Under the pieces are notes generated by a model. The model ran no database searches. It saw only the letters and a program-made list of their open reading frames with translations, and was not told the DNA's origin. Shown here one piece after another: positions 1 through 64,000 of a DNA stretch of 64,000 nucleotides. The stretch is from Oidiodendron maius Zn. Taxonomy: Eukaryota; Ascomycota; Leotiomycetes; Myxotrichaceae. The stretch covers positions 372,001 through 436,000 of the forward strand of contig KN832892.1 in NCBI GenBank assembly GCA_000827325.1. Direction: 5' to 3'. The first letter of the stretch is position 1. The number at the start of each line of letters is the position of its first letter. The position numbers and the translations under genes were made by a program.

Positions 1-182
1 TAGTTGTTCATTGCCCGTCACGCCTCGAATAAATATTCTAATAGATCATTGTAAGATCCAATCTCCTTCGATCTAGTTTCAGACAGTCGAATAATCATTA
101 CTCTTCGAGTCAAAACTCGGGAGTTTAGACTATATCATTGGCTTACTTGGGCTCATCAGTCTTGACCGTCGTTGGACCCCAA

Positions 183-1424
183 ATGAACTCGTTTCTCACT
201 AGCTCAAGTAACACTACTGATTCAATGAAAACGGTCTATGTCCCATTCAGCATCTCAGACCGTTGTGTTTTCCACGGTCTCTTACTACTCTCCGCCCGAA
301 GCTTTGCCAAAATATCGGGGGATATGAGCTATCATGTTACTGCTTTGACGCATAAGGCTGAGTGCATCCGGTTGGTGAATGAAGCCTTGGGAAATCCTAG
401 GAGAGCGACAAGTGATGCTACAATCGCAGCTGTTTTGATGCTTGCAGTTGAAGAGGTGAGTTTTAATTTCAACGCTCTATATCTTCTGAATTATGTATTA
501 CTGGACCCAGGCTCACGCACTTCTAAGTTTTTACTAGGAAATCTCGAAGTGTTCAAAGCCCATATGTGTGGTCTCCATTCTATCGTGTTAATCAGGGGTG
601 GCCTCTATACTCTGGGCCTAGGTGGGATTCTGGAGCAGTTGGCATTGAGGTACCTGCCTACTCATAATGTAGATTATAAGACATTGCTGACGGAAAGTTT
701 CTTTAGCTGTGATCGTGCCTGCGAGATATATATGGGCTCGAGGCCACTGTTTACCTTCCTCGAGAGCCTTTCAGAAATAACCACAGTAACCGCGTTACCA
801 CCAGGCTTCCGCAACATCCTTCAGTCACCTGATATCAGTCAGCAAATAGCTACGTTCGTTACTGATGCAAATACCACATCTCTAATCAAAAGTTTTTGCG
901 GATTCGAAGTGACGACTGGCGCCGAGTTGCACTTTTCGGACACTTGTTGCAACTCTATTTCTCAACACATTGATCAGATATCGTCCCCATATATGATCAC
1001 CAGTGAAGCTATTGAGGTAGCCCCTACTTTACTTGTCGAAAAATGCCTCAGTTATGGACTTTTGGTGTATTATATGGTGATGCTTCGGTCCATCCCGCCT
1101 GAACCCTACCTCTCTTCTGATGTCGGCAAGCAGCTGAAGACTACCTTGATGCGAATGGATCTCCTGGTACATTGGCAAGGCCACCTTGACCTGTTGCTCT
1201 GGATAGCGTTTATGGGTGCGTGTTCAGCAACTAAAGGTCCACTACGAGACTGGTATATGTTTCTACTGAGTGGAGTTAATTGCCAACTAGGCACAAAGTC
1301 GTGGAAAGACATCAAAACTATTTTGGAAAAATTCTTATGGGCCAGACGATGCGACAGTCTGGGAAATGCTTTGTGGTTAGAGGTAGAAGCCCTTTCTGTA
1401 GGCTCCCTGTGCCTAAGCCTTTAG
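183..1424 (+). CDS. Fungal transcription-factor-like protein (Fungal_trans_2 type), zinc cluster not visible
   Basis: The protein resembles the C-terminal regulatory region of Zn2Cys6 regulators (DUF3468/Fungal_trans_2). Family-like stretches include the early H-K-x-E-S/C-I-R-L-V-N-E segment and the E-V-F-K-A-H-M-x-G-L-H-S-I segment followed by R-G-G-L. The first in-frame ATG is at 183. The frame is open back to 129, where an upstream stop ends it. An intron at 456-527 (72 bp, GTGAGT...AAG, CTCAC branch) is likely. Removing it restores the family-like join V-E-E-F-L-L-G-N and gives about 389 residues. No Cys6 cluster is encoded in the first 180 bases, so the DNA-binding exon lies left of the window or is lost. 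Domain-only fungal regulators of this kind exist, so it may still be functional. Target genes cannot be inferred. Confidence 0.62.
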   Translation: MNSFLTSSSNTTDSMKTVYVPFSISDRCVFHGLLLLSARSFAKISGDMSYHVTALTHKAECIRLVNEALGNPRRATSDATIAAVLMLAVEEVSFNFNALYLLNYVLLDPGSRTSKFLLGNLEVFKAHMCGLHSIVLIRGGLYTLGLGGILEQLALRYLPTHNVDYKTLLTESFFSCDRACEIYMGSRPLFTFLESLSEITTVTALPPGFRNILQSPDISQQIATFVTDANTTSLIKSFCGFEVTTGAELHFSDTCCNSISQHIDQISSPYMITSEAIEVAPTLLVEKCLSYGLLVYYMVMLRSIPPEPYLSSDVGKQLKTTLMRMDLLVHWQGHLDLLLWIAFMGACSATKGPLRDWYMFLLSGVNCQLGTKSWKDIKTILEKFLWARRCDSLGNALWLEVEALSVGSLCLSL

Positions 1425-1452
1425 TTTTAGCTAAATAAAAGGAGTGCTTGGG

Positions 1453-1994
1453 TTAACACATTGAGACATCTGTGATCACTGATCCTGAAGGCGTGACGAT
1501 AGACGCTCTATCTTTCGAGAATCTTTCGAGAATTGTCTCAATTCCGCCGTTTCCTCTAGAGCGCAAGAGTCGAGCAACAGTTAGAGATGGTACAGCACAC
1601 CCCGCAAACGCCATTTCGGCGAAATAAGACAACATGCCTGTGTACTAGGTATTGCTCCAACTACAGCAATGCTAACCCTCTTGGCTTTATCGATCGCCAG
1701 TTTCGTGGCAAAACGGGCCACGAGATATCCTAGAGTATCTTTGCCATCAATTTGTGCTGAGGTAGGACTCTCTCTCGTGATTTTAAGGGCGCTGTTGACT
1801 TTGCCGGGCTTTTCCAGCCTATCTCGAATACTGATTATCCTAGCCAGGCCAGTAGATGGATATCCTCGCAATTCGCTATCAATTAAATGATGAGTTATGA
1901 CTTCCGCATCTGCATTGCTGTACCCCGTATTCTCCAGGACACATTGAGCAAGCTGCTTTGCATCTGTGATACGAATTTTCGTCTTTGTTGCCAT
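1453..1994 (-). pseudogene. Malate/L-lactate (Ldh2-family) dehydrogenase pseudogene
   Basis: Starting at an ATG at 1994, the first ~110 residues match the N-terminus of NAD(P)-dependent Ldh2/malate-L-sulfolactate dehydrogenases (T-G-Y-S-x-A-D-A-E-V-I-T-H-H-L-I-D-S-E-L-R-G). The reading frame then breaks. Near 1640 the expected G-A-N-N-T-W-Y-T-G-M-L-S-Y-F-A-E-M-A motif is split: the half beginning M-L-S-Y-F-A-E-M-A is in another frame, and the codon where Trp is expected reads TAG. A TGG-to-TAG change is a G-to-A transition, as RIP or deamination would give. The shifted frame continues to about 1453 with a recognisable V-I-T-D segment. The C-terminal half of the enzyme is absent and the neighbouring regulator's 3' end lies 29 bases away. 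The gene is therefore frameshifted, stopped and truncated. Confidence 0.75.
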
Positions 1995-2203
1995 GATTTA
2001 TTCACAGGAGAAGGTATCGAAGCGGGATAGACAAGAAGAAATGGTGTTGATGACCGAAATTCAATGGTACAAAGAAATATATCAACTGCATAAGGTTGCG
2101 AACCCACCCACATGAGACACAAAATGCTCCCAGCGCTAGAACCTACGGTGGCACCACCCAAAATAACCGAGTTGTAAGAGCTAGAAAACGTTTTGGCAAC
2201 CAA

Positions 2204-3114
2204 TCATGATGATTACCGTCCGTGTCGACCTCTATATATTGTCCTCACTGTTGCGGGGATCTCTGAACTCGCGGCTCCCCAATTCTCCAGTCGACGTTAA
2301 GTGGCGCGAGCCACAATCACAACCAATAATATCGAGCACTGTGCGAGGAACTTGGAGATTTAGTTTGACCTAGCCAGTCAAATTTGCCATAGCTGAGCCC
2401 CAGGAGGACGGATCGGAGCTGGTAAGCTGTGTTGGGATTAATATTCCTTCCAACGGGTGTGCGGAGAACTGCTTTATTTCCCACAACCGGAAGGGTGGTG
2501 GTTCACTAGTCCGTATACGTCATGATCGAACTTCAGTTCGCCCTGACTCAGAAGCCTCCAGAATACTCAAGTCCCTACATACCTTCTAATCGAAACAACG
2601 TCCTGGTGTTGTTAATTTGGCTGGGTTGATCACATGCTAGCTTCGAGGACAACCGAGGCATTGCTCAGTATTAAAACTAACTAAATACAAGTGTCTACCT
2701 CAATACAGTCAAAAACCTCGCCCTCAATAAGTGATATAGCTGCAGCTGCAGCATCAACTAGACTATCTAGCTGATATATTGCTGATGTACCACGCATATA
2801 TCCCCTCTCTGCTTGAGCTCCAGCAGTATACATATTCTGGTGGCCATTTTGAGGCCGAACTAGCCCTGAATTGGCGATATAAAGAGGCTCTTGAGGCGTA
2901 TTAAAGGCAGGAGGGCTTGAACTAGAAGGGATCTCAAATGCAGAAGGCTCTCGGCGAGTATTAGCAGGTCGTACTACACCCCCAAGAGCTCCACGTGGGC
3001 GTCCTCGACCCCGAACTAAGCATGAGGGGTACATACGATTACGCAGAAAAAGTACCGTGGCGTAGGTATTTCAGGTGTACCGAGTCATTTGTCCTGAAGC
3101 GGAAAGGTGGGCCA
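2204..3114. other. Intergenic; no supported gene
   Basis: No recognisable gene. The minus strand has a 117-codon open frame at 2681-3034 starting with an Arg/Gly/Pro-rich AT-hook-like stretch and ending in an Ala-rich segment. It abuts a DNA element and could be its debris, but nothing identifies it. Confidence 0.4.
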
Positions 3115-3622
3115 GCGTTACACTCGCATCACCTTGGCTGACGAAAAATCGAACCACTACATATCAATTACCCTTTACGGCTGCATGGTACGAGTATTAG
3201 TCATCAAGTTAGCTTCAGGCTACACTCACTAAATTTACAGAGAATGCTCGCTAAATTTATAAGGCATACTCACTACACACTCTATATCTATATTTAATAA
3301 CTAGAAAATACTAATATTTATTATAATATACTATAATAAAGACTACCAGAAGTAGACTATATTATAGCTAAAATTAATATATATTACTATTGAGATTATA
3401 GAATAATATTATAAAGCTTATAGTATATTATCACTAAAGTTTTGTAGTCTATTAATTACAGTAGTATACTATCACTAGAACTTTCGTATATTGTCACTAA
3501 TGTCCACTAAGTTAAACGCAACTCGATGACTAATATTTGCACCATATGCAGCCGTAAAGGGTAATTGATATGGAACTTAGTGGTTCGATTTTTAGTCAGC
3601 CAAGGCGGTGCGAGTGTAACGC
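3115..3622. mobile_element. Non-autonomous DNA element with ~100-bp terminal inverted repeats
   Basis: The left arm (about 3115-3217) and right arm (about 3515-3622) are reverse complements over roughly 100 bases with few mismatches. Both arms contain gcagccgtaaagggtaattg and the complement pair ttggctgacgaaaaatcgaa / ttcgatttttagtcagccaa. The 300-bp interior is very AT-rich and holds repeated tcactaa motifs and no open frame. This is the structure of a MITE or deletion derivative of a class II transposon that has decayed by AT enrichment. Target-site duplications could not be settled by eye. The element lies about 180 bp upstream of the oxidosqualene cyclase start. Confidence 0.7.
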
Positions 3623-3801
3623 GGGCCATCTGCAGACGGGACACGCAACTTGTCAAACATACTGTGTTAAACTTTTAGGTATCAAACCCGCAGGAGACCA
3701 GATGTAACTAGTTTCCCTATTGTTACATCTATTTGCGTCCTTGCTTGTAGTAAAGGCTGTGTCGCGTATCTGCCCCGACACGTCGTACTGCTGAGGTCGA
3801 C

Positions 3802-6166
3802 ATGGTTTTTACTTCGACAGCGGCTCATAAATCGGTGCTGAGTGGCGATACTCAGACCAAATCTAGGGAGAAACATCTAATCAAAAAGGAGCCAAACGAA
3901 GATGCTCAGGATCCAAAGAAGACGAAGCTTAAGGAACATACGGACTACACCAGATGGCGGCTCTTTGATGAAAAGGGAAGACAAACATGGCACTACCTTG
4001 AGAATGATGATAACGTAAAGGACTGGCCTCAATCTACTGCAGACAAATACTTCCTGGGTCTGCCAACAGTATGTTACCATCCTCGAGCCGTCAGTTACTT
4101 GCTGACATGGCATAGAATCTCCCAATACTTCCAGAACCAAAAACCTCTCTCGATTCCGTCAAGAATGGCCTTGAATTCTTCCAACACCTTCAACTTCCGC
4201 CAGGCAATTGGGGCTGCGAATATGGTGGCCCAATGTTCTTGCTTCCAGGTCTGGTAATTGCATGGATTGTGACCGAGACTCCAATTCCAGATGGGCACGC
4301 GATCGAGATCAAAAACTACCTCTTTGCACGCCAGCACCGCGAAGATGGGGGCTGGGGACTTCACATTGAAGGAGAAAGTACTGTGCTTGGCACATCGATG
4401 AATTACACAGCTCTACGGCTGCTTGGAGTTAGCGAGGAAGACGAACGAATGATAAAGGCAAGAGGCTTATTACACAAGATGGGCGGCGCATTGAATGCAC
4501 CTCATTGGGCAAAGTTCTGGCTTAGTGTACTTGGTGTTTGTCAATGGGAGATTGTCAACCCAATACCGCCTGAAACCTGGCTGTTACCTGATTTGGCCCC
4601 CTTTTCGCCGTGGAGATGGTGGATACACACGCGTCAGGTGTTCCTTCCTATGGGCTTCATCTGGTCGAAGCGTTGGAGTTACAGGTTGACCCCTCTCACC
4701 AAGCAAATACGAGAGGAGCTGTTCACCCAGCCCTACGAGTCAATCGATTGGGTTGGCAATCGTAATAGCATTCACGAAAGGGACAATTACCACCCAAAGA
4801 CGTGGCTTCTCAATGCTATGAACTGGGTTCTTGTGAATGTTTATCCTTACTTTCGAACGGAATCTTTAGCGGAGAAGGCTGAGGACTGGTCGTTTAAACT
4901 CATTCAGATGGAGGACAAAAACACCGATTTCACGAATCTTGGTTCCGTTAATGGGCCTCTGAACATGATTGCGTGCTATATTCGCGAAGGCCCTGACGCC
5001 TACTCCGTGGAGCGCCATCGTGAGCGACTCGAGGACTACCTGTGGGTGAAGGATGAAGGCATGTTGATGAATGGCACGAATGGAGTTCAATGCTGGGATA
5101 CTGCTTTTGTAGTCCAATCTGTTGTTGGTGCAGGTATAGCGGAGGATCAAAAGTGGAAACCGATGCTCATGAAGGCATTGGAGTTCCTTGATGACCAACA
5201 GATTCGAGAGAACGTCGACGATCAGGAAATGTGCTATCGCCAGCAAAGAAAGGGAGCCTGGGCTTTCAGTAACAAGGATCAAGGGTACGCAGTTAGCGAT
5301 TCTATGTCAGAAGCTCTCAAAGCAGTCCTGCTCCTTCAACACACACCTGGATTTCCCGCATTACTCGAAGACCAACGAATCTATGATGCCGTCGATACCC
5401 TGCTAACCTATAGTAACGCCTCTGGAGGTTGTGCATCATACGAGCCCACTCGAGGATCTGAGCGCCTAGAAATGTTGAATACAGCGGAAGTCTTCGGCAG
5501 AATTATGATCGAGTATGACTATCCTGAATGTACAACCGCAGTGGTGACAGCGCTATCGTTGTTCACAAGGTATTATCCAAATTATAGAACTGCCGATATC
5601 AAAATATTCAAAGAGAGAGCCATTGGCTACATTCGAAGAGCGCAATTCCCGGATGGTAGCTGGTATGGAAGTTGGGGTATCTGCTTCACATACGCGGGCA
5701 TGTTCGCTCTCGAAAGCCTTGCTAGCATTGGTGAGACGTATGTGAACAGCGAGGCTGTTCGGAAAGGCTGCGACTTCCTCATTTCTAAGCAAAGAAGTGA
5801 TGGCGGCTGGTCTGAAAGCTACAAAGTTTGTCTTCCTAACAACCCCTACCCTGCAACCTCTAACATGAAATCCAGTCGTGCGAGCAAGCCAAGTACATCG
5901 AGCATCCAGACGGATCACAAGTTGTACAAACAGCATGGGCTTGTATAGCCCTGCTAGAAGCCCACTACCCTGGCCGCGCCCGTATCGAGAAAGGTTTGAG
6001 GCTCATCACGGGGAGACAGCAACCAAATGGGGAGTGGTTGCAGGAAGGGATTGAAGGTGTTTTCAACAGGAGCTGCATGATATCGTACCCGAACTACAAG
6101 TTCATCTTCCCGATCAAGGCATTGGGCATGTTTGCCATGCGGTATGGAGATGATGCGCTCTTGTGA
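3802..6166 (+). CDS. ERG7: Oxidosqualene cyclase, lanosterol-synthase type
   Basis: Three exons, 3802-4068, 4116-5825 and 5876-6166, with introns of 47 and 50 bp, encode about 755 residues, the normal fungal lanosterol synthase size. The enzyme folds 2,3-oxidosqualene into a sterol precursor at the ER or lipid-droplet membrane. Family features run along its length: D-Y-T-R-W-R-L near residue 48, [16 protein letters not shown] near 120, [17 protein letters not shown], and QW repeats including [22 protein letters not shown] and N-G-E-W-L-Q-E. The catalytic block usually reads D-C-T-A-E. Here it is D484-S-M-S-E: the proton-donating Asp is kept and the adjacent Cys is Ser. Both intron joins restore conserved protein sequence, so the gene appears intact. 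It could be the housekeeping enzyme or a paralogue. No sterol-tailoring genes are adjacent. Confidence 0.93.
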
Positions 6167-6918
6167 ACACGGATTTTAGTCTATGATAAAGATTACTGCT
6201 AGAGATATTCTTGGAATTAGCAGCCAGTACTTTACAAAGCATTAGTTGTAGCATTATTTCTCAGACCTCGAGTCTTGAAGATAATACACCTTTGCTTAAG
6301 TTACTCCTTCGAAAGTACTCCATTAGACTTCTAGATTTCTGCTTAGATCTAGATCTGCCGATTTACATATTCATGTCGTCCAGATAATCGAGTAGTATTC
6401 TTACGCGTCTCTTTGGTAAACAAGCTTGAGCACTAGCCGTGCCTTGCCCACCTTCCCCCAACCCCCTGGGCCTGCATCGGAGCCCTGTGATTGCAACCTT
6501 TGCGGTTCAACTCTTTTAGGAAGATATTTTCTTAGATATTGGCAAACTGGGACTCACGACCTGTGAAGCGGTGATTTGTCAAACAATTCTCACCCGTCAA
6601 CCATTTCTTTGAGCACAGTCACAGCCCGTAGGCCAGAGATTTATCGGCCACTCGAAGTAGACTCCATCTACATCGACAAGTCTGGTATCCTGTATGTATC
6701 GCTTGTATTTTGTCGAGCAAGCCTAGTCTGTTTAGGTTCTCTAAGCTGTCTACTGGAGCATTTTCGCCTACGTCTTAATTGCAGTTCCCTAAGGGATCTT
6801 CGATATATTTCGCCATCCAGGAACTAGTGCACTCTGATTCGAAGACTATTTGAGGAGTGTATCCCACATTGGATCTTGCCGAGACCGAGGGGTGCAAGAA
6901 ATTGGAACGCGACGCAAC
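6167..6918. other. Intergenic; no gene seen
   Basis: 3' flank of the cyclase followed by sequence without a recognisable coding region. An 83-codon open frame at 6576-6827 shows no family resemblance. Confidence 0.4.
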
Positions 6919-7068
6919 ACACTTAAGGACTAATCGAGCTCAGTCTCCTCAGTGGCCTTCTCACCCGACGGCAAGCAGGTCATTTCTTGATCAGAGAATA
7001 ACACGGTGCAGCTCTGGGATGCCGTCACGGGAACGGCGCTACAGATGTTCGACGACGACATCACCGGG
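6919..7068 (+). pseudogene. WD40-repeat fragment (relic of an NLR-like WD40 protein)
   Basis: Translating from 6919 gives one WD40 blade: T-L-K-D, a stop, then S-S-S-V-S-S-V-A-F-S-P-D-G-K-Q-V-I-S, a TGA stop, then S-E-N-N-T-V-Q-L-W-D-A-V-T-G-T-A-L-Q. A third stop follows at 7069-7071. The F-S-P-D-G-K...V-x-L-W-D spacing is that of the highly similar repeats in fungal NACHT/HET-WD40 proteins (HET-E/HNWD type). One TGA stands where Gly is usual. Only one blade is left and no NACHT or HET part is nearby, so this is a dead fragment rather than a short gene. Confidence 0.7.
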
Positions 7069-8100
7069 TGACTCTTCGTACTATTGCTAATAACCTTGTG
7101 GTATCCTCGTGGGTCGGTTTGAGGCTGATGCAAGGCGTTGTTCTATTTTAGCGACACAAGGAGCGCACTTGAATGAGTGACGGCCTGGGACTAATGAGCA
7201 AGTCACAGGACGTACAGAAAGCACCAACGATTAAAGGAACACAGAAGTATGTGCGGTTTTTGCACTGGAAAAAAAAATAGTAAAATAAATAAAAAGATAG
7301 GATGGCAAAAGAATTCCGAAAATGCCTCGTACAGTTGCTCCAGCAATTACGGGAAGGAGCATAGTTGCAAAGTGGATAAGATGCTTCTAGGCGGGACATG
7401 GTCGTAGTGGGTTTGTATGAAAATGTGAGCCCTTGAAATGAGTAAGTATTTTGTTGACAAATAGAATCCGGATGAAGAATAATCATATAAAGGCTTAAGG
7501 AGGATATTATTCATAGAAGGTCGCTCTTCACAAAGAGACTACTCACGACCGTCTCATGGGAAGCTCCGGATGTGAGGCCAAAATGCTCAAGAGGATAAAG
7601 TATCTTAGCTTTAATCTGTACGCGTACACATTAACCCTTGGGTTGCGCGTATGAAGGCCTTTGTCCTTCGAGAATACAGGTTCTAAGCCTCATACTTGCC
7701 CAGGTTGAGAGTCGATGCACACTTGTAGGGTTCTCAACGCTGGAGTAGTCCACTGCAGACAATGCGCAAGGATCTGAATGCTATCATTGATGTAACTAGA
7801 TAGCGTAGTTGAAATGGTAAATCTCATTGTATTCAAAATTTTGGTATCAAAGAGAGCTACATACGAAAGTAGATCGCCACATTCCTTTTTGAACGCCATA
7901 CTCCTTACCCCTCAAAAAAGGCAGAAATTGCAATATATGTACATCGCCTATTGGTATAAACACCTTAACACAAATAAAAAAAAATTTGAAAAAGGAAGGA
8001 AAAAGCCAGGCAGTACGGCCGATATCTAGTTTGGTCGATAATCCATTCATGGATCAGCGCTCCAGCTGGCCAGCGCCTGGTTTGCTCTTCCAAAGACACC
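7069..8100. other. Intergenic; no gene seen
   Basis: Only short frames without family resemblance. A few A-rich tracts occur around 7270-7300 and 7975-8000. Confidence 0.4.
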
Positions 8101-9465
8101 CTAGAAATTCTTAGGAGTCTTCCATTCAAATGAATCGAATTGATTTACGTCAAACTTTGGCTCGCGCTTCAGGACGCTCCCGAGAATCTGCTCGCCGTCC
8201 TTGATGAGACTTCCGAAGTTGAATGGCTCAGGCTCGCGCTTCAGGACGCTCCCGAGAATTTGCTCGCCATCTTTGATAAGGCTTCCGAAGTTGAATGGCT
8301 CAGGCTCTGGCTCGCGCTTCAGGACACTCCCGAGAATCTGCTCGCCATCCTTGATGAGACTTCCGAAGTTGAATGGCTCAGGCTCGCGCTTTAGGACGCT
8401 CCCGAGAATTTGCTCACCATCCTTGATAAGGCTTCCGAAGTTGAATGGCTCAGGCTCTGGCTCGCGCTTCAGGACACTCCCGAGAATCTGCTCGCCGTCT
8501 TTGATAAGGCTTCNNNNNNNNNNNNNNNNNNNNNNNNNNNNNNNNNNNNNNNNNNNNNNNNNNNNNNNNNNNNNNNNNNNNNNNNNNNNNNNNNNNNNNN
8601 NNNNNNNNNNNNNNNNNNNNNNNNNNNNNNNNNNNNNNNNNNNNNNNNNNNNNNNNNNNNNNNNNNNNNNNNNNNNNNNNNNNNNNNNNNNNNNNNNNNN
8701 NNNNNNNNNNNNNNNNNNNNNNNNNNNNNNNNNNNNNNNNNNNNNNNNNNNNNNNNNNNNNNNNNNNNNNNNNNNNNNNNNNNNNNNNNNNNNNNNNNNN
8801 NNNNNNNNNNNNNNNNNNNNNNNNNNNNNNNNNNNNNNNNNNNNNNNNNNNNNNNNNNNNNNNNNNNNNNNNNNNNNNNNNNNNNNNNNNNNNNNNNNNN
8901 NNNNNNNNNNNNNNNNNNNNNNNNNNNNNNNNNNNNNNNNNNNNNNNNNNNNNNNNNNNNNNNNNNNNNNNNNNNNNNNNNNNNNNNNNNNNNNNNNNNN
9001 NNNNNNNNNNNNNNNNNNNNNNNNNNNNNNNNNNNNNNNNNNNNNNNNNNNNNNNNNNNNNNNNNNNNNNNNNNNNNNNNNNNNNNNNNNNNNNNNNNNN
9101 NNNNNNNNNNNNNNNNNNNNNNNNNNNNNNNNNNNNNNNNNNNNNNNNNNNNNNNNNNNNNNNNNGAATGGCTCAGGCTCACGCTTTAGGACGCTCCCGA
9201 GAATCTGCTCGCCGTCCTTGATGAGACTTCCGAAGTTGAATGGTTCAGGCTCTGGTTCGCGCTTCTGGTTACCCTTGATCGCACCATGAATGGTGTCATA
9301 TGCACCCGCAACATCGCTGACAATTCCAGATCCCGTCGAGATGCCATCGGCGATCTTTCCGAGGTGGACCTTAGGGACAGGGGCGGCTTTGACACCAGAG
9401 GCGACGGTCCGCGTGGACAGGAAAGCTACTGCCAGAGCAGCTGTGTGTTTTGCAGAGAAATGCAT
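8101..9465 (-). CDS. Secreted Kex2-type repeat peptide precursor, interrupted by an assembly gap
   Basis: The ATG at 9465 starts a signal peptide (M-H-F-S-A-K-H-T-A-A-L-A-V-A-F-L-S-T). A linker of about 45 residues follows, then tandem units each opening with Lys-Arg. Every unit has the same 18-residue core, FNFGSLIKDGEQILGSVL, preceded by Glu-Pro dipeptides: two in 24-residue units, three in 26-residue units, alternating where visible. Lys-Arg is the Kex2 site, and X-Pro dipeptides are what Ste13/DPP-IV-type aminopeptidases remove, as in alpha-factor maturation. The last Lys-Arg is followed by a short non-repeat tail ending in T-P-K-N-F and the stop at 8101-8103. Six core copies are visible, five complete or nearly so outside the gap and one cut by it. 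Bases 8514-9165 are N, so the copy number is unknown. No Cys or Tyr occurs in the core, and no UstY/DUF3328 gene is seen nearby. The product may be a set of identical secreted peptides or a RiPP precursor. The function is unknown. Confidence 0.85.
   Translation of the reverse strand: MHFSAKHTAALAVAFLSTRTVASGVKAAPVPKVHLGKIADGISTGSGIVSDVAGAYDTIHGAIKGNQKREPEPEPFNFGSLIKDGEQILGSVLKREPEPFXXXXXXXXXXXXXXXXXXXXXXXXXXXXXXXXXXXXXXXXXXXXXXXXXXXXXXXXXXXXXXXXXXXXXXXXXXXXXXXXXXXXXXXXXXXXXXXXXXXXXXXXXXXXXXXXXXXXXXXXXXXXXXXXXXXXXXXXXXXXXXXXXXXXXXXXXXXXXXXXXXXXXXXXXXXXXXXXXXXXXXXXXXXXXXXXXXXXXXXXXXXXXXXXXXXXXXXXXXSLIKDGEQILGSVLKREPEPEPFNFGSLIKDGEQILGSVLKREPEPFNFGSLIKDGEQILGSVLKREPEPEPFNFGSLIKDGEQILGSVLKREPEPFNFGSLIKDGEQILGSVLKREPKFDVNQFDSFEWKTPKNF
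8164..9264 (-). repeat. Coding tandem repeat, alternating 72- and 78-bp units
   Basis: Units of 72 bp (two Glu-Pro) and 78 bp (three Glu-Pro) alternate as a 150-bp higher-order repeat. Copies differ at several positions, for example ctcgccgtcc / ctcgccatct and aggacg / aggaca. Every difference I found in the core is synonymous. Confidence 0.9.
8514..9165. other. Assembly gap (652 N) inside the repeat array
   Basis: A run of N spans 8514-9165. Joining the flanks leaves 7 bases to finish the interrupted unit, so 645 bases of units would fill the stated gap. That is divisible by 3 but not a sum of 72s and 78s, so the gap length is probably an estimate or hides a variant unit. Confidence 0.95.
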
Positions 9466-9513
9466 GATGGATATGGAATGGAAGAGGAGACAGGGTAAAG
9501 AGATGGTGATCAA

Positions 9514-12100
9514 TCGGAAGGCGGTGTTATTGGTGAGGATAGAGACGATTTGGAGAGGAGGATATGAGGAAGGGGAGGGTGAGGATGCTGATTTGAATGC
9601 CGTGCAAAAACAACGGAATCACGAACTTATTATATAGCCAGAGATGCCCAACGAAGGACCTGAATAAAACCTAGACATCGTGATAGCTGAGCCGCCTATT
9701 GGCCGACGAGAGGCCCGTTGATTCTGGCATCCTTTAGGATTTCTGCAAACAAGCTTTGCCGCGCATATTTAAAGAAGTCTAAATAACTATGCCTGTTCAA
9801 CAGGGGTATTGCATCGCACATTGGCCAGCTGCTGGCCACTTGGGAAGATGCTTAGATCTACTTGGGGGGCGGTGGACCTGCGGCCCTGAAAGTTTTTGCG
9901 GCTGTGGCGCGCGCAGCAAAAATACTGTTTTAGGCTACCGCTAAACTTTAAGGCTTAGATCACGCCTTCTGCTCTCGTATTGGCAGTGGCTCTACCTGTT
10001 ACAGCTATGTTGCAGGGCAAGCCCATATTGAGCCCGAATCCTCCCCAGCCACAAGATCTCACTTGATCTGGAAGCTCCATTCGCGTTGATGAGCTTTCCA
10101 GACAAGCCTTGCTCGCTAGAGGCTTACTGTACCTGGTGTGGCCAGCCCCGGGTTACGCCCCAGGGGGTAAAACACGACATGCTGGTATTATTAGAATGTT
10201 AAGGTTACCTGCTCTGTAGTCCGCGCCATGATCCTTTGGGATCGCGACATTAAAGGAACGCGCCTGAAGCTCTCCGCACTACGTAACTTCTCAGTTGCAG
10301 TTGCGGTCACGTGATGCACTTTATCTCTTGATCATGGGATATCTCCTTTGAACTACATTATTTAGCTAGAAAGCCTCATCTCTTTTAACTAGGGGCTGTA
10401 ATACGAGTATTTCTACGAGTATAAAGCTTACTTTATATAATTGACTTAATTCTGTAGAGGCTACCCTCTAAACCCCCGGTTCTCGCTCTATGCTCGTGTG
10501 ATGTAAAGTTCAGAACAAAGTTGTCAAGCTTGATCGCGCAGCCGACAGATTACCTGGGTAAAGCAGTCGGAAGGTTGGAAACTCACAAGGGATAATCCAG
10601 CGCCTATTCCATTGATCAAGAAATTAATAAAGCGACGAGGAATAACTTTAAGTTCGCCCGTCTTCTTGTAGCCAATCACTAGTCTATTATCAGCTTTATC
10701 TGCATTGAATTGATCAAGTGAGCTCACTCTGATCAGCGATATCTTCCCCCAATGTCTGCTTAATCTTAGGGACTTTATCTGTTGACACAGTCGTGCTAGC
10801 ATTTGCAGCCGCATAGACGCTCTTCGTGAGTTGATAATAATCCTAACCCCGCGCTAAGATCCTTTGGCGATTGAGAGCTAGGGAGCAGGTCTCAATTTTC
10901 TTCCTTACATTTGTCTGGTTTGCAGTACGTTGGATTTTCGAAGCCTTGTTTCTCTGCAATATTCCATTATCCATCCACTCAGGCTTCGGCCCGTATCCGT
11001 GACATTCTAACTGATAGGAAAATGCGTGTAGAGCAAAGGGCGAGTCTCGTAGTATTTATTCCCGCGGACTCGGTTTGTCCAGCGGCCATACAGGCTTCGT
11101 GTGGCTTGATACAGGAGCATTCTACATAAAGCATACCAATGAAGGGAATACTAAGTGAAGAGAACAGGACTTACAATTTACAAGAGTCGTAGTCATGCTG
11201 AATAGCACAATTTGCGATGTTTATGTCACGGTCCAGAGTTTTAATCGTATTTAGGAAGAGGAATAAAACTATGAGCGAGAAGAGATCCAAATCACATTAT
11301 GCATAATACAAGCTTGCGATAGTAGAAGTTATGAATAGGAATACAAAGCAAAATAGATGTCAGCTAAAGCTTTATAGATTATCCTCAGCAATAAGTTAAG
11401 TTAAGTTTAACTGAACACGTTACGCGCATCCATTCTCATGTTCCTGGTGGCGATAAGTATACGGCGCTATACTGGAATGCCAAAGGAATGACAGTCTGAG
11501 ATTAATCGGGGTCCGGCGCAGCAACGAGGTCCAAACCCAAACCAGAATGCCTCAGTAAGTAGTTGCAGGCTATGCTCCCTGTCAAATTAAGGAGGACAAG
11601 CTTGTAGTCCACTAGTTATTAAATTCTTTAATATTTTCTAACTTTAAGTATAATCCTCCATATAGAATAATAAAGACATAGAATAGAAAGAATAGTTCTA
11701 AAGCGACAACTTTAAAATACGTCGTTTGTACTCTCTATAAAAGCATATTATTCAATTGGAGAAAGTTAAGAATTTATATAAAACTCTTTAAGATTAGTAA
11801 TTTTAGATTAACGTTTAGTTGAATACTCTACGCGCTCTCTCTCTGTTCGAAGCTCCTTCTCTCCAAGTATGATAGGGGTACCCAACGCCGAGATGAAGGC
11901 TTATAATGAGGAATTATACATCAGGCTCTGAATTGCTGGTTGATCTCTGCGGTGATCGTTTAAGAAGATGAGACAAGATTGCAGGTTTGTCTAAGCAGCT
12001 AGTCGTCGACAATTCTAGCTAAGAGAGTTCTCTGCCTTTGTAGATCCAGAGATATGTTGCCTTCCTGCAGAGCTACTACTAATCCCACCATACCTGTCAC
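9514..12100. other. Intergenic, degraded sequence; no supported gene
   Basis: Promoter side of the repeat-peptide gene, followed by about 2.5 kb without a recognisable coding region. A 96-codon minus frame at 10524-10814 and a 72-codon plus frame at 10911-11129 match nothing I know. AT-rich stretches at 11380-11440 and 11600-11850 share a degenerate direct similarity (a taa-gttta-ctgaa-c-c-acgcgc pattern), perhaps decayed repeats. Confidence 0.35.
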
Positions 12101-12139
12101 AATGCACGCCGTCGACTTCACCGCTGACGAGCTCTGCAG

Positions 12140-12715
12140 CTAGGTGGCAGCGGTGCTTGAGGCGGCTCCAGCGCTACCCGTTCCTGTAGAGTCCGTATCG
12201 GGGAGATTCGAACCAGGGGCGAGCGGGATGGAGGGGTTGATAAGGTTCATGAGCGTCTTGACGCTGCTATCGGGGTCGTTATAGAGCGTGGCGGTTGTGT
12301 TGTGGAGATCCAAGGCCAGGGAGCTGACCATATTCGTTGGGATATAGGCTAGGGCGAGAGTGGTGATGTAGTGCAGACGAGCGGTCGTGTTAAGGGGGGC
12401 CAGACTCTCCATGACGACCTGATCGGAGTTTAGTCCCAGACCATGAGCTAGACCCTCGGGGAGCCACATGAAGATCTGGGCCGACGAGACGGGGTTCGCG
12501 ATGATGAACTGGTAGTTCAAGGGCCCGAGGAAACCAATCTGGATCAGGGTCGAGTCCGCGGGAGCACTGACCGGCCCGTTTGGAGGGCTCAGCGTCGGCA
12601 GCAGACCGGCTGTGGTTATAGAAGACGAGGTCGACGTCGACGTTGCCGACGTAGAGCTCCCGCTGGCGATGGCTGCAAGAGCGATGGAGCCGATGAGAGC
12701 TGACTGCGAGCGCAT
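12140..12715 (-). CDS. Ser/Thr-rich secreted or cell-surface protein, stop codon before a possible membrane segment
   Basis: The ATG at 12715 gives a signal peptide (M-R-S-Q-S-A-L-I-G-S-I-A-L-A-A-I-A-S-G). A Ser/Thr-rich stretch follows, then a globular ectodomain with the pattern Q-I-G-F-L-G-P-L-N-Y-Q-F-I-I-A-N and Y-N-D-P-D-S-S-V-K-T-L-M-N-L-I-N-P-S-I-P-L. I recognise this only as a type of fungal surface protein that usually continues into a transmembrane helix and short cytoplasmic tail. Here a TAG at 12140-12142 ends the frame. Sequence beyond the stop in the same frame encodes a hydrophobic stretch (A-V-K-S-T-A-C-I-V-T-G-M-V-G-L-V-V-A-L). CAG-to-TAG would explain this. The gene may be truncated or may now yield a soluble form. 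An ATG at 12781 would add 22 residues and is less likely. Confidence 0.6.
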   Translation of the reverse strand: MRSQSALIGSIALAAIASGSSTSATSTSTSSSITTAGLLPTLSPPNGPVSAPADSTLIQIGFLGPLNYQFIIANPVSSAQIFMWLPEGLAHGLGLNSDQVVMESLAPLNTTARLHYITTLALAYIPTNMVSSLALDLHNTTATLYNDPDSSVKTLMNLINPSIPLAPGSNLPDTDSTGTGSAGAASSTAAT

Positions 12716-12781
12716 TCTGACGGAAGAGGACCAGAGGCTGCGCGCGGGGTGGGAGAACCGGATGGGTGTAGTTGAAGTCAA

Positions 12782-14319
12782 AGATCCTCGCCTGGAAGGT
12801 CAGCGAGCGATGGCGGATTGCGATGCAGAGATGGGCGGATTTGCCAGGGTTAATGAGATGAACGAATGTACTTGACAAAGACGTCAAATGAGAGGATCTG
12901 AGGAGCGTTGAGGTTAGCGATGGCCTGAAGTTGGGTTGTTGCGCATATAATTATGCTATGGATGGCTTAGATCTGGTCGAGCGACTGGGCGATTGCGAGT
13001 GAATTGATCGGTCGCGCAATGGTCCAGCATCCATCCTCCATGATCCATCTCCAAATTCAAGTCGACTCACCTTGGGGATTACAATATGGCGTGCAGCGAT
13101 GGAAATAGGCGGGCTCAAATGAGTGGTGATAAAAACCGTCGGCGGTAGGCAAAGCAAACGAGGAGTCTTATATGTAAGTTTATACGGTAGGACGTAGATC
13201 TAAGTGGCCCGTAAAGTTAGTGCGCATGCCCAATCCTGACAGAAGAGAGCCATTAATCGCCAGTTACAATGACTTCTAACGGCAGTATTATTTTTGTGGG
13301 ACCATCTAACTCTTATGCCTTATCCCCAGGGGCATTTTTAGTTAAGTTTCATCCAGTGCCGAGCACATTCTTGTTATTGTCTAGTTTTTACCGTAGTGCT
13401 ATTATACAAAGGCCAGTCCAAGTTCAATCAATTAGTATCCATACTACAGTGTAGTATCCAAAGTAAATACAACACTCGCTGACTTTCCATCGGCCCGAAT
13501 CCATTGGGATGCAATATTGGTTATTCGGGGACGCCGATGACAGTTCTCCTCTCTTCTAGCATCGAGCTCCCATTGTCAAAGCTATTCAAACTCTCATTAT
13601 AAGTTTGGTCAGAGTTCCAGATTCTAGTTAACAAGTAAGCCTAACTTAGAAGTGTTATCTGCAATAATATCAACTCATTATACTTCTATAATCGCTATTG
13701 CGTCCGTACTTCACGGTGGCGGAATGTTATCACACAGGAGGTGGCAAAATACCTATAATGGTCTTGACGTAAGCCTTGCTCCTTAATATACTTCTTTTTA
13801 ATGGCCACCTTAAGCTGTGAGCTAAAGCCTCGTTCGCAGTGGCTCGCTCGCCTATCACAGTAGTATACGCCAATTTTGATCTCTAGTTACAAACATCAAG
13901 GTCGCAGCTGTATAACTCGGTAATGAGGCATCTGAGATGCTCATTCTGTGTCGTATTCATATTAAATTCCGCTCTTCCTCCTGCTTCTCTACAAATCTAT
14001 TACAGAACTTTCCCTTCATGTTATATATCCATAATAGCCCGCGGCTGCCTCTCTGAGATCCCGACGAGTTTGTGAACTTTCCTAGAGTCTGTGCGCCTTC
14101 AGCATCAAGATATTGGTACTACTGCTATTTATTGGGGTTGTTGTAGCCCGCGAGAAAAAGAGAGATGATTTCTTGCGTGAAAGAACAAATGGAAAACTGG
14201 AGACGAATTAATGTTAAAAGATCTGAATGTATTTTCAGATCCTTGTCATAATGAAATAACTGGTTAAATTACTCTATATTTAAAACACGCTTAGTTGAAG
14301 TTGAAGTAAGGGATTCTAA
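12782..14319. other. Intergenic; no gene seen
   Basis: No recognisable gene on either strand. Short open frames only, the longest being shadows near 13000. Confidence 0.4.
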
Positions 14320-14583
14320 TACGAAATACGGCGACAAAAGCCATGTCAGTACGTTAGACAGGGGAGCAGTTCCTGGCTTTTTGGAACAGCAACAGTTACA
14401 GTGCACTAACTAAATGCTTTAGTGATCGCCACGGGCTCTATGCGCTATAAAATTAGGGCTTACAAGCCTGTAGCCTACTAAATTTATAGTGAATTTGGCT
14501 GATTGGAAACTCGTAAGCAAGACTAGTCGCTTACCTTATTATGACAAACCCTGTCTAGCGTCCTGGACGCGCCGTATTTCGTA
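14320..14583. mobile_element. MITE, family M1, copy A
   Basis: A 264-bp element bounded by tacgaaatacggc and gccgtatttcgta, with TA at both ends as expected for a Tc1/mariner-type target duplication. The inner arms also pair: cagtacgttagacaggg against ccctgtctagcgtcctg. It matches the element at 17066-17326 in opposite orientation over its whole length, including actaaatgctttagtgatc and taagcaagactagtcgc. It has no coding capacity. Confidence 0.82.
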
Positions 14584-15035
14584 TAAAAGCGTAGCTAAGA
14601 GGCGAAGCTCTCTCTCGCGTCTAAACCTCAAGAGGGTCTTGTTGCGAGTCTCAGGTGCCATCATACGCGTAGAGAAGGGAGAGTGGACACGCACTCCTGC
14701 AGGCAGTGGCTGCTGGAGCCAGCTCAGTGGCGCTTTGTGGAAGGAGGGTGGCCTTCTTAAAATATCACACATTTGACATAAGTTACAACTCCCCAAAATA
14801 TCAGGTGTTTTACATACAAGGATAGTTTGAAGGAAGATGAAGAACATCGATCCAAATACTCTATAATTAATCTCTTAGAAATAGGAAGATTTTAACAACA
14901 ATATAAAGCCTTACATCTTCCCCTGGACATCGCTGATAAAAAAAATAACAATTAAAACGGGCATGCTCTTACCTTTGCCCATTTGCTCCTTCATTTCCCA
15001 AGATTCTTTACCATCACTGTTCTTTTGATTTTAAA

Positions 15036-15578
15036 ATGCGTTCTTCTCTCATTGTTACCACACCTGCTCTTCTAGGCACTGCGCTGGCTCAAGTCTGCAA
15101 CAGCCAGGTTCTTAGTGACTGCACACTTGCGAACTGGATGGCTGATGCAGTGAGTAGTAGGTTAATACAACTCCATAAATTTTTTACTAAATCTAATAAG
15201 ACCCTTATAGAGTTTCAACCTACTCATCCAGGGTGGGACACATACTACGATCAGTTCTTCTCGACAAATCTTGTGGCCACGTTCAACTCGACTCATTATA
15301 ATTTCACCACATTCAAAGCATTGTATGGCGAGGTCTATCAACTCGTCTCTGCCGAATTTAAAGACTTCCAAATAAACATAACAAATGCCGTTGGTGTGCC
15401 TGATCCAGGAACAAAGGGGGGCAGAGTGTACGCGCTTGGGATCGAGGGAGGGCATTTGAAATCAACCGGTGCCCTTGTTCTCGCGACAGATGGAACATTC
15501 GCGCAGATCAATGATGTAGGATCTGGTGTCTTGCAGATTGTGGAAATGCGAGAAAGCAACAACTTTCCCACCGCATAA
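15036..15578 (+). CDS. Small secreted protein, possibly NTF2/SnoaL-like fold
   Basis: The ATG at 15036 starts a signal peptide (M-R-S-S-L-I-V-T-T-P-A-L-L-G-T-A-L-A, then Q-V-C-N-S). An in-frame intron at 15150-15200 (51 bp, GTGAGT...AAG) is likely. Removing it joins M-A-D-A to T-L-I-E-F-Q-P-T-H-P-G-W-D and leaves about 163 residues. The middle part (P-G-W-D-x-Y-Y-D-Q-F-F-S-x-N-L-V-A-T-F-N-x-T and F-K-A-L-Y-G-E-V-Y-Q-L-V) and the alternating strands of the C-terminal half suggest an NTF2-like cone fold, but I cannot identify the family firmly. No catalytic residues can be assigned. It lies between the two M1 MITE copies. Confidence 0.65.
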   Translation: MRSSLIVTTPALLGTALAQVCNSQVLSDCTLANWMADAVSSRLIQLHKFFTKSNKTLIEFQPTHPGWDTYYDQFFSTNLVATFNSTHYNFTTFKALYGEVYQLVSAEFKDFQINITNAVGVPDPGTKGGRVYALGIEGGHLKSTGALVLATDGTFAQINDVGSGVLQIVEMRESNNFPTA

Positions 15579-17065
15579 TCTAGCCGGCAGGCTATAAGAT
15601 TCAAAGATGGAAGAGATTCGGATTCGTCAGTCCAGTCTAGCATCCTTCATAGCCACTGTAAGAGCAATTTTCTGACTCTGAAGTCATGTCAATAGCGGCG
15701 GTTTAAGTATATAGACAGAGTTCTAGGCGAAAAGTCCTCAAAAGTCGTTATTCCGCGTTCTAGTCCCGACCATCTTATGCTATCAATATGCTTAGAACAC
15801 GATGCACACCTAGAGTGACCTTCTGCAAGATCTCCCCTAGCACAAGGTAATGTATCTTTAGTATATGACTATAGGTTAGGTTTTAAGACATTATAGAGAA
15901 AGAGAACTTGGCTCACTTATTAATATTTAAAGACGCATCAGCGTACGAAGATCAATGAACGCCGCCTTGGGTTGCCTCCAATGAAAACTCGTAAGATCAT
16001 GCGTCGCTTGGTCCAAGGCTAGCCGTTCAGCTGTGATCTTTCGTTCGCTCATCGAAACAAGGTTGTTGGGGTATCGCCACTCACGTTTCTACGTAGCTAA
16101 ACTGAACATTTCTCTTAAGCCTTGCGGCACAATAATCCAGACAACACAGGCGCATTTCCTTAATTATATAGCGTGCTTGCGTTTCACCATCATCAATGTT
16201 CTGACGATTACCTTGACGGAGATCGCGTTGGTTCATAGGGCCGACTTCGGGGTTGCCGAACTTTGCACTATGCAAGAGGTCCCTTCCAAAGGAATCTGTG
16301 CCCGCTGCAAGGGAATCACTCACCGTTAACACTTCTGGCCCGCCACAGCCCAGTGGCGTAGTCCACAGCATACAGGAGACTCCTCAGCCTTGTATCCCTG
16401 CAAGGTGGTAAGAACCCTAAACCGGAGGACTCTAGTCTTGATCGATATATTTTGCATCCTTAGAAATATTTCAGAAGAGCTGCGAGCTGGCCTGAAGCAT
16501 TCATTTTATAATCTCATTTACGATTTATGACCGACTAATGACACAAACCACAAATTCTCCATGATACCTACAATGGTCTGTGGAAGGCTGTCAGCAGAGC
16601 TGAGATCAGGAGACTGGCGACATGCCTGTCGGTCGATGTATGAGAACTGCTGACCAGTGAGTGAGAGGCGGGGCCACACGGAGTAGGGGAGCAGCAATCA
16701 GGACTGACAGGGAGGGATTCTTTAATCAGCGCAGTCTGCTGTTAGTCTGTCTGTAGAGGGGACTCACTCTCCAATCATAGGGGTTCTAAAGAGAAACTCG
16801 CCAGGTTTTCTCTTTGGAGTCAAGGCTCGACCCAATCAAACGGCGTATTTCGAATTCTGAAACGAGGAGGGGTAATCAGAGAATCACCGCGGACCCATTT
16901 CTGGTTGGACCAGAGATATCGGCCATACTCAAAATAGACCGTGCCCACAAGGTTAACGGAACAGAAGAGGCCACGTAATTTGGGTTAGTCCGTGCGCTTT
17001 TCTTGCTGATTGGCCGGTCGATGTCCTCTTTTCAATTTCCCATAGGTAGATCACATCGCCTCTTA
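15579..17065. other. Intergenic; no gene seen
   Basis: About 1.5 kb without a recognisable gene. Overlapping 96-98-codon frames on opposite strands at 16033-16371 have no family resemblance. Confidence 0.4.
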
Positions 17066-17326
17066 TATGAAATATGGTGACAAAAGTTATCAGTACGCTA
17101 GACAGGGTTTGCCCTACTGTAGTAGGTATGCGACTAGTCTCGCTTACGAGTTGCCAAGCAACCAAGCTCACTGTAAATTTAGTGAGCTACAGGCTTATAA
17201 GCCTTAATTTACTAGCATATGGAGCCCATAATGATCACTAAAGCATTTAGTCAGTGCGCTGTAATCGTCTTAGGAACTGCTTCCCTGTTTAGCGTACTGA
17301 CATGATTTTTGTCCCCGTATTTCGTA
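17066..17326. mobile_element. MITE, family M1, copy B (inverted relative to copy A)
   Basis: A 261-bp element with TA at both ends. Left arm is tgaaatatggtgacaaaag, right arm ends ttttgtccccgtatttcg, and inner arms cagtacgctagacaggg / ccctgtttagcgtactg pair. Its reverse complement aligns with copy A end to end. The left arm carries several C-to-T differences from the right arm (gaaatatgg against gaaatacgg). It sits about 185 bp upstream of the GNAT gene start. Confidence 0.82.
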
Positions 17327-17510
17327 TTTCGTAGCATTCTGCTTTCCGTCCAGATCCACATCAACTCAACCGACTTCAACAAGTTTCGCAATTTTCTGCC
17401 AAGTTCTTGCAAATCCCTTGCTACAACGTTTCCTCACGTGTGAAAAGTGCTATCCTGAAAACGCGTATTCTAATCATTTGCATCTCAACTAAAGAATACG
17501 CTCTTGAGAA

Positions 17511-18155
17511 ATGGGCTCCCTAAAGGAATGTTTACCTCAACGACTGCAGACGACTCGATTGTTTCTGGAACTCTTTGACAATTCCGATGCACACTATACA
17601 TGTTTTTTTGAAGCTATGAATAGCAAAACAGCCCACACAACAATGGGTGATTTCGGAATCCGCACTCGGCCGCAGTTTGATAGTCTGAGGAAAGCAACCC
17701 GTTTATACCCACAGGTCTGCCAAGGTAGACATATCGATACAGACATCATCTATTTCGTAAGATTGAAGGAGGAGCCTCAGCCTTTGATCGGGCTTGTCTC
17801 ATTGGGTCAAAGAAGCCAGGTAGCGCCGCCTGATATGGGATGGGCAATTCTTGAAAAGTACTTTGGACATGGTTATGCTCCCGAAGCAGCAAAAGAACTC
17901 CTCCGCCTGTGCCAAGAAGTCATTGGCATCGAGGAAATGATTGCTTGGCCGGGGGAGAGCAATTTGGGGAGTATCCGCACGGCGCAAAAGGTCGGATTCG
18001 TTGATGGAGGCTCTATTCTCAATGAGGACGGAACCCGACATTCTATTTATGTCCTGCCGGGGATGAAAATCAACAGCGATTTAGTTTTGACGTTCTGGGG
18101 TGACCGTAAGGAAGAGGGAGGTGGCCAAGACACCTTAGTCGGGAAAGAACATTAG
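17511..18155 (+). CDS. GNAT-family N-acetyltransferase (RimJ/RimL type)
   Basis: A single-exon 214-residue protein of the Acetyltransf_3 type, which moves an acetyl group from acetyl-CoA to an amine on a small molecule or protein N-terminus. The acetyl-CoA loop is visible as D-M-G-W-A-I-L-E-K-Y-F-G-H-G-Y-A-P-E-A-A-K-E-L-L around residues 108-131, and the later N-L-G-S-I-R-T-A-Q-K-V-G-F segment is the usual motif B. The N-terminus (L-Q-T-T-R-L-F-L-E-L-F) fits the family start, supporting the ATG at 17511. The protein is probably cytosolic, with no signal or membrane segment. The substrate is unknown. The Gly/Glu-rich C-terminal tail of about 20 residues is extra. Confidence 0.82.
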   Translation: MGSLKECLPQRLQTTRLFLELFDNSDAHYTCFFEAMNSKTAHTTMGDFGIRTRPQFDSLRKATRLYPQVCQGRHIDTDIIYFVRLKEEPQPLIGLVSLGQRSQVAPPDMGWAILEKYFGHGYAPEAAKELLRLCQEVIGIEEMIAWPGESNLGSIRTAQKVGFVDGGSILNEDGTRHSIYVLPGMKINSDLVLTFWGDRKEEGGGQDTLVGKEH

Positions 18156-20034
18156 AATATTGAGTAAAACTGAAATACTCCCAGACTGCGTGACGTTTGG
18201 CATAGATTTCTTTTACAGTCCATATCATTCATAGCCCTGTTTTGAATCTTATTATCATTCATGGCCTTGTTTTCAACGTAATATGATTCGTAGCCCCGTT
18301 TTCAATTTGCTACACTTGAGGCTTCTGGATCTCGTTATGAAATCTGCATAGCGACAAGGTTACTGCCATCAGGGCTTCTAGTATCGCTGCTGGTGTCTTT
18401 TTGAATTGCTGAATTAGGTAGAATTGAAACTGTATTATTATTAACTTAGGCTTTGTATAAGGCACATGCTACTCTCATCCTCTTATTTCCATATCTAGGA
18501 CACAATTCTAGTTCCATACCCTTAGCTTGTAAGCACGCCCAAAATTCATCAGATGCCATGGGTACTGCAGCTTCTTTAGCTCCCTCTACAGTCCTGGAAG
18601 CTATCTTTATAAAGGAAACTCGAAGACGTGGCATTAATAGTAGTAGTGATACGAGCTTTAATAGGTGAGTTTGGTTATGTGATTATAACTTATCAATCAA
18701 AGGCAGCTAGGATTGTAAACGGCTCTGACCTACACATAAAAGTCGCAATACTTGTATCTAGTACCTCGTAACTACGCGTCATTACTACAGCAAGGAGTAA
18801 CCAGAGGAATTATGTGCCAAACTGAGAAGCATAATTATTGGAATACTAGGGGATATTTCTATGAATTTTGCGAGTATTTTGTCGTACGCGTCGTACTCTG
18901 AAGTTTACGTAAGAAGGATCCGAATTTTGTGTGATCCAAAGACACGGAGGCATACGCAATACAGGTGGAGGAGCTAATATGATTAACGGCAGGGGAGCTT
19001 CTGATTGAAAAGCTGATAGGGAATAGGGATAATGCGGCATGAACAGGAAAGTGAAGCGTAATAAGTTGTGAAATGTAAGACTTAGGACAATTAAAATTGG
19101 GAGAGGATAGTATTCTCTTGTAAGATAAGTTTACAGGCTAGAGTCTATTTAGACATCCTTTCGAGTCACCGAAGGAACCCTCCTTCTCGTTAATTGCGCT
19201 AACGAGAGTGGGCCTAAAGCGGTCCTTCCACGGCATTTCGTTACAGCGTCGTTTACTCCCTGGATTGCTGTGCCCCAGGGCCAGTTTCAGGCCCGATGCT
19301 TTGGTGATGCAAGGATGTTTAGCTCCATTCATAACGATGGGTTAAATAGCATTTGTGAGGCACAGGCCCAACCTGAGCAAGGGTTCTTAAGCTTAGGGAA
19401 GCAACAAAATACAGATGTCAAGGCTCCCAAACAAGAAGTCTCCCAGTGCGCATCCAACGCGCAGGGTGATCTTGAAAATCTCGAACCATTTGGACAAATC
19501 AAAAGCAGCAAAATGATCCAAGCATGTAATAATCCCGAGAATCTTCAATCCAAAACCGTGGGACCAAACCTTGCCACGACATCTTGAATCTGATGATATC
19601 AGCATCGCGATTCTCTGCATCTGTTCCGTAGTCGGGCCTCGTAGGTCGCATTTAAAAGTTCGTTCGGTTTGGGACACCTTATTCGGAGCCGGTGATAGTC
19701 ACAAAACGTGAAGTGAACGGGAATAGAAAGCTAGACTTACTTATTTTGGGATACGCTAGTCAGTGGCACATCCTATGGTAATCATTACTTATCCGAAAAC
19801 CAAAGTCTCGAGGATTTATGCGATAATAAGTGTTGGTTGATTGGAATGCACTCCTGGAACCCGTCGTATTTCGCGTCGTGCGGTAAAATTAACGGCCTAC
19901 CCAGAACTCTATACGATCTGCGACCACGACGAGGCGTCAGCACGGACAAAATAAATATAAATTTCTCCCCGCTCCATGGAAATCAAACTGTGCTCCTCCT
20001 ACATACGTTTTGCTTTCTTCTCAAATCCATCATA
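18156..20034. other. Intergenic; no supported gene
   Basis: No recognisable gene. Opposite-strand frames at 19270-19587 and 19393-19677 overlap, and neither resembles a known family. A 62-codon minus frame at 18446-18634 may be transposon debris. Confidence 0.35.
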
Positions 20035-21368
20035 ATGTTGTCACCAAACACCGCAACGTTGACTACCTCTTTCCTCGTTGCCACGACCTCGCTCGGTGCT
20101 TCTCTCGTACTCACCGCCCTTGCTATCAGCTTCACAAGCCCCGCGTCTCTTTTCCGACCGGCGCTGCTTCCTTTGCATCTCTACCTCACATACATCACCT
20201 GGTCATACACGCGAAAATTCCAAGACCTGACTCTAGGTCCATTTTTCATCGGGACACAAGGCGGCTTTATCTTGCAGTACATCGAGTGTGTACTGATCAA
20301 CAATTGGGCATACGAAGCCCAGGGCCCAACCTCCACTAGGGCCGGACTTGCCCCAGTCAAGAGAAGCGGCGAGAAAGACAGATCAAGGACTCAAGCAGGA
20401 TTCGTTGAGCGGTTTAACTTTGGCTTCTGGATCGCATCGCAGACTCGATATCCCGCAACAAAATGGCCGGTGAAAAACATTCCACCCTTCTCGACGACGG
20501 ACAGTGGCTTTGTTCCCAATAAACGCGCATTTCTCATACAACGGCTAATGAAAGCGGTTGTTTATACTCTGATTCTTGACTTCATGAGCCTTGGAAATGA
20601 CACCGGAAATGATAATGCAGAATTATTTCCTTCGAGCCATATTGCATTCTTTACGCGCCTACCGGATGTTTCGATGCAAGAAATTGGTCTGAGAATTTTG
20701 ATGGCAATAATGCCCTGGGTTGTCCCGTACTTTATGCTGGACTTATTTTACTGTGTCGCTGGGATCAGCGCGATCATGATTGGCGTTACGAGTGTAGAGC
20801 AGTGGCCGCCGTTTTTTGGCCAATTGACGCGCTGTACCTCGATTCGCAAGTTTTGGGGGTATGTATTGACACCCTCTAAAGAGGTCTTTTATCATGACTG
20901 ATATGCTCACTTTTGTGCCATAGGGAAGTATGGCATCAGACCATGCGGCGTCGTGCGGGTTCGCCTGCCAATTTTATTACCTATAAGGTTCTTGGATTGC
21001 GGAAAGGCGGTATCGTTGGCCGCTATACTTGCATTCTCCTCACCTTCTCCATTACTGGGGCTCTTCACATCTGGATCGATATGGGCTTTGGTATTCCATG
21101 GCTTGAGTCTGGTTCAATGAGATTTTTCTGCATCCAGACAATCGGGATCATGATTGAGGATGCTGTACATGCAATGTTTAAGTCTGTAGTAGGTAGCAAG
21201 GAAGGCAAAAGGAATGGAGTGGTTAATGTGTTGGGGTTTCTGTGGCTTTTGGCTTGGATGTCGTGGTCAATGCCTGTCTGGATTTTCCCATCAATTCAAA
21301 GAAACACTGGAATGAAGCTATTGCCATTTAGTTTGCTTGGCATATTTATAAAACTCTGGAGAGTATGA
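20035..21368 (+). CDS. Wax-synthase-domain membrane acyltransferase
   Basis: Two exons, 20035-20858 and 20924-21368, with a 65-bp intron (GTATGT...TAG), encode about 422 residues. Several hydrophobic helices span both halves. The exon join creates F-W-G-E-V-W-H-Q-T-M-R-R (W278-H279-Q280), the signature block of fungal wax-synthase/MBOAT-like acyltransferases, with H279 the likely active residue. The second exon then gives the usual G-A-L-H-I-W helix. Family members, including several terpenoid acetyltransferases of fungal biosynthetic clusters, transfer an acetyl or fatty acyl group from CoA to a hydroxyl on a lipid or terpenoid in the ER membrane. The start at 20035 is chosen because the frame upstream encodes no membrane or conserved sequence. 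No P450 or terpene synthase is adjacent, so the substrate is open. Confidence 0.82.
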
Positions 21369-21890
21369 TGATGATGAACCATTGCGCCGCATTTTAGATG
21401 GCCGGGATGTTTTGGGATGGTTTTCGAAGCTTCAAATTGAGGTGCTTTTGTGCAAAGTAGATAACTACACGATTTACATTGAGCCAGTACTAAATTTGAG
21501 AATCATTCCAGTCCCTCGCAGTTCTTAAAGGAAGTTTTGTACTAGGAATAAGTCATCAGCACCGAGACGTTAGTAGAGACCCCAAAATGCTCCCCACAAA
21601 GCGAACTTTGCACCCACCAAGTGTAGGAAGTAGTAATACGGATGACTCTAGATATTCGTTTTCGGACTAATGCAGTAACGGGTTCTGTAAACACATTAAC
21701 GCAGTATACGGCATGTATGAGGTAACTTATCGGACTAATACAGAAGTAGTATCGCCACATTGTCGTGACGCTACTCCGGGACCTCAAAATCAAGATGCTT
21801 AAAGATTACCCCGCATCAATATGGGTATACCCAGCCTTCAAAGTTTGAGCATACTCGTCTTGCCACATTCTAAGCCCGATGAGTAGGATA
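21369..21890. other. Intergenic; transposon debris likely
   Basis: 3' flank of the acyltransferase, grading into the retroelement relic on the minus strand. No intact gene. Confidence 0.35.
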
Positions 21891-22674
21891 CTAGCCCCAG
21901 AGTTGAGCTTCGCTACAGCCTAGCCAGTCGATATATAATGCACGCTCTCGGAATAGTAATTCGGCTGGAGCACACCCAATTGTAGAGTGCTTTTGGGTAT
22001 TCAGAGCTAAGGTAACCTCAAGCATCCCATCAGCCCACTTCATTAATCCATTGTCCATTTTCCAGGCTCTGGGATTTGTCTTTACTACCCCGTTAGCCTG
22101 CTCCACTAAGCCCTGGGTTTGTGGTGATCTTGGTGCTCCATTAACGATTTGAATCCCAAACTTGCGTAGTAGAATAAGTAATGCTCTTTTTAACTCTTTC
22201 TCATTATCAGATTGCATAATCCTTGGAGCTAAGAAAGCTGCAACTAATTGAGCAAAAGCAGCTGCAATTGGCTCTGCGTGCTTGCTCTTTAATGGATATA
22301 ATTGAGTGTATTTTTTGGAAAGTGATCTTTGACATGTAGAATCCACTTGAATTGGCCGGAAGGATGGTAGCGCAGTTCTTACAAAGCTTTATAACAAAGA
22401 CGACCTCTTGGTGAGTAATTCCATAAATCTTTTGTTGAATTGCAGCCTAGGTCATTATGTAGTCAGTATGGAGATGTTGTAGATGTTCATTTGCAATAGT
22501 ATCAAAGGTCTTGCTCTCTGGAACGGTATATCGAAGGTTTAGGGGCTTGGAATCAGGCCTTCGAAAGATCCTATTGTTAACAAGCTGGAATTCCACGTGC
22601 CCACGATGCTTGAGCCTAGACCCGCAGGCTCCTTGGCTTAAGATCGGGCATATCGGGACGTACAGTACATGCAT
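21891..22674 (-). pseudogene. Retroelement integrase remnant
   Basis: Two minus-strand frames hold parts of an integrase. The upstream piece (22674-22447) carries an H-x3-H zinc-binding half (N-E-H-L-Q-H-L-H-T). The downstream piece (22346-21891) carries the rve core: L-K-S-K-H-A-E-P-I-A, then I-M-Q-S-D-N-E-K-E with the catalytic Asp, then P-R-S-P-Q-T-Q-G-L-V-E-Q-A-N-G-V-V with the catalytic Glu, and N-T-Q-K-H-S-T-I-G-C-A-P-A-E-L-L-F. This is the Ty3/gypsy-like (GIN1/KRBA2-type) integrase pattern. The frame break between the pieces and the absence of RT, RNase H and LTRs show it is dead. Confidence 0.75.
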
Positions 22675-23043
22675 TCGATTCGATTTTTTCCGTATGGAAT
22701 ACGCCTCTCAATTGATATATCTATGGCCCTTTGCATATGACTGGAATGCAATTCGTAATTCATTAATTAGGAAATAGGTTAATAGAAGCAACTATAGCAC
22801 TGCTAGTTGTCGCCATACTCAAGATCGATTATTAAGAGTTGAATAGTTAAAGTAGTTAAGCTACCTGTTTTACTTTAGTTCTACACCGCTACTCTGTTCG
22901 CGAGTAGGTTAGAGTGGATCAAACCATTCGCGAATGGATATATTCGCGGATGGGCCGGAACATATATAATAGAAGTATAGAGTATTGTTATTAAATCAAA
23001 TTCCCAAAATCCCTAATCCTAAAGCATAATAGAGAGCCTACCG
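22675..23043. other. Intergenic; no gene seen
   Basis: AT-rich spacer between the integrase relic and the amidase 3' end. It contains gttcgcgagtag / attcgcgaatgg short palindromes only. Confidence 0.35.
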
Positions 23044-25179
23044 TCAAGGAAAAGGAACACTCCCTGTAGCAGGTATTTTCAGGATTCCCGCGTCCAGCAG
23101 TTGCTTGGCTAATGCAAAGATCATGCCATCACAACCCTTCGCAGCCATAATATCAACACTCACAGGCAGCACCTCTTCCTGAAGAGTAATAGTAGAATTG
23201 TATGATGCTTGGCCAACTGCATAATGGTTAACGTTTTCATACTAACTTTGGATGTTTGCACAAGAAAAGGAAAACTTACTAGTGAAAACGAAATCCGGGA
23301 CCTCTGCAAAGTTCGAAACACGGCTGATACTGAAGCCTGTTGGGGGTACGGGCGCACTATTATGGTATCGTAAGTTACTTTCCTATCCTCAATAGAATCC
23401 GCACAGAATCAGAAGCACAATGTCACTTACGATCGGTACGCATTTCTATAAGTCGTCTGCGCCAAACTCCCAGGATACAACAGGATACTATCACTGCAAG
23501 TGGTCGTACTCGGCGGATTAACTACAGTTTCCCACCAGCTCTTGAACACAGTTCTGTTTGCATTTGCCATGTCTGCGGCGGTCGGTCCAAAAGATGTGCC
23601 GAATGCCCAGCGAATCAGTGGCACGGGGTCAATGAAGGGACGGCGGCCCTCGTGGGCTGCCGCATAGTCGGCGTAGAAGGGTGTCGTGAAGATGTTGAAT
23701 TGTTCGGAGCCGATTAGCACAGGATACACGTTGCTCATAACGTTGCTAATGATTGGATCATTTATTGGCGCGTGTTCGGTGCCGGCCCATAATGTGTTGA
23801 CGTTCAGGGCAGTAGTGTTTGTAGTACTGAGGAAAGTCTGCAACTTGGCTAAGAAGTCGAGAAGCACACCTTCGGCCTCTGTGGTTGCAGAGGTTGGAAA
23901 CCCAGAAGTGAGAATTTTCTTGGGAAAGGACTCGAAATTGGAGCTGCTAATGTTGGTTTCATAAAGCACCTGTGCCGCTGTGTGCCAAAGGAGAGGATCA
24001 CGAGTCAAAAAGCCTGCAGTGTCCATATCGGGAGAGAGAGGCATGACGCCGTCCAAAGCAACCAAGCCATGAGATGGCCGGTTTCCAAAACAGCCATTGA
24101 CTTGAGAAGGCCCACGGATTGAACCGCCAGTGTCAGATCCAAGTGCAATGTCCAAGAACTCATACGCACCAATGCCTGCCCCGGGACCAGATGAAGAGGA
24201 AGAGGGATCTTGGTAGCCATCTCCACGTGCATTGTAAGGACTGTGATAGTCAACCCAATCATCTGTGGCAGTCTCTCCGTTTGCGAATTGGGAGGTCTTC
24301 ATCTTTCCAATTATGATTGCTCCAGCAGCAATCAATCTTGACACAGCGGTTCCAGAAACGGTGCGCGGGGGGTAAAGATCAAAGTATGCTCGGTTTCCCA
24401 GACCACTCTTCAAACCAGCGATATCATAGATGTCTTTAATACCTAATCTGACTCCTGCAAGCGGTTGATCAGCGGTCTTGGTGTAGTAAAGTCGGGATGG
24501 TACTCCGATTGTTTGGCTCTGGGCTCCGGAGATGGCTGCGCTAAAGGGAGAGTATGTTCCATCACTATTTGCAATGACACCCTCGGTAAAGGCACCCTGA
24601 ACATCTGAATACAAGCGGTATGCCTGGAAGACATGCCCCGTTGATGCAGACATAAAGTAAGGACCAGGAGGAATGGATTTTCTCCAGCCAGTAACAGGCT
24701 GAGAGCTGCCATATGGCCTGTCAAACATTATTAATTGCGTCCCAAAATCATGTAACGTTCCTCCCAGAGGTTGGGCATGAGCAGATCCAGAACCAATGTG
24801 TGTGACGAAGACCGCTGGAAAGTAGTTAGCTAGGCCTGCGAGATTTCTTCTGAGCAGACTTACTTTGCAAAAATCCTGTGTTGAACACGTCGTCCGTAGC
24901 AGTGTAGTTATTCACCAGTGAGATGAATTCATCGCTAGTAAAAGAATTCGAGGAGTCGCCCAGAACTGTCAATGGAACCAGGTCCATATCCTCCCCCCTC
25001 AAGGCAGAAGATATATCATCTGCCGTCAAATCAATGATATTCACAGATGAGGGCGCCGCAAAGTAGTCGACGCCATTGACTTGGACGGTTTGCCCGGTCT
25101 GTGCAATTGTTGCACTGGTTACAGCAGCCAATGCCAGTACTATCTCGGCATATCTACAATTGGGAAACATGTTGGGCAA
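23044..25179 (-). CDS. Secreted amidase (amidase-signature family)
   Basis: Four exons, 25179-24864, 24814-23431, 23356-23280 and 23216-23044, with introns of 49, 74 and 63 bp, encode about 649 residues. The signal peptide is about residues 1-26 ([16 protein letters not shown]). A fungal N-terminal extension precedes the catalytic domain. The Ser-Ser-Lys triad is visible: K232 in L-G-I-K-D, S313 in the Ser-rich [10 protein letters not shown] loop, and S337 in the D-T-G-G-S-I-R nucleophile motif. The last exons restore the family C-terminus ([14 protein letters not shown]...[14 protein letters not shown]). The enzyme should hydrolyse an amide outside the cell or in the secretory pathway. The substrate cannot be told. 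The start could also be ATG 25170. No frame damage is seen. Confidence 0.9.
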
Positions 25180-28100
25180 CTGTAGAGGCGATCGGAGACT
25201 GAAAGATTAATAAAGAAAAGAGCCTAGGAACGACATAACGAGAGACGGGAAGACTGCATATGTACAATTTCTACTGCGGCGGGATACGGGACGAATGCCT
25301 GTCGTAGAGAGAAAGAGTTACTGTACAGAACCTAGATTCGACAGTCTGCGGCAATAAAATCATATTACAGAAGGTATCCTTGCAGGTGCAGAGCGCATAT
25401 TGAAGCCACACGGTCAAGGAACGCGGTTCTCTTACATCTGGTAGAATAGAGAGCTCATTTTGCCAGAGATATGGTCTGTTAGAGAACAGAGATAACGGCC
25501 ATCTGAGCCGTGCATTAGGCATCAGCACTACCAAATATCTTATCTTCAAGCAAGGCTTCTGCCCGTGCTAGAAGAGGAAAGAGCCAGAAGTGGGGTGACG
25601 GGCAAGAAACATCGAAACCAAAGACCTCGCGTATCTGATACTGATAAGATCACGAGAGACGCTCACATAACAGAAACATGACTTGTACAAACACAAAATC
25701 TCGTACCTTGCAGCACGAGCAATAGCCTAACGTATCCAAACCACGACGACACTAATGCCCCCCATATCACCCTATGCCCTCTGCGGAATTCCGGCTCGCT
25801 TATAACGCGTTGCACGACTCTTGTTCGGATTTCCAATCAAACCCAAAGCGAGCACAACGACCGTACGAGAAGCTTGCACGAACAAACAATATCAAACACC
25901 TCTTTCCCCGCCGATGGAAAATGGCGAGGGAGAGGGAGAGATCAATGCTGGACGTAATTCCGGTGGCAGGAATCGCTCATCATCTAAGCGGGATGCTCGA
26001 CTTCTTGGCAGGGTTGGAAAGTGGGGATCAGGGCGTTCAAAAGTGGTCGGAAATCTGATACGTAAGAGAGCGAGCAAATATTACAGCCAGTGATCCAGCG
26101 GCTACAGATTGCTTTCTCGAGATTGAAGTAGTTTCTCGTGCATCCTTGCCAGAGTACTTCTTTCTACATTTGGAGCAATCGTTGCTCAGAGATCAGGACA
26201 GGGGTTTGGATAGCCATGCATCCTGTGAGCAGCCTGAGTCGCAAGAATGCTTATACCTGGTTAACCCTCTGTGAAACAATTCTGATGATGACGTTGCTAT
26301 AATGAATCTCGAATTCCTACTGTCGCGAGCGAAGAGACGCAAATGCATCTAAACAACAATAATAAATATGCACAGTACTAGTAGGGTATCGCAACCAGCG
26401 AAATAGAGTTTCGTCGCTGTTCCATATCCAAGTCCAACAGAACGGGTAGTATGGTGTAAGCCCGAGCCGTGCCGCCGTATCAAGTTTTTGCCCGCAACCT
26501 TGTGGAATAGAGCCGCGCTCTCTAGGAGACAACCACTGACCAAAAACATTCCTATCAAGCGCTAAATTTTCTGCTTCTCAGATTGCGACCATACTACGAT
26601 AAGATGGAACCTTTCGTTGACCCTATGAGCTTGGAAAAATTCGAGACTTTATCTCCAAAACACCCTCTCGTGTTTATTGCTTCTATGCCGCTATTGTATA
26701 GTACTGCTCCCTTGCAACCGCCTTTCGCAAACACTACGGATCCTAATATCAATGCTCAATTCTCATATCAAGGGGCCTTAGTCTTAGGAGTTTGCAAGTC
26801 ATTATTTATTCAGTCTTTGACTCTATTAGCCTACTACAATGGTACCGATCGGTACCTTCAATTATACAGTAAATATACTTAATATGAGATTACTACAAAC
26901 CTGCTCAGTTCACAGTAAACGCAATGTTTAGGTGTGACGGGTCTCCCAATTCAGCGGCCTCAGTCATTGTTTTATGTGATAGCCTGAGTTAGGGACTACA
27001 AACAGTTCCTGAAACCAGCTGCTACTATAGACCATTCTTAAGCCCTCCTATTTCTACAGCTCTTACCGGCATTAATTGATTCTCACTCTTTTCAAAAATC
27101 ACAGAAACGTCTGACCTACCTACCACGTTCTGTGCCTTTTCATTAGCGCAAGACCACCGCTATCATTACCCTAACCTAAATCTAATAAGTCTTCTCGATA
27201 GTCCTAATAACGTTATCACTTAGTTTTGAAGAGCAGATATTTGAACATCATCGAACGTCTCGCTCGATATCATAAACAATTGTTGGTGTCCTCTGTTCCA
27301 ATCGCCATACACCAGCAAGGGTCCTAGACTCCAGGCATAAGTACCAGCGAGTGTTAGATATACTTAGAGAAAGGTTGGCCGCCTTCTAGCGTGCTCTCTA
27401 GCTTCCGGCTCCCACATTGGCATCCTGCTGTATGTTGCGTGGCGGTCAGCTACATACGAGATGTGAGAGCTCCCAGGAGTGTTTCTTGAAACCCAACCAA
27501 AAGTCACTCCAGTTCGTTTCGGGTACAACGATTGCATCAAGATCGTCTTCAAGGGTAGCTTCATCGTATGGCGCTCATCGCGCCAATGCTAATAATGGCT
27601 TTACAGCCGGGGCGTACAGTAGATTTAGTTACGACGTCGGTGGCGACGGTGACTTTTGTCATCTTTGTTGTGGTTTGAAATACAGACGCCAGCGGAATGG
27701 ATGTGCTGGTATCAACGGCGGCTTACACGGCCGTTTTTGTTGTGTTTGTTGGCGCAAATATGGCACCTGCGAGCTGAGTGTGTAGAAGTTCGACTTCACT
27801 TAGCCTTTGGTTTCAACCTTTAAGCCTAGTCTACTAAGGGCAAAGTGATAATTGATAAATGCGGCCTGTTAAGTATCAGGGTAAGCATCCGAAAAGATAA
27901 AGCGCGTCGGCTCCTATTTACAAGGGGTAGGAACGCTTAATATAGGGAGTGAGGGTTCACAAGGTGTTGGCCGACAAATCTCAAGCCAAGCTCAAAAGGA
28001 GCTTCTCGTGAGTTTCCAACAATAGCATGGAACGATGGTAATGACTCCAGCAGGTCGCTGAGTTTACGCCAGGAACCCTCAATTTATCATTTACAATTGT

Positions 28101-29633
28101 TAATTATTCTTGCTTAACGTCCGATGCAGGTCTAGCCTATACGGACTAGGGGTGTATGCATTGAGAGGAAAATCCCATGTCTACCCGAGGAAACACTTAC
28201 TCTCCTGTGCTAGTTTGCTAGCAATTCTACCTCTTAGGTTATGTGACTACGTTTTGGACTTATTTGGCCTTGAAGGCTAAAGGTTATCCCAGGGCTTGGC
28301 GGATTGCTTTACGGCCCACTGGAGGGATTCTAACCCACACCATTCCTCTCATCCTTTAGGTCTCTCTGATTCGGCCAATCACTTTTTCATGCACATTGGG
28401 GCTTCTTGGCATAATTAAATAGTTTGGAGATATTAGAGATAATTTAGAAGCTGTTTATTTACCGTGTGTTCTTGCTCCAGCTCTAAGAGCGCATCGCTCA
28501 TAGTTCTAAAGCCAAGCCATTAACAGAACAAGATCCCTTACGAGAATTGCCTTAATTTGGGTTCGAGTCTCCCCTACCAAATACAACAAGCCTCCGTACT
28601 AAATACCTCCACAAACACCGACGGAAGTGCATGTCCCGCCAGAAGCCGTAACTCTTGACTTTCGTGTCGATGCGGATCCTATGTGGTCCCGGCAATTGTG
28701 GCACTGGCGCGGTGGCAGGCGTAGATCATGCTACAGCTGGTTGAGAGTCTTCACCACGAAAAGCGTCACTGTCACCTTGGGCAAGACGCCGACGTGGTGA
28801 GCGTGCTGTAGTTTTTAGGAGGCTTGGATTGCGGGTCTCTGCATTAGAGTTGGGCTGAAGGGGTAATTCGTAGGGCCTCGTCGTCGGCCGTCGACGGCTG
28901 GTGGTCTGGCAAGGTCGAATGCAAACTCTCGTGCGCTCAAAATGACTTAAAGTTTGAAGAGTTGGATACCAATCTCGCTCATACAGTAGTTGTACTTTAC
29001 AGAGGATCACAAAGTTGGCCGGGCCCATTCTGCAACCATGTACTTAGCCGTTTCTGCGGAGACCCTGCATTCTTGCTGAGTCGTCGGCGCCATTTGTGAA
29101 CGAAATGCCATTTGTGAAGAGGCGGACCGGCCTGAAGGTCGAAAGTGAAGGCTCAATACGACAGGAAATAACCAAAAGCGGTCAAAATCCAGACAAAACC
29201 AGATCAAAAATTGAGGAGCCAAAAAGGCAGCTACCGCTTTGATTAAGCTCGCAGGGATGTCGGTTATTACGCAAAATGCCCCCGCGAGAACGGAGACTCA
29301 GCGAGAAAGCCTAATTAGATGTCTTTTACTCAAGGATGCTATTTCTAGATATGTCAAGTTAGATGTTGTACAGTAGATGGCGAATTAGGTGTCGCTGATT
29401 TTTAGTTATTTATTTTTAGCGGGGTCTCGAATTACAAGTGTTGTGTATCCGGAAGCTAATCCGGCTATTAGCCCCACACCTCACTTTACTTCAAAAGCTT
29501 GTGTTACGTGGTAGTCTAGGGAACCGTTAGTTGACTTTACATAAACCTCCGAACCCTTCAACGGTTCCCCGCTCAGAAACATTCAACTTTGTCTCACTAT
29601 TTCTCGTCGCTACTAGCTGCCTCTTTTCAAATT
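25180..29633. other. Long intergenic region; no supported gene
   Basis: About 4.4 kb without a recognisable gene. A 93-codon plus frame (first ATG 26604, stop 26882) has helix-like hydrophobic runs (P-L-V-F-I-A-S-M-P-L-L-Y and L-F-I-Q-S-L-T-L-L-A-Y-Y) and may be a scrap of a membrane protein. A 122-codon frame at 27417-27785 is Cys/Gly-rich and unrecognised. tRNA-like box sequences near 28478 and 28559 do not fold into a tRNA. Confidence 0.35.
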
Positions 29634-31736
29634 ATGGCCGCATACTCAAGTTCAGTCACACCTCTTCCTCGCCTCTACTCACATCTGCATTCCGGTCAGA
29701 TTAGGCTTCTCCATCTACAACATGGTTCCCCTGGGGACAATATTCGATGTACCCTAAAACTTGCCCGGATACCTTCAGTACAAACCACAACTCTCGGAAG
29801 CCTTTCAGATCCAGGAACAGCTGTAGCTGAGATGGCTTCGACATCATATGATGCCCTCTCCTACATGTGGGGCCCTGAGGTTACCGAAAGAGATATAGAA
29901 ATCAATGGACAGTCTTATCCTATCCGTGAGAATTTATATCAAGCGCTATTACACCTTCGGCTTCCCTCTCTGACTCGAGTATTATGGGTTGATGCATTGT
30001 GTATTAATCAAAACGATCTCAAGGAGCGGAACAAGCAGGTATCTCAAATGGGAAGAATATATCTAAGCGCAGGTCATGTTATAGTGTGGCTAGGACTCCC
30101 TGACTTTTCAACGGCAGAAGCATTTAACTTCTTCGAGTATTCCTCTATGGCACATTTGCTTGCTAGTAATTCCTCTAGTTCTGGTGAATACCTTTCAACA
30201 CTGAATTCAATCAAAACATTTTGCTTTCGGGAGTACTGGAAACGAGTATGGATTGTACAGGAGATAGTACTCGGTGCCCACATCGAGATCCATTGCGGTT
30301 TGGAGTCATTGTCATGGAAGCCCTTGGCAGCATTCTTCAAGCAGCTAAGGGAGCTTTCAGGCAAGGAATGGCTATTGCCACCAACCTCTGAGTTAGACAG
30401 GGAAAGGAAAGATCTAATTCGTGCGTTGAAGACCTGCTCACTCGCAAATATTACCTATGATCATGATCGAATGCTGGAAACACGAGAGGTAGATACGAAT
30501 TCAGATGCATGGGACAATCATGCCTGTCGTCCGCTGCTCCACCTCTGTGCACAATATGGGCAGTCGCACTGTATGGATCCGCGAGACAAAATCTTTGGAC
30601 ATCATGGCTCATCGCGTAACTGTTGCCAAGGAGAGATCAAGATAGACTACAACCTCTCATTTGCTCAAATTTGCTGGATGCTTCTGTCTCATCACTCTCA
30701 GTACCATGGCGACTCTGGGACTGCAATATTTGCGGATTTGAGGCTCTTCTACCTTAGACTTGAGATAAGTCCAAACGACTCTCGATTCAAAAAGAAGCCT
30801 CACCGACACGTCAACATTAAGGTATACTATGACAGGCAGACAAAATCCGCGAGTTATTCATGGGAAATCCGAGAATATTATGGAACCTTCATGACGAAAC
30901 GATTGGTGGGGCCAGACACACAATATTTATCACTGCCCACAAAAGCGGAGACGTCAAGTGGAAGCCGCCCAATAAGGGCTGTTGGATGCGTTCGAGGTCG
31001 AATCGTGTCATTTACTGCCCCAGTCGACCAAATGTCTACTAGGAGTAGCGAAATTCAAGAGATAATGACCGCCCCATTCAAAATTCAATTGGCTTATTTA
31101 AAGAGGGTTTCTTCTACCGCTCACGGCGCCAGGCTTCCAATAACTAAACAGCTAGACCTAGTCTTCCAGATCAACGGAAGTGCTCGTCATACTATATCTC
31201 GTAAAATATCTAAAGCGTTAGGGAATAACGTTGAGATGGGACTACCAAAAAAGTTCGAAAACAGTTCTCTTCTCAAAGTATCTCATTTGTATCCTAAAAA
31301 TGAAACAGATAATATATCATTGAATGATATGCTTACAATGCCCGAAGGGACCACAAATATCAAATTCGCTTTCGAAGAAAACGGTCTTATACTCTTCGTT
31401 CCTCTTAATGCAGAAGTCGGGGATATTGTCTGTCAGTTTAAGTATACAGACTCTTTGGTACTTGTTCGTCAAGATCCAGAAAATAAAGACGAATGCATTA
31501 TTGTCGGCCGTATAGTGAACTATCTCGCAACATCTCCGACAACAGCATGCGATAATTTCTCAGTTCAACCTACCTTTTGGGGTTCTTGTTCGCCATATCA
31601 AGTCGAGTTCAACCTTGACCTCAGTATGACGAAACTGCTAACTATGGCATCCGCTACCCCAGATGATCTATCTTCTGTCCCTGCACCAGTGACCAAATAC
31701 GACCCTTCATCACCTGGTGTACATATCTGCGATTAA
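29634..31736 (+). CDS. HET-domain (heterokaryon incompatibility) protein
   Basis: A single-exon 700-residue protein. The first in-frame ATG is 29634. The HET domain occupies about residues 70-215. Its three blocks are clear: Y-D-A-L-S-Y-M-W-G (72-80), V-L-W-V-D-A-L-C-I-N-Q-N-D (116-128) and Y-W-K-R-V-W-I-V-Q-E (201-210). A later D-P-R-D-K-I-F-G block and a C-terminal V-G-D-I-V-C-Q-F...L-V-R-Q-D-P-x-x-x-D-E-C-I-I-V-G-R-I segment are usual in long HET proteins. HET domains trigger cell death when incompatible fungal individuals fuse and are thought to act as TIR-like effectors. The partner gene is not identifiable; no NACHT or WD40 gene is adjacent, although a WD40 relic lies at 6.9 kb. No frame damage is seen. 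In this protein the block usually read D-K-I-F-G-L-H-G is D-K-I-F-G-H-H-G. Confidence 0.9.
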   Translation: MAAYSSSVTPLPRLYSHLHSGQIRLLHLQHGSPGDNIRCTLKLARIPSVQTTTLGSLSDPGTAVAEMASTSYDALSYMWGPEVTERDIEINGQSYPIRENLYQALLHLRLPSLTRVLWVDALCINQNDLKERNKQVSQMGRIYLSAGHVIVWLGLPDFSTAEAFNFFEYSSMAHLLASNSSSSGEYLSTLNSIKTFCFREYWKRVWIVQEIVLGAHIEIHCGLESLSWKPLAAFFKQLRELSGKEWLLPPTSELDRERKDLIRALKTCSLANITYDHDRMLETREVDTNSDAWDNHACRPLLHLCAQYGQSHCMDPRDKIFGHHGSSRNCCQGEIKIDYNLSFAQICWMLLSHHSQYHGDSGTAIFADLRLFYLRLEISPNDSRFKKKPHRHVNIKVYYDRQTKSASYSWEIREYYGTFMTKRLVGPDTQYLSLPTKAETSSGSRPIRAVGCVRGRIVSFTAPVDQMSTRSSEIQEIMTAPFKIQLAYLKRVSSTAHGARLPITKQLDLVFQINGSARHTISRKISKALGNNVEMGLPKKFENSSLLKVSHLYPKNETDNISLNDMLTMPEGTTNIKFAFEENGLILFVPLNAEVGDIVCQFKYTDSLVLVRQDPENKDECIIVGRIVNYLATSPTTACDNFSVQPTFWGSCSPYQVEFNLDLSMTKLLTMASATPDDLSSVPAPVTKYDPSSPGVHICD

Positions 31737-32880
31737 TAAACTTTCAAGTCTACCAATTTGGAAGCTTAGACAGATCAAATGCGGCATGAACAGAACTCGA
31801 AAGGAAGAGCTACATCGGCGTCAGTGCAACCTTTAAAGTAATTCTACACTGTCAGCACTATCTTGTCGACTCAATCAATTCCGCTGTGATTTCAGCAGAT
31901 AATCTACGCCATCTCTACTAGGCTATGGACGCAATACCTGTTTCCAGCGGCCCGGTCGCCTCTCCGTTAGGCTTCAATATTTAAAGCATGAACGGTAGAT
32001 AATTAATCTGCGGCCTACGCGTTGCTAGACTCTGTAGATAGCCCTTATTCCTCAGTCTGTGGTTGTATGTAACAGGAAATTATCCAAACACAATCATACA
32101 CTATTATCCGCACACTATTAAACAGATCAGAATACGGCCCTATAGTTTAGTATCTAATTTTACCCTCATCTATTTGGGTTTTCTTATTAGTATTATCAGA
32201 TGCTAAGTCGATCTGAAATTTTATAGATGATTATAGCTTCCGGTATTCTTCCTGCCGTACTATAAAGACCAGCATGCTTTATAAATCGTGGGGTTCTCTG
32301 CTGGACTCCATAGATGGACATGTAGCTAGTGTTATGGTCCAAAGAACGAAGAAATAGAGGCACATCACAGGCGGTTTCAGTTTACAGAATCAGTCCTTGC
32401 CCCATACTATTATTTGGTTGCCATACACTCGGATATAGACCCGGATATACGGGCTTAAATGTACATACAGGGTATCTAGAAATATGGCCCAGGAACAGCC
32501 TTCGTACGCTAGAGATTGCGTGGAAGCCCATCTTTGATCTTGGCCCCTTTGCGGGGTCAGTGTGTTTCCTTAAGACTTGTACGTGCCAGGAATAGGCTGT
32601 GTTTTTTTTTTTTTGGATGAAGATGACTTCCATAGGAATTGATTTTTCTTTGATGACTGTGGTGTGCGTCCTCGGATTCTACGTTATTATTGTGACATAA
32701 AGGGTTCCAAAACGTCCCTTCCAGCTTCGTTCTAGTGAGTGGGTCTACAGCGATCCTAATTTTCGCTTAGCTGTGATACAGAATAGTGGTTCCGTAGGTA
32801 TATACCCTGGGGGAGTAGTGTAGATAACTGGTATTTCGAAGAAGACCTGGAATCGGTGGAAATCACCACTTAGTTACCTC
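31737..32880. other. Intergenic; no gene seen
   Basis: 3' flank of the HET gene, then sequence without a recognisable coding region, ending where the permease relic becomes readable. Confidence 0.4.
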
Positions 32881-34067
32881 ATGAGAGGCATCACAACTGT
32901 CGGCTGGACCTTCGCAACTGCCGGAGGTTTTGTCCTTGCGGCTGAGGTTTTCATTGCTTGTGTAAATGTGTGTCAGCGGGCTTTCACATTCCACGTCTAC
33001 CAAATCTGGCTCATCATTGTGGCAATAAGTCTGATTGCTATTATTTTCAACAATACTCGGGTGTAATTAATGCCCCTAATGCTTCGCATCATGGTCTACT
33101 TCCTTCTAGCATCTACTATCTACATTATGGTTGCCCTTCTAGTCTGAACAAATCCCAAGGCAGATGCAAGGACCGTGTTCGTCGACTTCGTCACTGAAGC
33201 AGGCTGGTCGTCCAATGGTCTCGTCTTCATGCTTTGCCTTTTGCTTGGTAGTATCGCCGTCTCTGGCTTTGATTGTGCAACTCATCTTATAAAGGAACTT
33301 CCTAGACTTGATAGGCAAGTACCACAAATCATGCTGGCCACCGCTGCTCTCTCAGGTCTATCAGGGTCTGTAATGGTTCTAGTCTGTCTTTTCTCTTCGA
33401 CAAATCCAGATGCTCTCCTGGATCCAATTGGCGGACAGCCTGTATTTCAGCTCTATTATGACTCGTTCGACTCTCAAGCACTATTTATTTATTGCGTTAT
33501 CGATATACTGTATCGAATACACTATTGCATTTATTGCCCCTGTCACTACTTCGAGTCGCGTCTTGTGGACATTCGCGAAGCATGGAAGCGCTCCCTTTAG
33601 GGAATTTCTAGGCAATGTCAGCGGAAGGTACTTGATCCCTCGGAATGCAGTAGTGGCAACGACAGTCGTGAGTGTTGCTGTCTCAACACTCGTATTTGAC
33701 CCTACTATTATCTTCATCTCAATATTTAGAGCAACTACCTTCTGTTTTTTCTTTTTCTTACGGCACGCCTACTGCACTATTACTCCTCAATAAACGGAGA
33801 TCCTTCCCAAAGTCACGTTACATTAATTTAGGAAGAGCGGGGTCATTCCTGAATGCTATCTCGCTCTCGTGGCAACTTATACTGGCGATCTTCCTTTCAA
33901 TTCCGTTATATCAACCGGTCACAGCAGCGAATATGAATTACGCTGCACCTGTGGACGCTGTGAGTATATTTTTTGGCGGCGCTGAATCGTTCTTTTTCTT
34001 CCAGAAACACTATAGTGTGCCTCATGGTTTGTACCTTGAAGGCTTCTCCGGTACATATTTAGATTGA
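32881..34067 (+). pseudogene. Amino-acid/choline permease pseudogene (AA_permease_2/APC family)
   Basis: Three frames together spell the middle and C-terminal half of a fungal GABA/choline-type permease. Readable parts: A-G-G-F-V-L-A-A-E-V-F-I-A-C, then R-I-M-V-Y-F-L-L-A-S-T-I-Y-I-M-V-A-L-L-V, then F-V-D-F-V-T-E-A-G-W-S-S-N-G-L, G-F-D-C-A-T-H-L-I-K-E-L-P, T-T-S-S-R-V-L-W-T-F-A-K-H-G, and finally G-T-P-T-A-L-L-L-L-N-K-R-R. Damage seen: in-frame stops at about 33064 (TAA) and 33148 (TGA), a frameshift near 33480, and another near 33725. The first four or so transmembrane helices are absent upstream of 32881. The gene is not functional. Confidence 0.85.
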
Positions 34068-36018
34068 GTGAGCAACTTGTCCTCGATCTTTATCTTGAAA
34101 TTTTTGAGCTTGAAGACGCGAAGGAGTCTTCGGAAAGGCGCTACAAAAGACCATCAAAAAATAGAAATGACTGATATTTACACATGCTCTACATGCCATT
34201 AGTGTAGGTCTAATATTGGGGTCAACATAGCCAATTGCGGCAGATCGTAGCCTGTCAATTTGTCATCCATTTTGACATCTTCTTTCTCTATCTAGATCAA
34301 CATTACTACGTATCACAGCCACGAAATGGCATTACAAGTAGGACCAACTGGGGCTTCCCATAAAGTCTCAGGAAGCGCACTGTTACCGACTTATACCTCA
34401 GATAGCAGATTACTAGAGTGTGGAAGCTATACATGCGACAAGAAAACATGAAATGACTGAGAAAATCGGCGAATTCGGCGCCAAATGTGCTTGAGACATA
34501 GGAACGTCTCAGATGACTATGTGAAAGACGGTTTTCGACCAATGAGACTTGAGAGAACATAACACCAATGAGATTATCGAAAATCAAGGGTTTCACAACA
34601 AACTCGGCCCCCAATCTACGCCTCTTTTCTCTGATACTCCCTTAGAATTTGGCATACTCCTCGACGCTTAGTTCTTTGCCTCTTACCTAGGAGACCACCC
34701 TGAATATATGCCGTGGTCGCAGAGGAAAAGAGAGCAGCAGCAAAGAAATGTATTTAACCAGGCCTTAGTCATTATGATTTTGATCCATTTCGTTGATTTA
34801 CACGAATGCCTCTTTCCAAAACCCCCTTTTACTCTGCGAGACGAATACCACCGCATACCCTAACAGAAATTTGCAACAAATTCCAATTTACTGCACAGAA
34901 CTTACACCCCTGAGCTCTATAAGGTAATCTCTAGGCAAGGCTGAATGTCAATGTGGGCTTTCAGCATATTCCACCTGGAGTGGTCTACCGGAATTGCGTG
35001 TCTGTGTCAATTGCCCGGCACGTGCTCCACATGGTATCAGGCACGACTCGGAAGCCGGGAGCTCTTTTTTCCGATCACATCCGACGGGCGCAAGAATTCT
35101 CGAAGTTTTGCGGCATCTGACGGCCGCCTTCATTTTAATGTTTGAAGAAGCTGGCTTGATCGTCGCAAATATGGGGGCTGTATGCCGATTTACGACGATC
35201 GTACGTAATCTTGCGACGCCAACCATCGAAAGGATCATTCTATCGATCTGAAAGGGGTAGACAAATTAGGCACCGGATAAAGTAAAACGGCATATTCCTT
35301 GAAAACTCAAACGATTCCCTCTCTCGCCTCATCGAGGACCACAAGTCTCCTTGGCTGCAACCAACCAGAGCGCTCAATTCGCTTTATCCTATTCTTAGCG
35401 CGCCAATAATATGCTCGTAGAAGCGCACATTGTATCACGTGATCGCCACTTTCCAAGGAGCGACTTTCTCTTCTCGCGAACTTCGCCTCTTTCCGAGTGT
35501 CATGGCGCGGTCTCAGGTATGGCCAGATATTGACTGCGGCGGTTTCTCGTATCCCCGTATCCACGCGTTCGGTATCTCTCTCCACCTTTTCCCTCCAGCT
35601 CAGCCCAGGTCCGGCCGCTCTCTGCCCTTTTTCACGCCATTCTCTCCCCTTCGAGAGGCGAACAAGCAGAATGTCGCTGTCCCTTAAGCTAGCTCCATTT
35701 ATCCTTCTGCCTAGTCGTATTCCGCGTTTCAGTGCAGATTGCGCGCTCGGTCAGTCTTGGTTATCGGGCAATGCTGGTAACATCGCTTTGAGCGCCATTT
35801 CCACATATAACGCCGTGTTGGAGCCCCCTCGCATCTCTCATTTCGATTTTCCCATTGGGATCAATTCTCACTTTTTGTTTAAATTTTTTTTCTTTTTTTA
35901 AAAAGAAAAAAAAAGAAAATTGCTGTCCTTACCCAATCATTCTTTCTCTTATTTCCGTTATGTGAAAGTTCTCAGCCCGCATATATCCTCAACAATCTGG
36001 TGCAACAATTTGTTCAGC
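34068..36018. other. Intergenic; promoter side of the desaturase
   Basis: No recognisable gene. Several 80-100-codon frames on both strands between 34900 and 35700 overlap each other and show no family resemblance. Confidence 0.4.
35881..35919. repeat. Poly(T)/poly(A) inverted tract upstream of the desaturase
   Basis: A T-rich run (with one C) is followed directly by an A-rich run (with two G), making a near-perfect 39-bp palindrome about 100 bp before the ATG. It could exclude nucleosomes or form a hairpin in the leader. Confidence 0.6.
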
Positions 36019-37898
36019 ATGTGTGACGCCAGAGTGCTCAATCGAGCGCATATCAAGGGCCTCATTGCCCAAGGACAGCTCATCGTCATCTCAGGCAAGC
36101 AAGTTTTATGCCTAGACAAATGGATAGAGCGCCACCCAGGAGGCCGTCTGCCAATACTGCATATGGTTGGGAAGGATGCAACTGATCAGATCTTAGTGTT
36201 GAGTGTCCCTTCTTCTTCTAACGGCGCTTCTTCGACTGAAGGGTGTTCGGCCCGATAATATCTTGCTAACTGATATGCTGTTACAGCTATCATTCCCCGG
36301 AGGTTCTAAAACAGATGCGCGCATACCGAATCGGTGTAATCGACAGCCCTTGGATTAACTTCGAACCTCCTATATCTGGGGGCACATTCAACTTGGGCGA
36401 TCAGCAGGAGAAGGATCAAGTAGACTCTAAGAACATTGCGATAGAATGCCAGGTATCGTCGGTGGCAGCGGGAGGGTTTCTCAAAGATGACGGAAAGGCA
36501 ATCAATTGCAGCAAACTGTGTGCCAATAGCACCCAGCATTGTCTCAGCACAGAGAGCATTCAATTCGTACAATCGCTTGATTGTGATGAAGCTTTCCTCA
36601 CTAACAAAAAGCGGTGGTTTGAAGACCTATCGAGCGTCTCGGACACCCTCAAGCTGAGCTCTTCCAAATACAGTGCAGCAAAATTTATCGACCATGCGAC
36701 ACAGCTCGCAGTAGACGTCGATCTCAACGAATATCCCTCCCTCGACGCAGAGACACAGCGAAATATATCAATCAACTTCCGAAAGCTATACCAGAAAGTC
36801 AGGCAAAGTGGTCTAGACAAGTGCCACATATCCAACTATGGTATGGAAGTCGTGCGCTACATAACTCTGTTTTCCCTCTTTATACTGGCCTTAAGATACG
36901 AATGGTATATTGTCTCGGCTGTATTTCTAGGCCTGTTCTGGCATCAGATTATGTTCGTAGCGCACGATGCAGGGCACCTTGCCATTACTCATAACTTCAA
37001 CATTGACATGATGATCGGGATATTCGTTGCGGACTTTTGCTGCGGATTGTCCATTGGTTGGTGGAAGAGTAGCCATAACGTTCACCACCTGGTCCCTAAT
37101 CACCCCGTATGTGTCGTGTGTCCTGTCACAGACTGATGTTGCAAGGCCCGCTGACAAATAGTCCAGGAACATGATCCCGATATCCAGAACGTGCCTCTTT
37201 TCGCGACGTCATCATCGTTTTTCAGCTCCCTTTGCTCAACCTACTACGGCAGCATTTTCCCTTGGGATGCAGCTGCAGATCTCTTCATTCCACTCCAAAA
37301 ATACACATATTACCCTATTATGTGTGTCGCACGCTTCAACCTATACTTCCTATCGTGGTGTTACCTCATCTCTGACAAAGCCGCCCGCCTGCCCTGCAGC
37401 ACTTGGACTCGGCCTTTCGAGATTGCTTGTATGGCCTGCTACTGGTATCTCTTCGGCTATTGCCTCGTCTGGTCGACCATCCCCAGCTGGCCTCTCCGCG
37501 TCGCCTTCGTTTTGGTCAGCCATATCGCGACAATGCCTCTCCACGTGCAGATCACCCTCTCTCACTGGGGTATGTCGACTACAGACCTCGGAGCATCGGA
37601 ATCGTTCGCACAGAAGCAGTTGCGCACTACGATGGATGTGGACTGCCCGGCTTGGTTGGACTTCATCCACGGGGGCCTCCAGTTCCAAGCTGTCCATCAT
37701 CTTTTCCCCAGAATGCCTCGGCATAATCTAAGAGGCGCTCAGAAACTGGTCAGGGAGTTTTGCAAGGAGATCGGCATCCGGTACACGATCTTCGGATTTG
37801 TGGATGGTAACGAGGTAGTGCTTGGGCGCTTAGGAGAGATCTCAAAACAGTTGGATATGTTGACTGAGTGTCAGATGCATTTGGCTGCGCAATTATAG
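36019..37898 (+). CDS. Cytochrome b5-fusion delta-8 sphingolipid desaturase
   Basis: Three exons, 36019-36197, 36287-37106 and 37167-37898, with introns of 89 and 60 bp, encode 576 residues. An N-terminal cytochrome b5 domain has heme ligands H39 (H-P-G-G) and H62 (Y-H-S-P-E-V-L), the latter joined across intron 1. The desaturase part has the three histidine boxes: H-D-A-G-H (286-290), H-N-V-H-H (323-327) and Q-F-Q-A-V-H-H (505-511). The Gln in the third box marks front-end desaturases. This architecture in ascomycetes is the ER enzyme that puts the delta-8 double bond into the long-chain base of ceramides on the way to glucosylceramide. Membrane helices flank the boxes. The first in-frame ATG is 36019 and starts just before the b5 domain. 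A delta-6-type acyl desaturase cannot be excluded but is less likely in this group. Confidence 0.92.
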
Positions 37899-39190
37899 AT
37901 ATCTGGGCATTTTTGCATTTTTATAGAATTTCTTTGAGCACACCGCTCGCCTCTGTAGAATGAGACCGGGAAGGGTTTGAAGTCAACCTAGCGACAGCAT
38001 AAATACATAAGAAAGCTTAATTTTTGTCTCATTATTAGCTGAAAGACATCTTCTAGAGACCCCATCCATTAAAACAAGTGACAAGACTGCAACCGCTCCT
38101 CAAAGTGTAATCGAGAACGGCATAATAAATAGGGCTGTCTCCCTACAGGTTCCAGATTGTAGAACAATGACGGAGCTCTCAAGAATCCCGAGTGAATTTT
38201 CATTAGTAGCCATGTTCTTTATCGGGCCTGTTTACGAATGCTCCAAGTGCAATCACGGCTGAGCCGTGGTGAGTAATCGCCACGACACAATGTTACAGAT
38301 AAGTATGCACTGGTTGCTACTCCTCTAGTGATGTTGCCCAATTGATGACGAATATTGATAACCCAACGCTGCCAGAGAGAAACTGAGCTTCCAAAGAATA
38401 TCCTGCTTTCATACGTGTACAAGTAGATTTTCCAAAATCCAAGGAAAATTTTTTAATTGGGCCCTTTTAACCCCTCTACGCTGTCTCTACTTTGAAGTCG
38501 TTTCAACTGTCAGTTGCTATTCTTCTCCAGAAGAAGTAAGTCCTTTATCTCATTTCTAATCAGTTGCTTTAGTAGTGCTGCTCACACTCCATCCGGCCCT
38601 TTGATTTTCTAGTCAAGAAGTAATAATACTTAGAGTGATAAAACTTGTAGGATACAAATCAGCGACTAGCTATATTGGAGGCAGGCTAGAAGGGAGCCAC
38701 TTCCAGCAAGGAGACAGCACCCAGATGTGGCAGCAAGTGAAATACCATCTGCCATACCAATTATCTTAATCCTTGTCCCAGTCTTCCATGCTGTTAGAAG
38801 CAATGGCATCAGCATGTTATCGACACTGCGTACCCCAATCATATATGGTCTATCTAGCCATAATATCACCGCCGAAAGTCCTGAATAGTTAAGCACCTTG
38901 CCGACAAAATCCAATTAGACTTTCAGCTACTGATAAATCTGCCATCGAGAGAAAGTTAGGAATTTGATTTTGTACAATTCATTTCAATACACTCCATTAC
39001 ATTCATTTTTCTCGACTCCACTAAGTTTCAAGACCGAACGCCTCTAAGGTTATTCTGCTAGGAATACCGCCAACCGCACTCATTTTGAATGCCAAGATTA
39101 TTTAGTGCTTCTTCCACCCACGTCAATTATGCAATTTCAACAATTCTCCTTATCGCCTTCTGTCCAGTGTCGTCCGCTTTGAACAGCGCC
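37899..39190. other. Intergenic; no gene seen
   Basis: Desaturase 3' flank and spacer. An 82-codon minus frame at 38666-38914 is unrecognised. Confidence 0.4.
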
Positions 39191-39628
39191 ATGGAGTTGC
39201 CCGAAAAATACCACGGGGGAGCCGGGGCAAGGTAAGCAACTAAATAGTATCTCCGCAGGTGAAGGCCAACGTCTCGGCCCAAATTTGATAAATGGTTAAG
39301 AGATATAGAAAGTGTCAGCAGCTTCGGTGATACCGTTAGTAGCATCACCAATCCTAAAATAATCAGTTCTATGGCAGCCACGGCCTTTGGAGCTGCCCAG
39401 AATGAAGGCGCCTCAAATGCTGTTCTACAGCAAGATGTCAAGCTCGACGCGTCTGGCCAGGCCGCCGCCCAAGCGCTAATAGGAAAATTCAACATGATCG
39501 GCCCGGCTATCAATGATACCATCACCAGTCCGGGTAACCTCCAGAAAAACTTGCACGCGATCAATAGTGCGACGTACAGCTGCCTTATCTGGTTGTATAT
39601 TGGAGCTTTATTCATACTAACCTTTTAA
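39191..39628 (+). CDS. Possible small hypothetical protein
   Basis: A candidate two-exon gene: ATG 39191, donor GTAAGC at 39232, acceptor at 39300, stop at 39626-39628. It would encode about 122 residues. It begins M-E-L-P-E-K-Y-H-G-G and runs through an Ala/Ser/Gly-rich part (A-F-G-A-A-Q-N-E-G-A-S-N-A-V-L-Q-Q-D-V-K-L-D-A-S-G-Q) to a hydrophobic tail. Composition is protein-like, but I do not recognise a family. The intron lacks a well-placed branch point, and a 162-codon frame on the opposite strand (39127-39615) competes for the same DNA. Confidence 0.25.
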
Positions 39629-40182
39629 CTTCTACGTATCCTCCCCCTCAAGGCATGGGCCTCATTTCTGAAGAGGGTGAGGTTCAGGCAGCTGCAGCCT
39701 CAGCGGTTAGCATTACTGTTCCGCATCCACGAACCCCACCGGCCTGCACCGCCGCTGCCGCGGCAACCAGCTGTGAGTGATAGGCTAGATATATACGGTG
39801 TTTATATCTCGCGGGGAAGGAGGTTTGTATCGGTGTCCTGTTTAGTAGGAAGCAAAGTAACTGAACTATAGTGAGGTGCAGAATGATATCTAGAGTAGTT
39901 GCCGAATGTTCATTGCTTTAATATATGAAGTGACTTACGATCGCCAAGAAAATGTACCGTGGGGCAAGTATACTAGCTGCATTCGGCAAATAACACTGAA
40001 GCGGAATATCTGGGTAGATATAGCCAGAACATGTGTCAATTTAGCTAGGCCCCTGAAACGACGACGCGCATACAGTAGAGCGGCTAAGGGGCTCCAATAG
40101 AAATTCACCCACTATCCTGGAAGGTGCATATTATCGAACTTAGCCAGGCCCGAAATATGGGTCACGATAGCTACACATGTAT

Positions 40183-40367
40183 CTCGACTGGCAGTCACTG
40201 CCTTCGCTTAGCTGCGATTTCACCAAGATCTACTACTCTGATAGTGGGAATCTTCAGGTGGTGTAATAGCTTATTCAGGACTAGCGCCAAAATATCACTA
40301 CACTTTGAATACGAGAGCCAATCACTATACGAGAACTGCTAAGCGAAGGCAGTGTCTACCAGTCGAG
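40183..40367. mobile_element. Short inverted-repeat element (MITE-like)
   Basis: A 185-bp segment with ends ctcgactggcagtcactgcc and the complement of ggcagtgtctaccagtcgag. The arms pair over about 32 bp, including ttcgcttagc / gctaagcgaa. It has no coding capacity. Family and target-site duplication are unclear. Confidence 0.65.
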
Positions 40368-42664
40368 GGGATAGCACTCTACAATGCAATCTGTTAAGGT
40401 TGCACTTGCCGCATATAGTTCTCATAAAAAGTAAAGATCGAATTCTGTTCTGGGTTACGCTGTCTAGAGTAGCGAATGGATTGGCGACCTGAGGCGGCCC
40501 GCTTTTAATCTCGTTGTACAATCTCATTAACCACCTAGACACAGCCTTCTTGATTTCACCCAAATATCCCACGTCATTCAATATCTATGGAGGCCGACAG
40601 ACCTACGAGTAGGGAGCAAGACAAACAGGTTAGACTGAAGTTACTCCTACAGTACATGCTATCGTAGCTTTCTGACCCGACTTGCTGGGCTTAGAAGGCA
40701 TTATAAAGATATAATACTGTTCAGGATTTCGATAATCGACATGTGGGCTACAATGAATTAAATAGGGCTGGAGCTTCGAGAATAGCCAATCAAGTTCCAA
40801 GGCAGTCGAAGGAGGAAATGAAGAAATCGTGCGGGTTATAGAACTATAAGCTGTTACATTAGTGCCAAGAGAGCAAGGTTTGGAGCTCTTAGGGGGGTGT
40901 AAAGCCGAAGAAGCTAGTTATGGAAGACCAAAAAAGGCTTCTCAAGTAGATACAAAAGTAATCTGCACTGTGTCTGTGCAATTTAAGTCCATTAAAGAGT
41001 CATCTAAGTATAGTGGGATTTAGTTTCAGCATCCACGTTTGAATGCAATATGTTTCTAGAATTGGTGGTGGAAGAAGTCATGCATAACGAGGCTGTAGAG
41101 AATGTACACATGCTGGCGTATTCTAAGCAGGGTCTACTAGCAGACAACCAAGCGCTACGTGACTGGGGATATTTTGCTAGACATCTCTAACATTTGTGGC
41201 CCCCTCTAATCGGCATGAATACCCATCCTAACTCTCTATGCTCCGTTGGCCGGGTAGCAATTGAACACGTTACTCATGGAGGCGTCCGTACGATGCTCCA
41301 CGAGTACTGAATGACCAGTCCAACGGGCCGCTGGAAGAAAGTGGCGGAGGCGATCAGGTCCAGGAAGATGCCCACCTTGCTTACAGAATTATTCAGATTA
41401 CCAGACCACAAATCAAGTTACTAGTCACACCATATCATGGAGTCACGTCGAGGAGCTGGAATAGCAGAACTAGGACCTCCAGAGCGAAGCCGAAATGTAA
41501 GAGGTAAACACATTAGGAATCTCGGAAATTCATGTCGAGGGCGAGAACGATTGTAACTGGTAATAGATAAGGCTGCAGGGAGTTTCGGGCTAATAGTTCC
41601 ACAAGGCGGGAGAAGCCTAGGGTAAGGAAGTTGGGGTTTGCTACGAAGATTAGACCATGTCACAAATGCCTAGGTTGAAATAGGCTCTTTCGATGGGTCT
41701 TGCGATGTGGAAAGTCCGATGGGACTCCGGGTAAAAGAGAGTTCCGAATTAACCCAAAGTGATGGGTCATGAAAGAAATGAACCTTTACCTTTTTGAGTC
41801 ATCTAGTAAAAGTTTGTTGCACGTCGCGAAAAGCCGGGATTAAAGCCGTGGCTAATATCGTGCAGATGACAAGTCACGGCTGGGTTCCTTTTTTATTTGT
41901 TGCACGTCGCAAATATGACGATCAGAATAGAAGAATCTTCGGAAGAAAATCCTTGTACCAGCTTTCAAAGTGAGAGATAGGATAAGTAATAAATTAATAT
42001 GCGTAGATATGGTATCTCCGACTGGATTCTATCTCGGTCCAAGGGTGACGGCTATTGTATGGTTCGGATTCTCCAGGATTTATGGAACGGAAGGTATAAT
42101 TCATGGGCTTAGGGACTCTCAGCTTGGACTGCAATATTGGGTTATGGTCGGCAGGCAGGACGGTCACTGATCGTGAAGAAGTTCGGATAGACGTTCGCAA
42201 CTTAAGGGCGATGAGTGATTAAGCGCAGTACAATTTGATTGTCAAGCAAACCCATAAAATTTATTTATCTCAATATTATTTGCCCACGATACACCAGATC
42301 ACCCTTACCCGTCCTGGGTTGTAAAATGTCTCGCGCAGTTGTAGAGGCCCGGCACCCCTTAGCGCCTCTTATAGTGGCCACCGCCTCACTTACAAGCCTA
42401 TCAATCAACAGTGCTGGCCGCCTACCGAGGAACAGACAGTGAGTGCCTTGGAAGATTGCGCGCATCGCACTAATTAGAACTCTAGCAACATACCCATCCC
42501 ATCCAAGTGGTGCTACTTACTTCCAGAGGACGTGGAAACTCAATATGAAGAGGTTTACAGTACTACTACGGAAGCCAGACGAGGGCAGTGGCAAGTCGGA
42601 AATAGAACTCATCCTGCTGGCAAAAGCACCAACTTGGAACAGCCTCCTTAAAAATATAAAGCAC
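40368..42664. other. Intergenic; no supported gene
   Basis: About 2.3 kb without a recognisable gene. tttgttgcacgtcgc occurs twice (about 41813 and 41897), a local duplication. Confidence 0.35.
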
Positions 42665-44548
42665 CTACGCCTCCATCGTAACTTCCCTATACACCTTGCC
42701 CCAGCGCCCATGCAGCATGTCGTTGCATCCCGTGAGCGTATTTTTCAGATTCTGCTTGACCAGCTCATGCGTGGGCTGCTCAAACAAGACATCGATCTCC
42801 TCAAGCGTCTTGCCCTTTGTCTCGGGCATAAAGAGGATCTGATAGATCCACCCGATGACGGCAATGCCACCATAGAATCCCAGAGTTAGACCCATCTTGG
42901 TCATGGCTTCTTGCATTCTCGTGAAGTTGTATGTCACAATGAAGCTGCAGAGGAACAGGGTTGCATCGGAGGTAGTCATTCCGTAGGAGCGCAGGTAAGT
43001 TGGGTAGACCTCGCTGGGGAGAACCCACGTAAGGCAGGCATAGCTGCCAAAGAAAGCCATGTATATGATTAGGCCAGTCAGGTACATGCCTTGCGCAGCG
43101 ACGAGCTGGGTGTTGATGTCAAAGAGGTAAGAGCAGCCGACAAGTATGAGGCCGATAAAGAAACCAGGAAGCATGGCATTGGCCCAGAAGCGTCGGCCGA
43201 ACTTCTCCATCCAGAAGATGGCCGGGATAGTGCCGATGAGGAGGGCGCCGCCGCCGACGAGAGACATGAAGACGGCGTTTTTGTCGCTGAAACCAATTTG
43301 CGACATGAGGACGGACATGTAGTACATTATGGCTAGGAGAAGCATAAGTTGAAAAGCCAATCGCAATATATGATCAGAAAGGAAGGAAGACCCACCATTG
43401 ACACCGGTAAATTGACCGAGGAAGACCATGATATTGGCATAGACGAGGGCACGACGTGCGCGAGGAACGGTCAAGAGGTCCAACCAAGCGAAGCGCCCAA
43501 AGTTACGATGCGTGTCAGCGCGCTCCTCTTCGACGCTGTTCTTCATGGCGAAGAACTCCTCCTTGTCCTCCATCGTATTCAAGCCTCGGATGCGCTTCCA
43601 GACACCGAATGCTTCAACCGTCTTGCCATTGTGCATGAGGTAACGAGGAGATTCAGGGAGGAAAATCATGCCGACGAAGAGAATTGTCGAGAAGAGGAGA
43701 GATGAACCTAGAATGTAGCGCCAGCTGCCTTCCACGTCTACGAAAATGGCAGCCACGATATAGCCAAACACTTCGCCGAGAGCGATGTTGAGTTGGTAAA
43801 ATGAGACGAGGTTTCCACGAAGCTTGCGAGGGACGGACTGAAAAAAAAAATGATTAATTGGCGGAATACGATAGCGATAAAGAAAGTTATTGGAAGAACT
43901 TACCTCTGCAACATAGACAGGCACAGTGCCGCCTTCCAGCCCAACACCGGCACCCAAGACAATTCTACCAGCAAGCATCATGCCAAAGCTCTGAGCACTA
44001 GCCTCGAGCGCTGCGCCGATCGTATAAAGAACACAGGCAATCATGATGGACATGCGCCTACCAAAGATCTCGTTTGACGGCGAAAGAATCATCGCACCGA
44101 GGATCGCACCCAGCGGCATTCCGGAGTTGATCAGACTGGCCTCGTTGCTATTGAGGTGCAGGTCCTCCGGCATAAAGAGGTTGGCGCCGGAGATCAAGCT
44201 CTGGTCCAGGCCTGAAAGAAGGCCGCCCATTGATGCAAAGGCGACGATCAGCCAAGTAAACTTGCGCGGGTCCTTGAAGCTGATGGGGATCTCGGTTCGG
44301 GACGAGCTGTTTCCCCCCCTCTCGGAAAGGAGAGTTTCAAGATGCTCGATCACGATGTCAGCTTCACCAGAATTGAATGCAGCTCTGGCATCGGCAAGCG
44401 TCTTGATGTGCGCGCCACGGACATCGCTCTTCTCCACGTCTGCATTGTCAATTTCGACGGCGTTGTCCTGCCCATCCTTATCGGCGCCCTCTGTGGGGTT
44501 CGAGGAATTGGGCGCCGCGGCGGCGTCGGCTTGTTGTTCAGCAGCCAT
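42665..44548 (-). CDS. MFS sugar transporter
   Basis: Three exons, 44548-43904, 43837-43396 and 43332-42665, with in-frame introns of 66 and 63 bp, encode about 584 residues. It is a 12-helix sugar/H+ symporter of the plasma membrane. Signatures: G-R-R in the loop between helices 2 and 3 (N-E-I-F-G-R-R-M), the block L-P-E-S-P-R-Y-L after helix 6, K-F-G-R-R between helices 8 and 9, and the terminal P-E-T-K-G-K-T-L-E-E-I-D. Intron removal restores V-Y-V-A-E-S-V-P-R-K-L-R-G and F-T-G-V-N-A-I-M-Y-Y-M, both family-conserved. The N-terminal cytosolic tail of about 100 residues is Ala/Asp-rich. The start at 44548 is the last ATG before that tail. Overall it resembles inositol/hexose-type fungal transporters; the substrate is not determinable. 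Confidence 0.9.
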   Translation of the reverse strand: MAAEQQADAAAAPNSSNPTEGADKDGQDNAVEIDNADVEKSDVRGAHIKTLADARAAFNSGEADIVIEHLETLLSERGGNSSSRTEIPISFKDPRKFTWLIVAFASMGGLLSGLDQSLISGANLFMPEDLHLNSNEASLINSGMPLGAILGAMILSPSNEIFGRRMSIMIACVLYTIGAALEASAQSFGMMLAGRIVLGAGVGLEGGTVPVYVAEVSSSNNFLYRYRIPPINHFFFQSVPRKLRGNLVSFYQLNIALGEVFGYIVAAIFVDVEGSWRYILGSSLLFSTILFVGMIFLPESPRYLMHNGKTVEAFGVWKRIRGLNTMEDKEEFFAMKNSVEEERADTHRNFGRFAWLDLLTVPRARRALVYANIMVFLGQFTGVNGGSSFLSDHILRLAFQLMLLLAIMYYMSVLMSQIGFSDKNAVFMSLVGGGALLIGTIPAIFWMEKFGRRFWANAMLPGFFIGLILVGCSYLFDINTQLVAAQGMYLTGLIIYMAFFGSYACLTWVLPSEVYPTYLRSYGMTTSDATLFLCSFIVTYNFTRMQEAMTKMGLTLGFYGGIAVIGWIYQILFMPETKGKTLEEIDVLFEQPTHELVKQNLKNTLTGCNDMLHGRWGKVYREVTMEA

Positions 44549-45128
44549 GATGTTACGTGAACCCTTCACAGGACCTGGTGATAGGATACAGGCAAAAGAA
44601 GTGAGGTACTGGAAATTGTTGTGATAGTGAAACAAGAGAAAATGGGCTAATCTGCAAAACAAAACAGAAAGGTGCGTGGGAATTCACCGTTTATACTGTA
44701 TCTACACAGTGTGGAGTAATACCAACGCTGATCATCCAACCTCCATGCGGGGCAACAGAATCTCTCCACTCAAGAAGCCTTTTGGTGGTGGAGAGGAGTG
44801 GGGGGGTTGGAGAGGATTGGGGGGTGGAACTAGCCCTGCCACTGGAGCGACCCAACACCAAAACTAGTACGAGGAATAAAATGGAGGAGTAAATCATTGG
44901 CCTAATGTCTGTCCAGCGCTGTATATGCCCAAGAACGTAAATCTCTCGTCGTCAGAAACTTGCAACCGGAAGCAATAACCTGGATGGGTATTGTCCTCAT
45001 ATATGACCTTATCGTCTGCCTGAGGTGTTATTTGACCGGAATCTCGACACTTCCTAGCCTTCTGGCCCACGTGATCACGCGCCGCTTTTGCTCACGTCGG
45101 CTCACCCCCGGCTCAACTTCGGCTCAGG
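44549..45128. other. Intergenic; promoter side of the transporter
   Basis: No gene. A G-rich stretch at 44790-44825 (runs of 4-7 G) is conspicuous. Confidence 0.4.
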
Positions 45129-45340
45129 TGCAGCGCTAAACTCAATACGGCTATAACTACAATGTATCGATAATATCCTCTACAGATTATACAGGCAGAA
45201 CAATAAACTATAAAGGGTATATAAATACAGCTATAAAGGATATATAAATGCTTCAACTAATTAAGGATATAACCCTTAAGCTTAGAGGTTTATATACTTC
45301 TAGAGTTAGACTTTAATCTCTATATAGATTATCTTAATCA
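45129..45340 (+). repeat. LTR-like direct repeat R1, copy 1
   Basis: Starts tgcagcgctaaactcaatac and ends about aatca. It is the same sequence, same orientation, as 47550-47756. Many differences from copy 2 are C-to-T or G-to-A (for example aataaactataaaggg against aacgaaccgtaaaggg), as RIP would leave. TG...CA ends suggest a solo LTR. No internal retroelement domain is seen. Confidence 0.72.
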
Positions 45341-45353
45341 GAGGCAATATAGG

Positions 45354-45573
45354 TGCACAGGTCGTAGTCAGGAATCAAGGTGAAACTCAGTTATATTGGC
45401 TATTGAGTGATGCAGAGACAACTGAGGGGTTTAGACTACAGAACACAACGCTTATTATATACCTGCTTATGTGGCAACATGCGTAAGCCATTACGACTAT
45501 ACAGTCGTATGCTATTGCGCATGTTGCCACTAATCCTGAGACATCGTGACATATGTGCTTGAAGCCCTAGTCA
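45354..45573 (+). repeat. LTR-like repeat R2, copy a, with long hairpin
   Basis: TG...CA-bounded repeat related to 49233-49497 (close) and 48159-48449 (distant). It shares ggaatcaaggtgaaactcag-type sequence near the start and tgcttgaagccctagtca at the end. It lacks about 45 bases present in copy b. Positions 45471-45530 form a 60-base hairpin with arms gtggcaacatgcg / gcgcatgttgccac. Confidence 0.72.
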
Positions 45574-46073
45574 ATAGATTATATAGTTACTCTACTTTTT
45601 TATTACTTATAAAAGAGTAAATATTTTTATATATCTATACTTTCCTCTTCCTTTAGATTACTCTTTAAATTAAGTCTCTTCTTACAATCAAGGTTTTCTC
45701 TTTAAGAGTCTATACTCTTTTATTATTAGGATCCTTTCGTACAGAGTGAGACAGACGACTAGCAAAGGGTTATACAGCAAGGTGATAGTGGGTTGAAGGA
45801 GCCTCGCTAGTGGGTTGCTAGAAGCTCAAAGTATTTCTCGAATTTCGCATTGCTTCAAGTCATGCGCTAGAGCTTGCTCTTTTGAGTCTTTTCTATACTA
45901 TCACCCACCTCAATTGCCTGCTTCGATAGCCTCCCCCCCTTGACCACCACGTTGCTCTTCCGCATATTTGACGATTGGCATATGGTAATATCCAACTGGG
46001 AATCCAATAACAAAGACTCGCCTTCTCGCAAGTCCGTCGATGTGCACAGATGATCCTGCCTAGGTACCCAAGA

Positions 46074-47453
46074 TCAAAATTTGAACCATTTCCTTCCTCT
46101 TGTCGACTCGCACTTCTCCTTGGCCTCTCGTCTCTTCTTCTGCTTTTGTAATATCATCATCAGAAAATCCCTCTCCCTCTTATCCAGTTGCTCCTTAGTC
46201 AACATGCCTCTACCGCCATCTAGAGCGGTATCTAAATCTGCTACAAGTATTTGCTTCTCCCGATCAAGCGGAGGCTCCATTATACCCACTCTCAAACTTA
46301 GTGCTTCCGCCTTCATTACCAACCACTCCCTATTCCCAATTCCATTTTCCCAGTGCGGTGGAAGCCTTGAATAGCCCACCCAAGCACCAAGCAGGCCGCC
46401 AGCAACACATGCATTTGTATCTGCATCGCCGCCTTCCATTATAAGGTTCGTGATTAGGGACTCGAAAAGCTCAGCGGTGCTCGAATCAAACCTAGATCCA
46501 TGCCGCATCGCTAACCGCAGGGTTAGAATCGCGGTCCCAAGGCATTTATATACATATCCCATCTTCTGCAAGTCGTCCAACTCAAGTTCTTTCAGTGTTT
46601 GAGCGTAGCAATGCTTGCGGTATTCTTCGTGGACCAAGCGCGATTCTTCACCTGCCGAGCGGTCCTGCGCCACTGCCTCCGACTCTCCTTCCAGCAGCCT
46701 TACCTCTGGGTTCCGCAGCTCATCCATTCCATCAACCCAGCTATATGCGTGCTCAATCAGAGTGTCCACGTCCGCCTCGCAGAAGACCTCACCACGGATA
46801 AGACCACGCAGTAGACCTGCCACCAGGCAGCAACTGACCACGCACCTTGGGTCCACATGTGTAACCCTCCCCACATCCGCCGCAGTGCGGAACGTCTCCT
46901 CCAAACTCCTCCCCACACACATCACCCCTACTGGGTGTGTTCGCATCAAGGACCCGTTCGGAGCTGCATTGCGGTTGCTCTTAAGCCATATCCTTAATGC
47001 TGAAGCCTCTGGGTCCTTCAGGTAGTCAGGATCTAACACGACACGGCCAATAGTCTGGCCAATGCCTAAAGGCGGGCGGTCAAGAACGCGAAGGCCCTGT
47101 GTGATCCAGGTTTGTAGGCGAAGAGCAATGTCAGATGGTTCGATAGGCACCCTAACGTCGCTATTATGTTCGTAATTGTGCAAGTAGGATAAGATCAGAA
47201 GAAGCGATTGATCTGTATCGTCTGTCCAGTCGCCGGGTGCGAACTTATCTCGATGGCTGTCCTCCCTGAAAGGTGTTGGGTCGGGCCCATCGAGGGAGAA
47301 CTTGGCACGGGGATAGGTGCGGCGGCACTCGGTGCTTGGGAGGAATTCAGTATATAGGCCTATGCAATCGCCCAAGGCTGCGCCGATGATGGTGCCGAGG
47401 GCTTTGTCGTGGGCTAAAATGCGCACGAAAGGGTGAAGGCGTAGGAAATCCAT
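46074..47453 (-). CDS. ADP-ribosylglycohydrolase-family protein
   Basis: A single-exon 459-residue protein of the DraG/ARH fold, which removes ADP-ribose from proteins or other acceptors using two Mg ions. The N-terminal metal motif is G-D-W-T-D-D-T-D-Q (74-82). The C-terminal one is G-G-D-A-D-T-N-A (341-348). In between, N-A-A-P-N-G-S-L-M-R-T-H-P-V-G is a family block. The start is ATG 47453, just before G-x-I-I-G-A-A-L-G-D. The Lys/Arg-rich tail (K-Q-K-K-R-R-E-A-K-E-K) may be a nuclear signal. It is flanked on both sides by LTR-like repeat R1 in direct orientation. No toxin or ADP-ribosyltransferase partner is seen. The physiological target is unknown. Confidence 0.92.
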   Translation of the reverse strand: MDFLRLHPFVRILAHDKALGTIIGAALGDCIGLYTEFLPSTECRRTYPRAKFSLDGPDPTPFREDSHRDKFAPGDWTDDTDQSLLLILSYLHNYEHNSDVRVPIEPSDIALRLQTWITQGLRVLDRPPLGIGQTIGRVVLDPDYLKDPEASALRIWLKSNRNAAPNGSLMRTHPVGVMCVGRSLEETFRTAADVGRVTHVDPRCVVSCCLVAGLLRGLIRGEVFCEADVDTLIEHAYSWVDGMDELRNPEVRLLEGESEAVAQDRSAGEESRLVHEEYRKHCYAQTLKELELDDLQKMGYVYKCLGTAILTLRLAMRHGSRFDSSTAELFESLITNLIMEGGDADTNACVAGGLLGAWVGYSRLPPHWENGIGNREWLVMKAEALSLRVGIMEPPLDREKQILVADLDTALDGGRGMLTKEQLDKRERDFLMMILQKQKKRREAKEKCESTRGRKWFKF

Positions 47454-47549
47454 TGCTCTAGCCAGGGGTCATGAAGTCGAATCACCAGGAAATGGTGAGC
47501 CTCTCACGTGATAAAGGAAATTCTGCTAGAATGTCAGGATTACGGGCAA

Positions 47550-47756
47550 TGCAGCGCTAAACTCAATACGGCTATAACTACAACGTATCGGTAATATCCT
47601 CTACGGATTATAGAGGCAGGACAACGAACCGTAAAGGGCACGTAAATACAGCTGTAAAGGGCGTGTAAGTGTCTCAATTAATTAAGGATATAACCCTCTG
47701 GCTTAGGGGTTTATATGCTTCTAGGGTTGGGCTTCAATCCACCGGATCGGGTATCA
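47550..47756 (+). repeat. LTR-like direct repeat R1, copy 2
   Basis: Starts tgcagcgctaaactcaatac and ends gtatca. It is the GC-richer version of R1 and lies about 100 bp upstream of the ADP-ribosylglycohydrolase start. With copy 1 it brackets that gene 2.4 kb apart. Confidence 0.72.
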
Positions 47757-48158
47757 ATTATATAAGCAATCTCTGACACAGGGACCTGAGTATCTGAAGA
47801 GAGGGCTGCATTAATCGGTCATCTACTACTTATCCCGGGATTTGATAGCCCTCGCCGGAAAAATTGAAGTGTCCTTCCTAGCGACTGTGCATATGCTGCT
47901 CTGTAAGCTCACATCATTTCTAGATCGGACGTGCATTAACTACGGTCCCGCCACGAAGGTTGCGGAAAAAGTTATCAGATGCACAGGAGTCTCTAAATCT
48001 ATATATAGGATAAGCCTTTGCATTTTATTTATACTAGATATATACTTAAATTTAATATCTTTAGCTATTTACTTAATATACTTAATTAAGATTCTCCTTT
48101 ATTATATAATATTGACGTAGTTTCAAGAGGATCGCTAGGGAATGGCTAGCTTATTAGG

Positions 48159-48449
48159 TGCAGGGGTCGTAGTTAGAAATGAAGGCGAAACTTAGTTATA
48201 TTGACTATATGTTTTGGCATGAAGGTATGCAGAAAACACTAGGCAGTTATAGACAAATTGAGTAGTGTTGAGACAACTTAAGGAGCCTCCATATAGATGC
48301 AGTATAGCCCTTATATATTTGCTCATAGTCTGTAGGACTGGTAAGCTCTATACGCAAGCTTAATGCAAGAGGACTAAGCACTTAATGCATAGGCTCTATG
48401 CGTGTGTCAGCACTGTATCGCCCTTCATATGCTTGAGGCCCTGATATCA
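48159..48449 (+). repeat. LTR-like repeat R2, copy c (diverged)
   Basis: Begins tgcaggggtcgtagttag and ends gaggccctgatatca. Start and end match R2 copies a and b, but the middle has diverged and lacks the 60-base hairpin. Confidence 0.6.
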
Positions 48450-49232
48450 GTTAACAACCTTTAAAGGGTAATATTTAGTCTTATAAATATGAAGACCATT
48501 ATCTTTTACGCTGTAAACATATGATTGGTTAACACATGTTCTGCGCCCTTGGGAGCAGCGACATATAGTAGTCATGTTGTATAGCCGCCGCACCTCGTTG
48601 TATGACTCTTTGAGAGAATATCTTTCCAACCTTGGTCAGGAGAGACCCACGACTGGACCCAATGCTGAGTATGGGTGCTGATTATTCAACCAGGGTCCTA
48701 TTGCACGGAGCAAAGGATCGTTTGGTTCTTTTGGAGTGCTCAAGGGAAGTCTATGACTCTTGGATAGCTGTGAACTCATAATATGTCATATCATGGGCTA
48801 GGCAAAATTTGAATCGGAGACTTGTACTTGCCAGATTGAATATCTAGCAGAGCTCTATATATTATAATATTACGCTCTGCGGCAGGGAAACTTCTGGGAC
48901 GGACCATTGTTCAGTAGTTCAAGCATTGGGTGGATGGTCCTAGAAAATCTTAGAGAATCCCCCCGTCACACCACGACTTAAGTTATACGGCCATATTCCA
49001 TAGCATTAATTTTCGCAGTATAGGACGACAGGGATTTCGTATTATGGTATGGCACGGAGTACAGTACATTTTGGCCGTATATGTACTACGAACACTACAG
49101 ACAACACTGAGCCCTAGTCTACTTCGGGTCACTAACAAGCCCATCTCTCCTTCTTTATTGTGAACTCTTACAAAGATAGAAATCAATGGTATAGAATATA
49201 TTGACCAGATATAGAGGGTCAATATAGGAAGG

Positions 49233-49497
49233 TGTTACGCAGGTCGTAATCGTGAATCAAGGTGAAACTCAGTTATATTGACTATAGGCTTTCGGCATAA
49301 CAGATATGCAGAAAGCAGTAGATAACTTAAGTGATGCAGAAACAACTAAGGGGTTTAGACTACAGAGCGCAACGCTTATTATAAGCCTGCTTATGTGGCA
49401 ACATGCGTAAGCCATTACGACTATACAGTCGTATGCTATTGCGTATGTTGCCACTGCTTCTGAGACATCGTGACATATGTGCTTGAAGCCCTAGTCA
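49233..49497 (+). repeat. LTR-like repeat R2, copy b, with long hairpin
   Basis: Begins tgttacgcaggtcgtaatcg, a start typical of fungal LTRs, and ends gaagccctagtca. The hairpin at 49395-49454 is almost identical to that in copy a. It lies just beyond the 3' end of the chitosanase gene. Confidence 0.72.
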
Positions 49498-49609
49498 ATA
49501 GAATATAATAAAATCGACGTATAGCTGCACTTCGAGCTGCTTCTAGTGAGACTCGTGGTCTCACGGGTTGCCAGAGCTATCGCCTCTACCAATTCACTTC
49601 TTCCCCATA

Positions 49610-50615
49610 TTAAAGGCCTAGCTGTTCAACTAGATCTGTCATGAACTCGTTACCCATCTTGGTCAAAGCATCAAAATCAGTAATGTAGTTCTTATTAATC
49701 GCACTACTTGGGAGGACTGCTTTATCGCCAGTGAATACAATATCTGTAGATAGTATATTTAGCAGAGTGGCATGAAGAGAAGTTCATAAATCCTTGAAAA
49801 TACTTACAAGTAACATCTGCTTTAGTATGCCCATTGTTGCCATTTAGGTCTTCTGTGGGGAAGCAAGTCCTTGCCATCAGCCATGAGGCTTCGCCAATTT
49901 CCTCGGGCGAGTCACCATCTGTATCGGCGAAAACACCATAGAATATTTTGCCGTCGCTAATTTATCATGTTAGCTCTGGAACAATCTGTTCTCGGCAGAT
50001 ATTAAAGTTAGGCGGGTATATACCAAACGACTGCAGCAATGTTATTGCCCGTAAGTTTACTTTTATACTTGGTTGCGAACTTATCAGGGATGACAATCCA
50101 AGGCACCTCATAGGCAGCAAGAGCCCCAAAGTTTGTTTCATCTTGGCCATCTGGATTACCCTATATCAAAGTTTGTTAGACTAGAGTAAATTCTATATCC
50201 AAGAAGATGTTGTTACCTTGCACTTGTAATCAATTCCGTCACAGTCGACATCCATGTCGGCAACCCAAATATAAGCAGCTCCCTATTAATTGGGTTAAAG
50301 GGATGGCATTAGATCTTTCAATAAGCTCGTACATACCTTAGAAAAGCTAGCCCAGTCACTGTGAATAGTAGCCTTTGGTGATTTCCCCGCCTCGAGAATA
50401 TAGGTTGCGTCAGATGGTACTTTGGTAGCCTTGGCCGCGGCTGAAGCTATCTTAGATGCTGGCAGCGAGGTGTCACCAGCGAACCATGCCTTGGATGGTC
50501 CTGCAGAAGGCTTGTTATATGAAGCACCATCAATGTGTGTGGGGATGGCGGCACTGCTAAATCCAATGATCATAACCAGGGCAACGAGGCGAGCAGAGAA
50601 CCAACTCAGAGACAT
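49610..50615 (-). CDS. GH75 endo-chitosanase, secreted
   Basis: Five exons, 50615-50337, 50282-50217, 50160-50024, 49956-49808 and 49743-49610, with introns of 54, 56, 67 and 64 bp, encode 254 residues, the usual size for fungal GH75 chitosanases. The signal peptide is about 1-22 (L-V-A-L-V-M-I-I-G-F-S-S-A-A). Family blocks: A-D-M-D-V-D-C-D-G-I-D-Y-K-C (101-114), N-F-G-A-L-A-A-Y-E-V-P-W-I-V-I-P (125-140), and C-D-G-K-I-F-Y-G-V-F-A-D-T-D-G-D...G-E-A-S (161-185), which holds the catalytic Asp and Glu (probably D172 and E183). The enzyme cuts beta-1,4 links in partly deacetylated chitosan outside the cell. All four splice joins restore conserved sequence, so the gene appears intact. It is divergent from the PL7 gene 1.3 kb away. 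Confidence 0.9.
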
Positions 50616-51910
50616 ATTGTTGGCTGAAAATTGATTACAGAGAGAAAATATTGAGAGGTACTGATGCAATCGATTCTAACTTGGAGAGACAGAAGGTGGA
50701 TTCATCTCGCTATATACTATGGGTCAATATGATATCTTGCTGTGCACTACTTAACAATGGGGCTTTACGATGACCCTTTAATTTGCTGTTCAAGGGTTGT
50801 TGAGTGTCATTATTCTCCCAAATGCCGGGCCAAAACTTTCTTTCTCCACTTATAAACAATGTTATCAATGTCCGTACTACGATAATTTGCATCAGTGCTC
50901 CGGCGACCGGTCCGCCCCCACCCGACCGCCGCCGGATTTTATACTTTTGTTAACACAATCTCAAGTCCTTCGTATTCCCTCTAGGGCCTGGCCTTTGCCA
51001 CCCAACCACTCACTCCTCCCTAATCGCGCAGCACCTTTTGAAGGGTCCGGTCCACAGCCAAGCAAATTCTAACTTGACGTAGAAAAAAACTCGTAGGATA
51101 GCATATCTATCTAAACAAGCGTGTTCTCCCATTTCTATCACTCATGAGAATACGAACTGAGAATACGAACTATTGTAGGCACGTGCTCTTATAAGTTTCG
51201 CATTACTCCGCTCTTGGTAGGTGGAGATTACAGCAAGTGCGGCTACGAAGCATTGATTAGGGCTGATGCTACGTAGTACTATGCACAGTGGATTGTTTAG
51301 AATGCCGAACTGGGATGATCACGGCCGACAAACGGGCCGATATGATTAGATCCGGTCCATGATATTCACAGACCTGCCGTTTAATTACTTTGAAATAGAT
51401 AATTATGATAGGAAAGCATATTACCAGATTTCAAATACTCGGGTATATACTTTTAATTGATTATATGGTAGAGTTTTCTTAAATCTTAACTTAGCATATT
51501 TAAAGAAATGTATCTAATATAAAATGAGTGTGATCTATCGTAGTACTTTTTAGTATAGCTGCTCTGAATTCCATCGCAGCAATGCGGCTTGGTATAAACA
51601 ACAGCCGAGAGTATCATAACATAATACAAACTTCGTTACCCTCTCGTAAGTTTGTAACTATATTTTCTAGTGTATTACCCCTCTTTACTGTAAATTTGGA
51701 ACAATCCCACCAATCATACTACCTTGCCGATTTCGATAGAAATCACTTCTGGGCTGAGTATTGTATCAAAGGATAATTATATATGTCATCCTTGAGCCAC
51801 ATATTGTTGAAAATCTTTCATTAGCTTTAACAATCTTCTCTTCTCTTCTACCTTCTTCGCAACACATTCCCACGGGTTCAATCGTCTCCTGTCCTTGTAC
51901 CACAAACATC

Positions 51911-52651
51911 ATGTCTGCCAAAACAGCCCTTTCCCTCGTTCTCTTACTCACTATAACACTTCCTGCCGCAGCTCTTAACCCTAGCTGCGCGCCAGGAGGG
52001 AATTTCGATCTGAGCCATTGGAAACTTCAACTGCCCATTGGGAAAAAAGGGGACCCGACTACGATCTCTAGCTCCTCTCTCAAGGGCTGTTCTGGCTACA
52101 AGAATCCTTCATACTTTTTTACCGAGAGTGGAGATGGCGCACTCGTCATGAAAGTTCCTGGGTCGCCCGCATCTTCTGGTTGTGTCACTACTGCAAATAG
52201 TGAACACTGTCGCACTGAGCTTGCAGAAAGTTCTAGCTGGGATCCAAAGTCTTCGACAAACAAGCTTAGCGTTACGTTATCTGTGCCAAAACCCGATAAC
52301 AGCAAGTATGGCACATGCATTGGTCAAATTCATATAGATGGCAGTGTATCAACCAAGCCAGTTGCTGAGTTATATTATAGCACAAAGGGTGTGCTCACTA
52401 TGGGAGTTGAGAAGACAAGAGCTGGTGGAAATCAAGTACCAATACATGTCGGAGATGTACCTGTTGGCACCAAGTTCTCGTATACGATTTCCTACGAAAA
52501 GAATGTCTTAAGCGTCAGTATCAATGGAAAGTCGACAACTTTGAGTACTTACAGCCTGGATGCACCTAAGAGTTATTTTAAGGCTGGAAATTATAATCAA
52601 GGCTCAGATGCATCAGATGTACATTTTTTTTCGATTTCGATTGAACACTGA
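51911..52651 (+). CDS. Polysaccharide lyase family 7 (alginate-lyase-like), secreted
   Basis: A single-exon 246-residue protein. The signal peptide is about 1-21 (M-S-A-K-T-A-L-S-L-V-L-L-L-T-I-T-L-P). The beta-jelly-roll PL7 (Alginate_lyase2) domain fills the rest. The three diagnostic motifs are present: R101-T-E-L, Q139-I-H141 and Y222-F-K-A-G-N-Y228-N-Q. Arg, Gln, His and the last-motif Tyr are the catalytic set in characterised PL7 lyases. The N-terminal F-D-L-S-H-W-K-L-Q-L-P is also typical. PL7 enzymes cleave alginate or related polyuronates by beta-elimination; some fungal members prefer glucuronan, so the substrate is uncertain. The start is ATG 51911, directly before the signal peptide. 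It shares an intergenic region with the GH75 gene. Confidence 0.92.
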   Translation: MSAKTALSLVLLLTITLPAAALNPSCAPGGNFDLSHWKLQLPIGKKGDPTTISSSSLKGCSGYKNPSYFFTESGDGALVMKVPGSPASSGCVTTANSEHCRTELAESSSWDPKSSTNKLSVTLSVPKPDNSKYGTCIGQIHIDGSVSTKPVAELYYSTKGVLTMGVEKTRAGGNQVPIHVGDVPVGTKFSYTISYEKNVLSVSINGKSTTLSTYSLDAPKSYFKAGNYNQGSDASDVHFFSISIEH

Positions 52652-55600
52652 TGTACTTGGATTGCTACGCTTAATCCAGGCTGATGAAAGCCCGGCCTTT
52701 CCAGTGAAATGATAGGATAAAATTGCATCTAGCATTACACCTACAATAGTACACAGATGCTTCACTTTACCGATGTCCAGTCTATTATATACGTCTTTTA
52801 CGTGATGTTAACAAATACGAAGTGACACAATCCGTGTGAGGGTCCTTCAAAGTGTTGTACGAGGCTGCGGAATGGCCACTGCTTTCCATCGGCATGCATG
52901 TATCCACACACTTGGGAGCGTAGTTTATTAGTTGTGCAACTGTGGCTCCAATCAGCTGTCTATCGGTAGAGGGGGACACCATCCGGAGGCAGCACAATGC
53001 CATAGTAACGTGGAAATTTTCGGTTGCTGCGTCGGCGATGTGCCGTTTATATCGAAGCTCCGCATCCACGATCGTTTCTCCTTTGATAGTGACCAGGACG
53101 TCATCATCAGCTCGGCTCATTCACCTGGCCAATCCATTAACCCACGTCCCAAGATATATTTCAAGGATCATTCGTGGTAGAAATCTTCCATAACACCTCT
53201 GCTCTGTCTGCTTGGTAACGAATCAGGAGCTAAAGCAGGGGGGCCGTGTTATTTAAACACAGTTCCAACATCCACACAGTTTTCTTTGGTAATATTTTAA
53301 ACTTAGTATATTAACCAAATACATCCAGGTTAGTATATTGCTTGATTATAAAGGAAGAGGAATATGGTTTAACTCTCAGTTCAAAAGGCGAGAAATGATA
53401 TTTCATTAAAAAGGAATCAGGTATTTAGAAGACTATTCAGCAACTATCAAACTTCGAGTCAGCATAAAGCCAACTAGTCATCCAGTTCGCAGCATCATTA
53501 ACATATAAATCTGTCGCACCCTCCTCATTGTTGAGATTAGAGCCATTGACAATACGGAGTTGTAGCATCAGGCAGTCTTATGCGACATACATCCGATATA
53601 ACATTTGAAGATGCGGCTTACTTCATATATGTGGCAATACGGGTTCATGTATTGTACGAGGCCATCATCTTCAGTTGTCCCTTGGGGTATTATCAGTCAC
53701 AATCTGTGTAATGCTACTTTGTTGGCTGATGTTCCGGTTATATTGCCAACGAAACTTACTCCGCCAACGGACTGCATCAATCCTGGGTTATCTGGCTGAG
53801 AGGGTTCCGGATTGGCAGCTGCGCAGGCATTGACACAACCAGAGGACTTCGACAAATGTTAGCAAGTATATCAATATGGCTATGGCCTTATGGTAGTATA
53901 AACGGCGAAAATTGGATAGAGGACTTCATACAGAAAGCCTAAAAGAGCCGTAAAGCAAACACAGAGAGTATATGTTAACACTAATTACTGCATCTGCTCA
54001 GTTTCCCGTTCCAATTTAGCATTCTAATCAAGGGTGATCACAAAATAATGGTTCAGGAGGGCGCGTTGTTTGGAGCGGTGGACCCCGCTGGTGGAGAATC
54101 ACTCACTGTAACGTTAGTCTACCATTCCGACTTGGGAATACAACGTATTAAAGAGATAAGTATTCCCATCCAGTAGCTACTAGTGCAACGCCTTTTAATT
54201 TGTGCAGCAACTTTGAGGCCCAGTGATGCACCCAAAATATGGCCATTATCATCTAGTTCTCATTCCCTGAAACCGACAGTGCTATTTATTCTGTACAGTA
54301 TCTTAACATGGGTGATAAAAGTAGGCGTCACCAGCAAGCTTGGTCAAATCCACTTTATACGTAAAATAAGAAGCTTATACGGACCTTCACTATTCTCCTC
54401 TAGCATCGGTCCACCTCCGGGCCGGTCCAAATGAATGCCGGTGGTCAGATATGCACGGCTAACCCCGGTAATACCAGGGCTTTGTGCGAAAGCTATTTTC
54501 GTCTGTTTCACTGGCCCTGTACGGAAAATTATTATTGCACTTATTGCATGCCACCTGGCTTTCTTTTGATCATCTCCTCCATCCTGGAAGCCTGAAGAGT
54601 TCGGGCGAAGGAGTTTTGAATGACACCGCAGATTTTTCCTTATTCAGAATAGAAAGTTTGGCCTGCATCAAGATCCTATGTGCAAGAAGCACAAGACCCA
54701 AATGCAACGTCACTTTTGAGAATCATAGCATGTACAGTCACTCCACCAATGACGTTGCCTGCCAAAATGAAAGATCGGAGATCCCTAGTGGAAACCAGGT
54801 ATAATACAGTACTATGCCCTAGCCATATCATTGTAGTGGCGATGATATCAGTGTTCGGCAAAGGGTATTGAAATCCCAGGCGAAGGCGGATATTCTACGA
54901 TACCATAGAGGTTATTCTTGGTCTTGCTTAGAGTAGGATTTCACTACAATGAATTAAGCCCTGTAGCTGTGTGGTCTTCAGTCTGTATAGGGGTTTGTTG
55001 TTCATATGGAAGGTGTGCAGCACCACCCATAGTTTAAGGATTGATCGGGGGTTGTCATAATCTAGTAGTATCAGTCGGATGGTCAACACCTCCCTGGGCA
55101 ACTCCAAACCACTCCCAAAATAAAAAGGCGCTAGAATGAGTGCTTTATAAACCCTCTTGGATGCTACGGCTGGTCCCCAGCGCTCGTGAAGGTCCTATTT
55201 CCATGCTTCGAACAAAGACTTGAAATAAGAGGTAAAACTATGATTCTTGTTCAACTGTGGAACTACAGAGAGATGCTTCCCAATTTAATAGACCAGAAAG
55301 ATCTCATAAGAAGTTACTAAACAAATTATTACTGCTGTCTAGTCCTTGTAATTCAAATTGCAACTATGGCTCCTCCCAACCTCAACGTCTTCAGGATGAT
55401 TTGTATCTGAATCTTGATTTGGAGTTGGATTCAGTCCGAGAACTGGAAGTGGGAGATGGCGATTTGCATTGGAATTGGGGGAGCCACTCAGGTCATAGAA
55501 CTTTAAATCAGCGATAGTAATAGCTTGGTGAAAATGGGAAACGAGCTGAATTGGACGAATTGATGACGCTATAGTGGATGCAAACCGGAATCTGCAACAG

Positions 55601-56263
55601 CATGATCACTTTTACTGCCACGCCAACGGGCCAACACGGCACATGAATAAGATCACGTTGTTCGCTATCTAAATAACTAACCCTAACTAGTACTGTGAAG
55701 GAGTAAGAATGTAGAATCGAGTGTACGATAAGCAGTGGCTGAGACTACACTCTAGACTGGCAAAGCAGTGAAGAGAGAAGAGAGCCAATTACCTGAGTGC
55801 ATGTATGCTCAGAGCTTAAATACTCTGCAACGCTGGTTATTATGGTTCTCCGCGTACAGCCCAAAACACCACCAAACTACACCAAAAACTCCCTACTTTG
55901 CAAAATTATAAAACCCTAACTACCAAATGTTAAAGATAATCCAATCCTTTCTTACCTGTCCCACACAAGGTTGCTCTCTCAACTCAGACTAGTAGATCCA
56001 TGGTGTTAAGTGAGATTAAAATGGAGATGGGGTAGCTGGGAAGATATCATGCCGATAACGGGTTAGAGGTAGATATACTAGATGGTTAGAGCCGTTACAG
56101 TAATGAACGAATGAAGAAGTTTGAACACTTGAAGCACATATAAGTAACCGGAATACTTGACGCCACGTGAAGTGGCTATGCAATTCTATAAATGTAAAGA
56201 CTAACCCACTGGTGACTACTGTCCCGGAAAAACGCCACAAAAGCCTCCCCATGCTCTGAATTT
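52652..56263. other. Long spacer with possible gene relics; no intact gene recognised
   Basis: A 111-codon minus frame at 52785-53120 (M-S-R-A-D-D-D-V-L-V-T, later F-H-V-T-M-A-L-C-C-L-R-M-V) continues upstream beyond a single TGA and looks like a decayed gene, family unknown. On the minus strand near 53840-53700 a Cys/Pro stretch (C-V-N-A-C-A-A-A-N-P-E-P-S-Q-P) is read, and at 54861-54676 a frame with V-I-G-G-V-T-V-H-A-M-I. None joins into a recognisable protein. The rest shows nothing. Confidence 0.35.
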
Positions 56264-57568
56264 TCAGTTTATTGTGACTGAACTAGTCTTCAAAATCCCC
56301 TTTTCCAAATTCCTCAGCTCCACCTGACTCCCGTCTCGACTTGAGGCATTCACAAAAGCGCTCACACCATTCTTGACTGACTCTTTTTCTGTGGTATATT
56401 TAAAATATGACCAAGTGTTTTTTGAACGACTTCTGCCAGCTGACCGTGAGATCGAATCGCTCAGACTCTTGATTAGTGGTTTGAGGCTAGGTAGACAAAC
56501 CACTATCATTGAACAGCAGTGCTCGGCTGCTGCCCAGATATCTAGTCACTTTGGTCAGTACCTCGAAAACTGGGACGTAGGAGCCTCGATTGAAGAGCGG
56601 CTGCGGGGACGCATACATATCGGTGTATTCAGAGGTGAGATATTAATCGTTATACATCTCGCGATAGCAATTGCTATAGTAATTGCACCAAAGGAAAATA
56701 TCCCATATACAGTGTACTTCTGACGTTTTTTGAGTTGGAGGTCATGTATAAGAAAGAAGGGCAGGACGAAAACTGTTTTTCAGGGATATGTCAGAAAATT
56801 CATGAAATGAACAAGCAACAAAGCTTACTCATGACATCGCAAGAAATATCTAAGGCAGTATGAATCCTGAAAAATGTAGCCTTGGCAGAAAAGCCACAAT
56901 AATCTGAACCTGTAGACCTGCGAAGAAGAATATTAGTTAACAGTAAAGCATTTGGACATGATAGCACACAGATAGAAGTCATACCAATTTGTGGAGATAG
57001 GTATACATGATACGAACAACCCGAAAAATGTTGTGAGTACGCTGGCGGCGAGAAAGACCGTAATGCACCACAGTGCAAATCGTGCCCGAGTTAATACTTT
57101 CGGTACTAAACTATAGTAGAAAGCCAAGATGCAAGCTTTCGGCAGGAAAATTCCGAGATAGAACAGTACATCTGATGCAAATACGAGCTATAGATCGATG
57201 CATTTTAGCTTGATACCCTAGAGGAGGTGTGACGGAGAGGGAAAATAAAAAACCTTGTTGAGTGGTAGAGTATCCGGGACATCGGCCACATATACTGCCG
57301 CCATTCCACCTAGATGATATGTGAGTGTATCACAGATGATGCACCCAGTTTCGACCACCAGAGCAGAAATTAGAATAAATTCTGGAATCGGTCTTTTTGC
57401 TCCACGCATAAAATAAGACTTTATGCGTAGTGAAACGAAGAAGAAGCTCAAGGCCAGTAGAGACCATTCCATGGCCTGTACAAAAACTATGAATCAATAA
57501 CTATGCTTTGTGGGTAGATTGCTGCTCTAACGTACAATTGTTACTTCTCCAGAAGGAGGAGATGCCAT
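56264..57568 (-). CDS. SAT4-type seven-helix membrane protein (fungal rhodopsin-fold family)
   Basis: Six exons, 57568-57536, 57475-57254, 57187-56985, 56917-56829, 56772-56617 and 56541-56264, encode about 326 residues. All joins are GT-AG and restore family sequence, for example C-I-P-I-S-T-N-W-S-T-G-S-D-Y-C and D-V-M-I-F-V-L-P-F-F-L-I-H-D-L-Q-L-K-K-R-Q-K-Y. Later blocks include N-T-P-I-Y-I-W-A-A-A-E-H-C-C-S-M-I-V-V-C-L-P-S-L-K-P-L. These are hallmarks of the SAT4/PTH11-like integral membrane family, thought to include plasma-membrane receptors in filamentous fungi. There is no CFEM module. The C-terminus is a Ser/Lys-rich cytosolic tail. Short exons make this gene easy to miss by open-frame search. 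It is tandem with the related CFEM-bearing gene upstream. The ligand is unknown. Confidence 0.85.
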
Positions 57569-59244
57569 GGTTGAGTGCTCGTTCGCTCCTCAAGGTCTGA
57601 ACGTCGTGGTGACGTTGTGAAATGTGTTGCAGTGATAGCGTTTCCGTTCAACATCGCCAAGAAATCTTGGACGGGAGTGGGGACGCTATAATAACCACCG
57701 CCATGTAGGTCTGCACTCCCGCACGCTTACATGGTCTGCCGTCTGGTCTGGCCCCCTGGATTGTTTTTGGGATAGGAACTTTAACCCACAATAGCCACAC
57801 AGCATCCTACAGGTCGATAAGGCCCATTTAGAGCGTGGGGGAAGCGCAGAACCCGTGTAATTGGGAAACGGTTGACGGTAAGTGCAGGTCAAAACGCGAC
57901 GCATGACTCGCGCGCTTTCGCGGGCTCCTTGCCTGAAACGATTTCCTAATAATAGCCCCCCCCCCAATTTTATTGTCTCTCTTGAACAGCATAACAGAGT
58001 ATTGAGAAGATCTCATTATATTCTTTGCTTGATTAATGATTCTAGTAGGCAAAGGGAGGATTCAATCTGCAGCGAGCAGCTCACAATTTCGGGAAGCAAA
58101 TGAGAATTTTCCCAGAAAGAAAGCGTCGGTATTTATCGGCCACCTCAATGCCGTTTCCCTCAGCTGGAGAAATTGGATGCTGATATGTACCACCACCCCT
58201 TGTGATAGACCGCCCCCCATTTTAAGCTTATTTGGGACTAGATAAAGATGATCAGCCCAGATCCCTAGATTTGGTAGGGAGCGCCACTAAAAAAAGAAGT
58301 ACCTTTTGATGGTAAGTGTATGTGTATGGCAATATGAGGTCACTCAACCACTACAGCTGAATTGCTACGCTGCTCCTGCCACCTTGTATATGAGGTACTT
58401 TGATAGCACAATCGAAATACATATGCCCTTTCCAGCCCTCGGCAACAGCGACTATGGAAAACCAGAGCTTTTTACAGCTAAATCAGCCTTCTCAGCCGTC
58501 TGATATTAGCCCTGGAACTCAGTCGGATTAGATACCGGGCACGCAGCACCGCCAAAACAGCAGGTTTCAATAGTTGGAAGATATCGCGATTCTTAGTAAT
58601 TACCAAAAGGGACTTATTTCACCATACAAAATACAAGTGTTAGGAGGTAGCGGCAGAAATTCCCAAATAGGTTTAAATTGTGGTGCTCTATTATAATAAA
58701 GAAGGGTGGTATGTATTAATCTTCGTGGGCGGTATTTGGCGGGTTGGACTTAATTTATCCCGAGGCCGTGGGAAACCTTTCGCTTAATTTCCCAGAAACC
58801 GGGGTTCGTACTCGCCCAAACCCACAGACAGTCAGTACTGGAACTGGTAGTGTATCAGTAAGCGATTGTAATGCCCCGAGGTTACAGTACAGTAGCCTCA
58901 GTCGACTGGCATGAACTGGACCAAAAAAGATCACAGTCGGCTGGGCACGCACGTGCCACCCACGTGTCAGTGTGCTTACTACTGTGCACTCACTCCACAG
59001 CGGCTGACTTTATGGGTAGTTCCGTATCCACTTGATGTTTAAATCTGATACGAGCGGCTATTTTCCCAATCTAGATCCTGACCGCCACTGAGATTTTCAT
59101 CATGGCTTCTCCTTGGCTCCTGTTGTCCCTGGTCTCTTGATCAATCTCTTCCGCCTGACCAGCATCCACCAGCTCAACAAATTAAATATTATTCATCTTC
59201 TCGGCTTGATGGCGTATCACTCCATCGCATCGGAACTCGTGTAG
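57569..59244. other. Intergenic; no gene seen
   Basis: No recognisable gene on either strand. Short overlapping frames only around 57700-58250. Confidence 0.4.
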
Positions 59245-60610
59245 TTAACTCCTGGTTAGCTGGGAAGTGTGGAATTGACTGGTACTAGGAGTGGTATTGC
59301 TTGTCTCCTTGTTTTTCCTTAGATCTAGAATGGCGAAAAGATCAAGTATTAGTCGCCGCATTTGAGGCATACAAACACAGAATACAGCGATTTCGCCTTC
59401 AAGCATCGAATAAAATACGATACCAACTAAATCGTATGTTGGATTCTGGGACCTTCCATAGACAACGAGCGACTGGAGACGAACGATGGAGATCGTGGTG
59501 ATGCTACAGAAGTTAGCTGTGGCTGCGGATCTGGTGCGAGGACATAGCGCCACCCACAGAATACCAACAAGGAACATAAGGCCGGCCTGAAATTTGTTTC
59601 TTTTCGACATGTTCATCTGGTGAATCTTCCACACAGGTAACAAGATCACGAAGAGGTCAAAAACAATATTAATGCCCGCGTTCGCCCATATGATGGCATT
59701 GGTATCCAAGCATTGGCCCCTGTGCTCTCCATCCCATTCGTTCCAGTAGAAATTAACAGGGTCACACTGAAAAGCAGAGCAGAATGTGAAAATCACACTC
59801 GTAAGGACAATTACAGCTATAGCGACGTAAATAACGCTTATAATTCTACCCGACTGGAAGAGGCGCATATAGAAAAACAGGAACGCAAGCTTAATGAGCT
59901 GTAAGTAGAAGACGTAGAGGAGCTCCATCACCCACATGTACTGTACCAGACTAATAAGTCAATGCGCCTCAGCAGAGTTTTGGAGACATTACCAGCAATA
60001 CCATGGTTATATTATGGAACGGGATGGTCCAGATGTCCCTGCCCAGCCCTTCATGTGCGAGGAGAAATGACATTACGGTCACGGTGATCAAAATGGCCTG
60101 CCGAACGTTGAGTTGAAGCTTGTTGGGTGGGTAGGAGCCTACTTATCATAGCAAATACAACCGAGACATCGTCACCCGTGAAGAGTAGCCCCCTTCGATA
60201 ATGCTGTATAAACCTCATCGTGGCAGGAACAGCAGCTAATACTATCCCAACAATGGCAATTCTTCGGATTTGGTCCGTTCTATCTCGAACGGGAACATTA
60301 CATAGCGTGTTGGTCAGGTTCAGGGTAGCTACAGCATCGTCAGGGGGTGATATAGGATGAAGGAATTACGTACTCAACGATTCTTTCACGGTGCAGCTTG
60401 CAGTAGTGCAGGCCGCCATTGCATTTTGGAACAGCGCATCCGTACATAGACAAGTCGTATTACTAGGAGAGCATGTCGAATTATGCGCGAGAGCATTAGC
60501 CATGCAGGTAACCTAAAGGTCGTCAGAAGTGGAGCGCGAGAGGATGCCGAGTAACTTTGTACCGAACACTGAGGTAATGCGGCAAGGGAGTTGTTAGAGT
60601 TCTGTGCCAT
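59245..60610 (-). CDS. PTH11-like membrane protein with CFEM domain
   Basis: Six exons, 60610-60563, 60512-60374, 60328-60147, 60097-59993, 59940-59558 and 59503-59245, encode about 371 residues. The first ~65 residues form a CFEM module with eight cysteines (L-P-Q-C-S...C-S-P-S-N-T-T-C-L-C-T-D-A-L...A-A-C-T-T-A-S-C...T-L-C-N). Seven helices of the PTH11/SAT4 type follow, including G-L-G-R-D-I-W-T, Q-L-I-K-L-A-F-L-F-F-Y-M-R-L-F and V-R-L-Q-S-L. In other fungi such proteins are plasma-membrane receptors for surface or host cues. Two oddities. The third intron (60146-60098) must start ATAAGT, not GTAAGT, a lost or non-canonical donor. And no signal peptide precedes M60610, so a first exon may lie upstream or be lost. 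The gene may be newly inactivated. Confidence 0.8.
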
Positions 60611-62015
60611 AGAAACTGCTGCTGCCGGACGACAGCCGTGCTGGCAGTGGAAGCTTAAATCGACACAAGTGGCTTTCCACAAACAATAGCTAGTCGACTT
60701 AAGACCCACCTAAGCCTGTAAGTCTGGTAAGTCTTACTGGACCCTGGTGATTTTTAATTCGACGTGTTCTATCACGTGGTAGAGTGGGTGAGAGCTAGAG
60801 TATGGAGTACGTGAAGAGGAAAGTGAATGCCCTAGCTTGCCGACGATAACAGAGCAGAGGAAACTCTTTTCATTCCTATCTAAAGTAGGCTTGAATATGG
60901 TGAGTGGTTCCGCATAAGTGTGTTTCAATGAAAGTTGATTTTATTACAGTAATGAGTGTTTGTGAGATGCGCAGTATTTACTTATAGATTAACGAGCAAA
61001 ACAAATATTCCCAGCTTCGATGTTCCCAACTTCGGCATTCTCAACACCCCCTGATAGCGCCGGTGATCTGGAGGAGCAAGCCATAAAGTTTGTCTGACCG
61101 CTTTTGCAGAGGTTGCGCTGAAAGCACTATAGCATACGCTGTAGTAGAATTTTGCTTGGCAGAATCCAACGCGGTGTGACATACTTTACAGGTGTGCATC
61201 TGCGAATGTGATACATAACAATACAGCGCTCGAACCACAGGACGGCCCGGGCCCCCGTAGTGGTATTGTCCTGTAATTTGCTAACGCGATTCATGCTTCT
61301 GGGAACTACGTCATAAGATGTGATGTGTGCTCTTCATAAGTTGCTCAAAGTCGCACTTCCAGCACCTGTAATCGCAGCTTGAATAACAGTAGTACTCATC
61401 TCCAGGCCCTGGCTCTCAGCTCCGATCCACCCCAACGCTACGAAACCTCATCCTCACGACAGGGAACACGGCTCCTACCTGGACGCCCGCAGAGATTTCG
61501 AGGGTCGAAACGAAAATGCGAGACTCATGAGGAGAATTCATTCTAGACAGCATTCATCCATTACGGGGTCGACCTGTGGGGTTTTGGCATCAGCTCTTGA
61601 ACAAGCCTGGAGTCAGCTACGTGTACCTTTCGAGATAATGTGTAACATATGCGGGAGCAGACCATGGACAAAAGAGTACTCGAGGTTTAGATGGGGATTT
61701 TCTTACTGACATTAAAAAAGCAGCCTTTTACTGCCACCGCCTTCTCACGGTCGAACATTACAAATATGGGGTTTGACGAGACTATTGGCTGAATTGAAGC
61801 AGGCGAATTACGTAACTAGACTCTTGTGTCCCAACAGGTCCTTTAAGGCCTAGTTCCCCCAATATGAACAGCCTCGGAGCCTCAAGAAAAAGTGCGGGGT
61901 AATGAGTACTGGGAATACAATGGCTGGATCAGACTTGGCTTAGCAGCTGCCTCTTTTAACTCATACACGATCGCCAGGGATTTCCATTCTCTGCACAAAA
62001 GTCCACCTTACGACC
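60611..62015. other. Divergent intergenic region between receptor-like gene and regulator
   Basis: About 1.4 kb with no recognisable gene. It would hold both promoters. No clear operator or element was found. Confidence 0.4.
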
Positions 62016-64000
62016 ATGGCAGCGGACCGCCTGCTGGGAGCTGCGCCTGTAGCTTGCGTGTCTTGCCGCAGGCTGAAGGTGTGCCCCTCATTAAGCCACC
62101 ATGGACGGATACTGACCCATTGTGCAGATGAGATGCATTGGCGCTGCCAATCCGCCGTGCGTCCGCTGTCTCAAGAGCAACCGCGAATGCATGGTCAAAC
62201 TCCCAAACCGACAGCAACGTCACTTATCGTCGTCCCTCTCCAATGCGCCGACTTCACCGAATCCTCTCGTCGGGCATACACCATCGCCTGGCATCAGTCA
62301 TGCGTCTACATCACCCGCTGTACGACCAGAGGCTGCTAGTCAACCCCAGGAACCGTCCCCAAGGCTAGCCTCGGAAGAGCGGACTCCATTACTCGATCAA
62401 ACGAGTGTGCCGTCCATATTCTCCTCGTCACCAATCACTATTGCCTCGACAAAGGCCACTCAGAGTGATAGTCCTTCCAGTGGCGTGCCTGCTTCTCATA
62501 CGCAACTTGAGTTCGATCAGGTTTCGCATTCCACACTTGTTGACCTAGTCGAATTGTGAGTTTCCCGAAATATCACGGAATCAGATTAAACTTCGAGCGG
62601 CTAATATCAATTGTTCTCCTAGCTTTCTCCAGAAAATGATCTGCTACACACCCGTCCTCTCTTTGGAACCGCTGGACAGTCCCGAGGTTTTGATAGGCAG
62701 CCGGCGGCCTCTTGCATATGCCATGGCGTTTGTCGCCTCAACTCATAGTCCAGGTTACACTCCAACACGCCTCGCTCTACTTCCTCACATGTTGAAAATG
62801 CTGCAACTGCCTCACGATGTCATGGACAATAGTCAAAATGATAACTGGACTTTGCTGCAAGCTCTGGCCGTACTTTACGCGTATCCAAGAGTGGCTGCAG
62901 TATCTAAACAGGACGGAGAAAAGCAGATGAGCCCGTGGGCCGTCAAGTCTGCGGTGGAAACGTGCGCCATGCAGATATCGCTTCACCAGTCTATTGAGGA
63001 CCTCAAGACACTCGTAAAATCACGCGAATCGGACATATTGTCCTCGCTGTCCTACCGCCGCTCCTTCTTTTGGTTGTGGCTATTTGTCAAGTCTCGCCAC
63101 CACTCCATCTTGACTAGAACTCCACCTACTATGCACTTTGACCAGACTATCGCCTCCACGCTGGATCTCTTGCTGAATTTGGGTCCTCCGCCGGGCGTTT
63201 GGAGGGTCTTGGCAGAAGCAGCCCTTCACCACAAGTGGGACCAAGCCGCTCGTTTCGACAAGAACTTGCCCGAATGGTGGTGTGTGCCTCCAGATACCAA
63301 GGATGGCGGGGCCTTGTTGGAACTTCTGGAAAGTGCCGAAGTCCTGTTGCAAGAATGGAATTCCGACTGGCTTCCGCCTACTGAAATAAGCTCTCCTAGT
63401 AGGAGTTCTGTCGCCTCCAATTTTCAGGACCCGTCCATCTTCGCGAACTCCATTACTGCCTTCAATGGATTTGTGACACGCTTCAACATCGTTTCCTTCG
63501 CGGCATCTATTATTTCGCACCAGCTGGTTACCAAAACCGGTCTCGCTATATTTCCATCAACGACTGCGCAATCGCCCGAATTATCTGCCTTTCTCAATTG
63601 CGTGTTAAAGTCAGCAGATGCAGCCGCTGCATGCTGCGACAGCATTCTTGACCTCAAGCCCATAGCGAGGGAACAGTTACGATACATGCCTGACTACGGC
63701 TTTACCATGCTTGCTCTCTGTTGTCTGCATCTGGTGTATGCATACAACATGTGTCCAGATAATTCAACATTAAGAAGCTATCTCGTGAAGGCTGAGCGGG
63801 TAGCGTCTCTAATGATGGACTTGTGCGTTGGTTGCAATGTATGCCCGAAGATCTACGGAGAATACGTTTCATTCCAATTGCGACAGGCAACCCGGAGCTC
63901 AATTCTTACACTTGATAATAGCAATGCGGACCAGATCATGGCTGATTCTCAGAGCTTTTCTGTCAGAGGCCACGAAGACTCTCGTCCCTGGCTCCAGCTG
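62016..64000 (+). CDS. Zn2Cys6 transcription factor, 3' end beyond window
   Basis: Exons 62016-62078, 62128-62555 and 62623 to the window edge, with introns of 49 and 67 bp. The first splice join completes the zinc binuclear cluster: A-C-V-S-C-R-R-L-K-M-R-C, then P-P-C-V-R-C-L-K-S-N-R-E-C, beginning at about residue 14. A Ser/Thr/Pro-rich linker of about 110 residues follows, then the helical fungal regulatory region, which stays open to base 64000 (over 620 residues so far). It is a nuclear DNA-binding regulator; such factors bind paired CGG triplets. The ATG at 62016 is the only one placed just before the cluster. It is divergent from the CFEM/PTH11 gene 1.4 kb away, so it might control that gene, but nothing direct shows this. 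Resemblance to a specific characterised factor was not established. Confidence 0.9.

Follow-up and report, generated by a model that had tools for sequence, protein, structure and literature searches.

A putative Kex2-processed repeat precursor of Oidiodendron maius belongs to a dispersed gene family with a similar promoter and prepro and differing secreted cargo

The precursor gene and its array

The window analysed here, a stretch of 64,000 nucleotides from the Leotiomycete Oidiodendron maius Zn, carries at 8101..9465 on its minus strand a single open frame of 454 codons plus TAG, read from an ATG at 9465 to the stop at 8103-8101. Its layout is that of a putative Kex2-processed repeat precursor: a signal peptide, a pro-region ending in Lys-Arg, units of Lys-Arg, two to three Glu-Pro and the 18-residue core FNFGSLIKDGEQILGSVL, and a short tail. 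An earlier note on this DNA had described a signal peptide followed by tandem Lys-Arg/Glu-Pro/core units, and that description holds with exact coordinates over the open frame. The signal peptide, MHFSAKHTAALAVAFLSTRTVASG, was called by eye (as was its boundary) and from its conservation, with dN < dS, among seven loci; together with the start of the prepro it spans 29 codons (9379..9465, minus strand) that are conserved at all 7. Between it and the array lies a 35-residue pro-peptide, VHLGKIADGISTGSGIVSDVAGAYDTIHGAIKGNQ (9265..9369, minus strand), with Lys-Arg at its C end and a presumed N end after Pro-Lys.

Unit 1 (9187..9258, minus strand) comprises (Glu-Pro)3 and a full core at 9240-9187. 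Unit 2 starts with Lys-Arg, (Glu-Pro)2 and Phe (9166..9186, minus strand) and then runs into 652 N bases at 8514..9165, a gap inside the array that would hide about 8-9 cores if its length is right. Beyond it lie a partial core, SLIKDGEQILGSVL (8470..8511), full cores at 8392..8445, 8320..8373, 8242..8295 and 8170..8223, and a C-terminal tail, KREPKFDVNQFDSFEWKTPKNF, with the stop (8101..8169), all on the minus strand. The readable copies (5 complete, 1 partial) are identical at every readable amino acid, as had been claimed, and in-array stops, which the earlier note had named as refuting, are absent from the readable part. Copy number is an estimate, about 14-15 if the gap length is right, because 652 of the 1365 bases are N; at the stated gap length the frame stays open across the gap.

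Glu-Pro repeats per spacer number 3 and 2 before the gap, then 3, 2, 3 and 2, with 1 in the last, the spacer of the partial unit falling within the gap. As this number alternates between 3 and 2, the array, whose DNA repeats every 150 bases (72 + 78) with 95% matches, looks to be built of 150-base double units. An antisense open frame opposite the array (8201-9289) is taken as a by-product of the repeat.

All 8 variable sites among the cores are third positions and synonymous, when 35 of the 162 possible single changes would be. The probability of such synonymous-only variation is ~5e-6 if sites are independent, a value that is indicative only because copies in the same array are not independent in their evolution. 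In a paralogue on contig C8, the 7 units differ at 28 sites, of which 21 are third positions, and at only four residues. Synonymous-only core variation rules out chance or a non-coding satellite as the source of the window array; given this variation, the open frame and the like behaviour of C8, the gene is very likely translated.

Protein searches, which have length and candidate limits, returned no O. maius record for the window gene or the C8 paralogue. The null obtained with the 454-residue window query is partly an artefact, since such a query admits proteins of 0.55-1.75 times its length and so excludes P0002, a relative of 231 residues described below, as too short. Pfam matches of the window array to Allatostatin (24.5 bits) and SAF (17.1 bits) were both below cut-off, and the C8 array gave six weak matches, one of which, HTH_10 at 38.5 bits, exceeded its cut-off of 23.1; all were rejected as repeat artefacts because no single stretch passed alone.

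Of the window's stop-to-stop ORFs, 43 run to 130 codons or more, and 25 of these were scanned against Pfam. The neighbours identified were a transcription factor, a lanosterol synthase (4116-5948, plus strand; 100% identity to OIDMADRAFT_106855 over 90% of the query), GNAT, MBOAT, amidase and HET proteins, a permease, a desaturase, a sugar transporter, an ADP-ribosylglycohydrolase, an alginate lyase and a rhodopsin-domain protein. A weak match to the integrase core rve at 21891-22388 on the minus strand, with E 0.0011 and 19.7 bits where the cut-off is 32.6, is perhaps a transposon remnant.

A dispersed family with a common promoter block and prepro

Searching the genome with the leader plus one unit, and again with a second leader query that returned the same loci, identified a conserved prepro upstream of differing cargo at seven loci on seven contigs (labelled C1, C3, C4, C8, C11, C21 and C23, the last carrying the window). 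E values ran from 1.1e-61 (window) to 1.6e-4 (C21); the C11 prepro scored 0.199 with the leader plus one-unit query and 3.1e-4 with the second leader query. The seven loci are also linked by blastn. As one genome was searched by similarity, family counts are lower bounds.

The similarity extends upstream. A promoter block at 9581..9714 (minus strand) is common to the window and five other family loci, and in a DNA search its 137-base consensus occurs at six places in the genome, every one a family locus, with C21 absent. We aligned 500 upstream and 150 coding bases of the seven loci and compared them with 20 control sets in which the upstream part was shuffled in two-base blocks. An upstream island from -195 to -116, around a TATA box, reached a 40-column mean pairwise identity of 0.58-0.64, a second block near -250 reached ~0.5 and the prepro island 0.73, against a maximum of 0.39 in the control. 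The box TATATAAT (9629..9636, minus strand), 164-171 bases upstream of the ATG, is exact in 6 of the 7 aligned loci and differs in the copy C1a. The window and C4 have a further 106 bases in common, ~0.8-0.9 kb upstream of the start codon.

Over the 29 codons of the prepro, dN is below dS in 21 of 21 pairs, in some mildly (window-C11, 0.30/0.56), while the closest pair, window-C4, gives 0.09/0.77 over 29 codons and 0.16/1.07 over 69. Past the first pro-peptide, the cargo is mostly unalignable between loci by eye. What we observe is a gene anatomy, a family and selection on the coding sequence: the window gene has relatives scattered over the genome that combine a similar promoter and prepro with differing secreted cargo.

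Several members carry arrays. The C4 copy (C4:960485, plus strand) has three pro-peptide repeats and then EPEP-capped peptides, some with Gln-rich tails, and has an N gap of its own; its array locus (C4:957500-965500) contains 680 N, and the gap length is unreliable because at the given length the reading frames on either side differ. The C8 copy (C8:1701074, minus strand) encodes 254 residues with seven 24-residue VSLGHVADGVGIASDIAQGVGAFV-type units, each except the last followed by Q-RR-EPEP-KR, and the C21 copy (C21:601963, plus strand) has Ala-Gly-Pro-rich repeats. The C11 copy (C11:975238-975531, plus strand) encodes 97 residues; its residues 62-92 matched the Pfam Pup-like model at 31.6 bits (cut-off 27), a match that one would not expect in a fungal protein that is secreted; its Glu/Lys-rich tail may be the cause. 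An eighth, weaker relative, C1b (C1:3469937-3469626, minus strand), was found at E 0.0135 with the second leader query and has no blastn link. Its cargo resembles the segment after Arg-Arg that ends an ORF at C1:1635902-1636075 on the plus strand (E 6.6e-7); this ORF is apparently secreted and lacks a recognisable family prepro.

Two copies bear in-frame stops, and Cys-rich, non-repeat cargo sits in both. C1a (C1:872120-871845, minus strand), with its stop in the signal region and the promoter block present, joins the prepro to an ShK-like domain, which scored 40.8 bits with PF01549 (cut-off 20.9); a PLAC match (22.8 bits) fell below cut-off, and a search for a donor of this cargo elsewhere in the genome gave only a weak match (E 0.026). 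In the C3 copy (C3:2529204, plus strand) an apparent decayed window-type core is followed, after Lys-Arg, by a four-Cys peptide that scored 13-14 bits with a beta-defensin model, below the cut-off of 21. Part of the family is therefore decaying, and the window gene itself might be silent or decaying too, left over from a family that was formerly active. Stops in 2 of 7 copies, and the failure of protein searches to return the window gene and its C8 paralogue, fit such a history; the latter is weak evidence, given the limits of those searches. Against it stand the open readable coding sequence, cores that vary synonymously only and the conserved promoter block with its TATA box, and we regard decay of the window gene as quite unlikely. 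We found no relatives of the family in viral contigs.

One relative was found elsewhere. With the C8 protein as query, P0002 was the sole match at E <= 10 (5.77 billion proteins, 8000 candidates scored). Encoded on a 3,691-base ENA contig, perhaps from a metagenome, it interleaves, after the family prepro, C8-type peptides with two occurrences of KR-EPEP-FNLGGLLKDGEKVLG[S/A]VL-KR, of which the S form shares 13 of the window core's 18 residues and the A form 12 (counted by hand on the alignment). A window-type core is therefore present in a second precursor beside a second family peptide; in the window gene, the partner of the core is the single-copy pro-peptide. Genome searches turned up no P0002-type locus in O. 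maius, so P0002 presumably belongs to another species. The pro-peptide stretch before the window array is homologous to the repeated peptide at C4, C8 and in P0002, and is probably a second product of the gene.

Predicted processing and comparison with known precursors

In alpha-factor maturation, the precursor is cut after KR and X-Pro or X-Ala dipeptides are trimmed by a Ste13-type peptidase; both Ste13 and Dap2 have an N-terminal membrane anchor. A search of the O. maius genome found one kexin-type P domain (P_proprotein match), on contig C12, within exons laid out by eye as a subtilisin-like part, the P domain, a membrane anchor and an acidic tail. It also found a single DPPIV_N protein, which is anchored in the membrane at its N terminus and was assigned from its layout as Ste13-like. 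Judged from the anatomy of the gene and the known alpha-factor pathway, the signal peptide would direct the precursor into the secretory pathway, kexin would cut C-terminal of every Lys-Arg, a Kex1-type carboxypeptidase would take off the two basic residues, and Glu-Pro would probably be removed by a Ste13-type dipeptidyl aminopeptidase. The predicted output is many linear 18-mer copies of the core and one 35-residue pro-peptide, and we hold this precursor and processing reading with high confidence.

The Glu-Pro run may be mainly a spacer or a cleavage enhancer. In C8, EPEP lies between two dibasic sites (RR-EPEP-KR) and is predicted to be cut out whole, which argues that the run is at least partly spacer. 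Of the alpha-factor-like plan that had been proposed, with Kex2 cleavage followed by dipeptidyl aminopeptidase trimming, the Kex2-repeat architecture stands and kexin and Ste13-like genes are present; Glu-Pro, on the evidence of C8, is not simply an N-terminal Ste13 cap.

Fungal Kex2-processed repeat proteins (KEPs) are defined, in the accessible text of the survey by Umemura (2020), by a signal peptide and three or more tandem repeats, each of 8 residues or longer and none longer than 100, between KR, KK, RK or RR (PMC7329392). The window gene has the same plan of a signal peptide and repeats between dibasic sites, with 5 complete cores of 18 residues, all alike and flanked by KR, in a genome with one P_proprotein match, on C12, of kexin layout by eye. 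The array is real, the gene is very probably coding, and it belongs to this class. A new core is in itself ordinary, since 2560 of the 7878 KEPs counted in that text stand alone (PMC7329392). None of the four new Pezizomycotina KEP motifs in the available portion of Le Marquer (2019) resembles the window core by eye (PMC6339444). In the open-access literature, supplements aside, among the matches listed and as far as full texts were accessible, we did not find a shared promoter and prepro with changing cargo for KEPs; searches there also gave nothing related to the core, the other family peptides or the prepro, and no report of O. maius with secreted Kex2-processed peptides. What is less usual is that a similar switch and export module comes with changing cargo, of which the non-repeat, Cys-rich kind sits in two copies with stops.

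Ascomycete alpha-pheromone precursors share with the window gene Kex2 sites followed by X-Pro dipeptides (the STE13 signature; here two to three Glu-Pro after the Kex2 site) and identical short cores. This plan, together with a STE2 receptor gene in the genome, would suit a sexual alpha-pheromone of O. maius, as would the result of a genome search with one DNA pattern for a canonical W-C-xxx-GQ-x-C array, which stayed at chance level (2 matches against 3 with a reversed control); the pattern could also have been missed through an intron, a variant sequence or a gap in the assembly. The alpha-pheromones of Leotiomycetes and Sordariomycetes have, however, a conserved two-Cys core in the text available of PMC6339444, and the window core contains neither Cys nor Trp, in agreement with the earlier observation that it holds no pheromone-like sequence. 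Unlike pheromone precursors, moreover, the window family carries unrelated cargo, and P0002 mixes two peptides, making a mating function extremely unlikely.

The core also lacks Tyr, and the absence of Cys and Tyr noted before is confirmed in FNFGSLIKDGEQILGSVL. Dikaritin cores contain a cyclisable residue such as Tyr. Dikaritin and epichloecyclin precursors resemble the window gene in plan, and 70 exons in the genome match UstYa (PF11807, DUF3328), so that a modified or cyclic RiPP precursor of that type had to be weighed. None of the 70 matches lies on contig C23 and none of the 25 Pfam-scanned ORFs of the window is UstYa, while on the contigs of the other six family loci such matches are > 180 kb away. 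Pfam scans (25 of 43 ORFs) and UstYa matches thus reveal no peptide-tailoring cluster near the window gene, bearing out the claim that no tailoring gene is nearby; the comparison with epichloecyclins and dikaritins survives for architecture and fails for the UstYa neighbour and the cyclisable core residue. As the contig has no UstYa match and the core is free of Tyr, Trp and Cys, we set this reading aside as very unlikely. Several of the UstYa-like exons are clustered (C1:6.50-6.60 Mb, C11, C15:0.92-0.93 Mb and C17), a pattern that points to cyclic RiPP clusters with no connection to the window gene.

Conotoxin and frog-skin peptide precursors combine a conserved signal and prepro with a variable mature peptide, as does the O. 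maius family. Those superfamilies are animal; the fungal family adds a conserved promoter block and a cargo that is often an array. Symbiosis-induced small secreted proteins offer a further comparison, since MiSSP8 of Laccaria bicolor, which the KEP survey cites in its background (PMC7329392, accessible part), and OmSSP1 of O. maius are likewise secreted by mycorrhizal fungi. OmSSP1 is a 93-residue hydrophobin-like protein in the text available of PMC5938622. The tabulated length, GRAVY and Cys content of OmSSP1-7 matched none of C21, C11, C8 and C1b, the four family members computed, and we rejected a link between the family and these published proteins.

Peptide chemistry and possible roles

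We compared helix-range and strand-range hydrophobic moments in 10 family peptides, with p values taken against shuffles and uncorrected for multiple tests. In 10 of 10 the helix-range moment exceeded the strand-range moment, with the best angle at 102-108 degrees when angles of 85-115 degrees were tried, and 7 of 10 were amphipathic at p < 0.05, among peptides whose ends were chosen by the analyst and several of which are mutually homologous. These seven are other family peptides; the three window-type cores are not significantly amphipathic (window, p = 0.09; P0002 forms, 0.17 and 0.19). Amphipathicity is therefore supported for the family and suggested for the window core. Typical antimicrobial peptides are cationic, and the core has a net charge of -1. 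The amphipathicity that the earlier note had suggested has support across the family and falls short of significance in the window core by itself.

Characterised KEPs act in mating, in virulence and as modulators of mutualism, and are described as 'mostly involved in biotic interactions' in the accessible text of PMC9769878, and O. maius is an ericoid mycorrhizal fungus (PMC5938622, text available in part). The likely product of the window gene is a linear 18-mer with a longer partner peptide, and on balance we favour, with moderate confidence, a KEP of a dispersed family that releases linear 18-mers acting outside the hypha on other organisms. Taken alone, a function in biotic interaction is a tentative proposal, to which we give somewhat less than an even chance. 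Once released from the hypha, the peptides might work as helices active at membranes or surfaces, and, by a weak inference, could target competitors in the soil or the root of the ericaceous host, not a mating partner.

A different kind of surface activity is seen in Ustilago maydis, where Rep1 yields Kex2-released, water-repellent peptides that form amyloid-like fibrils (PMC9769878, PMC7329392, both in accessible part). Rep1 is a basidiomycete protein and is likened here by its repetitive precursor plan, not by sequence. Peptides of the window family could similarly self-assemble as a coat on hyphae and alter wetting, an idea that suits short peptides made in many equal copies per precursor and the Gln-rich tails of part of the C4 cargo. 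The helix-range moment exceeds the strand-range moment in the family peptides, though, and diverse cargo including Cys-rich types would be odd for a coat; we judge it fairly unlikely.

Alternatively, the 18-mer could be a non-sexual signal, a hormone for a fungal or plant receptor. Identical copies, conservation of the core in P0002 and the STE13-type spacer would all be expected of one, and KEP surveys discuss hormones and signals in their available text (PMC6339444, PMC7329392). Paralogues with the same promoter block nevertheless deliver differing peptides, which is arsenal-like and fits a signal less well, and we consider a hormone rather unlikely.

More speculatively than the favoured reading of a KEP acting on other organisms, the family might form a venom-style superfamily in O. 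maius and its relatives, with a co-regulated promoter-signal-prepro module that repeatedly acquires new cargo and co-releases paired amphipathic peptides; we regard this as possible but less likely than not. The cargo gained would include 18-mer arrays, 25-mer arrays, and Gln-tailed, ShK-like and Cys-rich peptides, and the paired peptides would perhaps act jointly at a membrane when the fungus competes or colonises roots.

These findings suggest that the scattered family is a little-explored set of secreted molecules. It offers a tractable handle on KEP peptides, with short, defined synthetic targets and a second precursor, P0002, for comparison, in a species that has already been subjected to gene knock-out (PMC5938622, accessible part). 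The common promoter block predicts co-expression of the family, and a search rule based on promoter and prepro can find repeat-less members, such as those with single-copy Cys-rich cargo, that repeat-based KEP surveys would miss. If the reading as a module with changing cargo is true, fungi would build secreted peptide arsenals in the manner of venom and frog-skin systems.
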